This document shows, in pieces, positions 1 to 64,000 of a DNA stretch of 64,000 nt. The stretch is from Turnera subulata. Its lineage: Eukaryota > Streptophyta > Magnoliopsida > Malpighiales > Passifloraceae. The stretch is from assembly GCA_028386065.3 (NCBI GenBank), contig JAKUCV010005743.1, positions 19,615 to 83,614 on the forward strand, written 5' to 3'. The notes below the pieces were generated by a model. The model saw only the letters and a list, made by a program, of their open reading frames with translations. It was not told the origin of the DNA and ran no database searches. Within the stretch, counting starts at the first letter, position 1. Every line of letters begins with the position of its first letter. Position numbers and translations under genes: made by a program.

Positions 1-207
1 TAATTGACAAGAGTTGTCTACCTAAATAACTATGAAGTAAGCGATCAGCCAAAGCTGACTTATCTAGTAGTGAAATATGGATCTTGGCCTACTTATATGA
101 TTGTCTTGATTTATATAGTAGGAGCATCATTTAATAGAATTCCTTGTTAAATGATTTTGTATGCATGACTCTTATTTGTGTGAGCTGATCATTGTTGTAG
201 AATTTTC

Positions 208-3200
208 ATGGCACAAAACACTAGCACAATGTCACTGCGATCTGTCCTTGAGAAGGAAAAGTTGAATGGGAATAACTTCCTAAAATAGTATCGCAACTTG
301 AGGATAGTCCTCAAACTAGAAAAGAAGTTGTATGTCCTCGAAGGGTTTGTTCCGAATGAACCGGCGCCTAGTGCTCCAAGGGCAGAAAGGGATGCTTACA
401 AGAAGCACCTTGATGATGCATTAGAAGCAGCATGCCTTATGCTTGTTAACATGGACTCTGAGCTTCAGAAACAACATGAGAACTTGGGTGTATTCGATAT
501 GATCGAACATCTGAAAATGCTTTTTGAAGAGCAAGCTAGGCATGAGAGGTATGAGACCTCTAAGGCATTGTTTCAATGCAAGATGGCTGAGTCATCACCG
601 GTGAGACCTCATGTGCTCAAAATGATTGGATACATTGAGAGCCTTGAGGGTCTAGGTTTTCCTTTGCAAAAGGAGTTGGCTGTTGATCTAGTCCTGCAAT
701 CGTTGCCAGATAGTTACAGCCAATTTGTCATGAATTTCAATATGAATCATCTTGACAAATCTTTGTCTGAGTTGCTTAACATGTTAGGAACAGTTGAGCA
801 ACAAATGAAGGCAAACAAATCCAACAACATTTTGATGGTTGGAAAAGGCAAAGGAAAGGGTGAAGCCAAGATTTACAAGAAGAAGAAATGTGCCAAAAAG
901 TTTGGTGCATGTGCTTCTTCTTGTTCCCATGTGCTGAAACCCAAAGGTGGTATTGCAAAGGAAGGACAATGTTTCCATTGCAACAAACCTGGCCATTGGA
1001 AACATAACTGCCCTGTTTACCATGAAGAGGTGAAGAAGCACAAGGGAAGTAAGACTTCCACTTCAGGTATCTTCGTTATAGAAGCTAATATCTCTATCTC
1101 TGCATCATGGGTATTAGATACCGGATGTGGTTCTCACATTTGTGTAAATGTGCAGGAACTGAGAAAGAGTAGGAGATTGAAAAAGGGTGAGATAGACCTG
1201 CGGGAGGGAAATGGAGCAAAAGTTGTTGCATTAGTCGTAGGAACTTACTATCTTACTTTACCGAGTGGTTTGGTTTTAGAACTGGACAATTGTTATTATG
1301 TACCGACCATAAGCAGGAATTTGATTTCTGTGTCTTGTCTTGACAAGAAAGGTTTTTTCATTTGTAATAAAGGACAATTGTTGTTCTATTTATTTCAATG
1401 ATGTTTATTATGGTGGTGCGTATTTAAGCAATGGTTTGTATGTTCTTAACCTAGAAACCGTAATCTATAACGTTAATACGAAGAAGGTTAGAATGAACGA
1501 TTCTAATGAAACCTATCTTTGGCATTGTCGATTGGGCCATATAAACGAGACTCGTATATCCAAACTCCATAAAGATGGACTTTTAGACTCATTTGATTTT
1601 GAATCATTTGAGATATGTGAGTCATGTTTGTTAGGCAAGATGACGAAGGCTCCTTTTACCGGTAAAGGTGAAAGAGCTTCGGACTTGTTAGGTCTTATAC
1701 ATAGTGATGTATGTGGACCGATGTCGACACAAGCTAGAGGTGGATTTCAATACTTCATTACATTTACTGACGATTTCAGTAGGTATGGCTATGTGTATCT
1801 AATGAGACACAAGTCAGAATCCTTTGAAAAGTTCAAAGAATTCAAGAATGAAGTACAGAATCAACTCGGCAAGAGTATTAAAATGCTTCGATCAGATTGA
1901 GGAGGTGAATACTTAGGCCGAGAATTTCTTGATCATCTAAAGGAGTGTGGTATAGTATCACAGCTCACTCCACCGGGTACACCTCAATGGAATGGTGTAT
2001 CCGAAAGGAGGAATAGAACCTTGTTAGACTTGGTTCGTTCGATGATGAGTCAAGCTGACCTTCCTTCATCATTTTGGGAACATGCATTATTGAGTGTTGC
2101 ATTTACTCTTAACCGTGTTCCATCCAAATCCGTCGAAAAGACACCATATGAGATATGGACTGGGAGGCGTCCCAATTTGTCTTTTATGAGAATTTGGGAT
2201 TGCGAGGCTTACGTGAGACGTGAAGCATCAGATAAACTTGGCCCTAAATCCGACAAGTGTCTCTTTGGATATCCTAAGGAAACTAAAGGGTATTATTTCT
2301 ACAATCCCACCTAGCACAAAGTGTTTGTTGCTCGGACTGCTATTTTTCTAGAAAGAGAATTTATTTTTAGAAGAATCAGTGGGAGGAAAATAGAACTCGA
2401 AGAAGTTCGAGATATTCAGGCTGAGATGGAACAAGGACAGGAACCACAAGATGTTGTGGATGAGAATCCTGTGCCTGTAACACATAGACCGCGTAGGTCG
2501 GATAGGATTCGGCATGAGCCTGAGAGATATGGATTTCTTATGACTCATACTGGAGACGTGATGCTCATAGAAGAGGATGAGCCCACTTCCTATCAGCAAG
2601 CTATTACGGGTCCGGACTCTAAGAAGTGGCTGGAAGCCATGAATTCGGAAATGGAATCCATGTATCAAAACAAGGTATGGATCTTGGTTGATCCACCTGA
2701 AGGGGTAAAACCCATAGGGTGCAAGTGGGTCTTTAAGAAAAAGACCGACATGGATGGTAATGTGATTACCTATAAAGGGCGATTGGTGGCAAAAGGTTTC
2801 AAGCAAGTTCATGGTATTGACTATGATGAAACTTTCTCACCAGTTGCCATGGTTAAATCCATTCGGATTCTAATGGCTATAGCGGCATACTATGATTATG
2901 AGATATGGCAAATGGATGTCAAAACTGCTTTCCTTAACGGAAATCTTTTAGAGGATGTGTACATGACACAACCTGAAGGTTTTGTCGATCCAGAGAATGC
3001 CAATATGGTATGCAAGTTGCAGAGATCCATTTATGGATTGAAGCAAGCTGTAGGAGTTGGAATCTTCGTTTTAATGAAGTGATCAAAGAGTTTGGTTTCA
3101 TTAAGAACGAAGATGAACCATGTGCTTACAAGAAGGTTAGTGGGAGCATTATTGTTTTCTTGTTGTTGTATGTTGACAACATCCTACTCATTGGGAATGA

Positions 3201-4158
3201 CATTCCGACACTACAGTCTGTAAAGGCTTGGTTGGGAAAGAATTTCTCAATGAAGGACTTAGGAGAAGCAGCCTATGTGTTAGGCATAAAGATCTATAGA
3301 GATAGATCCAAAAGGCTTCTCGGGCTAAGTCAGAGTACATATATTGACAAGGTACTAAAGAGGTTTAGCATGCAAGATTCCAAGAAAGGATTCTTGCCCT
3401 TGTCACATGGCGTAGCTCTCTCAAAGAATCAATATCCTAGTACGACTAAGGAGAGAGAGCGGATGAGTAAGATTCTTTATGCTTCTGCAATAGGATCTAT
3501 CATGTATGCCATGCTATGTACTCGACCGGATGTCGCTTATGCTTTAAGTGTCACAAGCAGATATCAAGCTGATCCCGGTGAGAGTCACTGGACAGCGGTT
3601 AAGAACATCCTTAAGTACTTGAGAAGGACTAAGGACGCACTCCTGGTTTACGGAAGCGTAGATGAGCTTGTTGTAAAGGGCTATATAGATGCTAGCTTCC
3701 ATACCGATAGGGATGATTTTAGATCGCAGTCAGGTTATGTGTTTTGTCTTGGAGGTGGTGTTGTATGCTGGAAGAGTTCGAAGCAAGTGACAGTTGCCGA
3801 TTCTAAAACCGAGGCTGAGTACATTGCTGCCTCAGATGCGGCGAAAGAGGCTCTTTGGATCAAGAAGTTCGTAACTGAACTTGGGGTAGTTCCGAGCATT
3901 GAGAGTCCGATTGAGCTCTATTGTGATAACAATGGGACAATCGCACAGGCTCAGGAGCCTAGATACCACCAGAGATCCAAACATATTCTCCGACGCTATG
4001 ATCTTATTAGAGAGATCTTAGATAGAGGCGATGTCAGACTGTGCAGAGTTCCATCTGAGAACAATGTAGCAGATCCTTTGACTAAGCCGCTCACACAGCA
4101 GAAGCATGATGGTCATGCTGCGTCCATTGGTATTAGATACATGTATGATTGGCTTTAG
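208..4158 (+). pseudogene. Cop1 gag-pol polyprotein, broken
   Basis: The start is the ATG at 208, in the same position as in Cop2. Gag carries a CCHC zinc knuckle (CFHCNKPGHWKHNC). Protease follows (LDTGCGSH), then the integrase zinc region and core, RT and RNase H (DSKTEAEYIAASDAAKEA). A TAG at 286-288 replaces the Trp codon kept in Cop2. Further damage: a frameshift near 1375, TGA at 1898-1900 where Cop2 has CGA, a one-codon loss near 2266, TAG at 2312-2314, and a one-base loss near 3050. The RT catalytic motif reads YVDN (about 3171-3182) instead of YVDD, a G-to-A change, so RT would be dead even if the frame were intact. Confidence 0.92.
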
Positions 4159-4172
4159 TGCAAATGGGAGAA

Positions 4173-5693
4173 TGTTAGTGTAATATGCCCAAAAGCCAAT
4201 AAAAGGATGTTTATTTGTAATCATGTATACACATTAAGGTTATTCCAATAAATATCGTTTATGAGATAAACGCTTGCACATATTATATTGGGATCTTATA
4301 AATATATAAGAACTTACAGGGATCAGCTAATAATAATACCTACCCAACATTATTATTTAATTCTGATCGCATACAACTCTTAATATACACTATACTTAAG
4401 ATGATACGGGTACAAGTTAGAGAACTTGTGGACTGGACCGACCCACATAAGAACGCTACATGGAACGTTATATGATTGTCATTGGCGGTTCTTATATGTA
4501 CTGTCCTTAGACCTGAGATGATCAAGGTTCCCAACATATGAGTCGTATACTTTGATATTACTCTTGGCTATTTCGAAAATGAGTAGACTTAGTGTAATCA
4601 TTGGGAATATGATAAATGTGTAGTAGGTTTTGTATGATCCAGAGGGGATTCGTCCAACCCATATAACGGGTATATTATTGGTTGGTTTCTTGATAGAGTT
4701 GAACTGTAAATGCACGGCCGTGCTCGGATTATGATATGGTGATATCATTAGTATCCGTTTTACACAGTTAGCTCGAGGATCAAGAAACCGAGATTAAACA
4801 TATGCGAGAATGACATATTCCATGTCTCGTGTTTAATCTTGATAATGGGACGAAGGGACGATGACATGCTTACGAGGCATATTGAATCAGTACTGATCTT
4901 GTCGTTCGGGTAGCAATGATGTGTTGCTAGACGCCGCTCTTTGCTTATAATTGTAAATGAGTTTACAATTATTGCCGGACGTTACAAGTGCCTACAGGGT
5001 CACACACTTAGAATCTTTGATTTGAGCAGGTGGTTGAACCGTGGTTGGACCATGGTTCGACCAGGTGTGGTTGGACTATGGTTGGATCGTGGTTGGACCA
5101 GGGTTGTTTTGGGCTAGCTTGATACAATAATTGTCAGAATTATTGAGCCAAACCTGATTGCTTGTGATGTGTAATCTCATAAGTGCTTAGTGGTAGACAA
5201 GATAATGGGTATCTTAATCTTGATGGGCCATTATGTTGGCCATTACCCTAAGCACTAATAGAGTGGCATAATTAGATTATGCTTTGAATTTTTGGCTGAT
5301 TGCATTCTGGTTTTTGAGGCCCTGAGAGTATGTTTCAGACCAGTAAGAACACACACAAACACTCACCCATTCTTTGAGAAAGAAAAGTAACACCACATAG
5401 CTCCCGGAAATCCGTAGCTAGGACCAAGGTTCGGGAGTGCCTGGGTTGGAGATCGTGAGACGTTTTCCGGCTGTGATCGACGGTTCGTGTGGATACCGTA
5501 GAGGAGCAGGATATCCTTCCTGCTCTAGCTGATTCAGTTCATCAGTTGGGTGAAAGACCTCAACCGTTTCAGGTATGTTCGATTTTGTTATTCGGTTTAG
5601 CTACCCTTCACTTGGATCCTCCATGTGTATCCGGTTTTTCCGCTGCGTATGTTATTGCATTTGATTGTCAATTTGCTTGCCCGGATACTTACA
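4173..5693 (+). repeat. Cop1 3' LTR (1521 bp)
   Basis: It begins TGTTAGTG right after the purine tract and ends TACTTACA. Both termini match the Cop2 LTRs at 55379-56857 and 62278-63780. The LTR contains an 11-bp repeat array whose copy number differs between copies of the family. Confidence 0.9.
5031..5100 (+). repeat. 11-bp GGTT..ACC array in copia LTR
   Basis: Six units of the form TGGTTGGACCA start at 5031, 5042, 5053, 5068, 5079 and 5090, so most are spaced exactly 11 bp. Each holds the small dyad GGTTnnACC. The matching site in the Cop2 LTRs has about two units (55980-56006) and three units (62893-62932). Confidence 0.8.
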
Positions 5694-5710
5694 AACCCTT
5701 CCCCGTGAGT

Positions 5711-7226
5711 CAACCCAGTTGAAAGCCGATGACCTAATCATCGCAACCTTGAGAGAACGAGTCGACTCAGCCTAAAGCTGGGACCCAGTTCCCGCAAACC
5801 ATGAGATAAGAGAAAACCTTGAGAGTACCCAGTCGAGTAGGAACCCAGTCATCCGGACATGAAAAAGACAAAGACCCAGTCATTGCACCTTGAGAGTTGA
5901 GGGAGTTCAGTCAAAAGCTGAAGACCCAGTCTTCGCAAACCTGAGAGAACCCAGTTAAGAGTCCAACACAGTGAGGGATCCAGTCAAAAGCCAAAGAGCC
6001 AGTCTTTGCAAATCTAAGCGATGAGGGCACCCAGTCAAGTAGGAACCCAGTCAAGAAAGCCAAAGACCTAGTCTTTGCAAACCAAGAGAGTTGAGGAAGT
6101 CCAGCCAAAAGCCAAAGACCCGGTCTTTGCAACCCAAAAGAGAACTAGTAAACTAGTGAGATGAGCAAGCGCAAACCAGTGAGAGAATGAGAGAGTAGGA
6201 GATACCCAAAAGTTAGACAACCGAGCCATGAGAGAAAACCCAAGGACCTGATCCTTGCAACCCTGAGAAGAGCCCAGAACGAACTGATCATGAGACAAGA
6301 GAGAACCTTGAGAGAATTCAGACCTTGAGAAAATTAGGAGAGAACCTAAAGCCGGGAACTATGAGAGAAGTAAAACCAGACATGAGAGAACCCAGATAAG
6401 AGGGGAGTGAGAGAAACCAGACATGAGGAACCCAATTGAGAGAAAACCATGAGAGAAGAGAAAAACCAGATATGAGAGAGCCCAGACATGAAGAATCCAG
6501 ACCTTGAAAGGATTACGAGAGGACCTAAAGCCAGGACCCAGCACCCGCAAACCGTGAGACGAGGGAAACCAGTGAGATGAGAGAAAATTAGAGATGAGTA
6601 AGCAAAAAGCCAGGACCTAGCTCCCGCAAACCGAGAGACGAGAGAAACATGAGATAAAACCAAGACTGAGATATCTAAAGCCGGGACGTGGTTCCCGCAA
6701 ACCTTAAAGATCCAAACCAAAGCCGGGACGTGGCTCCCGCAAACCTTGAGACATACGAGCTAGAAGCCGAATACCCGGTATTCGTAAACAATGGGATGAG
6801 ATGATTCCCGATAACCGAGCCACGAAGTGGTACTTTTCCGATGAAAGATGTAGGGGCATGTGATGCCCAAGGTATAGGCAACACAGTCGCGGAGCGACAT
6901 CTTAGTTGATGATAGGGGCATGAGATGCCCAGGGATTAGATAACCAGGCCGTGAAACGGCATTTCTATCGAAAGTCAATGGCGAAGCCATCGGGATGAGA
7001 TGATTCCCGCAAACTATAGAATTAGGATGAGATGATTCCCGAGTCAAAACCTAGTGGACAAGGATGAGATGATTCTATTTCAACAACCCAATAGATGAGA
7101 TGATTCTATCACCTCGGGATGAGATGATTCCCGAAAACCTAGGATGAGAAGATTCCCAGAAACCGAGGGCCAGTCCCTCAAAACTTCAGGATGAGATGAT
7201 TCTTGAATAGGAGCATGGGATGCTCC
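5711..7226. repeat. Array of short hairpins with co-varying arms
   Basis: No gene here. At least 20 short inverted repeats follow each other. Examples: CAAAGAC-CTA-GTCTTTG (6061-6077), CGAATAC-CCG-GTATTCG (6768-6784), GGGCAT-GTG-ATGCCC (6854-6868), GTCGC-GGA-GCGAC (6886-6898), ATGGC-GAA-GCCAT (6978-6990), GGAGCAT-GGG-ATGCTCC (7210-7226). Another class shares the loop TGAGATGAT with different arms: CGGGA/TCCCG (6991-7009), ATAGA/TCTAT (7091-7109), TTCAGGA/TCTTGAA (7185-7207). Linkers are purine-rich (GAGAGAACC, GCAAACC). It lies upstream of a Tat/Ogre-like LTR; plant Tat elements are known to carry variable tandem repeats before the 3' LTR, so it is probably such a 3' untranslated region. Confidence 0.85.
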
Positions 7227-7327
7227 AACCCTTGGCACACACCACACATCTATCACTCAAATTTGGTTGTTCCTTTTCTTACGTTGTTTCGTCCTTAGTC
7301 TCTAAGGACTCATCAACGAGAGGCATC

Positions 7328-9190
7328 TGTGAACACCCAAATTTGACCCATGAATGTTCCTCTAATTTAGATTTTGGGTAGGCTCAAACCATAAGATTAA
7401 TGAGAAGATTTAGTCTTTGGCTAAGGCACACTTGGAATTTATTTTGGTGAAATGCATATTTTTTGAATTGGGAATTTACACATTTGAACCTTAGGATTAA
7501 TGAGATGATTTAATCGTAGGATAAAAATGCATTAAGCCTAGTTCAATAAAATATTGTCCTATTTTATTTACTTGGGCTTTCTTGTTTATTTTAACCGAAT
7601 CAAAATGAGATGATTTATTTTTGGGTTAAGTTTGAATGTGAGGGCCTAAGTTAACGAAATGTGGACTTTCCAGAGTTGAGTAGCCCAAAAATACATTACT
7701 TGCAGACTAATCTTAGCTCTGATTTTCGTAGAAAATCAGAGTTAAATCATCCCTTAATGGTAAATGTGTTTTTGGTATGATTTGGGAATAAAATGGGGAC
7801 TTAATGTGTAATCAATCAATTAGATGATTGGGGGGAGTACTAATCAAGAAAAGAGCTGATTCTGGGTAGATTAGGGGTTAATTACGCGGTGGAATCAATT
7901 CAGGGAGGAATAAAGGGAAACCGAGAGCAAAAAAAAGGAAAGAACGGGGAAAACGCGGGGTGTCGGGCGGCCATGGCGGGATGACCGCCGGCCTTGGCTT
8001 TCTTGTCAGCCATGACCGCCATCCATGGCGGTCATCCATCCCATGACCGCCGGCCATGGCGGTCCTGGCACCCAGATTGCCAGATTTTCGCCCCCGATTT
8101 GATTCTACACGGTTTTGGCCTAGATTTTTGGCTGAGACCTTGGTCATTAAGTAGGTCCACGCCCCTAGACCCCCCAAAACACTAAAAATAGGACCCCCCA
8201 CTCACATTTCAATGGAGGAATCACTTATTACACACACCCCCCATAAGCTTTGCTTGCTTGGAGAAACTCTACTTCTCCAAGCCTAGAAACATTCCTATCG
8301 GTAGAAACTCTGGAGAAATTTCGTGGGAAAGCATCAAGGAAGAAGTCAACAAGAGGAAGCCAAGAGGAGATCGAGAGGAGGAAGCAATCAAAAGCGATCT
8401 AGGAGCCAAGAAGGTAGGCAATCCGAGTGGAAGAACCTGAGGCGAGCAGTCTCAGAAAATGATTCATATCTCGAGTTCTAGAAGTTGGATTGCCTTGATC
8501 TTGGACTCTCTGGAAAGCTAAAAGGGAGACTTATAACTTTGCTGTTGAGACCAGAGGCTGAATTGGCCATTTTCATTGACCAAAATCTAGAAGAAGACGA
8601 CTCATAGATTCTGTCCAACAACCGAGCTAAGTGCTCTAACCCTTTTCGATTGCGCACTTTTATTGATTGCCACTTGTTGATTACTTGATGATGCTTTTGT
8701 TGATTATGTGATTGCTGTGATGCCATGTTAAGAACTACGTGGGCTTTCAACCCGGTCGCCGGGGTAAGTAGGTGGTCTCTAGTGGTGGAGACTCAAGCCC
8801 AAATATTTTATTTTCTCTTTTTGTTCCAAACATTCTTCTCTTTCTCCTCCAATTCAATTTTGTTGTTTTTATGTGCTTTGTTTTCCACATCTGCACACTT
8901 GCACAAGGCACACTTGCATTTTGCAATTGCACAAAGTTTCGACCCAACACGGATGGGTGCCTAACACCTTCCCATCCGTGACGAACCAAAGACATGGTTC
9001 GACATAGATTATAAATTACTAGAACGAAAAGAAATATCTATTTTTAGAAATAAAATTTTTTGAAATAAAATAATAAAAGAAAAAAAATAATAAGATTATC
9101 CAATTCAAGTCGGGTTTCGGTGAGGCTTTGGTATCCACCGGGTTTCAAGTTGATTAGGTGAAGAACCCGGGTGAAAAAAACTGACACGTC
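7328..9190 (+). mobile_element. Tat/Ogre-like Ty3/gypsy LTR, fragment
   Basis: It starts TGTGAACACCCAAATTTGAC and contains, near 8952-8972, the block GGGTGCCTAACACCTTCCC, which I associate with the end of Tat/Ogre LTRs. A CT-rich tract and a typical CCCGGTCGCCGGGG stretch precede it. No PBS, coding region or target duplication is visible, so the right end near 9190 is approximate. The short open frames inside (7878-8201, 8258-8440, 8725-8964) have no protein character. Confidence 0.45.
7982..8067. repeat. GACCGCC / GGCGGTC inverted repeats
   Basis: GACCGCC occurs three times and its complement GGCGGTC twice in 90 bp. ATGACCGCCAT and ATGGCGGTCAT at 8012-8035 form a perfect 11-bp stem with a 2-nt loop. 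It lies inside the Tat-like LTR. Confidence 0.75.
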
Positions 9191-9425
9191 ATTAATTTCA
9201 GGGATAAAATGGTCAAAATAACCAAATCAGGCTAATCGAGCTTAATTAAGGGTTGAAATGTGACCAAATTGAAACACGGTTATGAACTGTGATAATCAAG
9301 AGCAACAGAGGTACCAAAAAAGGCTAATAGTCCGTCCTTATGTCAATCTAGCCTAACGGACGTCAACTAATGCCAGATGGCTTTTGTAATGTGAAATTTT
9401 TGTGGACCCCACTAGTCGATAGAAC

Positions 9426-9790
9426 AATAAAAGGTTAATTAAGCTAAATTTTTTGTGAAAAAAAGAGAAAAATATTTTATGCCCTAGAAATCATCAATAA
9501 TTTTTGTGGGTCACACTACTTGATAAAATAATTTTTGCTTTTATAAAATTTTGAAACTGAAAAAGTAATAAAAGGTTAACTAAGGTTAATTTTTTTTTGT
9601 AAAAGAAAGAGAAAAGCGTTTTATGCCCTGCAAATCACCAATAAATATTGTGGACATCACTAATCAATAAAATAATTTTTTTCCCAAATAGAATTTTGAA
9701 ACTAGAAAAGAAGTAATAAAAAATTAACTGAGGTTAGTTTTCCTGTGAGAAAAAAAGAAAAAAATATTTTATAACCTGTAAAAACCTAAA
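9426..9790 (+). repeat. Three AT-rich tandem units of ~145 bp
   Basis: Units start at AATAAAAGGTTAA-like sequence at 9426, 9567 and 9715 (spacing 141 and 148 bp). Each contains the block ATTTTATGCCCTG with variation and ends near a CACTA..TCAATAAAATAA stretch. No coding potential. Confidence 0.65.
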
Positions 9791-10860
9791 AATGAAAAAA
9801 ATAAAATATTAATTGTTTAACTTTTTTAAAAAATTAAAAATTATTAAAATTTTTAAAAATTATTCTTTTACTTTTTATATTTTTTTGAAGTAATTTTTTT
9901 TTATTTTTAGAAGAATCATTTCTTATTTTATTCATTATTGGGGGCCACAAAAATTTGACGTGACAAAAGCCACCTAGTATTAGTTGAAGTTCATTAGGGT
10001 AGATAGTTTTTTTTTTTTTGAAGATTGTTAAAAGGACATAATTGAACCATTTTAAATAGAACCGAACTACCGTTCAAAAAAAAAAAGAACCGAACTAGGC
10101 ATGCGGAAGGGCCATAATTTTTTATTTATTCAAAATATTAATGAAATTGTGGGTATTTGATGCATGGGGGGAGGGCCAAAATCCTTTATTTATTCATAAC
10201 ATTAATGAAATTGTGGGGGGGGGGGGGGGTGGGGGTGGTAGTGGTGATAAATGTTGCCTTGTTGCTTTACCCATTGAGCTATTATTACAATGGATTTTAA
10301 CTTAAGGACTGGATTTTCTGAGAGAAGAACATGAAGGAATTGTGTAATTTGTTTGGTGCAAAAGAGAATATGCATTGATATAGACAAAATACCAAGCTGT
10401 AAATCATGACAGAAAAGAAAGCTTGGCTTTGTGTCTCCTATCTAGTTCCTACGGAGGTAATTAATTTCAATTTCAATACAAATGGAGGAGTGTAAAACAG
10501 TGGAGGTAGGATCAAGAGGAACAGCCATGGGGGCTACATGTCTCGGAATAGCCTCATTATGTACAAAATATATCAAAGGACGAATGCGGAATAGCACTCA
10601 TAAAGGATTATCATAATATGAGACACTTGATCAGCCAAAAGCATTGGGCTGAAAATTCTTCAAATTAACCAACCATATCACTCGCAGTCTGGGGAGAACT
10701 TGATTCAACGTTGAGGACCCCGACATCGATTGAGCTCACTCGCAATAAGATTTGGGTTGGAGGGAGATATTTCCCATTACAATCCCTCAACATTCCCCTC
10801 CCTAGCATAGAGGATTACTAATAATACAAGTTAGTGGAGAGTGAAGGGTGGGGTGAGGTG
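9791..10860. other. AT-rich spacer and 3' flank of the thioredoxin-like gene
   Basis: 9791-10100 is nearly pure A/T with homopolymer runs. From about 10240 base composition becomes ordinary; this part probably holds the 3' untranslated region and downstream flank of the minus-strand gene ending at 10919. No further gene seen. Confidence 0.5.
10109..10229 (+). repeat. ~64-bp tandem duplication ending in a 15-G run
   Basis: GGGCCATAATTTTTTATTTA (10109) and GGGCCAAAATCCTTTATTTA (10174) begin two similar units, each ending ATTAATGAAATTGTGGG. The second runs into 15 consecutive G (10215-10229). Confidence 0.7.
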
Positions 10861-10918
10861 TAATTATAAGGCAGAGAAAAAACAGAAGAGGCGTGAAAGA
10901 AAGGAACAAGGAAGTTGA

Positions 10919-11908
10919 TCAGGAGTGCAACCAGAGGCGATCATGCAACCTCTGCTCTCCGGTACCAAACATCTCATCCACCCTTTCACCATCACGGTAG
11001 AAATGGAAAGTGGGTGTATAACGGATGTGCTGTGTAGTTTGGGGGCATTGGTCGATATCTGCATACACGAAACAAAGCTTGGGAAAGTTGTTGCTCAGCC
11101 TGCAAAATGCGGGGAGTATCTGACTACAGGCCCGACACCTGAAGAAGAAGAATAAGAAAATGAAAAGAAAGAAAAAAAAAATTGCAATCCCAATTGAATT
11201 GAGGGGTAACTAATCATCATCCCCATATAGTACACAAGCGATGTGCTTACTAATAATAATAATATCAAAACCAACACCAAGAACTAGGGGGAATGGGGAT
11301 GAAGTATGAAGCAGCAGAAGCAAACAGTTTGTTAGTTTAAAAGACAGAGATATATCTTTGGGTTTTTATTTATTTATTTTCATAGAGGCAAACCATCGAA
11401 CATCTGGTTGTTAGTTTAAAAGACAGATATATCTTTGGGTTTTTATTTATTTATTTTCATAGAGGCAAGCCATCGAACATCTGGTGTACATGACGGGCAG
11501 AGCACGTGCTCCCTCTACCAAGAACATAAAAACCTACCTTGGTTGGCTGCGGAAACATCAAAGAAACAGAGGAAACAAAGAAAGATAAATAAAATAAAAT
11601 AGGGTAGCTTTGGGGAAGAAAGAAAGAAAAATACCATGAAGCACCATAGTTGATAACTGTCTGCAAAAACCCAAAAAGAAAAAAAAAAGGCGTTATATAT
11701 ATAAAATCGAGGGCAATCGCAATCGCATAGAAAGAAAGATAGTTACTGAGGTTTTTGAGGAGGATGATTTGATATGAGTAAGGATTTGGAGGAGGTCTTG
11801 ATCGGTGGAAGCAATTTTCAAGTTGCTGTGCCGATTGCCATTCAAACCCCCCGCTGCTGCGCCTTCTACCCCTTTCTTAGCTTTCTCCTCCTCCTCCTCC
11901 ATCCCCAC
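10919..11908 (-). CDS. TRXL3-3: Thioredoxin-like 3-3 protein, 3 exons, 135 aa
   Basis: Host gene. Exons on the minus strand: 11908-11747 (codons 1-54), 11660-11635 (26 bp) and 11138-10919, total 408 bp with stop. Donors are GT (11746, 11634) and acceptors AG after pyrimidine tracts. The product is a small thioredoxin-fold protein: INYGASWCRAC places the redox pair at Cys64 and Cys67, ADID at 89-92, RYTPTF with the cis-Pro at 105, and GEQRLHDRLWLHS at the C terminus, matching plant thioredoxin-like 3-3 proteins. The active site is WCRAC, not the WCGPC of classical thioredoxins, so reduction partners may differ. No transit peptide is evident; the acidic N terminus (MGMEEEEEKAKK) suggests cytosol. 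No frameshift or stop is seen. It is the only clearly functional gene in the window. Confidence 0.93.
11329..11484 (-). repeat. 79-bp tandem duplication in intron 2
   Basis: Two near-identical units begin TTGTTAGTTTAAAAGACAG at 11329 and 11408. They lie inside intron 2 of the thioredoxin-like gene and do not touch splice sites. Confidence 0.85.
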
Positions 11909-12060
11909 CCTCCTCCTCTACTTGCTTTTACTTCCTTAATGTTCCTCAACTCGACAACTCAAATTATCTTTCCAATACAATTCTCCTTCTCCTTTGCGCT
12001 CTCTCTCTCTCTTTTCATTCTTATAAATCAACCAACATAAAAATAAATAAACATTTTTTT
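11909..12060 (-). promoter_or_regulatory. Probable 5' UTR and proximal promoter of TRXL3-3
   Basis: Directly upstream of the minus-strand start. It contains a GA-rich tract (CT-rich on plus, 11995-12015), common in plant 5' leaders. No clear TATA box was identified. Confidence 0.4.
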
Positions 12061-12343
12061 TTTCCCTTCGGTTTACCCGAAGCTCTTCCTCGCCTATGTA
12101 TTAATTAATGACTTATATATAATGCACACAAATTTTTTTTCATAATATGGACAAAATAATTAATTATTTAGAATTAATTTTTGTATTAGAATAGGAATTT
12201 ATAAATCAATTATTTTTTAATAATATTTAGTAATCATTTGATATTTTAAATTATATAATTTTTATTATTAAATTATAATATTAATGCAGGGATTATTAAG
12301 TTATATTATTATTTTTTTCTCAGTCACTGTTATGTTCCTAGTT
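12061..12343. repeat. AT-rich spacer, unit 1 of a ~500-bp tandem repeat
   Basis: From about 12167 the sequence (AGAATTAATTTTTGTATTAG, then GGAATTTATAAATCAATTAT) recurs at about 16463 and 33979. When the inserted elements are subtracted, the spacing is about 495-501 bp. Confidence 0.6.
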
Positions 12344-12348
12344 TTCGT

Positions 12349-15300
12349 TGTAACAGCCCGGGTAAAATTTTTGATTTTTACCGGGACTGTAGAAATTGTT
12401 TCACCGTAATTTACTGTTGAATTAATCTCGGGTAATTAATTCGAGGTAAATCGGTTGTCATTTTTCGAAACCGAGAGTTTTCCCGCGCTCGGGAGTATCT
12501 TCTTGACTAACCGAGCCTCGGTTTTCAGTTCCGAGACTTGGACGACGTTCAGGGGAATTAATCGGATTTTCCGAGCCCAAGTCATATTTTTGGACTCGGG
12601 ACGGGATTTGTCGGAAAGACGGGATTCCGACGCGAGAATCCGGACCGGCCGAATGTGGTTGCCGAGCCACTCTTCTTCCTTCTTTTTCCTTCCTCTTCCT
12701 CTTTCCCGGCAACATTTCTTCTCTCTCCCGGTTTTTCCCCGGCCACGTGGGCCCCACCTTTCTTCTCTCTTTTCTTTCTTTCCTTCCTTTTCTCCTTTCT
12801 TTTCTTTTCTTCTCCACTTTTCTTTTTTTCCAGCCGCCTCACCCGTGACCTCCTCCCCACTTGCTTTTCTTTTTCTTTTCTTCTCCATTTCTTTTTCTCC
12901 TTCCGCCGGCCCCTCCCCCATCCCTTCCTCACTTTCTTTCTTTGTCTTCTTCCCCTCACATCTCCCTCTCCCTCAATTATTTCTCCCCTTCCCTTGCTTT
13001 CTTCCTCTTCCCCTCACCACAAAACGCCGCCACCACGCCTGATGCCTTTCCTCCTCACACCCATCTCCTTTTCTCCTCCCTGTCCTCTCCTCCCTTCGCC
13101 GCCGTTGCCACCACCTAGTCGAGCCGAGCTGTTGCCGCCCTCTTCTCCTACCCCTCCTCTCCAAACCGCCGCCTTCATCTCTCGGCCGTGCAGACAGACG
13201 AAGCCACCGCCGGAGCCGCGACCACCAGCGAGGCCAGGGAAGCGCCGTCGCCTTCCTCCGCTGCAATTCGCCGCCGGGTCTTCATCACACCTCTTCCTCT
13301 CCTCGATTCCTATCACGCCGCCTCCGATCTGCCTCGGCCGCCGCTGCAATAGAGCACCGCCGTTCCCTCTTTTCGCTTTCACCCCAGTCACGACCGTCGC
13401 CGTCCCCATGGCAGTGTGGGTAAGGCGCAACACTGATTCTTTTCCTCTTCCTGTTTTTCTTTTCTTCTCTTAATCCGATCTCTGCCGGATTGCTAATCGG
13501 GTTTGTGTTTGCTATTGTTGGTGGTGATGGCGTTTGATGGTTGTGTTGGTTGCTGTAACCTATGTTGTTGGATTTCCCTTTAGGATGGTGTTTGTGGAGG
13601 TGCTGGCAGTGGATATGATGGAGTGAGTTGGGTGTTTTGGATGAAGACGAACAGTGGCTGAGGGCTGATTGGGCTGCCGTGAACAGTAAACAGTGTGCCT
13701 AGGAAGTGTTGGGTTTCTTTGAACAGTGCTGGCCGGAATCCGGCGAGTCCCGGGAATTTTCCGGCGAGACCCGGGCAACTCCGGCGTGAACAGTGCGTTC
13801 TTCAACAAATGGGACTCGATGGACGGGTTGTTTTGGTAACTCCTCGGACTCACCTTTACCATGGGCTCGGGTTTGGGCTCGGTGCACAAATGGGCTCGGA
13901 AACGGGCCGATGTGCGGAGGCCCATGTTCTCGGGACGGATACATTCTAACGGACTAAGAACGTTAATGAACCCGGACTTTTAATTGTTTTAATTAAAATA
14001 AAGATTTAATTTAATTAATCAAATACTAACCTTTAATTCCATTTATATTTTGTAATTTGATGTTTAATTTTATTGTTGGTTATTAAAAAGGCTTAAAGTA
14101 TTTAAATTCCGGTTTATTTAATTTAAACTTGGACTGTTAATAATTAAAAGTTCAATTACACCTATTTACTTGATTTAGTTGTCAAATGTAAGCCTAAAAT
14201 ATAAATATGATTATTGATGAATTATAAACACATACATAAATGACTATATATATATATCCTACTGAATTTATGTTTAGCTAAATAATGAAGTTACAACTTT
14301 AATTAATACATAAATATATATATGGTAAAGTGGGGATTATCTACTACATAAGTATAAATATGGTTACACTAGATATACATGTAATCTAGTATCGATTTAT
14401 GTATAAATATACGTATATATATACATGTATTTAATATGCTATATTTTTCCTTATCGACAAAGAACTAAAGGGCCGGGATATCGACTTGAACGTTTAGATT
14501 TAGTTTTAATTTAAAATTAAGTATAATTAGAATATCGATAAGAAACTCGGTTTCGGTTTTTAATTTGAAATTAAGTATAAACGGTGTAATGAATAAAGAG
14601 GTTAATTTCATAATAAAGAAATTGGATATAAGGCAAGCCGTATAACGATTTCTAAACCGGTATCATGCATAATCATTTTATTGTGCATTATAAGTGATTA
14701 TTGTATTCCTATATGTACATATAGGGTATCGGGATTTGACTGGATAGCAGTTTCAGAGACATACCAGGTGAGGATAGATAAACCTTGATATGTGCCCGTA
14801 ATGCTGTGTGTGTTTCTTTGTTTGCGTATTTTGCTGCTAGATTGTTCTGTTGGAATAATTATTGACTGTTACCTGATTGCTGTGGAATTATCGATGCGGT
14901 TGTTGGATTGTGATAGACTTGTGTACAATGTGTTGAGAATATTGATGAACTGGTCAATGTGTTTAGTTGTGTGTTTTGTTGTTTGAATTAACTACTGAGA
15001 GTGGCATTGTTGGATATTTGACTGTTATGGTTATTGTTGTTGCTGTTGTTGGATTGTGCTATTGGTCTTGTGGATATTGTGATGAACTGTTAATAGTAAA
15101 TAATTGGTGTTACATGTATTGTTGATGGATATTTGGTAATATGGAATTGTGTTGGCTACTTGGCTGCTACGGTTATTGTTGCTGTTGTTGCTATGATGTT
15201 GATTTGCTTGATTGAACCGCTGTATGACTGTTATTGGTTAATTGGATACTGTGTTGTGAATGATGTTGGACTGTGAGTAATTGATGTTATGAAACTGTTG

Positions 15301-16144
15301 ATGGAATGGTCTGCTGTATAACTTGTGCTAATAGGAAGTTGGAAAAATTGCTTGACTGTTATGGATATTGTGATTGATGTCGGTAGATAGTGATGTGATT
15401 GGATAATTGGAATAAACTAGTGACTGAGGATAATTGGGAAATGGAAATTGGGAATTGGAATTGGAATTGATATGAGATGATGATGATATATGTGGGAAGT
15501 AGTGGTACGACCCGATGGTTTGAAAATTAATTCTGTGATGCTATGGTCGGATACTTGGTAAGGATACTTGATTTGATTGGCATGTTGATGCATGTGGTTG
15601 GGGTATACCAAATACCCAGTGGCTCGGATATGCCAAATATCCGCGGTGGCTCGGATATGCCGAATATCCGCAGTGGCTCAGATATGCCGAATATCTGGTT
15701 AGTATGATGTTGTCTGAGGTTGGGGTATACCGAATACCCAGTGGCTCGGATATGCCGAATATCCGCAGTGGCTCAGATATGCCGAATATCTGGTTGGTAT
15801 GATGTTGTCTGAGGTTGGGGTATACCGAATACCCAGTGGCTCGGATATGCCGAATATCCGCGGTGGCTCGGATATGCCGAATATCCGCGGTGGCTCGGAT
15901 NTACAGTGTTAGTGAGTTTAAGACTTCCGCTGTGCATATTGTTATTGTTGTTGGGCCATTGGGCCAGTTTCATTATTGTTGATGTTATCGATGTTGGGCC
16001 GTAGGGCCATACTGTTGTTTATTATTTTGGGCCGTTGGGCCGAGTTTGGGTTGTCCACACTGTATGCTTGGGCTTGTTGGGCTGGGTTGTCACAGTTCCG
16101 ACTTGTGTTTACTGTGTACGGTAAATACGGGTCGGGGCGTTTCA
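12349..16144 (+). mobile_element. Solo LTR (3796 bp) of a Ty3/gypsy element
   Basis: It begins TGTAACAGCCCGGGTAAAAT and ends GGGTCGGGGCGTTTCA, with perfect 5-bp target duplications TTCGT at 12344-12348 and 16145-16149 and no internal region. Both ends resemble the Gyp-C LTR, so it is probably a related family reduced by LTR-LTR recombination. Inside: a pyrimidine-rich tract (12655-13020), a GCC-rich block to about 13400, a CCGGAATCCGGCGAG module (13733), an AT-rich part, and a hairpin array (15601-15902). One unresolved base (N) is at 15901. Long open frames in the pyrimidine tract are not genes. Confidence 0.92.
15601..15902. repeat. Hairpin array in solo LTR, three arm types
   Basis: Ten 17-19 nt inverted repeats share the 5-nt loop (G/A)CC(G/A)A. 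Arms are GGGTAT/ATACCC (15601, 15723, 15818), CGGATAT/ATATCCG (15625, 15652, 15747, 15842, 15869) and CAGATAT/ATATCTG (15679, 15774). GTGGCTC-like linkers separate many of them. A partial unit is cut by the N at 15901. Confidence 0.88.
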
Positions 16145-16697
16145 TTCGTTATCAATTCAACTATTCTTTGATTTGTGTTCACCATAGTTCTTATTAATAA
16201 TAAATTGCAAACACATCTCCCACGAGAACTTGTGAATTTTCTTCTCTATGATTATTCTTTCTGATAAAAGTTATTCTAGTTCATAGTTTTCGCTCACTCT
16301 TCAATTTTTCTTCTTCATAATTTTATTATTTTTCAGTAATTATTATTCTTCTTAATTCCTGGTAGTTGTTGAAAAAATATAAATAAAGGTCCATATATCA
16401 ATCATTTTCTTGAAAAAGCATATAAAATGTAGAAATTTTTTTTCAATATAGATAATGAAATTGTTTAGAATTAGTTCATGTAATATAATAAGAATTTATA
16501 AATTGATTATTGTCAATCATATTTTTTAATCCTTTGATATTCTAAATTATATAGCTTTAGTTATTAATATATTAATTAAAAGTATTATTGAATTATGTTA
16601 TTATTTTTCATAGACGTGGTTGTTGTTGTTGTTGGAAGTTTTTGTTGATTATTCGACTATTCTTCGATTTTTTTTCATAATTTTTGTTGATAATAAA
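16145..16697. repeat. AT-rich host spacer, units 1-2 of the ~500-bp tandem repeat
   Basis: No gene. The block TAGAATTAGTTCATGTAATA (about 16462) is homologous to 12167 and 33979. CTTCTCTATGATTATTC (16243) recurs near 34111. Gyp-B interrupts it at 16697 with target duplication ATAAA. Confidence 0.6.
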
Positions 16698-17669
16698 TGA
16701 TGCAAATAAGGAACCTTCTAGCACCATTGGAGAGGAAGATGGCGCCTTGGTGCTTCCTCAAGGTCCAATTACACGAGCAAGATCAAAGATGCTCAAGAAT
16801 CAGCTCTTAATTCGCATTCAAGCATTCATGAACAAAGAGCTGCAAGAAGACATCCTGATCAAGCTTGGAGAGAAGCTAAAACAAAAGCCCGTTTATTTGT
16901 TGTCAATTATGGAGTAATTGACTCAAGAGCACTAGTGGGCCCAGTCGACATCAGCCTATAGCTTGTGGGCCATGTCGACATATCATTAGGGTTTTATTTA
17001 GGGTTGCCGAAATTTTATAATTAATCTGTTTTAATTATTTCGGCTTGGACTTTATTTTTATTATTACGTTTGGGTCAAGTCCATTATTAATTAGCTGATT
17101 AATGTGGACTTTGGTTATTTGAGTTATTAATGTAAGGGTTTTAATTAGTGTCTAAGTTATGTGGGCTCAATTAAAAACCTAGTCCATTAGAATTAGGGTT
17201 TCAGCACCTAAACCTAGCAGCTAGGGTTTGGACTACCTAGGGTTAGAAAACTAGTATAAACATGATATTTTTATGTTTTTGGGGGGAGTTTTGACAATTT
17301 ATGAAAAGAAAGTTTTTCTTTGAGAATTCTTCTATTTGAGTGATTCAAACAATTCCTTTGAGTACTGATGCTCTAGGAACCCAGGAGTGCTGATTCTCTT
17401 GGTTTATTCTAAGGATTTAGATTTACTTATCAAATTACAATTCTGTGGCGTGCTTCTAACTTCCTGGTTGCTAATTTCTGTTTCTCTTGCTGATTAGGGT
17501 TTCGATTATTGGCGCCATCTTTGTGCTTTTGAAGTTTCTTGTTTCTTTCATTCCGATTTGGGAGGAATAAGGAGTGGAGAATAGCATCAGTTTGATTGAG
17601 ATTGAAGGTCGGGACCACAATCAGATCTGTGGAGATTCTAGTGCTGATTCTAGGGTTTCTGCCGTATCA
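16698..17669 (+). repeat. Gyp-B 5' LTR
   Basis: 972 bp, TGATG...ATCA. It starts with the last ~70 codons of the pol frame ([31 protein letters not shown]) and has a TATAAA at 17255-17260. Confidence 0.92.
17255..17260 (+). promoter_or_regulatory. TATA box of Gyp-B 5' LTR
   Basis: TATAAA in CTAGTATAAACATG. The same position in the 3' LTR reads TATAAAT (33291-33297) and in the Gyp-D LTR TATAAAT on the minus strand (45309-45315). Confidence 0.55.
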
Positions 17670-17674
17670 TCTTT

Positions 17675-17686
17675 TGGTAGCAGAGC
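17675..17686 (+). other. Gyp-B primer-binding site
   Basis: TGGTAGCAGAGC lies five bases after the LTR end. It differs by one base from the canonical plant initiator-Met PBS TGGTATCAGAGC and by one base from the form used by the other families in this window. Confidence 0.75.
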
Positions 17687-18521
17687 TTGAGGTTTTCAAT
17701 CAATCATATCCCTTTGTTTTATTTTTGTTCTTTTTGTTTTCATTCAATTTGTGGTCTGTTCTTGTTGTTTTTCAGTTTTCTGTTCGTTTGCTACAGTAAA
17801 CCCTAGTCGACGTTAATGTTCACTATATAAAAAAAAAAGTTGAATTTTATTATTCTGAGATTGTCGATAGTAATATAAAAAAAAAGAGAGAGAAAGCCAA
17901 GCAAAACTCAAGGCTAGTCGATTTGAGCAGAATTAGGGTTTCTAGAATTGTTGTTCTTGCTGATTGGAATTGCAATTTTGGGAATTTTGTTGCAGGAGCT
18001 GAACTGGGCCGAATTGATATTGGTCAATTATTGTTGAATTGGCTGAGTTTAAATTGATTGAAAAGTTGATTGGAGTTGTTGTTTCTGTTGTCGATTTCAA
18101 TTGTAGGGAAGGAGTACTGAATTTTTCTACAATTTGTTTTCTTTCCGTTATTTGGTATCGATTATGCTTTTTATTTGTTGTTGGGTGATTATTGTTTCAG
18201 AATTGCTCAACTTGATTTAAAAATCAATCACATACAATTTCTTGTTTTGTATGTGATCATTCTTTTCTTCTTGGAGTCTTTTTGCTTCTAGAATTGTTAG
18301 CCTTTCTTTTATGCAAATTAGGGATTCTTTGTTTTCTTTAGAGCATTGTTACTGATTTTGTTTGTTTGGTTTGTTTATCTAGATCCTGACCTATAAACTG
18401 AAGTTGAATAAGGAGAGGTAAAAGGCTGAGTGATTACATCAATTGCCAAAGAGAATATACAATAGGGCTAAAGCACATGAGGATTTGTTTCTACTAACAA
18501 GTTTTTGCAGGTTTGAGCATC
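17687..18521 (+). other. Gyp-B untranslated leader
   Basis: About 830 bp, T-rich, without coding potential. A TTTTTGCAGG just before the gag start (about 18505) looks like a splice acceptor, but no partner donor can be assigned. Confidence 0.5.
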
Positions 18522-19663
18522 ATGTCGAACAATGGCAATGGAGGTGATCAAGCCGATGTTGCTGCCCTAATTCGGCAGTCCTTTGAGCAGATGCAGGTTC
18601 AATTCAGAGATTTGAGTACTAGGCTTGAGAGGTAAGAGAGAGCAATACAAGAGCTTTCTAACAACAATGGGGAGCCTAGAGGTGGTAGAGCTAATACTCG
18701 CGGCAATGGAGAAGAGGAGGAAGAGGCAGAAGAACGAGTTGAAGATAACATGAGGGCACCTAGAGGCCGCGGCAATGGAGGAAGAGGAGAAGGAGTTGGC
18801 GGGTTCAGACCTAGGTTGGACCGGTAATACATCGACCGGGAAGGGGGTGCATTGCGCCTAGATAATGATGTCAATAGCATCAAGATGAAGCTTCCTACTT
18901 TCCATGAAATCGGAGACCCTGAAGTATTCATAGATTGGGTACATGACATGGAGGCTATCTTTGATTGCCATCGTTACACTGAGGAGAAGAAGGTTAAACT
19001 TGCTGTGGTGGAATTTAAGGATTATGCTAGATCATGGTGGAAGAAAACTCTTGCTAGAGTATGGTGATCCTGAGATAGAGACGTGGGATGAGCTGAAAAG
19101 GATAATGAAGAAGAGATTTGTGCCTGTGACACATCAAAGGGAGCTGATGCACAAGTTCCAATCGATGAAACAAGGCAGCAAGTCGGTAGAAGAGTACTGG
19201 ATTGCACTAGAGATGGCAATGAATCAAGCTGGTGTTGTTGAGGAGGAACAAGCTACTATGTCTCGGTTTTGTTATGGTTTAAATACTGATATTGCTCAAG
19301 TTCTTGAGTTGTAGCGATATGATGACTTGGAGGATATGGTTGCACTAGCCGCTAAGATTGAGAAGCAACATAAGGTGAACAAGGGAGGGAAGTCATCCCA
19401 TTACACCAGTTGGAGTGCCAGTGCTAAGTACACCAAGCATGAGGTGGGCTACCTATGGAACACCCAAGGCGACACCATGGAAAGGAAAAGAGGAGTCAAA
19501 ATCTGCTCCAACTAAAGAAACCATTGCGCCTACAGGGAAGCATAGGGATGTTAAGTGTTTCAGATGCTTTGGGAAGGGACATTATGTTGCTTAGTGTCCA
19601 AAAAAGAAGGATATGATGGTTAAGGAGAATGGCGAAATCTATTCTGAAGATGATGAAGAAGTC
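18522..19663 (+). pseudogene. Gyp-B gag, broken
   Basis: ATG at 18522 (MSNNGNGGDQADVAALIRQ). An RGG-rich linker is followed by the gag core (IKMKLPTFHEIGDPEVF, then FVPVTHQRELMHKFQSMKQG) and a CCHC knuckle CFRCFGKGHYVA*C near 19558. Stops: TAA at about 18634, TAA at about 18826, a frameshift near 19055, TAG at 19314 and a stop inside the knuckle at about 19592. The Gyp-A insertion at 19664 separates it from pol. Confidence 0.88.
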
Positions 19664-19962
19664 TGTAACGCCCCGAATTTTCATAATTTGATTTTTCGGT
19701 GTTTTTGAATTTTTATTCCGATTTTACCCCTGAGGTATTTTCGAGTTTTAGTCGAGGAAATAAATTATCATGCCTTGGAAATGTCAATTCTGAGTTGGTA
19801 TTGTTCCTGGTTCGGGTCCCGTTGAAAACGGAATGTGTTTCGGGGTGAAACACGGGTCTTGATGAGGCCTCAATCGAAACTACGTCGTTTTGGTGCTATT
19901 TAAAAAAAAAAAAAAACCCCAACTGCACACGCGTTGACTGAAGTGGGTTGACCGCGCCTCAG

Positions 19963-19984
19963 CCCGAAACGACGTCGTTTCGGG
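19963..19984. promoter_or_regulatory. 22-bp palindrome around GACGTC in Gyp-A LTR
   Basis: GAAACGACGTCGTTTC is the core of a perfect 22-bp palindrome, flanked by CC and GG. The identical palindrome is at 27812-27833 in the 3' LTR. The ACGTC core resembles plant bZIP (TGA-type) sites; function is inferred. Confidence 0.6.
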
Positions 19985-21994
19985 GCTGAGCCGGCCAACC
20001 CTAAAAGCCTCTTCCCCCTTTTCTCTTCTTTCTCACTTTTCTTTTCTTTTCTTCCTTCTTCTTTCTTTCTCCCCGACGGTGCCCCTTCTTCCTTCTCCTC
20101 TCACTTTCTCCCTCACTCTCTCTCTCTCTTTTCCTTCTTCTCGGCCTCGTTTAGCCTTCCCTTTCCTCTGCCACGCCGCCACCACCGTTTCCCTCTGCCT
20201 TTTTTTTTTCCTCGAGCGGTCGCACGCCCAGGCGAGGGAGACACCACCGTCGCCTTCTGCTCCGAGTTCGTGGTGACGGGTTTCGCCTGGGATTCTTGAG
20301 GTCGAACTCGACCTTGCCGCCACTGTGACAAGAAGGTGAGCTTTCGTCCCTGTTCTCCTTCCTCTTTTTGTTTTCTTTCTCTTCGACCCGTGATGACCGT
20401 CGTGTTAATTGGTTTTCTGTTTTTGTTGTGGGTTGTGGTTGGCGACGGGTTGTGGTCGGGGTCGTTGTTGTTGGGTTCGGTGTGGTGGTCGGGTGTGTGC
20501 GGTGTTGACGGCGACTGTGGGTGTTGGCTGTTGCACGTGTTGGTGTCGTCGGTTGAAAGTTGCTGCGGGGTGTGTGGGTGTTATCGGGCTCGGATTCGAA
20601 CCTGATACTCGGCGAGGGTGTGTGGTTGCGGTTGTTTGTGTGGTTGTTGGCAGGGAAAAGTGGTGTTGACGAGTTGGGCACTCGTTCTTCAGGTAAGATC
20701 CAGCCCCAAAATTCTTCCTTTATGGTACGTTTGGTGTTTATATTTGATAGGATGGTAGATTGATTGTTGTTGTTGCCTTAGTTGGGCTTGCAGAATCTTT
20801 GGGGTGTTGTTGGGCGTTTTTCCGGCGAGGCTGTGATCGGATTCCGGCGAGTCGAGGATTTTCCGGCGAGGCTCGGGAATTTTTCGGCGAAGGTTCGGGT
20901 TTTGACTCCGGCATTATACTTGATGTATAATTTGTGTAATTCATGGCATGTACTCATTTAATTTGGATTGGGTTTTGTAATTTTGATAAGGTATATAGTA
21001 GTAAATCGAGTACGGGAATTTGTGTGGAATATAACCGGGAACTTACCGACACGGGTAGAACCTTAGGCCGGGAATCTTTGGACATCGAATTTACTTTGGA
21101 CTTAAGTAACGGGCTTTGAGCCCAATCCTATGCTTGGGTTAAAAAGGACTTAAGGAAGTGGGCTTTAGGCTCGGAAATTGTAATTGGGCTTAGATTGGAC
21201 TTTAGGCCGGGAATTCATAAACGACATAATGAGTGGGCCATAGGCTCGGGAACTACTCTAGGACTTAGTTGGGCTTAAGCCCGGTGAACCTTAGGTCCCG
21301 TTACTCGGAGTTTTGGTGAGAGAGCTTTAAGTCGGGTTTAGACCCGGGAATTTCATATTGGCTAACTAGGGACGGGTTTTAACTCAGTTGAGCATAATAG
21401 TTACATGCATGCACGTCTTTATTGTTTATCTTTGTAATTTGTTGTGTGTGCCGGTAATCAGGCACGGGTAATACCTCGGGAGCTGGAGGATCGATTTTGG
21501 GAAAAGCTCCACAGGACAATCGTCGTTGAGGTGACTTTATATGTCTTGTTATGTTTGTATGCATGAGCTCATTGGAATGGTTTGTTTGAGTTGCATGCTT
21601 GTTTGCTAACATGCTGTAATCTGTATTGTGTGCCTAAGTGTACTTTTTGCTTATGAGCTGGATGATTGGACTAGTTATGGATTATAACATGTGGTGTGAT
21701 TCTGGGTGTTTGGTGTGATGTGTTGTGGGTCGGAGACCCGGTTATTTGATTGAGCTGTTTTATCACACAACCCTGTTAAATCACAATTCCTTGGCACACA
21801 TGAACTCATAATTTATGAATAAGAATAATATACAGTAGAAGTTAGGCTACTGTGTGCTGATGACCGGTTGTTTCGAGCGGGAAGTGATACCCCTCGGGTT
21901 TGCTTGCGGATTAGCAAGTGTTATGAGGATTTGCATATGGGTCTGTGATGACCGGTTTCTACCTCCCTCCTTCTACCTCCCCCTTTCTACCTCC

Positions 21995-21995
<1 letters not shown>

Positions 21996-22028
<33 letters not shown>
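21996..22028 (+). repeat. (CT)n microsatellite in Gyp-A LTR
   Basis: Preceded by three TCTACCTCCC-type units (21958-21995). The copy in the 3' LTR (about 29846-29880) is longer by about two dinucleotides. Confidence 0.85.
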
Positions 22029-22030
<2 letters not shown>

Positions 22031-22765
22031 GGATATGTTGGGCTTCGTGCCTGGTTGTATTTGGGCTTATGCCTGGTTGTCTCATGAGACGGGACCGAGC
22101 TCGACGCACACAGTAGGGGCCCTGAATAATAAATCATAATAAGAAAACTTAACACACAACAGATGGAGAATAATGAATTGTTTGCTTGATTGGTTTGGCA
22201 TGTTAGTACTGGTTGCTGTTTGTTGCTTACTTGTCTTGTTACTCTTCTTTCCTTTCGGACTTGATCTGCACACTCTCATAATTAGACTTATATTGCTCAC
22301 TGAGTTGGCGACTCACATAATCGCCAACGTTGTTTTTCAGACCCATAGATAGCGTGCAGTCACTTTCTTCTTTTCCCGGAGTACGGACGTGGACATCCCA
22401 GCAGGTAACCGTGCTTGTTCTCCCGGTTGGATCCATAGTGTCAGCATGCATACTGTTTTGTTTCTCATATTTTTATTCCATTTATTTCTTCCGCTGCTTT
22501 GGATTTTTTATTGAGATGTCTATTGATTTGGATTACATTTTCGACGGGTTGCCGGGATTTACTATTGATGTTGTATCGGCAGGATGCCGGGTTTGATTTG
22601 AGGCTTGCTAAGCCAGATTGACTATGATTGTTATGACATCTCTTTTTATTGAGAATTGTGGATATTGTTGACATTGGTTTTCGTGTCCCGAGTTTCAGGG
22701 GTATTTTAGTAATTTCCTTTATTTAAGTATTTTATCTGCAAGATTGTGACACGGGTGTTTCAGCT

Positions 22766-22777
22766 TGGTAGCGGAGC
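22766..22777 (+). other. Gyp-A primer-binding site
   Basis: TGGTAGCGGAGC, three bases after the LTR end. Same 12-mer as in Gyp-C, Gyp-D, Cop2 and the copia fragment at 34355. Confidence 0.8.
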
Positions 22778-22906
22778 AGGCTTCAGATCCTTGGTTTTAA
22801 AATAGTTTTAAACTGTGTTTTCAAAGTGATTTCTGTGTTTAAGCCTGTTTCCGGATTTATGACTTAAAAGTGTTTTTGACTCATTTGCATTCATATAGGC
22901 GTCGAT

Positions 22907-24178
22907 ATGGGTCACGAGGGACAGCACAATGCTGAGGATAACGCCGCTACTCATGTCTCCGACAATGTGTCGGTGATGCAGGTTCCCGTTGGTCAGGGGA
23001 ACAATAACGCAGCAGAGAATAATGCTGCAGGGGGTGGAGGACAGAATGCTGTACCACCAGTTGTGAACCCAGCGTTCCAGCAGTATCAGGCTTTTCTGCA
23101 GTGGCAGCAGTTTCAGCAGCAGCAGCAGGGTGCCCAGCCGGTAGCACCTGCTGCAGCAGGTGGTATGGAGAGTGGATACAAACATATGGATAAGTCTGCT
23201 GTGAAGGAATTCACAGGTGAAGGGGGCAAAGTCAAGGAGTTTGATGATTGGTTTCGCCAGGTGGAGAATGTTCTGGAGAAGTTCACCTGTACACCTGAGC
23301 AGAGGGCTCGATTAGCTGCACACAAGTTCACAGGGTATGCATTGTCATGGTGGCAGGATCTTGTGGCCAATCTACCGAAGCCTGTGGAGATGCCTTGGGA
23401 GGATTTCAAGGAGAGATTCTACAAGGAGTATCTTACTGTTGGTTTTCTGGAGGAGCAGAAGAAGCAGTTTCTTGAGGCGAAGCAGGGACTAGATGAGACT
23501 GTATCAGCTTTCAAGATCCGGTATAGTATTCTTCTCTCTTATGCTAGGGAGTTTGTGCCCGATGAGTTGACCAAGTGTAGGCGGTTTGTTAACAGCTTAC
23601 GTACTGAGATAGCGATGGCTGTGGCTGGTGGAGGGCACAAGACTTGGGAGGCAGTTTGTGCCGCTGCTTTTGATGCTGAGAGAGTTCAGTTGCTCGGGAA
23701 GGAGGCTCGGGCAGCCGAGCAGAGGAAGCAGTCATCTGCTTCGGGACAAAAGAGGCAGTATTCTGATGCCGGAGGTGCAGATTATTCTGTTGGATAGAGT
23801 TCTTCTTACCAAGGTTCGAAGAAGTTCCGAGGGCAGAGTTATCAGGGTGGACCAGGCAGATCCTCGGGAGGACAGTCCTATCAGTCTGGTTCTCGGGGAC
23901 GGGGTTCCTCGGCACGGTTCTCGGGTACATACTGGTATTGCAATACGCCGGGACACGAGAAGTCTACTTGCTACAAGTGGATGAGGGATAATGGTGGCAG
24001 TGGTTCTCAGTATACAGTATAGAGTTCAGTGGCTAGTGGTGCTGTTTCTTTTGGTCCGAACAGGGGTGGCGGACAGCAGGGTTGAGGTCGTGGAGGTTCT
24101 GGAGCTCCGGACCGCGGAGGTGCGACTCAGTCTGCTGCAGCTCCTAGGGTTTATGCCATCACCTAAGAGGAGGCTGCT
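22907..24178 (+). pseudogene. Gyp-A gag, capsid open, nucleocapsid broken
   Basis: ATG at 22907 opens 296 codons to a TAG at 23795-23797. The N terminus is Gln- and Ala-rich (QWQQFQQQQQG). The retrotransposon gag core follows (KEFDDWFRQVENVLEKF, ALSWWQDLV, FKERFYKEYL). After the stop the same frame continues as a Ser/Gly-rich nucleocapsid with stops near 24020, 24083 and 24163. The zinc knuckle reads YWYCNTPGHEKSTC: the first Cys of CX2CX4HX4C is Tyr, so it should not bind zinc. Confidence 0.88.
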
Positions 24179-24208
24179 GATGCTCCAGATATTATAGCAG
24201 GTACCTTT

Positions 24209-27200
24209 ATGGTTTTTGGTCAGTTTGCACATGCTTTAATTGATCCAGGTTCTACACATTCTTTTGTATCACGTGCATTCATGACTGCTCATAACATAGA
24301 GGATGATAATCTTAGTAGACCCCTAAGAGTCCGTTTACCCACTGGAGATATAGTAGTTGTTGATCGAGTTTGTAGGAATGTGTTGATAGAGTATGATAGT
24401 GAGAGTTTTTCTTCTGATCTTGCTGTCATGGATTTGGGAGAGTTTGACGTTATCTTAGGCATGGACTGGTTGTCCAGACACCAAGCAGTAGTTGATTGTC
24501 GGGCCAGGGAAGTGTCTTTATCTTCTTTGCTGGGGCGTAGATTGGTGTTTGTTGGAGAACGAAGAGTTCTATCAGCGTGTTGTATCTCGGCCATCCAGGC
24601 TTTTAGGATGATCCGAGAGGGTTGTGATGCCTTTCTTGCTCATGTGGTCGATTCTTCGGTACCAATACCTGGAGTGGAGGATATTCCAATTGTTCGGGAG
24701 TTTCCCGATGTTTTTCCTGATGATTTACCTGGTTTGCCTCCGGAGCGGGAGGTGGAGTATACAGTTGACTTGGTACCGGGAGTTGCACCTATTTCTATAC
24801 CGCCCTACAGAATGGCTCCGGCAGAACTTCAGGAGTTGAAGAAGCAAACAAGGTGACTGTGAAGAACAAGTATCCTTTGCCTAGGATCGATGATTTGTTC
24901 GATCAGTTGCAGGGTGCATCTGTGTTCTCGAAGATTGACTTGCGATCTGGTTACCATCAGGTTCGGATTGCAGAGCAAGACATACCGAAGACTGCATTCC
25001 GCACTCGGTATGGTCATTATGAGTTTGTGGTTGTTCCTTTTGGTCTGACGAATGCACCGGCAGTGTTCATGTGTATGATGCAACAGGTCTTCCATGAATT
25101 TCTGGACCGGTTTGTGGTAGTGTTCATTGATGACATCTTGGTCTACTCGAGTAGTAAGGCCGAACATGAGGATCATTTGAGACAAGTTTTGCTGAGGTTG
25201 AGAGAAGAACAACTCTATGCCAAGCTCAGCAAGTGTGAGTTTTGGTTGGATGAGGTTGCGTTTCTAGGGCATATTGTGTCTGGTGAAGGCATTAAGGTGG
25301 ATCCGGCCAAGATTAAGGCAGTCATGGATTGGGAGCCACCGAAGAGTGTATCTGAGATACGGAGTTTTCTTGGACTTGCTGGCTACTACCGGAGGTTCAT
25401 TGAGGGTTTTTCCTTAATAGCGGGTCCCATGACTAAGTTGTTGAGGAAAGACTGTGCTTTTGTTTGGGTTGACGGTTGTCAGAAGAGTTTTGAGGAGTTG
25501 AAGAGTCGGTTGACTTCTGCACCGGTTTTGACTGTTCCGAGACCCGGAGTGGAGTACACGGTGTTCAGTGATGCTTCTGGTCTGGGCTTGGGATGTGTGG
25601 TGATGCAGGAGGGTCGGGTGATTGCTTATGCCTCCAGGCAGTTGAGAACTCACGAGCGGAACTATCCGACCCATGATCTGGAGTTAGCTGCTGTGATCTT
25701 TGCTTTGAAGATCTGGAGACACCATCTATACGGTGAGAAGTGTCGGATTTTTACGGATCACAAGAGTTTGAAGTACATCATGACCCAAAAGGAGCTTAAT
25801 ATGAGGCAGAGACGCTGGATTGAGCTTCTGAAGGATTATGATTATACCATTGAGTACCATCCGGGCAAGGCCAATGTTATTGCAGATGCATTGAGCCGGA
25901 AGAGAGTGGTTTCTGCGGATGAGGACTCGGTTTCTTATGCTTTGCCTTCTTTGGTGGAGCTGAGGTCGTTAGATGCACAGTTGGAGGTGGATGTTACTGG
26001 GGCGTTGTTAGCCAGTTTGAGCATTCGGCCGACCTTGAGAGATAAGATCATGGAGTTGCAGTATGGTGATCCTCATCTAGCAGAGTTGCGGGATAAGGCT
26101 CTCGGTGGAGAGAGTTCTAGTTTCTATGTCCGGGAGGATGGTGCTCTGATGACCGGTGATCGGTTGTGTGTTCCGGATGTGGATGATTTGAGGAGATGGA
26201 TTATGGATGAAGCGCATAATGCGCCATATGCTATGCATCCAGGTAGCACCAAAATGTATCAGAACTTGAAGAGTCATTATTGGTGGCCCGGGATGAAGAA
26301 GGATGTTGCGGAGTTTGTGGCTCGTTGTATGACTTGTCAGCAGGTGAAAGCCGAGCATCAGGCTCCTGCCGGCAAGTTGAGATCTTTGACCATTCCGCAG
26401 TGGAAGTGGGAGCATGTCACTATGGATTTTGTTATCGGGTTACCGAGGACCCGGGGTCGACATGATGCCATCTGGGTCATTGTTGACAGATTGACCATGT
26501 CAGCTCATTTCCTTCCGATTCAGCAGACGGATACAATGGATAAGCTGGCGAGGTTATATGTTTCGGGTGTTGTCCGTCTACATGGAGTTCCTCTATCTAT
26601 TGTGTCGGACAGGGATCCGAGGTTTACTTCCCACTTCTGGAAGAGTTTGCAGACAGCTTTGGGTACTAAGCTGAATTTCAGTACTGCTTTCCATCCGCAG
26701 ACTGATGGGCAGTCGGAGAGGACCATACAGACGCTGGAGGATATGCTTAGAGCCTGTGTGCTCAATTTTAGTGGTTCTTGGGATGAGACGTTACCGTTGG
26801 TTAAGTTTGCCTATAACAACGGGTATCACTCCAGTATCGGTATGGCGCCATATGAGGCATTGTATGGGCGGAAGTGTCGTAGTCCGATCTGTTGGGATGA
26901 GGAAGGTCTGAGAAAGGTGATTGGTCCGGACCTAGTCCAGGAGACTGTTGATCAGATCGAGGTGGTTAAGCAGTGCATGAGAGCTGCTCAGGACCGGCAA
27001 AAGAGTTTTGCCGATAAGCATCGTCGGGAGATGGAGTACAATGTAGGTGACAGAGTCTTCCTCCGTGTTGCTCCCTGGAGAGGTGTTATCCGATTTGGGA
27101 GGAAGGGCAAGTTGAGCCCTCGTTATATTGGTCCTTATGAGATCATGGAGCGGATTGGTCCGCTGGCCTACAGGTTGGCTTTACCGGAGGAGCTGTCGCG

Positions 27201-27459
27201 CATACATGAAGTATTCCATGTTTCGATGCTGAGGCGTTATCGGTCTGATCCTAGTCATGTTGTATCCCTGACAGAGGTGGAGGTTTCTGAGGACTTGACT
27301 TATGTTGAGGAGCCGGTTGAGATTCTTGCTCGGGAGGAGCGACAGTTGAGGAACCGAGTTATTCCGATGGTTCGGGTTAGGTGGAGCCGTCATTCTCCGA
27401 ATGAGGCTACTTGGGAGGTTGAGTCCCATATGCGGGAACAGTATCCTCATTTTTTTTGA
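24209..27459 (+). pseudogene. Gyp-A protease-RT-RNase H-integrase-chromodomain, RT N-terminus deleted
   Basis: Frame 1 (24209-24856) is the protease: ALIDPGSTHSF active site, ILGMDWLSRH flap end, then FPDVFPDDLPGLPP before RT. It stops after QELKKQ. Frame 2 (24853-27459, 868 codons) starts at [16 protein letters not shown], so about 45 residues normally found between these blocks (the first RT finger) are gone and the frame is shifted. RT keeps [10 protein letters not shown] and [11 protein letters not shown]. RNase H has [12 protein letters not shown]. Integrase has an HHCC finger ([20 protein letters not shown]), then the D,D35E core ([23 protein letters not shown]) with all three acidic residues. 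The C-terminal part ([20 protein letters not shown]) looks like a chromodomain. RT is probably inactive; integrase looks intact. Confidence 0.92.
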
Positions 27460-27511
27460 TGTTTCATATCCTGTAATTTCGAGGACGAAATTTCCTTAAG
27501 TGGGGTAGAAC

Positions 27512-29843
27512 TGTAACACCCCGAATTTTCATAATTTGATTTTTCGGTGTTTTCGAATTTTTATTCCGATTTTACCCCTGAGGTATTTTCGAGTTTTAGT
27601 CGAGGAAATAAATTATCATGCCTTGGAAATGTCAATTCTGAGTTGGTATTGTTCCTGGTTCGGGTCCCGTTGAAAACGGAATGTGTTTCGGGGTGAAACA
27701 CGGGTCTTGATGAGGCCTCAATCGAAACTACGTCGTTTTGGTGTTATTTAAAAAGAAAAAAAAAACCCCAACTGCACGCGCGTTGACTGAAGTGGGTTGA
27801 CCCCGCCTCAGCCCGAAACGACGTCGTTTCGGGGCTGGGCCGGCCAACCCTAAAAGCCTCTTCCCCCTTTTCTCTTCTTTCTCACTTTTCTTTTCTTTTC
27901 TTCCTTCTTCTTTCTTTCTCCCAGACGGCGCCCCTTCTTCCTTCTCCTCTCACTTTCTCCCTCACTCTCTCTCTCTCTTTTCCTTCTTCTCGGCCTCGTT
28001 TAGCCTTCCCTTTCCTCTGCCACACCGCCACCACCGTTTCCCTCTGCCTTTTTTTTTCCTCGAGCGGTCGCACGCCCAGGCGAGGGAGACACCACCGTCG
28101 CTTTCTGCTCCGAGTTCGTGGTGGCGGGTTTCGCCTGGGATTCTTGAGGTCGAACTCGACCTTGCCGCCGCCGTGACAAGAAGGTGAGCTTCCGTCCCTG
28201 TTCTCCTTCCTCTTTTTGTTTTCTTTCTCTTCGACCCGTGTTGACCGTCGTGTTAATTGGTTTTCTTTTTTTGTTGTGGGTTGTGGTTGGCGACGGGTTG
28301 TGGTCGGGGTCGTTGTTGTTGGGTTCGGTGTGGTGGTCGGGTGTGTGTGGTGTTGACGGCGGCTGTGGGTGTTGGCTGTTGCACGTGTTGGTGTCGTCGG
28401 TTGAATAGTTGCTGCGGGGTGTATGGGTGTTATCGGGCTCGGATTCGAACCTGGTACTCGGCGAGGGTGTGTGGTTGCGGTTGTTTGTGTGATTGTTGGC
28501 AGGGAAAAGTGGTGTTGACGAGTTGGACACTCGTTCTTCAGGTAAGATCCAGCCCCAAAATTCTTCCTTTATGGTACGTTTGGTGTTTATATTTGATAGG
28601 ATGGTAGATTGATTGTTGTTGTTGCCTTAGTTGGGCTTGCAGAATCTTTGGGGTGTTGTTGGGCGTTTTTCCGGCGAGGCTGTGATCGGATTCCGGCGAG
28701 TCGAGGATTTTTCGGCGAGGCTCGGGAATTTTTCAGCGAAGGTTCGGGTTTTGACTCCGGCATTATACTTGTTGTGTAATTTGTGTAATTCATGGCATGT
28801 ACTCATTTAATTTGGATTGGGTTTTGTAATTTTGATAAGGTATATAGTAGTAAATCGAGTACTGGAATTTGTGTGGAATATAACCGGGAACTTACCGACA
28901 CAGGTAGAACCTTAGGCCGAGAATCTTTGGACATCGAATTTACTTTGGACTTAAGTAACGGGCTTTGAGCCCAATCCTATGCTTGGGTTAAAAAGGACTT
29001 AAGGAAGTGGGCTTTAGGCCCGGAAATTGTAATTGGGCTTAGATTGGACTTAAGGCCGGGAGTTCATAAACGACATAATGAGTGGGCCATAGGCTCGGGA
29101 ACTACTCTAGGACTTAGTTGGGCTTAAGCCCGGTGAACCTTAGGTCCCGTTACTCGGAGTTTTGGTGAGAGAGCTTTAAGTCGGGTTTAGACCCGGGAAT
29201 TTCATATTGGCTAACTAGGGACGGGTTTTAACTCAGTTGAGCATAATAGTTACGTGCATGCACGTCTTTATTGTTTATGTTTGTAATTTGTTGTGTGTGC
29301 CGGTAATCAGGCACGGGTAATACCTCGGGAGCTGGAGGATCGGTTTTGGGAAAAGCTCCACAGGACAATCGTCGTTGAGGTGACTTTATATGTCTTGTTA
29401 TGTTTGTATGCATGAGCTCGTTGGAATGGTTTGTTTGAGTTGCATGCTTGTTTGCTAACATGCTGTAATCTGTATTGTGTGCCTAAGTGTACTTTTTGCT
29501 TATGAGCTGGATGATTGGACTAGTTATGGATTATAACATGTGGTGTGATTCTAAGTGTTTGGTGTGATGTGTTGTGGGTCGGAGACCCGGTTATTTGATT
29601 GAGCTGTTTTATCACACAACCCTATTAAATCACAATTCCTTGGCACACATGAACTCATAATTTGTGAATAAGAATAATGTACAGTAGAAGTTAGGCTACT
29701 GTGTGCTAATGACCGGTTGTTTCGAGCGGGAAGTGATACCCCTCGGGTTTGCTTGCGGATTAGCAAGTGTTATGCGGATTTGCATATGGGTCTGTGATGA
29801 CCGGTTTCTACCTCCCTCCTTCTACTTCCCCCTTTCTACCTCC

Positions 29844-29883
<40 letters not shown>

Positions 29884-30614
29884 GGATATGTTGGGTTCGT
29901 GCCTGGTTGTATTTGGGCTTATGCCTGGTTGTCTCATGAGACGGGACCGAGCTCGACGCACACAGTAGGGGCCCTGAATAATAAATCATAATAAGAAAAC
30001 TTAACACACAACAGATGGAGAATAATGAATTGTTTGCTTGATTGGTTTGGCATGTTAGTACTGGTTGCTGTTTGTTGCTTACTTGTCTTGTTACTCTTCT
30101 TTCCTTTCGGACTTGATCTGCACACTCTCATAATTAGACTTATATTGCTCACTGAGTAGGCGACTCACATAATCGCCAACGTTGTTTTTCAGACCCATAG
30201 ATAGCGTGCAGTCACTTTCTTCTTTTCCCGGAGTACGGACGTGGACATCCCAGCAGGTAGCCGTGCTTGTTCTCCCAGTTGGATCCATAGTATCGGCATG
30301 CATACTGTTTTGTTTCTCATATTTTTATTCCATTTATTTCTTCCGCTGCTTTGGATTTTTTATTGAGATGTCTATTGATTTGGATTACATTTTCGGCGGG
30401 TTGCCGGGATTTACTATTGATGTTGTATCGGCAGGATGCCGGGTTTGATTTGAGGCTTGCTAAGCCAGATTGACTATGATTGTTATGACATCTCTTTTTA
30501 TTGAGAATTGTGGATATTGTTGACATTGGTTTTCGTGTCCCGGGTTTCAGGGGTATTTTAGTAATTTCCTTTATTTAAGTATTTTATCTGCAAGATTGGG
30601 ACACGGGTGTTTCA
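27512..30614 (+). repeat. Gyp-A 3' LTR (3103 bp)
   Basis: Begins TGTAACACCCCGAATTTTC after the purine-rich tract; ends at 30614. Same internal landmarks as the 5' LTR. Confidence 0.93.
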
Positions 30615-32953
30615 AAATCGATCCTAATATGCCTGCCTTAGAGGATATTTCAAATGATTGTGATGAGGAGGTTGTGCGCTGGTTGTGTGTGACTAGGAGA
30701 GTACTAAACATGCAACAAAGAGATGCTGGAAGTGAGCAAAGAGAAAACATTTTTCACACTAGATGCGTGATTGGAGGCCAGCCACATAGCATGATTATTC
30801 ATGGTGGGAGTTGCACCAATGTGGCGAGTACAATGCTAGTGGAGAAGATGGCATTGGAGAGTGTGAAGCATCCACGACCTTACAAGCTTCAATGGCTGAA
30901 TGATACTGGAGAAGTAAAAGTCACCAAACAGGTTCTTATTTCATTCTCCATTGGAAAATACACTGATCAAGTTCTATGTGATGTTGTACCTATGCAGACT
31001 TGTCATATCTTATTAGGTAGGCCGTGGCAGTTTGATAGGAAAGTGGTCCATGATGGCCATAAGAACCGGTACACATTCACTTGGGGAGATAGGAAAGTGA
31101 ACTTGGGAGCATTGTCTCCTAGTGAGGTGTATGAGGATTAGTTGTTCATGAGCAAACGTGTGGAAGCTTGGATGAAGGAAAAGGAGGCCAATTCGGCCAC
31201 ACTCAGTGAGGAAGAGAGGAAAACTGAGGGCTTTGCAAAAGGAGAGCAAAAACTGAGTACAAAAGGTGAGGGTGATGTCGACAAGAGTGTGATTAAAAAA
31301 GGAGAGCATGTCGACACCACTAAAGAGAGAAAAGAGAAAAAGAGACAAAATTTCTATGCAAATATGAGGGACATGAGGGTAGCTTGTGAGAACAAACGAG
31401 TGTTAGTCATGCTTTATTACAAACAATCTTATTTTGCTAACACTGATCTTGACCCCAGTTTGCCTAGTTGTGTTGTTTCTGTTTTGCAGGAATTTTCTGA
31501 TGTGTTTCCTAAGGAGTTACCTCCTATTAGAGGCATTGAGCACCAAATCGATTTCATGCCTGGTGCCCAAATTCCTAACCGACATGCCTATAGAGCTAAT
31601 CTTGAGGAAACTAAGGAATTACAAAGGCAAGTCGATGAGTTACTACAAAAGGGACACATCAGGGAAAGCTTGAGTCCTTGTGCTGTGCCAGTCATTCTAG
31701 TTCCAAAGAAGGATGGAACTTGGCGTATGTGTGTTGATTGTCGTGCAGTCAACAAAATAACGGTAAAGTATCGCCATCCCATTCCTAGGTTAAACTACAT
31801 GCTAGATGAGTTGCATGGTGCTTGTTTGTTTTCCAAAATTGATCTTATGAGTGGTTACCATCATATTAGGATGAAAATTGGTGACGAATGGAAAACTGCT
31901 TTTAAGACTAAACATGGTTTATATGAATGGTTAGTTATGCCTTTTGGGCTGACTAATGCACCTAGTACCTCCATGAGATTAATGAACCATGTTTTGAGAT
32001 CTTTTATTGGAAAATTCGTGGTGGTTTACTTTGATGATATCTTGATTCGTGGTGGGCTGACTAAGTTCTTGTCTCACTTTTGGCGTGTACTTTGGAGTAG
32101 ATTAGGGACCAATTTGTTGTTTTCTACTACTTGTCACCCTCAAACAGATGGCCAAACAAAAGTGGTAAATAGGACTTTAGGTACTCTACTGCGTGCTGTT
32201 GTGGGTAAGAATCTGAAATCTTGGGAAGAATGGTTACCTATGGTCGAGTTTGCATATAATAGGAGTATTCATTCTTCTACTGGATTTTCGCCTTTTGAAA
32301 TTATTTATGGTTTTAATCCACTAACCCCTTTGGATTTGTTGCCTATCCCTTTAAAAGAGATTGACAATGCAAATGGACAACAAAGGGCTAAATTGGTGAA
32401 ATCTATTCATGAGAAGGCCAAACAGCACATTGAGAACAAGAACCTAAAGGTGGCACAAAGAGTCAATAGAGGGCGCAAAGTTGTTCACTGTGAACCTGGA
32501 GATTGGGTTTGGGTACACTTTAGGAAGGAGAGGTTCCCTCAACAAAGGAAATCCAAGTTGGATGCAAGAGGGGATGGACCTTTTCAAGTCTTGGAACGCA
32601 TTAGTGATAATGCCTACAAGATTGATCTACCTGGTGAGTATGGAGTGAGTGCTTCATTTAATGTTGCTGATCTTTCTCCCTTTGATATTGCAGGTTCAGA
32701 TTCGAGGACGAATCCTTTTGAGGAGGGAGGGAATGATGCAAATAAGGAACCTTCTAGCACCATTGGAGAGGAAGATGGCGCATTGGTGCTTCTTCAAGGT
32801 CCAATTACACGAGCAAGATCAAAGATGCTCACGAATCAGCTCTTAATTCGCATTCAAGCATTCATGAACAAAGAGCTGCAAGAAGACATCCTGATTAAGC
32901 TTGGAGAGAAGCTAAAACAAAAGCCCGTTTATTTGCTGTCGATTATGGAGTAA
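30615..32953 (+). pseudogene. Gyp-B protease-RT-integrase remnant
   Basis: After Gyp-A the protease resumes, but its active site reads HGGSCTNVAS; Gyp-D has DGGSCTNV, so the catalytic Asp is His here. A TAG stands at 31139-31141. From 31142 a 603-codon open frame holds the RT N-terminal half ([43 protein letters not shown]) fused at about 32050 straight to the integrase core ([14 protein letters not shown]). The RT thumb, RNase H and integrase zinc finger, about 1.4 kb in Gyp-D, are missing. The catalytic integrase Glu is Lys ([10 protein letters not shown]; Gyp-D has [10 protein letters not shown]). The frame continues across the LTR start at 32734 to 32953. It cannot encode an active enzyme. 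Confidence 0.9.
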
Positions 32954-33707
32954 TTAACTCAAGAGCACTAGTGGGCCCAGTCGACATCAGCCTAGAGCTT
33001 GTGGGACATGCCGACATATCATTAGGGTTTTATTTAGGGTTGCCGAAATTTTACAATTAATCTGTTTTAATTATTTCAGCTTGGACTTTATTTTTATTAT
33101 TACGTTTGGGTCAAGTCCATTATTAATTAGTTGATTAATGTGGACTTTGGTTATTTGGGTTATTAATGTAAGGGTTTTAATTAGTGTCCAAGTTATGTGG
33201 GCTCAATTAAAAACCTAGTCCATTAGAATTAGGGTTTCAGCACCTAAACCTAGCAGCTAGGGTTTGGACGACCTAGGGTTAGAAAACTAGTATAAATATG
33301 ATATTTTTATGTTTTTTGGGGGGACTTTTGACAATTTATGAAAAGAAAGTTTCTCTTTGAGAATTCTTCTGTTTGAGTGATTCAAACAATTCCTTTGAGT
33401 GCTAATGCTCTAGGAACCCAGGAGTGCTGATTCTCCTGGATTATTCTAAGGATTTAGATTTACTTATCATATTACAATTCTGTGGCGTGCTTCTAAATTC
33501 CTGGTTGCTAATTTCTGTTTCTCTTGCTGATTAGGGTTTCAAATTATTGGCGCCATCTTTGTGCTTTTGAAGTTTCTTGTTTCTTTCATGCTGATTTGGG
33601 AGGAATAAAGGGTGGAGAATAGCATCAGTTTGATTGAGATTGAAGGTCGGGACCACAATCTGATCTGTGGAGATTCTAGTGCTGATTCTAGGGTTTTTGC
33701 CGTATCA
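32734..33707 (+). repeat. Gyp-B 3' LTR
   Basis: 974 bp, TGATGCAAATAAGG to GCCGTATCA, followed by target duplication ATAAA. Its first 220 bp are also the coding end of pol. Confidence 0.92.
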
Positions 33708-33712
33708 ATAAA

Positions 33713-34320
33713 CCATAAAACTAAAAACATATCCTCTATAAGTTCTTATGATTATTCCTCTCAATGATTATTTTTTCGTAGACGTTGTTCTTATTCGTAG
33801 TTTTCACTCACTCTTCGAATGTTTTTTTTCATATTTATATTGTTTTTTTCAAATATTTTTTTTTATTTTTGGTAGCTGTTGAGAAAATATATATAAAGAC
33901 TTATACATTAATCATTAACTTGAGAAGAACTTATATATGATTTAGAACATGATTTTTTTTGATATTTTTAAAAAACGGATACAAATTGTTTAGAATTGAT
34001 TTTTGTTTTGCAATAGAAATTTATAAATTGATATTTTTCTCCACAGTTCTTATTGATAATAAATTACAAAAAAAAAATATATGTCGTGAGTTCTTATAAG
34101 TATTCTTCTCTATGATTATTCGTTTCTGCTGATTTTATAAAGGAGGATCCTTTAGATAGTGGAGGTATCTGGTGAGGGGAAACTACTCTAAAATCCTTGT
34201 GTTTGCTTTCCTTCCCTACTTCACTCGTTTTATTTGTTCAAACATCGAATCTGCCAATCCGAGTGTGATTTCACAAAAACCATATCATTCTAAACCTGAA
34301 AAAGTTTAAAACCTAATTCA
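33713..34320. repeat. AT-rich host spacer, units 2-3 of the ~500-bp tandem repeat
   Basis: No gene. TAGAATTGATTTTTGTTTTG (about 33979) matches 12167 and 16463; CTTCTCTATGATTATTCG recurs at about 34111 after an internal loss of about 150 bp. From about 34140 the sequence looks like the end of a SIRE-type copia LTR (CCCCTCCCCTCTTAGGCATT at 34321). Confidence 0.55.
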
Positions 34321-34354
34321 CCCCTCCCCTCTTAGGCATTTTTGGACCTACAAT

Positions 34355-35096
34355 TGGTAGCGGAGCAAGGCTCTCAGTGCTAAGGAGTAACATTCGGAGA
34401 CAAAGATCATGACTTATGAGGGGACAAACGTCAACAAGGCACCTTACTTTGATGGGGCAAACTTTGATTAATGGAAGTTTAGGATGAAAATATTTCTTGA
34501 AGGAAAGGATCTGGAGATGTAGCATATTGTGCAAAATCCTTACAGCAGACCTATGAAGACATACAATTTTGAACAGAAGAGGAATTGAAGAGAGCCAAGC
34601 TAGATACGTCAACAAGGCACCTTACTTTTATGGGGCAAACTTTGATTATTGGAAGTTTAGGATGAAAATCTTTCTTCAAGGAAAGGATCTGGAGATGTGG
34701 CATATTGCGCAGAATCCTTACAGTAGACCTATGAAGGACATACAATTTTGAACAGAAGAGGAATTGAAGAAAGCCAAGCTAGATGCTCAAGCAAACAATG
34801 CTCTACTATGTGGAATCAGTGAGAATGAGTTTCAAAGAGTCAGATCTTGTAAAACTGCTCATGATATCTGGGGGCTTCTATGTGTCACTCATGAAGGCAC
34901 AAACCAAGCCAAGGAATCAAGGCTCAACCACTTGATGAGGGATTATGAGCTATTCTAGATGGTTCCTGGAGAAACCATCCAGGTGACGGATACTCGCTTC
35001 ACTATCCTTTGCAACAACCTTGCAACACTTGGAAAGGTCATTACTCACAGAGAAAAGGTTGCAAAGATTCTAAGGTCACTTCCCAAAGAGTATTAA
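34355..35096 (+). pseudogene. Copia (SIRE-like) PBS and gag remnant with internal duplication
   Basis: TGGTAGCGGAGC at 34355-34366 is a PBS. The gag frame starts at ATG 34409 (MTYEGTNVNKAPYFDGANFD), then breaks. A 178-bp tandem duplication repeats NKAPYF.GANFD.WKFRMKI from 34609. The rest (NALLCGISENEFQRVRSCKT, then KVAKILRSLPKEY) is the copia gag (UBN2-type) core. Stops: near 34470, 34519, 34750, 34957 and at the end. No pol follows. Confidence 0.85.
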
Positions 35097-35710
35097 GGAG
35101 CAAGGTTCTCAGTGCTAAGGAGTAACATTTAGAGACATTTATGCAACCATATGAAAACGGGTTGTCACATCAAACTTTCTGTAACTTGTTTTTGTCCTCC
35201 CGAGCATTTAAAGTCTACTCCCAACGGCCAAGATTGGTGAACAAGTAAGAGAAATGATCCAGAATGTGTGTAGAAGACTTTCTTTCTCAACTACTTCACT
35301 TAATAAAGTTGGTCCAAGCCTTCCATTTTCGGCAATACTTTGCAACCAAGGAGTTGACATGAAGAAGTGGTCTCAACATGAACCAAATGAAAACTGAAGT
35401 CAACTAAGGGCTCAAAGAGCCGTTGCAGCACTTTCCCCACAAACTTAGAGTTATAAAAGAGGACTCAAAACACCTTTGAAGACTATTCCAGCTATTCGTG
35501 AAAATCTGAGCTCTTACTTTATGCTTACACTCGTGGTTTCAGATCTGGTTTCTGTATTACATTCAAAATCCATTTAAGGAGTACTTTGTAAGCAAGACTT
35601 CGTATAGTTTTGTTGGGTACTCAAGTCTAGGATTATATTTGAGGGTAGGTTAGAGCTTAGCTTGTGAAAAGCTTGTAAAGGTTTGAGCTTACCATCTAAA
35701 AGTTAATCAA
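35097..35710 (+). repeat. Copia LTR-like remnant
   Basis: No gene. Contains a repeat of the leader phrase (AGCAAGGTTCTCAGTGCTAA at about 35100), a TTATAAAAGAGG promoter-like block (about 35451), and CTTGTAAAGGTTTGAGCTT (about 35668), typical of copia LTR and leader sequence. Ends cannot be fixed. Confidence 0.4.
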
Positions 35711-36918
35711 AGTGAACTCCAATTTGCCTATTTCTAAAATAATTGATGTTTTTTTTAACAAAAAAAGAAAAAAATAGAATTCATTATTAATAGAAAATTT
35801 AAGAAAACATCACATCTCCTTAAAAATAAAAAAATGGAGAAAATTGATTAATATACATTTTAAATTATAATAATTGAATTTTCAGAAAAAAATACTATTC
35901 ATATGGGAAATAAAGTAAAAATTAATTTAATAGATGATAAATAAAATAAGCAAGTATCCTAATATTGAGGAAGAGCCGGAAATGGATAGAGACTATAGGG
36001 TCTCATCCCTGCTTCAACCAGAGACAGGGAAACGGCATCGTAGCATGAAATGAGCCAATGCCAAGCGCTCTCCATGTCTGCAGCTCCTCTTCTTCCAAAG
36101 CATTGAATAAATGAAGAGAGTGACCCGCCTCTGACAAAAGAGTATAAAAATTATCCATCCTTATTAAATAATTCTTTTGTTGCAAGAAAATATTGAATTT
36201 TTAATTAAAAAAACAAAAAAAATGTATTATGAGTGAATGAGTTTGCAAGAAAGTACTTTTCTATACCGTTTCAATAATCTTATAAAAGTAAAAAAAAAAA
36301 TACGAAACTTAAAGAAATATTCAAAAGAGAATGAATAGATAATTAGTATAAAGTCAAAAAATAATAGTAACTCAAGAAAAATATCAAGAGAAAATAATAA
36401 GTATAAAGAGAATTTATTAAAAAATATGTTTAATAGATTCTAAAAGATATCCATAAGAAAAAAATAGGAGAAGGAAGAGAATAAATAAAATTAATATAAT
36501 TTTTGAAAAAATATCATGTCTCATGTAAAAATAATTAAAATTATTGATATATTCTTTATAAAATAAGGTGTATATTTCATATTAAATGTACTAATATAAA
36601 ACAATGAGAAAAAATAGATTATAGATAATAATTATGAAAATGCACAAATATATCTAAATGATAAATATGTAATTTATAAGTTTCAATAATATTTATCACA
36701 ATATGACCATTTGAAAATTAACAAAAGTGAACTCCAATTTACTTATTTCTAAAATAATTGATGTCCTTTTACTAAAAAAAATAGAATTGATTGTTAATAG
36801 AGAATTTATGAAAATATCATATCTCCTTAAAAGTAAACAAAATAGAGAAAATTAATTAATTTACACTTTAAATGATATTAATTGAATTTTGTGAACAAAA
36901 TACTATTTATATGGGAAA
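35711..36918. repeat. Diverged ~1-kb tandem duplication of AT-rich host DNA
   Basis: AGTGAACTCCAATTT starts at 35711 and again at 36726 (offset 1015). Copy 2 is split by Gyp-C at 36918 and resumes at 52390 (TAAAGTAAAAATTTATTTA). Copy 1 alone carries about 186 extra bp (about 35957-36143) of ordinary base composition. The remainder is AT-rich and non-coding. Confidence 0.7.
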
Positions 36919-39707
36919 TGTAACGACCCGGGTAAAATTTTCGTGATTTTTACCAAGCTGTTTTGACTTTTACGGTGGTTAATAAAATTTATCGCGGTTA
37001 ATTAAAAATTTTACCAATCCAAGTCAATTTCCATTATTTTTAGTATTATTTTTACTACTCTAAAAAAAATATTATTATTGTTATTATTGTTATCATTATT
37101 ATTATTATCTTCCTAATCAACATTAGTTGTCATATTATTATTATTATTACGCTATGATATTCATGTTGCATTGATTTACCAATTATATTTAGAAAAAAAA
37201 ATTCATCTTTGGAGTTTATTTTAATTTTTAAAAGAATCTGAATATATCTAATTATGCATATGATTTCAAAGGTTAAGCCAAAACACAAGGTTTAGTATAG
37301 TTTCGACCGATACGACGTAGTTTTGGCTAAGCCAAAACATAAAACACAAGGAGAGCTGCGTTTTGACTAAGGTGTTGGCTGGTGCTTGTGGACGTCCAAA
37401 ACGACGCCGTTTTGTGTGTCGGCAAGACACACTGATTTTGCCCGACAACACCAGTTTTCCATCCCTCCTTTCCTTTTACCTTTTCTTTTCATTCTTTTGT
37501 TTTTTTTTTTCCTCCACTCTTTCTTCCTCTTTCTTTTTTCTTCATCCAGCCCCCACCCCTTTCCTTTCCATCTACTCTTCTTTTTCTTCCATGTCTTTTT
37601 CTTCATTTCATCTCCTATAATTCCTCCACCCCTTCACCGAAACCCCTCCTCCTTCTTCCTTTTTCCCTCCTCTCTCCCTTTCTCCTCCCCTCTTCTCCTT
37701 CCTCTTCCCTGCCAAAATCCATCTTCTTCACTCCTCCTACCTCCTCCCTTCGCTGACGACGCCGCCGCCACCACCCCCAAGACGAGCTCGAGACCGCCGT
37801 GCACAGGAGGCCGATCTCTTCTTCTCCTCACCGCCTCTGTCGCTGCTGCAAGACGCCGCCACCGTCCTTGGACGAAGAAGACCCGACTCGGTTCCGCCTC
37901 CCCTTGCTCGCGTCGCACAGTCGCATGAGCTACCGCCGCGTCGCCAACCCAACAGCCACGCCTTGCCGTCTCTCCACGTCGTCGCCCGCGTCTTCCTCAC
38001 CTCCTTCACCCTTCTTCCTTGTCGTGCCAACCCATACACCGACCCCCTCTCCTCTGCAACGCACACGGTTGCAGCCTTTGGGAGCCACCGCGAACTGTTG
38101 TCACCATCGCCGACGGAGTTGAGTGGTAAGACCCGGTGACGCCTCTTTCTCTTCCACAGTTTCTTTCCTTTTAACCCGATTTGTGTTTGGATTGTGGCAA
38201 TCGGGTCTTGTTGTTTCGGATCCGTGTTAATTGATTTGTTTGGTGGTGTGGGTCTGTGTTTGGTTACTGCCGAGATGGATATGGCGTCGACGCTGCTGTT
38301 ATGGTTGTGGGTTGGACTATTCTGGATGGTGGACTCGATTGTATGGTGGAACACCGGTCACCAGAACATTACCGTGGGGATGGTGTGTCTGCTGACGGCG
38401 GGAGTGTTGTCTTGGTGGTTGAACTGGTTCAGTCTTCTTGCAGGTGAATAGTAATCGGGAATGATGTCTGTGAACAGTACTTTTGGCCGGAATCCGGCGA
38501 GTTTCCGGCAGCCTCGGGAATTTTCCGGCGAGCTCGGAAATGAACCTTTGGGTAAAAACCCGAGCCTTGGACCCTTCATGCATTTTTATCGAATCCGAAC
38601 GATATTAAACGGACCCGGACCTTAAACGTATTTAAAATGGAATAACTTAATTTATGGTTTTTGTTATATTGTACTTTTATTTAATTTATGCTTTTGTTAT
38701 TTAATTTACTAATTCTGCTTTTATTTAATTTATATCCTTTGATTATTTCAATTATGTTTTCATTTATTTTCTTTATACGTTTATTTACTTTATGCTTAAT
38801 TCTCCGATTGGGCTATTAAAAAGGCCACAGTATTTTAATTTCCGGTTCTAATTTTATTTACGTTTACCTGGGCTCGTAAAAGGCCCATTGATTCCGATTC
38901 TCATTTTAGTTATTAAAATTGGGCTAATTATAATTAAAGGCCCATATTATCCAAATTTAATTACGCTATTAATTAGAAGTTGTTTCTTTATTTTCTCCGA
39001 TGGACTAAACGCAAGTGAAGGTCCCCTGAGCTTAATTTCTTAATTACGTTTTAATTGAGTTAAGATTATTACGTTTCTAATACGTTTAATTACCATTCCT
39101 CTGGGCTAAATGATAATAGGCCCATACCTTATTTTCTTTATCGATTTAATTCTTATATATATATATTACTATCGGTATTTTTGTTGGCTAAATAATATCT
39201 GGCCATAATTATTTACGAATTTTAATTATATATATTCTTGGCTATATATATGATTAAGTAGTTAATAATTTAAATTGTAAATTAAAAACAATATTATTTT
39301 TGAATTTAAATATGTATTTATAAGACTTGTATATAACCTGTATAGAATTTATTTTACGACTAAACTATGCTTCATTAATTTACCGTAAATATTATGTTAA
39401 CATAATAAGTGGTAATATTATTTTGACTATTTATCTAAGACTTTAAAGGTTATAATATTTCGACCACTAATTTATGTTACCGCTTACACTCTGTTTAAAG
39501 TTATCTGATATATATGTATATTTCCAATTGTTTGCTTATACCGTATCCCGACTATAATGATTTCTTACCAATGACAATATTTTCTATTTAACGGTTTACT
39601 AACGGGAATATTATTTATAAATATTATCTACTTCGTATTATTAAAAAAGTTACGAGTATTTTACGGGCCATAATTCGTTCTATTTCCCTCTATATGATTT
39701 ATACAAT

Positions 39708-39923
39708 TGATACGGCAACACTACCAGAACAAAGCTAGATAGCACCTCCGATTCAATCGAGTCACCAAGATCATAAATCAATTCAACCAAAAGCTTTAGT
39801 GATTACCTCTATCACCTCAAAACACAACAAAGGCGTTAAGCAACAATAGAGTAATAAACACAAGGAATCTTGTAAACGTCACAAGCAATTCAATTACTTG
39901 ATAAGTAAACACAATCCCTAAAG
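39708..39923 (-). repeat. Gyp-D 3' LTR, terminal 216 bp only
   Basis: Matches 44987-45203 nearly base for base and then runs into the N gap. Confidence 0.9.
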
Positions 39924-40015
39924 NNNNNNNNNNNNNNNNNNNNNNNNNNNNNNNNNNNNNNNNNNNNNNNNNNNNNNNNNNNNNNNNNNNNNNNNNNNNN
40001 NNNNNNNNNNNNNNN
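39924..40015. other. Assembly gap (92 N)
   Basis: Left flank is inside the 3' LTR, right flank is inside integrase. About 700 bp of LTR plus the integrase C-terminus should lie between, so 92 is probably a placeholder length. Confidence 0.95.
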
Positions 40016-42622
40016 CAAACAATCTTCCCAAGTTTTCAAGTTTTTGCCCACTACAGCACGCAATAAAGATCCTAAAGTTCTATTAACCACTTCAGTTTGA
40101 CCATCAGTTTGAGGATGACAAGCAGTAGAAAACAACAACTTGGTCCCTAACTTACTCCATAAAACTCGCCAGAAGTGACTTAAGAACTTAGTATCCCTAT
40201 CAGAAACAATTGTCCTAGGAATTCCATGCAAACGAACTACATCCCTAAAGAACAAATCAACAACATGTGAAGCATCATCAGTTTTATGACAAGCAATAAA
40301 ATGAGCCATTTTACTAAACCTATCAACAACAACAAAGATGCTATCACGACCTTTCCGTGTCCTAGGTAAACCAACCACAAAATCCATAGATAAATCAGTC
40401 CAAGGAACATCAGGAATAGGTAAAGGAGTGTACAACTCATGAGGTTGCACCCTAGATTTGGCGTGTCGACATGTAACACACCCATTACAAACCTGCTCAA
40501 CATTCTTCTTCATATTAGGCCAATAAAAGTGTTCCTACAGAATGTCAAGGGTTTTAGCAATACCAAAGTGACCCATCAAGCCACCATCATGAGATTCCCT
40601 AACCAAAAGCTCACGCATAGAACAAGCAGGAATGCAAAGTTTATTCTCACGAAATAGATACCCATTATCTCTACAAAACTTTTGAAAACCAGATTGTTCA
40701 CATGCATCATACACATTAGCAAAGTCAGGATCAGATTTATACAAATCCTTAATATACTCAAATCCAATCAATTTAGAACTAAGAGAAGAGATTAGAGCAT
40801 ACCTCCTAGATAATGCGTCAGCAATCACATTATCCTTACCTTGCTTGTAGCGCACCACATAAGGGAATGTCTCAATGAATTCCAACCACTTGGCATGCCG
40901 CTTATTCAGCTTACCTTGGCCCTTCAAATACTTCAAACTCTCATGATCACTGTGGATCACAAATTCTTTGGGCCATAAGTAATGCTGCCATGTTTGTAGT
41001 GCTCTCACCAATGCATAAAGCTCCTTGTCATAGGTGGAATAATTGAGTTGAGCACCCTTCAGCTTCTCACTAAAATAAGCGATAGATTTCTTTTCCTGCA
41101 AAAGAACAGCACCTATACCTATGCTAGAGGCATCGCACTCAATCTCAAAAGTAGAATCAAAGTCAGGCAATTTAAGAATAGGAGCAGAACATAATTTATC
41201 CTTTAAAGTCGTGAATGCCAGCGCCTATGCATCACCCCACTTAAATCCAACTTCCTTTTTAACAATTTCGTTTAAAGGAGCAGCAATAGTACTAAAATCT
41301 TTCACAAACCTCCTATAAAAACTAGCAAGTCCATGAAAAGATCTTACCTCAAAGATGGAAGTAGGAGTCGGCCACTCCCTTATTTCTCTTACCTTCTCTT
41401 GATCAACTTCTATCCCATTAGCACTAACAACATATCCAAGAAAGACAACACGTTCCATGCAGAATGTACACTTTTTAAGCTTAGCAAATAACTTTTCAGC
41501 CCTAAGTGCATCCAACACTAGCCTAAGATGCTCCATATGCTCATCAACATTCTTGCTATAGATCAGAATATCATCAAAGTACACAACAACAAACTTTCCA
41601 ATGAAATTGCACAAGACATGATTCATTAATCGCATAAAATTACTAGGTGCATTAGTTAACCCAAAAGGCATCACCAGCCATTCATACAACCCATACTTAG
41701 TTTTAAATGCAGTCTTCCATTCATCTCCAATTTTCATGCGAATTTGATGATATCCACTCATGAGATCAATCTTAGTAAATATGCATGCACCATGTAATTC
41801 ATCAAGCATATCATCTAACCTAGGAACAGGATGGCGATACTTTACCGTTATTTTATTAACGACGCGACAATCAACACACATGCGCCATGTTCCCTCCTTT
41901 TTCGGCACTAGAATTACAGGTACCGCACAAGGAGAGAGGCTCTCACGAATCAGCCCCTTAGACAACAAGTCCTCGACTTGTGTTTGTATCTCCTTTGTCT
42001 CCTCCGGATTGGCCCTATATGCTGGCCGATTAGGAATTTGAGCACCGGGAATGAAATCAATTTGATGCTCAATGCCCCTTAAAGGCGGCAACTCCCTCGG
42101 TAATTCCTCCGGAAAAACATCCGCATAATCCTGCAAAAGAGTAACAACACAACTAAGCAAGTCGGGGTTAAGGTCAGCCTGATTAAAATAAGCTCCCTTG
42201 AATAAGTGTACTAACACTCCCCTCTTTTCTTCACAGGCTACCCTCAACTCTTCCATAGATGTATAGAAATTTTGTTTCTTCCTTCCCTCTTTTTTTCTCT
42301 CTTTGGTGTCGACAACACCTTCTCCTTTTTCTCTCTCTTTTTCTTTCTTTTCCCCTCCTTTTGCATGACTCTCAGTCATCCTCTCGTCCTCACCATTGGT
42401 AGTGGCGGCATCCTTCTCCCTTTGCCATTCCTCCATGCTTTTCTTTAGGAACACTTGATCCTCATACACTTCCTTTGGAGGCAATGGTGCAAGTGATACT
42501 CTCCTTTCTCCCATGGTAAAAGAATACATGTTCTTAAACCCATCATGCACTGCGCGCCTATCATACTGCCACGGCCTCCCAAGCAAGATATGACTTGCCT
42601 GCATTGGAACAACATCACACAA
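40016..42622 (-). pseudogene. Gyp-D protease-RT-RNase H-integrase, interrupted
   Basis: The minus-strand frame from 42622 holds the protease end (ILLGRPWQYDRR), a Lys/Glu-rich linker, and RT with [30 protein letters not shown] and [11 protein letters not shown]. It stops at about 41223 (GFKWGDA*). RNase H ([18 protein letters not shown]) and the integrase zinc finger follow at 41170-40535, with another stop near 40533. The integrase core ([33 protein letters not shown]) keeps D,D35E and runs into the N gap. Only a few stops separate it from an open frame, so it is much less damaged than Gyp-B. Confidence 0.9.
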
Positions 42623-43195
42623 AACAGTATCATAGTATCGACCAATGGAGAATAAAAGATAAACCTGCTTGTTTACTCAAATTTCTCCCATGTCATTAAG
42701 CCATTGTAGCTTATATGGTCGTGGATGCTTTTGCCATTCCAATCCCATCTTCTCCACAAGCATAGTGCTCACAACGCTGGTGCAGCTCCCACCATCAATG
42801 ATTACACTACAAGCTTTGTCATTCACAAGGCATCTTGTTTAGAAAATATTTTCTTTTTGCTCATTCCCTTCTTCCTTATCTTGAGCACTAAGAACTCGCC
42901 TTGTAAGATTCAACCTTCATGGAATCTCCTCAAGATCAGCTACATACTTGGGAACATCCTCCAACTCGGGCATATCTTGTAGTGCAGGGTCGGCTTCTTC
43001 CTCTTCATCATCAGAAAAGAACTCATAACCTCGAGCAATTATCACCCTTTTGTTTGGACATTGAGATGCAATATGTCCAAGTCCCAAGCACTTGAAGCAT
43101 TTGATTTGCCTCGTAGGGGTAGCATTCGGCTTGTTTGGTGTAGTAGAGGGTGCCTTGAATTTGGCAACCTTAGCTTACACCTCCTTTGGCTTCTC
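42623..43195 (-). pseudogene. Gyp-D nucleocapsid and protease segment with stops
   Basis: The zinc knuckle CFKCLGLGHIASQC (about 43060-43100) is intact. The protease active site DGGSCTNVVSTML (about 42760-42800) keeps its Asp. Stops interrupt at several points, including near 42906, 42842 and 42678. Confidence 0.8.
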
Positions 43196-44203
43196 TTATT
43201 GCTTCCCATCTCTCGCAGACCATCTTGAATTCCAATTGGATGAAGAAGGAGCAGAATAAGAACTCCTTGGTGTGTATTGTTTCAATTGTTTCTCTATCTT
43301 GATGGCCGTCGCCACCATCTCCTCCATGTCTAAGCAATTTTGCAAGTCAACAAGATGAGCCACTTCTTTATTCATCCCAGCAAGAAATCTCACCATCGTG
43401 GTTTCCCTATCTTCATCAAGATTTGCTTGGATCATGAGCTTCTCCATCTCTTTGTAGTACTCATCAATGCTTCTAGATCCTTGGCGCAATGTTTGAAGTC
43501 TTTGATGTAGTTCCCTATAGAAGGATCGGGGAACAAATCGCTTCCTTAGGATCCTCTTCAATTCCGTCCAATTATCAATCGGACCCTCCCTAAGTCGCAA
43601 CCTGTCACCTTCAAATTTATCCCACCAAACCGAAGCATAGTCAGTAAATTCAACCACAGCTAGTTGTACCTTCTTTTCTTCAAAATAGTTGTGGCATGAA
43701 AAGATGCGCTCCACTTTCTTCTTCTACTCAAGATAGGTTTTCGGATCATCCTTTCCTTGGAAGGAAGGAATTTTAAACTTGATGCCCCTAACATCATTCT
43801 CTCCACAATCTCATCGGTCGTCTCTTTCTTGTCTCCCATATCTACCATACCCTCGGCCCTCTTTGTCAACTTCTTCATAGATTTGACCTCTTCTTGGTGG
43901 TGGTAGATGCACTCCTCCTCCCCTAGGCGGTGGAAGGGGTTGTCGCACTCTAGCAGCAGGGCGATTAGCTTCCTCAAAGTCATCTACAATAACCTGGGGC
44001 TCCTCCCTAACTAGTTGATTGCGTGGGGGTTGATTAATAGCTGATTCATCCCCTTGTTGCACCATCCTTGCGGCAGAGAGCTCTTGAATGGTTTGTGCTT
44101 GCCGATCCATTTTAGCATTCACCTCAGCAAGTTGCTGAAATAATCTTTCTATGGTCTCCATGGTTACGGGCATCCCCTCACCAGTATTACTCCCTCCAGA
44201 CAT
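43196..44203 (-). pseudogene. Gyp-D gag, broken
   Basis: ATG at 44203 (MSGGSNTGEGMPVTMETIER). A coiled region (LFQQLAEVNAKMDRQAQTIQ) and an Arg/Pro-rich linker precede the capsid core (QLAVVEFTDYASVWWDKFEG, RKRFVPRSFYRELHQRLQTL). Stops near 43805 and a TAG at about 43723 in place of an expected Trp codon break it. It ends before the knuckle at about 43196. Confidence 0.88.
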
Positions 44204-44971
44204 GATGCCTGCAAGAAATTGATTAGTAATAAAAGCTCCTCACGTGTATCCCTCGTGTTTGTCTCTCGTGGAAATTGATGGAACACTCGCCTTTTACCTC
44301 TCCTGAAATCTCACTTTGTTTATTTTTTGGGACTAGTAAATCTTATCAAATAATAAACAACCTGCAACACTTCAAGAAAGAGTCAACGAATTCCTAATCA
44401 AGAAGAAAGACAATTCGATTCTAGAGGCAAGTTAACTCCTGAAAGAAAAGATAGTCACACACAAGAACAAGATAATGTATGTGAAGAATATTATAGTAAT
44501 TGAACAATAAGACACAAAGATTGCTTAATTTAGATAAGCCGAATAAAAGAACACAACAAATAAGCAGAATCAAAGAAATTTACCCAACTAGATACCCTAA
44601 CAACCCACGAAAAGTATCCCAATCAAGCAAATTCCTGCAATTCAAAACAACACTTGCCGAATTCCTTCAATCACCAAGTTGATTTCAATTTTTTTTTAAC
44701 TATTTGCTGCCACCAAATCGATTCCATAATCAACAGAATAACAACCAACCAAGAAATTCCAATACTCCACCAAATCGACTACACACACAATCGCAGCAAC
44801 TTCTTTTTTTTATATATATTATACTAACTGAAATCGATTACTACCACAATAAAAAGAAAAGAAATCGAAATTTTTTTTTTTTAAACAATTTCGGCAACAC
44901 CCAAAAAACACTAAGAACAGAAAATTAAATTGCAGAAAGTAAAGGGATACGTAGTTGAAATTGATACCTAG
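44204..44971 (-). other. Gyp-D untranslated leader
   Basis: AT-rich, non-coding, between PBS and gag. The small plus-strand frames at 44500-44682 and 44704-44928 are chance. Confidence 0.6.
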
Positions 44972-44983
44972 GCTCCGCTACCA
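44972..44983 (-). other. Gyp-D primer-binding site
   Basis: TGGTAGCGGAGC on the minus strand, three bases inside the LTR end at 44987. Confidence 0.8.
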
Positions 44984-44986
44984 AGA

Positions 44987-45911
44987 TGATACGGCAAACA
45001 CTACCAGAACAAAGCTAGATAGCACCTCCGACTCAATCGAGTCACCAAGATCAGAAATCAATTCAACCAAAAGCTTTAGTGATTACCTCTATCACCTCAA
45101 AACACAACAAAGGCGTTAAGCAATAATAGAGTAATAAACACAAGGAATCTTGTAAACGCCACAAGCAATTCAATTACTTGATAAGTAAACACAATCCCTA
45201 AAATAAACAAGAAGAAATTAATTCTACTTGCAAATAACCAAGGTAATAAAAACCTCAAACTTTTATTCTCAAATCTCAATGTGTGTTAATTATAAAGCAT
45301 AAGGTCCTATTTATACTAAACTAGGCTAACCCCAAGTCGGCCACCTCCTCCCCTAAGTCGGCCACAACAACTAACCTAGGTCAAATAGGATTTGATTTAT
45401 TCCCTAGGGTTGCCGACTTCATAATCCTAAATAGACTAGGTTTTTAATTGAGCCCACATAACTTGGACACTAATTAAAACCTTTACAATTAAAACCCAAA
45501 ATAACTTAAGCCCAAAATTAATCAACTCAATTAATTAATGGACTTGACCCAACATAAAAAGACTTGCCGAAATTTATATTGTTTTAATTATATATTTCGG
45601 CAACAATGAAATAAATAAAGAACAGATATGTCGACATGGCCCCACATGGCTAGGCTGATGTCGACTGGGCCCCACCTTGCTCTTGAGTCAATTACCCCTT
45701 AATTGACAGCAAATTAATGGCCTGCAGTTTCAGCTTCTCTCCAAGCTTGATCATGGCATCTTCTTGCAACTCTTGATTCATTATGGATTGAACATATTGT
45801 AAGAGTTGATTCTTGATCATCCTTGACCTAGCTCTTGTGATTGGACCTTGAGGCAAGCTAATGGCGCCATCTCCATCATCAGCTCCACTTGGTGCTTGCT
45901 TGTTTGCATCA
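44987..45911 (-). repeat. Gyp-D 5' LTR (925 bp)
   Basis: TGATGCAAAC...CCGTATCA on minus. The outer part encodes the same C-terminal pol peptide type as in Gyp-B (LGEKLKLQ-like). TATAAAT at 45309-45315. Confidence 0.92.
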
Positions 45912-46614
45912 ACAACGAATTTGTATATACATACTTTCTTGCCATAAGTGACCTAAGGGCCGGAAGGCTTGGACGCTCGGTTTCGGTTTTTTGTTTAATT
46001 CCAGTATACTTGATATAACCGTTGGAATAAATTATTTACCACCAAGTTGGAAGAACTCTTTGGAAATAAGATAACTATGGAGAAAATAAAATGAACAGAT
46101 AAGCTGTCTAATAACTGTTAAACTGGTTTCATGCATAATCATTTTGTTGTGCATTATAAGTGATTATTGTGTTCCTATATATACCTATAGGGTATCGAGG
46201 TTTAACCGGATAGCAGTTTTAGAGACACATCAGGTGAGGATGGATAACCTTGGATCTGTGCCCGTAATACTGTGTGTATTTTTGTTGTTTGATTGAACTG
46301 CTGAAATGATTATTGACTGTTACTTGATTGCTATGGAAATTGTTGATGCTGTTGTTGGATCGTGTTTAGACTTGTGGATATTGTGTTGAGAATAATGTTG
46401 AACTGTTAACTGTGATTAATTGACGTTATGAGTCTGTTGTTGGTTTGGACTGTGGTATAATCTGAAATAATGGAAAGTTGGATAATTGAGGATAGGGTAA
46501 TGAAACTGAGTTGAATTTGAGATGATGATATAATTGTCACGTGGAAACTAGTGGTACGACTAAATGGTTAGAGGCTAGTTCTGTGGTGTCATGGCCGGTT
46601 TGGTTTGGTTGTTG

Positions 46615-46687
46615 GGGATGTTGATCCCGAATGATGTTGTTATTGGGATGTCGATCCCGGATTTGTTGTTATTGGGATGTTGATCCC
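46615..46687. repeat. GGGAT-GTTG-ATCCC hairpin array (3 units)
   Basis: Hairpins at 46615-46628, 46645-46658 and 46674-46687, about 30 bp apart. The 3' LTR has four (51735, 51765, 51794, 51823). Confidence 0.82.
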
Positions 46688-47240
46688 GGATTGTGATTTG
46701 GCCTGGCATCCGGAATTAGTTAATAACCAGGTACGACCCTAGCTTTTCCACTGACGGGGCCCGGAAAATAAAATTGATAATAATAATAAACATTCTTTTG
46801 GTCATGGCTCAGTTGTGTTTTGGTAGAATCTTTGTGTTGTGTTTGTCTGTTTTTACTTCAAAAGTATTATGGTTGACTGCATATCTCTGTTTATCCTTCC
46901 TCGGCGAGCACTTCGGACTCACCCCTCGCCTCCGGGGTTTCATCCCGTAGGAAGAATTGTTTGTGGTACAGGAACGTACGGGGCAGGATACTGTGTACCC
47001 TCGGGCAGGACTCGGATCCATTAATTCGCATATGGAGTTTTGCATATGTTGTTTATAAGATTATAAATACTTCTGCTGTGCTAATGTTGTTATTGAGATT
47101 TCCGAAGTCAGGTGTTATGATATTATCTTTGGGCCGTTGGGCCGGATTTTCCTGTTGCAATTACTGTCTGTGCCACGTGTCGGCACTGTTGTTCGGTAAA
47201 TACTGTATGTAGGGTAAATTTGGGTCGGGGTGTTTCATTT

Positions 47241-47252
47241 TGGTAGCGGAGC
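47241..47252 (+). other. Gyp-C primer-binding site
   Basis: TGGTAGCGGAGC, three bases after the LTR end at 47237. Confidence 0.8.
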
Positions 47253-48299
47253 GGGCGGTAGGTCCTAGGGTGTTTACTGTGCTTGTTTAATGTGCTTATT
47301 TGATGTGCATAGCTCGCTCCACATGATCATCATGATTGCATACATATTCATATGGTTAGTGCATAATGGATCGAGTCGAGGGACGCCAGCTTGCTGCCGA
47401 ACATTCACATGTGACTATTCTTTCTCATAAATACATTTGAACGATAAGTAACCGTACTTCAGTTCTTTACAATACTGTTGTTTTGTTGATCCAAAGTTTT
47501 GGAAAGAAAAGTTTTTAAAGGCTGAGTTTGACAAATGACATTTACAGCTTAGGTTGTGGGTTAAATATGTTTATAAGGTGGAACTGCTGTTTTGGGAAGT
47601 TTTATTTGACTATTATGATTTGATGATGGAACATTTTTTAAAGATTTTATTATAAAGTTCAGACATGGTCATTGCCCGGGAAGAACAGTGAGATAAAGGG
47701 ATCTTGAGAAGGCAAGAAGTCAATCTTGTTGTACCCGTGTATCGGAAGTATCGACAGAACAAGTAAGATTTAATTATGGGTTTAGGTTTTTATATCTTTA
47801 AGTGATGGTATGATATTATATGACCTTGAGGAAGTGGGAAATGATGATTTTTGAGTACTGTTTTGATTATGACGTGATAAATTGATTACTTTTGGTTACT
47901 GCTTTGTCTATGACATGATAATTTGAGTTGAGGATTGGTTGATATTCTTGGAAATTTTATGATTTTGGAAATGATTTGATTTTCTTTAAGAAATGGGTTG
48001 ATGATTTGATGATTTTTGGGTACTAAAGTTGTTTATGATGTGATAACTTGATTTGAGAATTGGATTAGTGTTCATGGAATTCTTGATGTCAGAGGCGATC
48101 TGTTCTTTTGAAAAGTGGGGTTTGATGATTTGATGATTTGATGGAATATTTAAAGAGCTATAATCGAAGTTATGATCTTTGCTAGTTTCGGTGGATTTAG
48201 AAGACAAATATTATTTGATGGATGATTATGTTAGTAATAAATTTTGGAGTACTGATCGACATGTTTTGGGAGAAGTAATTAAAAAAATTAAAAATAAAA

Positions 48300-48337
<38 letters not shown>

Positions 48338-48567
48338 TGACGGATAATTATGTAATAAATTTTGAGGTAAAGATCGACATGGTTCGGGGGTTATAATCTG
48401 GAAAATTTATTGGAAAATTTAATTGTGATTCATGGGTGATGATTTGGAGTTCACGTATTTGATGATTTGTGGAAGGATTGATGATCATGATAACTATATA
48501 TATGTTTATGGAATTGGTGGATTACGGTGTGAATTTCGAGGACAAAATTCCTTTAAGGAGGGTAGAA
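47253..48567 (+). other. Gyp-C internal region without coding capacity
   Basis: A short frame from ATG at about 47366 (MDRVEGRQLAAEHSHVTILS) stops within about 25 codons and may be a gag N-terminal relic. The rest is AT-rich, with GATTTGATGATTT-type repeats (47950-48150), a TA run (48305-48332) and a terminal purine-rich tract before 48568. No RT, integrase or protease motif. Confidence 0.75.
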
Positions 48568-51500
48568 CGTAACGACCCGGGGAAAATTTTCGTGATTTTT
48601 ACCAAGCTGTTTTGACTTTTACGGTGGTTAATAAAATTTTATCGCTGTTAATTAAAAATTTTACCAATCCGAGTCAATTTCCATTATTTTTACTACTCTA
48701 AAAAAAATATTATTATTGTTATTATTGTTATCATTATTATTATTATTTTCCTAATCAACATTAGTTGAAATATTATTATTATTACGCTATGATATTTATG
48801 TTGCATTGATTTATCAATTATGTTTTGAAAAGAAAATTCATCTTTGGAGTTTATTTTAATTTTTAAAAGAATCTGAACATATCTAATAATGCATATGATT
48901 TCAAAGGTTAAGCCAAAACACAAGGTTTAGTGTAGTTTCGACCGATACGACGTAGTTTTGGCTAAGCCAAAACACAAAACACAAGGAGAGCTGCGTTTTG
49001 GCTAAGGTGTTGACTGGTGCTTGTGGACGTCCAAAACGACGCCGTTTTGTGTGTCGGCAAGACACACTGATTTTGCCCGACAACACCAGTTTTCCATCCC
49101 TCTTTTCCTTTTACCTTTTCTTTTCATTCTTTTCTTTTTTTTCCTCCACTCTCTCTTCCTTTTTCGTTTTTCTTCATCCGGCCCCCACCCATTTCCTTTC
49201 CATCTACTCTTCTTTTTTTTCCACGTCTTTTTCTTCATTTCATCTCCTATAATTCCTCCACCCCTTCACTGAAACCCCTCCTCCTTCTTCCTTTTTCCCT
49301 CCTCTCTCCCTTTCTCCTCCCCTCTTCTCCTTCCTCTTCCCTGCCAAAATCCATCTTCTTCACTCCTCCTACCTCCTCCCTTCGTTGTCGACGCCGCCAC
49401 CACCCCCAAGACGAGCTCGAGACTGCCGTGCACAGGAGGCCGATCTCTTCTCCTCCTCACCGCCCCTGTTGCCGCTGCAAGACGCCGCCACCATCCTTGG
49501 ACGAAGAAGACCAGACTCGGATCCGCCTCCCCTTGCTTGCGTCACACAGTCGCACGAGCCACTGCCGCGTCGCCAACCCAGCAGCCGCACCTAGCCGTCT
49601 CTCCACGTCGCCGCCCGCTTCTTCCTCACCTCCTTTACCCTTCTTCCTCGCCGTGCCAACCCATACACCGACCCCCTCTCCTCTGCAACGCACACGGTTG
49701 CAGCCTTTGGGAGCCACCGCGAACTGTTGTCACCATCGCCGACAGAGTTGAGTGGTAAGACCCGGTGACGCCTCTTTCTCTTCCACAGTTTCTTTCCTTT
49801 TAACCCGATTTGTGTTTGGATTGTGGCAATCGGGTCTTGTTGTTTCGGATCCGTGTTAATTGTTTTGTTTGGTGGTGTGGGTCTGTGTTTGGTTACTGCC
49901 GAGATGGATATGGCGTTGACGTTGCTGTTATGGTTGTGGGTTGGACTATTCTGGATGGTGGACTCGATTGTATGGTGGAACACCGGTCACCAGAACATTG
50001 CCGTGGGGAAGGTGTGTCTACTGACGGCGGGAGTGTTGTCTTGGTGGTTGAACTGGTTCGGTCTTCTCGCAGGTGAACAGTAATCGAGAATGATGCTTAA
50101 TTTATTTTCTTTATGCATTTATTTAATTTATGCTTAATTCTCCGATTGGGCTATTAAAAAGGCCACCGTATTTTAATTTCCAGTTCTAATTTTATTTACG
50201 TTTACCTGGGCTCGTAAAAGGCCCATTGATTCCGATTCTCATTTTATTTATTAAAATTGGGATAAATATAATTAAAGGCCCATATTATCCAAATTTAATT
50301 ACGCTATTAATTCGAAGTTGTTTCTTTATTTTCTCCGTTGGACTAAACGCAAGTGATGGTCCCCTGAGCTTAGTTTCTTAATTATGTTTTAATTGAGTTA
50401 AGATTATTACGTTTCTAATACGTTTAATTACCATTCCTCTGGGCTAAATGATAATAGGCCCATACCCTATTTTCTTTATCAATTTAATTCTTATATATAT
50501 ATTACTATCAGTATTTTTGTTGGCTAAATAATATCTGGCCATAATTATTTATGAATTTTAATTATATATATTCTTGGCCATATATATGATTAAGTAGTTA
50601 ATAATTTAAATTGTAAATTAAAAGCAATATTATTTTTGGATTTAAATATGTATTTATAAGACTTGTATATAACCAGTATAGAGTTTATTTTACGACTAAA
50701 CTATGCTTCATTAATTTACCGTAAATATTATGTTAACATAATAAGTGGTAATATTATTTTGACTATTTATCTAAGACTTTAAAGGTTATAATATTTCGAC
50801 CACTAATTTATGTTACCGCTTACACTCTATTTAAAGTTATCGGATATATATGTATATTTCCAAATGTTTACTTATACCGTATCCCGACTATAATGATTTC
50901 TTACCATTGACAATATTTTCTATTTAACGGTTTACTAACGGGAATATTATTTATAAATATTATCTACTTCGTATTATTAAAAAAGTTACGAGTATTTTAC
51001 GGGCCATAATTTGTTCTATTTCCCTCTATATGATTTATACAACGAATTTTTATATACATAGTTTCTTGCCATAAGCGACCTAAGGGCCGGGATATCGGCT
51101 TGGACGCTCGGTTTCGGTTTTTTATTTAAATCCAGTATACTTGATATAATAGTTAGAATAAATTAATTACCACCAAGTTGGAAGAACTGTTTGGTATCAT
51201 GCATAATCATGAACAGATAAGCCGTCTAATAACAGTTAAACCGGTATCATGCATAATTATTTTGTTGTGCATTATAAGTGATTATTGTGTTCCTATATAT
51301 ACATATAGGGTATCGAGGTTTGACAGGATAGCAGTTTCAAAGACACATCAGGTGAGGATGGACAACCTTGGATATGTGCCCGTAATACTGTGTGTGTATT
51401 TTTGTTGTTTGATTGAACTGCTAAAATGATTATTGACTGTTACTTGATTGCTATGGAAATTGTTGATGCTGTTGTTGGATCGTGTTTAGACTTGTGGATA

Positions 51501-52384
51501 TTGTGTTGAGAATAATGCTGAATTGTTAATTGTGATTAATTGACGTTATGAGTCTGTTGTTGGTTTGGACTGTGGTATAATCTGAAATAATGGAAAGTTG
51601 GATAATTGAGGATAGGGTAATGAAACTGAGTTGAATTTGAGATGATGATATAATTGTCATGTGGAAAGTAGTGGTGCGACTAGATGGTTAGAGGCTAGTT
51701 CTGTGGTGTCATGGCCGGTTTGGTTTGGTTGTTGGGGATGTTGATCCCGGATGATGTTGTTATTGGGATGTTGATCTCGGATTTGTTGTTATTGGGATGT
51801 TGATCCCGGATTGGTTGTGATTGGGATGTTGATCCCGGATTGTGATTTGGCCTGGCATCCAGAATTAGTTAATAACTAGGTACGATCCTAGTTGTCCAGT
51901 GACGGGGCCGGAAGATAAAATTGGTAATAATAATAAACATTCTTTTGGTCTTGGCTCAGTTGTGTTTTGGTAGAATCTTTGTGTTGTGTTTGTCTGTTTT
52001 TACTTCGAAAGTATTATGGTTGACTGCATATCTTTGTTTATCCTTCGTCGGTGAGCACTTCGGACTCACCATTCGCCTGCGGGATTTCATCCCGTAGGAA
52101 GAGTTGTTTGTGGTACAGGAACGTACGGGGCAGGCTGCTGTGTACACTCGGGCTGGACTCGGATCCATTAATTCGCATATGGAGTTTTGCATATGTTGTT
52201 TATAAGAATATAAATGCTTCTGCTGTGCTAATGTTGTTATTGAGATTTCTGAAGTCGAGTGTTATGATATTATCTTTGAGCCGTTGTGCCGGATTTTCCT
52301 GTTGTAATTACTGTCTGTGCCACATGTCGGCACTATTGTTCGGTAAATACTGTATGTAGGGTAAATTTGGGTCGGGGTGTTTCA
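48568..52384 (+). repeat. Gyp-C 3' LTR (3817 bp)
   Basis: About 3 percent different from the 5' LTR in the first 160 bases. It lacks the ~300-bp CCGGCGAG segment. The ORFs at 49021-49272, 49428-49751 and 49810-50076 mirror those of the 5' LTR and are non-genic. Confidence 0.9.
51735..51836. repeat. GGGAT-GTTG-ATCCC hairpin array (4 units)
   Basis: Units at 51735-51748, 51765-51778 (arm ATCTC, one mismatch), 51794-51807 and 51823-51836. One more unit than the 5' LTR. Confidence 0.82.
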
Positions 52385-53390
52385 GGAAATAAAGTAAAAA
52401 TTTATTTATTAGATGATAAATAAAGTAAGCAAGCATAAAAATTATCCATTATCCTAAAAAAAAAATTTATTGTAAGAAAATATTGAATTGTTATGGATAC
52501 TAATATAAAAAGATATATAATTTGAAAAATAAATAAAAATATCTAAGATATTTAAAATATTTAAAACATTTATTGGCATAAATTTTTACAAACTTTAAAA
52601 TTTAGAATTTGTTTTCTAATAAAATTGAATAAACAAAAAATTCATAGTATAGAACCTACATAAATGGTGAAATTATATATATATATAATATATATAAATT
52701 ATATATTATTTATTCCTACACAATGTCTTTCTAAAATTAGTCATATAAAGGAAAAGGAAGAAACAGAAATAAATATATAATTAATATTAATCTATTGAAA
52801 ATATCATTTCTCATAAAATAATTCAACAAATTATTTATATAAAAAATTTGTAAAATAAAAGATGTAACCATTGTAAACAATTTTAAAATTCATATAAAGG
52901 CAAAGATGTCTAGAAAAATTTTGTATAATATTAACATTCATAAAATAAAATAGAAAATTGAGAGAATTACCTTATGCTAAATATTAATATAAAAAAATAG
53001 ATAGGCAAATAATAAAAATTAAAAAATATAAAATATAAAATAATTTAATATAATATAAATAATATATCATGACTTTTAAGAAATATGAGAAAATTATGAA
53101 CTATTAAAATTCATTGTGTGACAAAAAAAAAGTTATATGATGACTATGTCATAATGTTTGATTGATTATACTATAATATTAATTTTATTAATATTGAAAA
53201 ATTAAATATTTATTTTGTAATAAAATAAATTTTTGCTAGTAAAATAAATCAAAGTCAAGAATTTCAGATACCATAAATTTTTTTTGTTCTTTATTTTCAG
53301 TTGTTACATTAATCATAAAATAATTATTTAAAGAATCTAATATATGAATAATGATTGGAATTTTTTTTCTTAAGGATTTATTTGAATGTG
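52385..53390. other. AT-rich spacer, remainder of the ~1-kb duplicated unit
   Basis: Starts with the Gyp-C target duplication and TAAAGTAAAAATTT, matching 35908 onward, including GCAAGAAAATATTGAAT-like sequence. Then about 900 bp of A/T-rich DNA with no coding or structural signal that I can support. Confidence 0.5.
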
Positions 53391-53525
53391 TTGGCCCAAA
53401 AGTCGCTAAGAGGGGGGGGGGGGATTTTGTTTTGAATTAGCCTTGTTGATTAAAAGCTAATTTAGCGTCTCAGATGCCAAACTGTTTTTCTCTCACATAA
53501 AATTGGTATGGCATCAAACTTCAAA
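53391..53525 (-). repeat. SIRE-like LTR edge with 12-G run
   Basis: TGTTGGCCCAAAAGTCGCTAAGAGG followed by 12 G (53412-53423), the arrangement seen at SIRE-type copia LTR ends; compare the reverse form at 34321. Partial and approximate. Confidence 0.4.
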
Positions 53526-54297
53526 TCATAGTCTAAGTAAAGTTTGTTTCATCCAAAGAAGTTTTGCACAACATGATCCTGCAGCTACATACTCAGCTTC
53601 GGTTATTGATGTAGCAACAGAATTTTGTTTCTTACTAGGCCAAGAAACTAGTGAATTTCCTAAAAATTGACATGTCCCACTAGTACTTTTTCTATCAAGC
53701 ATGCATCCAGTAAAGTCAGCATCAGAATATCTAATTAAATTAAAAGATTCAACCTTGGGATACCAAAGACCTAGAGAGGGTGTTCTATTTAGGTATTTAA
53801 AAATTCTTTTAATAGCCCTCAAATGAGATTCTTTAGGACATGCTTGAAAACGAGCACACACTAAACATAATATCAAGTCTAGATGTAGTAAGACAGAAAA
53901 GACTTCCAATCATACCTTTATATTTCTTAATGCCCATATCTTTTCCGAATTCATCTTTATCAAGCTTTGTTGTAGTGCTCATGGACTCAAGGCGAGCTAC
54001 GGGTGCAAAGGTTTCATTAAAGTCAATTCCTTCTTCTTGATTGTAGCCTTGTGCTACAAGCCTTGCCTTGTTCCTTGTCACATTTCCAGCCTCATCCAAT
54101 TTGTTCCTAAATACCCATTTGGTTCCAATTATTGGATAATTTGTGCGTCTAGGAACTAATTCCCAAACATCACTTTTCTCAAATTGATTGAGTTCTTCTT
54201 GCATAGCCATCACCCAATTTTCATCAATAATAGCATCATTGATATTTTTGGGCTCAATTTGTGATAGAAAAGCCTGATGGGAATTCAGATTGTACAA
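53526..54297 (-). pseudogene. SIRE-like copia RT/RNase H fragment, internally deleted
   Basis: The minus-strand frame from 54297 has [40 protein letters not shown] and [16 protein letters not shown], then jumps to [20 protein letters not shown]. Most of the RT palm, including YVDD, is missing. RNase H resumes after a frameshift (DADFTGCMLDRKSTSG, TEAEYVAAGSCCAKLLWMKQ). Both ends are truncated. Confidence 0.85.
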
Positions 54298-54785
54298 GGA
54301 GGATCTTGTGGTTACTCCCTTATATGGATCACGGATTAAAGGATTTTTTGGTACCTGTACTCGGCCTCAATTTGGATTTTGGTACTTGTACTAAAATTTC
54401 ATGATTTTTTGTACCTGTACTTCGGAAGATTCATTGTTTTCGGTACTTCCGGTGATCGGTGGGTCGCCGGGGACACTTGTCCATTTTGTGTGAGGCCACA
54501 TCATTTGAGGTCTCACTCCACCCGGGTTCCACCAGTTCCAACCCGAAACAACTAAGAAACCGACCCGTAACGGGTCTAACCATTCCAAATACTCCAATTT
54601 TATTTTTAGAAAAAAGATATATAAAATTTATACTTATTTACAGTTTTTTAAAATTATAATTCTTAGAGTTTGTCAGTTTATTCATTTATTTTTAATTAAT
54701 TTTATAATTTTTTTATATTTTAATCTTATTTTTTTAAAAATAATGACTTATACTTATCTCATAAAAAATTCCCAAACCGAAACAC
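54298..54785. other. Unclassified non-coding stretch
   Basis: GGTAC(C/T)TGTACT occurs three times (about 54349, 54391, 54411) and suggests an old unclassified repeat. From 54600 AT-rich. No gene. Confidence 0.4.
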
Positions 54786-55378
54786 ATGAAAAAAATTGTC
54801 GTTTTTTTTTGGAATAATAACAGGCGTGACGAGGATGAAGCCCTTGGCTTCGTCTTCTTCAACAATCCACACAGGAGCCGCCTTCACCAAACACATCGTG
54901 AACCGCCGTCGCACCGCGCGTGGACACAAGCACCGCCACAACCACACGACTCATGCCGCCGCCGTCGCTGCGTGAGGGGTCGGATCGAGAGCGGGAGCCG
55001 CGAGTCATAAAACCCATCGCTCCGACCATCGGCGCTGTCTCCTAGCCTCCCACAGCACTGTCGTCGTGCTGCTTCGGGATTCGAATCTCAACCCACACAG
55101 ATAGGGGTCGCAGCAGTCGATGCCGACAGTGAAGAAGAGGAGCACTTCGTGAAGATGGCTCTCTGCCTCCTCTTCATCCTCGTCGGTGTCCTCATTGCCA
55201 CCACCTTCTTCATCCTCCAGCCTTGCCTCTCCCGCCTCTCCTCTTCCCCCTACTCCTCAAACCTCCTCTCCACCGCTCCGACAACAACAACCCCCACCAC
55301 CGCCTCCACTCCTCCTCGCTCCTCCCCAAGCACCTCGTTCATTCGTCGGCCGTGTCCCCGCCGGTCTCGGGCGGAAGC
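54786..55378 (+). CDS. Possible host exon, cut by the Cop2 insertion
   Basis: Not recognised. GC-rich sequence unlike the flanking spacer. From ATG 55155 the frame reads a hydrophobic stretch (LCLLFILVGVLIATTFFIL), which could be a signal peptide or membrane helix, followed by a Ser/Thr/Pro-rich tail. It is open upstream to acidic DADSEEEEHFVK. At 55378 Cop2 interrupts it. Removing Cop2 and one target copy continues the frame at 63786 for about 17 codons before a stop. No homology can be claimed; it may be only a CT-rich 5' leader. Confidence 0.3.
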
Positions 55379-56857
55379 TGTAAGTAACCGGGCATGCAAA
55401 CTTGACAATCAAGTGCAGCGGAAAGACCCGAAAACCTTGGAGGATCCAAGTGAAGCAACCTCACCGAACAAAATCGATCATACCTGAAACGGTTAGGATC
55501 TTTCACCTGACTGAAGAACCGAATCAGCTAGAGCCGGAAGGATATCCTGCTCCTCTACGGTATCCACACGAACCGTCAATCACCGGCCAGAATCGTCTCA
55601 CAATCTCCAACCCCGGAGCACTCCCAAACCGTGGTGCTAGCTACGGATTTCCGGGAGCTATATGTGGTGTTTATGGTATCTCTTTCTTTCACAAAGAAGA
55701 GAGGAAGATGTGTGTGTGTTTCTTGCTCTGAAAAACCCAGAATTCAGAATGCAAGAGAGAGTGAGAAGTGTCAAGAGTAATCAGATTACTCTCCCTCAAT
55801 TAGTGCTAAGAGACAATGGAATAATGGCCAACATAATGGCCCATTATCTTTTATGATTATGTCTCCACATAACCATGTCTCCACTAATGTACAAACACTC
55901 ATCACAGCACTAACTTGGTCCAATCATTCTGTCAATTACTGAATCAAACCAACCCAAAACGACCACGGACCAAGCACAAACCGGTCCAACCATGGTTCAA
56001 CCACCTGCTTGAATCAACGGTTCTATGTGTGTGACCCTGTAGGCACTTGTAACGTCCGGAAATAATTGTAAAATCTCATTTTACAATTACAAGCAAAGTG
56101 CGGCGTCTAGCAACACATCATTGCTACCCGAACGACAAGATCAGTACTGATTCTATATGTCTCGGAACATGTCATCCTCCTTTCGTCCCATTATCAAGAT
56201 TAAACCGAGACATGGAAAACGTCAATCTCGTATATGTTTAATCATAGTTTCTTGATCCCCGAGTTAACTGTGTAAAACGGATCCTAATGATATCACCATA
56301 TCATATAATCTGAGCATGGCCATGCATTTACAGTTCAACTCTATCAAGAGGCCCATCTGATAATATACCCGTTATATGGGTCGGACGAATCCCATCTTGA
56401 TCAATCAAAACCCACTACACATTTATCATATACCCAATGATTACCCTTAAGTCCACCCAGTTACGGATGACTAGGAATAATATCAAAGTATATGACTCAC
56501 ATGTTGGGAACCTTGATGATCTCAGGTCTAAGGATAATATATATAAGAACCACTAATGACAATCATATAACGTTCCATGTAGGGTTCTTATGTAGGTCGG
56601 TCCAGTCCACAAGTTCTCTAACTTGTACCCGTATGTAGAATTAATATCTCATATAATTCTCAACACACGCTAGTCTTAATTTATTATTACAACCCATCCA
56701 TAATAATAATCGACTAGAGACATTTAAGAATACAAAATATTCTAGGGTTATAAATATGTGCAAGCGATTATCTCATACTCATATTTATTGGAACAACCTT
56801 AATGTATATACATGACTACAATCATCCATTGATTGGCTTTTGGGCATATTACTAACA
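55379..56857 (-). repeat. Cop2 3' LTR (1479 bp)
   Basis: TGTTAGTAATATGCCC at 56857 to TTACTTACA at 55379 on the minus strand. Confidence 0.93.
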
Positions 56858-56871
56858 TTCTCCCACTTGCA

Positions 56872-59800
56872 CTAAAGCCAATCAACCATGTATCTAATAC
56901 CAATGGATGCGCAATGACCATCATGCTTCTGCTGCGTGAGTGGCTTCGTCAAGGGATCTGCTACATTGTTCTTAGAGGGAACTCTGCACAGCCTGACATC
57001 GCCTCTATCTATGATCTCTCTAATAAGATGATAGCGTCGGAGTATATGTTTGGATCTCTGGTGGTATCTAGGCTCTTGAGCCTGTGCGATTGTCCCATTA
57101 TTGTCACAATAGAGCTCAGTCGGACTCTCAATACTAGGAACCACCCCAAGTTCAGTTACGAACTTCTTAATCCAAACAGCCTCTTTCGCCGCATCTGAGG
57201 CAGCAATGTACTCAGCCTCGGTTGTAGAGTCTGCAACTGTCTCTTGCTTAGAACTCTTCCAGCATACAGCACCACCTCCAAGACAAAACACATAACCTGA
57301 TTGCGATCTGAAGTCATCCCTGTCTGTTTGGAAGCTAGCATCTGTGTAACCCTTTACAACAAGCTCATCAACGCTTCCATACACAAGGAATGCATCCTTA
57401 GTCCTTCTCAAGTACTTAAGGATGTTCTTAACCGCTGTCCAGTGACTCTCACCGGGATCAGATTGATATCTGCTTGTGACACTCAAAGCATAAGCGACAT
57501 CCGGTCGAGTACATAGCATGGCATACATGATAGATCCTATTACCGAAGCATAAGGGATCTTACTCATCCGCTCTCTCTCCTTCGATGTACTAGGACATTG
57601 ATTCTTAGAGAGAAATACGCCATGTGACATAGGCAAGAATCCTTTCTTGGAATCTTGCATGTTAAACCTCTTTAGCACCTTGTCAATATATGTACTCTGA
57701 CTTAGCCCGAGAAACCTTTTGGATCTATCTCTATAGATCTTTATACCTAACACATAGGCAGCTTCACCTAAGTCCTTCATCGAGAAATTCTTCCCTAACC
57801 AAGTCTTTACAGACTGTAGTGTCGGAATATCATTCCCAATGAGTAGAATGTCGTCAACATACAATAACAAGAAAATAATAGTGCTCCCACTAACCTTCTT
57901 GTAAACACATGGTTCATCTTCATTCTTAATGAAACCAAACTCTTTGATTACTTCATTAAAACGAAGATTCCAACTCCTAGAAGCTTGCTTCAACCCGTAG
58001 ATGGATCTTTGCAACTTGCATACCATATTAGCATTCTCTGGATCGACAAAACCTTCAGGTTGTGTCATGTACACATCCTCTAAAAAGATTTCCATTTAGG
58101 AAAGCGGTTTTGACATCCATCTGCCATATCTCATAATCATGGTATGCCGCTATTGCCAACAGAATCCGGATGGATTTAACCATGGCAACTGGTGAGAAAG
58201 TTTCATCATTGTCTATACCATGAACTTGTTTGAAACCTTTCGCAACCAATCGCCCTTTATAGGTAATCACATTACCATCCATGTCGGTTTTTTTCTTAAA
58301 GACCCATTTGCACCCTATGGGTTTTACCCCTTCAGGTGGATCAACCAAGGTCCATACCTTGTTTTCATACATGGATTCCATTTTCGAATTCATGGCTTCT
58401 AGCCACTTCTTGGAGTCCGGACCCGTAATGGCCTGCTGATAGGAAGTGGGCTCATCCTCATCTATGAGCATCACATCTCCAGTATGAGTCATAAGAAATC
58501 CATATCTCTCAGGCTCATTGTAACGCCCCGAATCAATCAAATTATGAAAATTCGGGGCGTTACACTCATATCGAATCCTATCCGACCTACGCGGTCCATG
58601 TGTTATAGGTACAGGATTCTCATCCATAACATCTTGTGGTTCCTGTCCTTGTTCCATCTCAGCCTCTAGATCTCGAACTTCTTCGAGTTCTATTTTTCTC
58701 CCACTGATTCCTCTAGAAATAAATTCTCTTTCTAGAAAAATAGCAATCCTAGCAATAAACACTTTGTGGTCGGTGGGATTATAGAAGTAATACCCTTTTG
58801 TTTCCTTAGGGTATCCTACAAAGAGGCACTTCTCGGATTGAGGGCCGAGTTTATATGATGCTTCACGTCTCACGTAAGCCTCACAACCCCAAATCCTTAT
58901 AAAAGACAAATTGGGACGCTTCCCGGTCCATATCTCATATGGTGTCTTTTCAACCGATTTCGATGGAACACGGTTAAGTGTAAAAGCAGCACTCAATAAT
59001 GCATGTCCCCAAAATGAAAAAGGAAGGTCTGCTTGACTCATCATAGAACAAACCATTTCTAACAAAGCTCTATTCCTCCTTTCAGATACACCATTCCATT
59101 GAGGCGTACCTGGTGGAGTAAGCTGTGATACTATACCACATTGCTTTAGATGATCAAGAAATTCTCGGCTTAAGTATTCACCTCCTCGATCAGATCGAAG
59201 CATTTTAATACTTTTACCGAGTTGATTCTGTACTTCATTCTTGAATTCTTTGAACTTTTTAAAGGATTCTGACTTGTGTCTCATTAGATACACATAGCCA
59301 TATCTACTGTAATCATCAGTAAATGTAATGAAGTATTGAAAACCACCTCTAGCCTGTGTAGACATAGGTCTGCATACATCAGAATGTATAAGACCTAATA
59401 AGTCCGAAGCTCTTTCTCCTTTACCAACAAAGGGAGCTTTCGTCATTTTGCCTAATAAGCATGACTCACATGTCTCAAATGAGTCTAAAAGTCCATATTT
59501 ATGGAGTTTAACAATACGAGTCTCGTTTATATGGCCCAAACGACAATGCCAAAGGTAGGTTTCATTAGAATCGTTCATTCTAACCTTCTTCATATTAACG
59601 TTATAGATTGGCGTTTCTAGGTTTAGAACATACAAACCATTGCTCAAATATGCACCACCATAATAAATATCATTGAAATGAATAGAACAACATTTGTTCT
59701 TTATTACAAATGAAAAGCCTTTCTTGTCCAGACAAGAAACAGAAATTAAATTTCTGCTTATGGTAGGAACATAATAACAATCGTCCAGTTCTAAAACCAA

Positions 59801-60859
59801 ACCACTCGGTAAAGATAGATAGTAAGTCCCTACGGCTAATACAGCAACTCTTGCTCCATTTCCAATGCGTAGGTCTTTCTCACCCTTCGCCAATCTCCTA
59901 CTCTTTCTTAGTTCCTGCACATTCACACAAATGTGAGAACCACATCCGGTATCTAATACCCATGATGCAGAGATAGAGATATTAGCTTCTATAATGAAAA
60001 TACCTGAAGTGGAAGTCTCACTTCCCTTCTTCTTCTTTACCTCTTCAAGGTAAACAGGGCAGTTGCACTTCCAATGGCCCGGTTTGTTGCAATGGAAACA
60101 ATGTCCTTCCTTTGCAATACCACCCTTGGGTTTCAGCACGTGGTCACAAGAAGATGCACATGCACCAAACTTTTTGGCACATTTCTTCTTCTTGTTGAAC
60201 TTTGCTTTACCCTTTCCTTTGCCTTTTCCAATCATCAAAATGTTGGATTTGTATGTCCTCATTTGTTGCTCAGTTGTTCCCAACATGTTAAGCAACTCAG
60301 ACAATGATTTGTCAAGATGATTCATATTGAAGTTCATGACAAATTGGTTGTAACTGTCCAGCAACGATTGCAGGACTAGATCAACTGCCAACTCCTTGTG
60401 CAAAGGAAAACCAAGACCCTCAAGGCTCTCAATGTAACCAATCATTTTGAGCACATGAGGTCTCACGGGTGATGACTCTGCCATCCTGCATTGGAACAAT
60501 GCCTTAGAGGTCTCATACCTCTCATGCCTTGCTTGCTCATCAAAGAGCATCTTAAGGTGTTCGATCATATCCAACGCCCCCATGTTCTCATGTTGCTTCT
60601 GAAGCCCAGATTCCATGGCTATTAGCATAAGACATGCGACATCCAATGCATCATCAAGATGCTTCTTGTAACATTCCCTTTCTTCCCTAGGAGCATTAGG
60701 CGTCGGTTCAATCGGAACAGGCCCTTCAAGGACATACATCTTCTTTTCTTGTTTGAGGACAATCCTCAAATTGCGATACCACTTTAGGAAATTATTCCCA
60801 TTCAGCTTTTCCTTCTCAAGGACCGATCACAATGATAGTGTACCTGTGTTTTGTGCCAT
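56872..60859 (-). pseudogene. Cop2 gag-pol polyprotein, nearly open
   Basis: ATG at 60859. Codon 11 is TGA (60829-60827) where Cop1 has CGA. An inner Met at 60769 opens 904 codons: gag core, knuckle CFHCNKPGHWKCNC, protease LDTGCGSH, integrase zinc region (HCRLGHINETRI, CESCLLGK), core (HSDVCRPM, LRSDRGGEY, GTPQWNGVSERRNR), and RT to FLNGNL. An extra T near 58090 (five T against four in Cop1) shifts the frame. The second frame (58095-56872) continues with YGLKQASRSWNLRFNEV, LLLYVDDILLIGND and RNase H to the stop. RT keeps YVDD. 17 extra codons (CNAPNFHNLIDSGRYNE) come from the insertion at 58519. Confidence 0.94.
58519..58564. mobile_element. 46-bp inverted LTR-end insertion with 5-bp TSD
   Basis: It begins TGTAACGCCCCGAAT and ends ATTCGGGGCGTTACA, a 15-bp terminal inverted repeat. 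The minus-strand arm matches the first 30 bases of the Gyp-A 5' LTR exactly; the other arm matches the first 15 in inverted orientation. CTCAT flanks it at 58514-58518 and 58565-58569; Cop1 has this site once, uninterrupted. Insert plus TSD is 51 bp, so the frame is kept. Confidence 0.93.
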
Positions 60860-61228
60860 GGTAGCTCTACAACAAAGATCAACTCACACAAATAAGAGTC
60901 ATGTATACATAAATCATTTAACAAGGAATTCTATTAAATGATGCTTCTACTATGAAAACAGAATAATCATGAGTAGGCCAAGATCCATATTTCACTACAA
61001 TATAAGTCAGCTTTGGTTGATCGCCTACATCATAGCTATTTAGGTAGACAACTCTTGTCAATTACATCTCATGTAACTCTTGGATAGTTGAGCGAACAAC
61101 ACTTGTTTTTGTCTATCTCATAGACATTACTCAACTCCTTGCCTCTAAGTCCTTAATCCTATTAAGATGACCTAGTTAAGTCCAAACCCACAATAAGCAG
61201 TTCATATATTACAATTATCCAGTCGCAC

Positions 61229-61480
61229 CTTGCTAGGATAAACATAGGCACCTTGCTTTGGCAAAACCTACCTAATGTTGATCTAAGCAATGATGAGTGC
61301 TTATCATGGAAGGCAACTAAGAACTTAATATTTATATCAACAATTGTTTCCATGCATAACAATTATGCCATCACATCTTGGTAGGATAAACATTGGCACC
61401 TTGCTTTGGCAAAACCTACCAAATGTTGATCTAAGCAATGATGAATACTTGTCAACAATTGTATCCATACATGTCATGCA
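61229..61480 (-). repeat. Direct duplication of a leader block
   Basis: CTTG(C/G)TAGGATAAACAT at 61229 and 61377 (offset 148) starts two copies of about 75 bp containing GGCACCTTGCTTTGGCAAAA and GTTGATCTAAGCAATGATGA. A CAACAATTGT block follows both, but the second copy lacks about 33 bp. Confidence 0.85.
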
Positions 61481-61576
61481 TGTAATTCATAAATTATATA
61501 TCTCATATACAATAACAATACATGCAATATAAGCCGCTACGCAGAGGTAGCACGGCAGTCCCGCTAGCCTATCCTG

Positions 61577-61974
61577 AACATCGATATCATTTGGCCTCTA
61601 GAACACAAGAACATCGATGTCCAGACCTCAACATCGATGTTCAATACTTGAACATCGATGTTTGATTCTTGAACATCGATGTTGGAAGGTTCTGAAAGTC
61701 CAAGAATTAGGCAGTAGTTTTAAACATCGATGTCTAACCCTTAAACATCGATGTAGGACTCATGAACATCGATGTTCAAACTTGAACATCGATGTTGGAG
61801 ACCTCTGCCAATTCAAGTTTCATGGCAGTACTTTTAAACATCGATGTATAGGCCCTAAACATCGATGTTTCTGTCCTGAAGATCGATGTTCCCTACTGAA
61901 CATCGATGTTTCAGACTTCTGCCAAGGCCAAAACTCAAGTGAACATCGATGTTCAACCATTGAACATCGATGTT
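61577..61974. repeat. AACATCGATGTT palindrome array, 21-bp phased
   Basis: Fifteen copies start at 61577, 61610, 61630, 61651, 61672, 61723, 61744, 61765, 61785, 61837, 61858, 61879, 61899, 61942 and 61963. Within groups spacing is 20-21 bp; groups of four are separated by about 52 bp, giving a ~114-bp higher-order unit whose linkers are also related (CTCTGCCAATTC, TTCTGCCAAGGC, GGCAGTA.TTTT). Most copies are perfect 10-12-bp palindromes. Confidence 0.93.
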
Positions 61975-62264
61975 CTGGCCTCGAAGCACTAGAACGACCA
62001 TCGTTCCTTACAAAAACCAACAATCGATTTTCCTTTTGTCAAACCCCTTCGACTTACTGCCAAGAACCTCTTGATTGATATCACATACCAATCAAGTGCT
62101 TGTTGTCAGAACCCTTTTGACACAACCAACCTCAACATATATCGCATATACATAAATGAATTCAGCATATCACATATACCAAAATGAATTCATCATATCA
62201 CACACATTAAGATGAACATATCACACATATGCACAACTAAATTCGGTTTAGAGCTTCACAAGAG

Positions 62265-62276
62265 GCTCCGCTACCA
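62265..62276 (-). other. Cop2 primer-binding site
   Basis: TGGTAGCGGAGC on the minus strand, one base from the 5' LTR end at 62278. Confidence 0.82.
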
Positions 62277-62277
62277 C

Positions 62278-63780
62278 TGTAAGTAATCGGGCATGCAAAC
62301 TTGACAATCAAGTGCAGCGGAAAGACCCGGAAACCTTGGAGGATCCAAGCGAAGCAACCTAACTGAACAACAAAATCGATCATACCTGAAACGGTTAGGA
62401 TCTTTCACCTAACTGAAGAACCGAATTAGCTAGAGCCGGAAGGATATCCTGCTCCTCTACGGTATCCACACGAACCGTCAATCACCGGCCGAAATCGTCT
62501 CACGATCTCCAACCCCCCGAGCACTCCCGAACCGTGGTGCTAGCTACGGATTTCCGGGAGCTATATGTGGTGTTTATGGTATCTCTTTCTTTCACAAAGA
62601 AGAGAGGAAGATGTGTGTGTGTTTCTTGCTCTGAAAAACCCAGAATTCAGAATGCAAGAGAGAGTGAGAAGTGTCAAGAGTAATCAGATTACTCTCCCTC
62701 AATTAGTGCTAAGAGACAATGGAATAATGGCCAACATAATGGCCCATTATCTTTTATGATTATGTCTCCACATAACCATGTCTCCACTAATGTACAGACA
62801 CTCATCACAGCACTAACTTGGTTCAGTTGGTCCAATAATTCTGTCAATTATTGAACCAAACCAGCCCAAAACGACCACGGTCCAACCACAAACCGGTTCA
62901 ACCATGATTCAACCATGGTTCAACCACCTGCTCGAATCAACGGTTCTATGTGTATGACCCTGTAGGCACTTGTAACGTCCGGCAATAATTATAAAATCTC
63001 ATTTTACAATTATAAGCAAAGAGCGGCGTCTAGCAACACATCATTGCTACCCGAACGACAAGATCAGTACTGATTCTATATGCCTCGGAACATGTCATCC
63101 TCCTTTCGTCCCATTATCAAGATTAAACCGAGACATGGAAAACGTCAATCTCGTATATGTTTAATCTTAGTTTCTTGATCCCCGAGTTAACTCTATAAAA
63201 TGGATCCTAATGATATCACCATATCGTATAATCCGAGCATGGCCATGCATTTACAGTTCAACTCTATCAAGAGGCCCATCTGATAATATACCCGTTATAT
63301 GGGTCGGAAGAATCCCTTCTTGATCAACCAAAACCCACTACACATTTATCATATACCCAATGATTACCCTTAAGTCCACCTAGTTACGGATGACTAGGAA
63401 TAATATCAAAGTATATGACTCACATGTTGGGAACCTTGATGATCTCAGGTCTAAGGACAATACATATAAGAACCACTAATGACAATCATATAACGTTCCA
63501 TGTAGGGTTCTTATGTGGGTCGGTCCAGTCCACAAGTTCTCTAACTTGTACCCGTATGTAGAATTAATATCTCATATAATTCTCAACACACGCTAGTCTT
63601 AATTTATTATTACAACCCATCCATAATAATAATCGACTAGGGACATTTAAGAATACAAAATATTTTAGGGTTATAAATATGTGCACGCGATTATCTCATA
63701 ATCATATTTATTAGAATAACCTTAATGTATATACATGACTACAATCATCCATTGATTGGCTTTTGGGCATATTACTAACA
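62278..63780 (-). repeat. Cop2 5' LTR (1503 bp)
   Basis: Same termini as the 3' LTR; followed on the plus strand by target duplication GAAGC. Confidence 0.93.
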
Positions 63781-64000
63781 GAAGCGGCTGCGGATTGTGG
63801 TCACTGTCATGGCGGAAGCGGCTGTGGATTGTGATTGTGGCATTGACATTTTTATTATCTTTCGTCTTTTTTTTTCCTGAAAATGATATTGTTATTGGAC
63901 TGGAAATTCCTTGACCGTGAGTGTCTTCGTTGATTAACAAGACAAATGTGATGGGCATGCTTAATTTGTTTCCAAGTTTTTAAAAAGTGAGATTAAAATA
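63781..64000 (+). other. Host flank after Cop2, continuation of the possible exon
   Basis: GAAGCGGCTGCGGATTGTGG and CGGAAGCGGCTGTGGATTGT form a short tandem repeat (63781-63840). It joins the sequence ending at 55378 when Cop2 is removed. Then T-rich sequence without a recognised feature to the window end. Confidence 0.4.

Follow-up and report, generated by a model that had tools for sequence, protein, structure and literature searches.

The stretch of DNA analysed here (the window, 64,000 nucleotides) contains a copia element, Cop2, at 55378..63780 on the minus strand, whose LTRs at about 55378-56857 and 62277-63780 are 95.3% identical, as well as Cop1, which belongs to the same copia family and lies in inverted orientation, and a gypsy element. 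The 904-aa gag-pol frame of Cop2 (58055..60769, minus strand) stays open through an insert of 46 bp at 58519..58564, which has the layout TGTAACGCCCCGAAT-16 nt-ATTCGGGGCGTTACA. Its two 15-nt arms are complementary at 15/15 positions, giving exact inverted ends with 16 nt in between, and the exact terminal TG...CA that marks an LTR insertion is present. CTCAT lies directly at both ends (58514..58518 on the left and 58565..58569 on the right, both read from the sequence), a target site duplication (TSD) of 5 bp; elements of the donor group, L094 and L103 among others, also have 5-bp repeats. Shuffling gave an expectation of 0.00 for an exact facing pair of this kind within the window. When TG..CA inverted ends of 9 bp were sought within 400 bp of one another in 357 kb of fetched, partly overlapping DNA, 96 pairs were found, and a 5-bp TSD accompanied one of them, the window pair. 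The preliminary description of this locus had claimed a 46-bp insert with a 15-bp terminal inverted repeat and a CTCAT duplication, and we confirmed that an insert with two U3 ends and a 5-bp TSD is real.

The insertion site in the copia element

Insert and TSD together amount to 51 bp, or 17 codons that contain no stop in the 904-aa frame, just as was first described. When worked out by hand, the insert falls at about aa 735-750 of this frame, after the SH3-like match (aa 615-683) and ahead of the RVT_2 match, which starts at aa 803. The remaining pol of Cop2 is in a different frame (56872-58095), so that pol is already broken elsewhere.

Cop1, previously proposed as the empty site, indeed has one CTCAT at the matching place (2514..2518, minus strand). 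When 151 bp spanning the site were used as the query against the complete genome (518.7 Mb, 7125 contigs), 79 matches were obtained. One covers the window copy from end to end; the others fall at 39 further places, each matched in two pieces (query positions 1-49, in one case 2-49, and 96-151), which overlap by exactly 5 bp in 39/39 copies; each of these is an empty site with a single CTCAT. The 39 copies are a sample of the family, as the scored copies, window copy included, were 40 of 2479 first-look candidates. At L040 (C112:4300), the start of a different gypsy LTR is 2 bp away from this copia site (ctcaggctcat-ac-TGTAACG), and this part of copia pol is perhaps a preferred target.

Both ends of the insert are U3 ends

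The window gypsy element (19664-30614) has 3.1-kb LTRs that are 98% identical and near-matching flanks, AAGTC and AAATC. Its 5' LTR (19664..22762, plus strand) is a relative of the donor with an identical first 30 nt, and its 3' LTR lies at 27512..30614 (plus strand). Both LTRs begin with TGTAACGCCCCGAATTTTCATAATTTGATT, with one base different at 27512, and finish with CACGGGTGTTTCA. The label Tekay-type, given to the LTR in the preliminary description, is putative. A chromodomain at the integrase C-terminus is the mark of Tekay chromoviruses; in the 868-aa gypsy frame (24853-27459) Pfam matches were obtained for RT, RNase H, integrase and Tf2-1 SH3, and no chromodomain was matched at E<=0.001. 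Elsewhere in the window, at 15612-15950, there is a short tandem family whose 95-base register includes ATCCGCGGTGGCTCGGATATGCCGAAT.

Compared with the gypsy LTR starts, the reverse complement of the insert matches 30/30 nt at 19664 and 29/30 nt at 27512. The short arm, described earlier as the first 15 nt of the LTR in reverse, matches U3 at 15/15 positions (58519-58533). For the long arm, the 30 bases first reported hold against the window LTR at 19664, but the arm reaches 37 nt against the best donor, L019. In all 23 distinct U5 ends that the anchor GGGACACGG picked out, whether in the window or in fetched loci, TTTCA rather than TTACA precedes the boundary. The right end of the insert matches U3 at 15/15 bases and U5 at its 2 terminal bases, which together with the 23 TTTCA ends identifies both insert ends as U3. 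An LTR insertion or solo LTR has one U3 and one U5 end, whereas the insert carries two U3 ends within 46 bp. The U5 end of the donor-type element L090 reads CACGGGTGTTTCA.

The donor subfamily and the joint

The sequence TGTAACGCCCCGAAT occurs 1004 times in forward and 952 times in reverse orientation in the genome. For a sample of LTR starts, 100 of these places were listed and 80 of 94 were fetched, which with L001-L008 gave 86 distinct starts; L009 and repeats of a key were skipped, and two starts from the C23 palindrome were included. Exclusion of the two C23 starts, one start with Ns, L005, L009, L090 onwards and the insert itself, and addition of the window LTR, gave 84 usable starts. 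The first 30 nt of the insert are common to 16 of the 84. The best donor found, L019, matches the insert over 37/37 nt and is the only one of the 84 in which ATTCGG starts at nt 16-61; L022 matches over 36/37 nt. L019 belongs to a subfamily other than that of the window gypsy copy, the Gyp-A with whose LTR terminus the preliminary description had compared the insert. A 23-mer of the L019 subfamily has 17 exact places genome-wide (insert counted), plus 2 with one mismatch.

The long arm (58528..58564, minus strand) is an exact copy of nt 1-37 of an L019-type LTR, and the 15-nt LTR-start copy facing it (58519..58533, plus strand) forms the short arm. As 37 and 15 nt are accommodated in 46 bp, the arms overlap by 6 nt at 58528..58533 (CCGAAT on the plus strand, ATTCGG on the minus strand), and the partner of this overlap within the long arm lies at 58550-58555. 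In L019, the ATTCGG that occupies nt 32-37 is complementary to the CCGAAT of nt 10-15, and the insert reads as nt 1-37 of an L019-type LTR followed by the nine bases expected from copying back to the U3 end. The 6-nt overlap makes the joint look like the result of fold-back or microhomology. A snap-back prediction, that the donor LTR would read TTTGATTGATTCGG, had been made before the donor was known, and L019 then matched the insert at 37/37 nt. The pentamer TTCGG, complementary to CCGAA at nt 10-14 of the LTR start, is present in the nt 16-61 range in 48 of the 84 LTR starts against 1.1 expected from single-base shuffles, although the starts are related and do not represent 48 independent cases.

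Other U3-U3 pairs in the genome

The 518.7-Mb genome was searched for exact 15-mer arms facing each other with gaps of 0-61. With a gap of 0-30, one place was found genome-wide, the window insert; with a gap of 31-61 there were five, of 63-86 bp, and reversed control patterns gave no matches in either gap range. The five are C23:10459-10531 (L009 4460-4532; 73 bp), C2481 (77 bp), C3077 (63 bp), C3420:107983-108068 (L112; 86 bp) and C6692:25401-25479 (L115; 79 bp). No two of the six have the same sequence. With six U3-U3 pairs known that have exact 15-mer arms and a gap of at most 61, this kind of structure is not a one-off. The perfect arms measure 15 bp in the window, 18 bp in C23 (36 bp with one mismatch), 35 bp in C2481, 19 bp in C3077, 37 bp in C3420 and 36 bp in C6692. 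In 6/6 pairs the mirror symmetry ends no more than 1 bp from the U3 terminus, as judged by comparing the flanks by eye. A junction at an inverted repeat of the donor, the mark of a fold-back product, was found in three pairs, with overlaps of 6 nt (window and L019), 5 nt (C2481 and L064) and 4 nt (C3077 and L026), which are raw counts in AT-rich LTR starts. For the others the best sampled donors match only 34 nt (C23), 25 nt (C3420) and 33 nt (C6692), and no joint was called there; visual comparison places the turn of C3420 and C6692 at a TTTTTCG/CGAAAAA repeat, as in C2481.

No separate 5-bp duplication was found at the other five pairs, so that integrase action is supported for the window pair alone (1/6). 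A genome-wide check for facing pairs with 5-bp TSDs had been proposed in the preliminary description; it yielded the six exact-arm pairs (gap <=61), but a TSD at only one of them. The fold-back shape recurs, and a clean integrase-type insertion is supported in the window case alone.

The flanks of the five are varied. When the flanks of C2481 are joined, one of three frames is open for 16 codons across the junction and encodes what we take to be a LINE-like sequence; this weakly suggests that the target is uninterrupted. The right flank starts with TGTAA, the first five U3 bases, and a duplication is therefore indistinguishable from microhomology at this place. The C23 palindrome sits exactly between a piece of copia LTR (corresponding to window position 63487, or 56564 in the other LTR) and copia RT (57881); about 5.6 kb is missing if this LTR piece came from the 5' LTR of the element that supplied the RT. 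One arm of C3420 continues into a polypurine tract, and C3420 may be a whole element that ends in U3 at both ends. In C3077 a third U3 start follows 7 bases after the pair. C6692 is flanked on the left by copia LTR and on the right by sense gypsy LTR, 80% identical over 183 bases from about nt 1531 of L100, and looks like a template switch during reverse transcription, with a fold-back followed by a forward jump.

Discussion

Most likely, in our view, the insert is a fold-back fragment with two U3 ends that came from a gypsy LTR retrotransposon and, in the window case, was inserted by integrase; we consider this route somewhat better than an even proposition. Plus-strand DNA of LTR elements starts after the polypurine tract, at the U3 terminus. 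Here, such a strand would have started at the polypurine tract with the 5' end TGTAAC and stopped early, at about nt 37; its end could then have folded back on its own inverted repeat, ATTCGG on CCGAAT, and been extended to its own 5' end. The product would have been turned double-stranded, or paired with a second such strand, and integrase would have joined both U3-type ends to copia DNA 5 bp apart. The joint would look identical if two molecules had annealed at this repeat. This route is favoured by the agreement of L019 with the advance prediction, by the five further pairs that differ in sequence and the 5- and 4-nt donor overlaps in two of them, by the stop of the symmetry at the U3 terminus in 6/6 cases, which is expected of a template ending there, by the passage of the C6692 fold-back directly into sense LTR, and by the empty sites in 39/39 copies. 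Fold-back on the chromosome after integration was considered and rejected, since copying into the flank would give an inverted and not a direct flanking repeat. Against a fold-back origin, a hairpin has one end, and the step to a two-ended substrate is the weak one. A 46-bp duplex is also probably too stiff for both of its ends to enter one intasome. Integrase complexes protect about 20 bp at each DNA end (PMC11054761). The arms of C3420 and C3077 are not simple free ends, given the run-on into the polypurine tract and the third U3 start, and the join of copia LTR to RT at C23 goes beyond simple insertion.

A serious rival, less likely in our view but quite possible, is that the U3 ends of two cDNA molecules were joined to copia 5 bp apart in concerted integration and that their tails were sealed by end joining at the 6-nt microhomology. 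Short LTR-end DNAs are routinely used to assay concerted integration in vitro, with linearised target plasmid as the product (PMC11054761). With two donors, neither a stiff 46-bp molecule nor a one-ended hairpin would be needed, and the TSD, the 6-nt overlap and the difference in arm length (37 against 15) would all be accounted for; the copia LTR and RT pieces at C23 would fit two separate attacks. Both tails would, however, have to be cut to about 15-50 nt from the U3 end in six cases, among gaps searched only up to 61 bp, and the fold-back at C6692 followed by sense LTR from about nt 1531 is easier to obtain during cDNA synthesis. Of the original claim that integrase joined a tiny DNA with two U3 ends, the two ends, the TSD and the empty site stand; a ready-made two-ended DNA becomes one of two workable routes.

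The remaining explanations account less well for the ends of the insert. It is improbable that a U3 fold-back piece was captured as filler DNA at a double-strand break in copia, with the CTCAT repeat arising by chance or by fill-in of a staggered break. Short inverted fold-back insertions at breaks are documented in yeast (PMC11724301) and 5/6 pairs lack a separate TSD, but the insert begins and ends precisely at LTR termini and is flanked by a repeat of exactly 5 bp, as at L094 and L103; a 5-bp match has a chance probability of about 1 in 1000. A solo LTR with a large internal deletion, whose right end would be a true U5 end, is disfavoured and very unlikely. Such an origin would explain the TG..CA ends and the TSD, and the U5 end CACGGGYGTTTCA is similar to U3 read as its reverse complement, CGGGGCGTTACA, but the TTTCA at 23/23 U5 ends, the donor-type end of L090 and the 15/15 fit of the right end to U3 oppose it, and it was rejected on the U5 ends and the two U3 ends. 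Least credible of all is that the insert belongs to a MITE or DNA transposon family (e.g., Ginger-like) with its own transposase, the alternative named in advance as fatal to an integrase origin. Terminal inverted repeats and a 5-bp TSD would fit, but the insert is made of LTR sequence, and the five other pairs have neither its sequence and length nor a separate TSD; an amplified family was rejected on the single occurrence of the exact arms (gap 0-30) in the 518.7-Mb genome.

If the fold-back reading is right, the insert preserves a natural case in which integrase worked on two U3 ends in vivo, short palindromic insertions are tied to LTR retrotransposons, and some orphan mini-insertions labelled as MITEs could be by-products of integrase. 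As a wider and more speculative proposal, the recurrent CCGAA...TTCGG inverted repeat at U3 might make the gypsy plus strand shed self-primed U3-U3 fragments with authentic integrase ends. Occasional integration of these would give what are perhaps the smallest insertions derived from retrotransposons, and a route from LTR elements to MITE-like sequences and rearranged LTRs. With the six U3-U3 pairs as a guide, the idea can be tested directly in other plant genomes.

Among literature titles and abstract beginnings no natural U3-U3 mini-insertion was found, which is weak evidence given thin coverage of subscription journals; the available parts of PMC3952818 and PMC6911290 have no bearing on a U3-U3 joint. 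Fold-back copying and the use of like ends by integrase are each known, and a natural product of both, with a TSD, looks new. As in concerted integration in vitro (PMC11054761), a single target received two LTR ends at a fixed stagger, but the insert is a sealed chromosomal product with two U3 ends head to head. The yeast insertions resemble it in that a short inverted microhomology primes copying back (PMC11724301); here, the mirror symmetry goes no further than the LTR terminus, and a direct 5-bp repeat borders the insert. With Ty3/gypsy solo LTRs the insert shares TG..CA ends and a 5-bp TSD, but it is U3-U3 rather than U3-U5 and measures 46 bp rather than about 3.1 kb. It is as short as a MITE, with terminal inverted repeats and a TSD, but consists of LTR sequence, and no amplified copies were found. 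TRIM elements are likewise tiny and LTR-derived and are presumably moved by the proteins of another element; their direct LTRs with priming sites, however, are too large for 46 bp.
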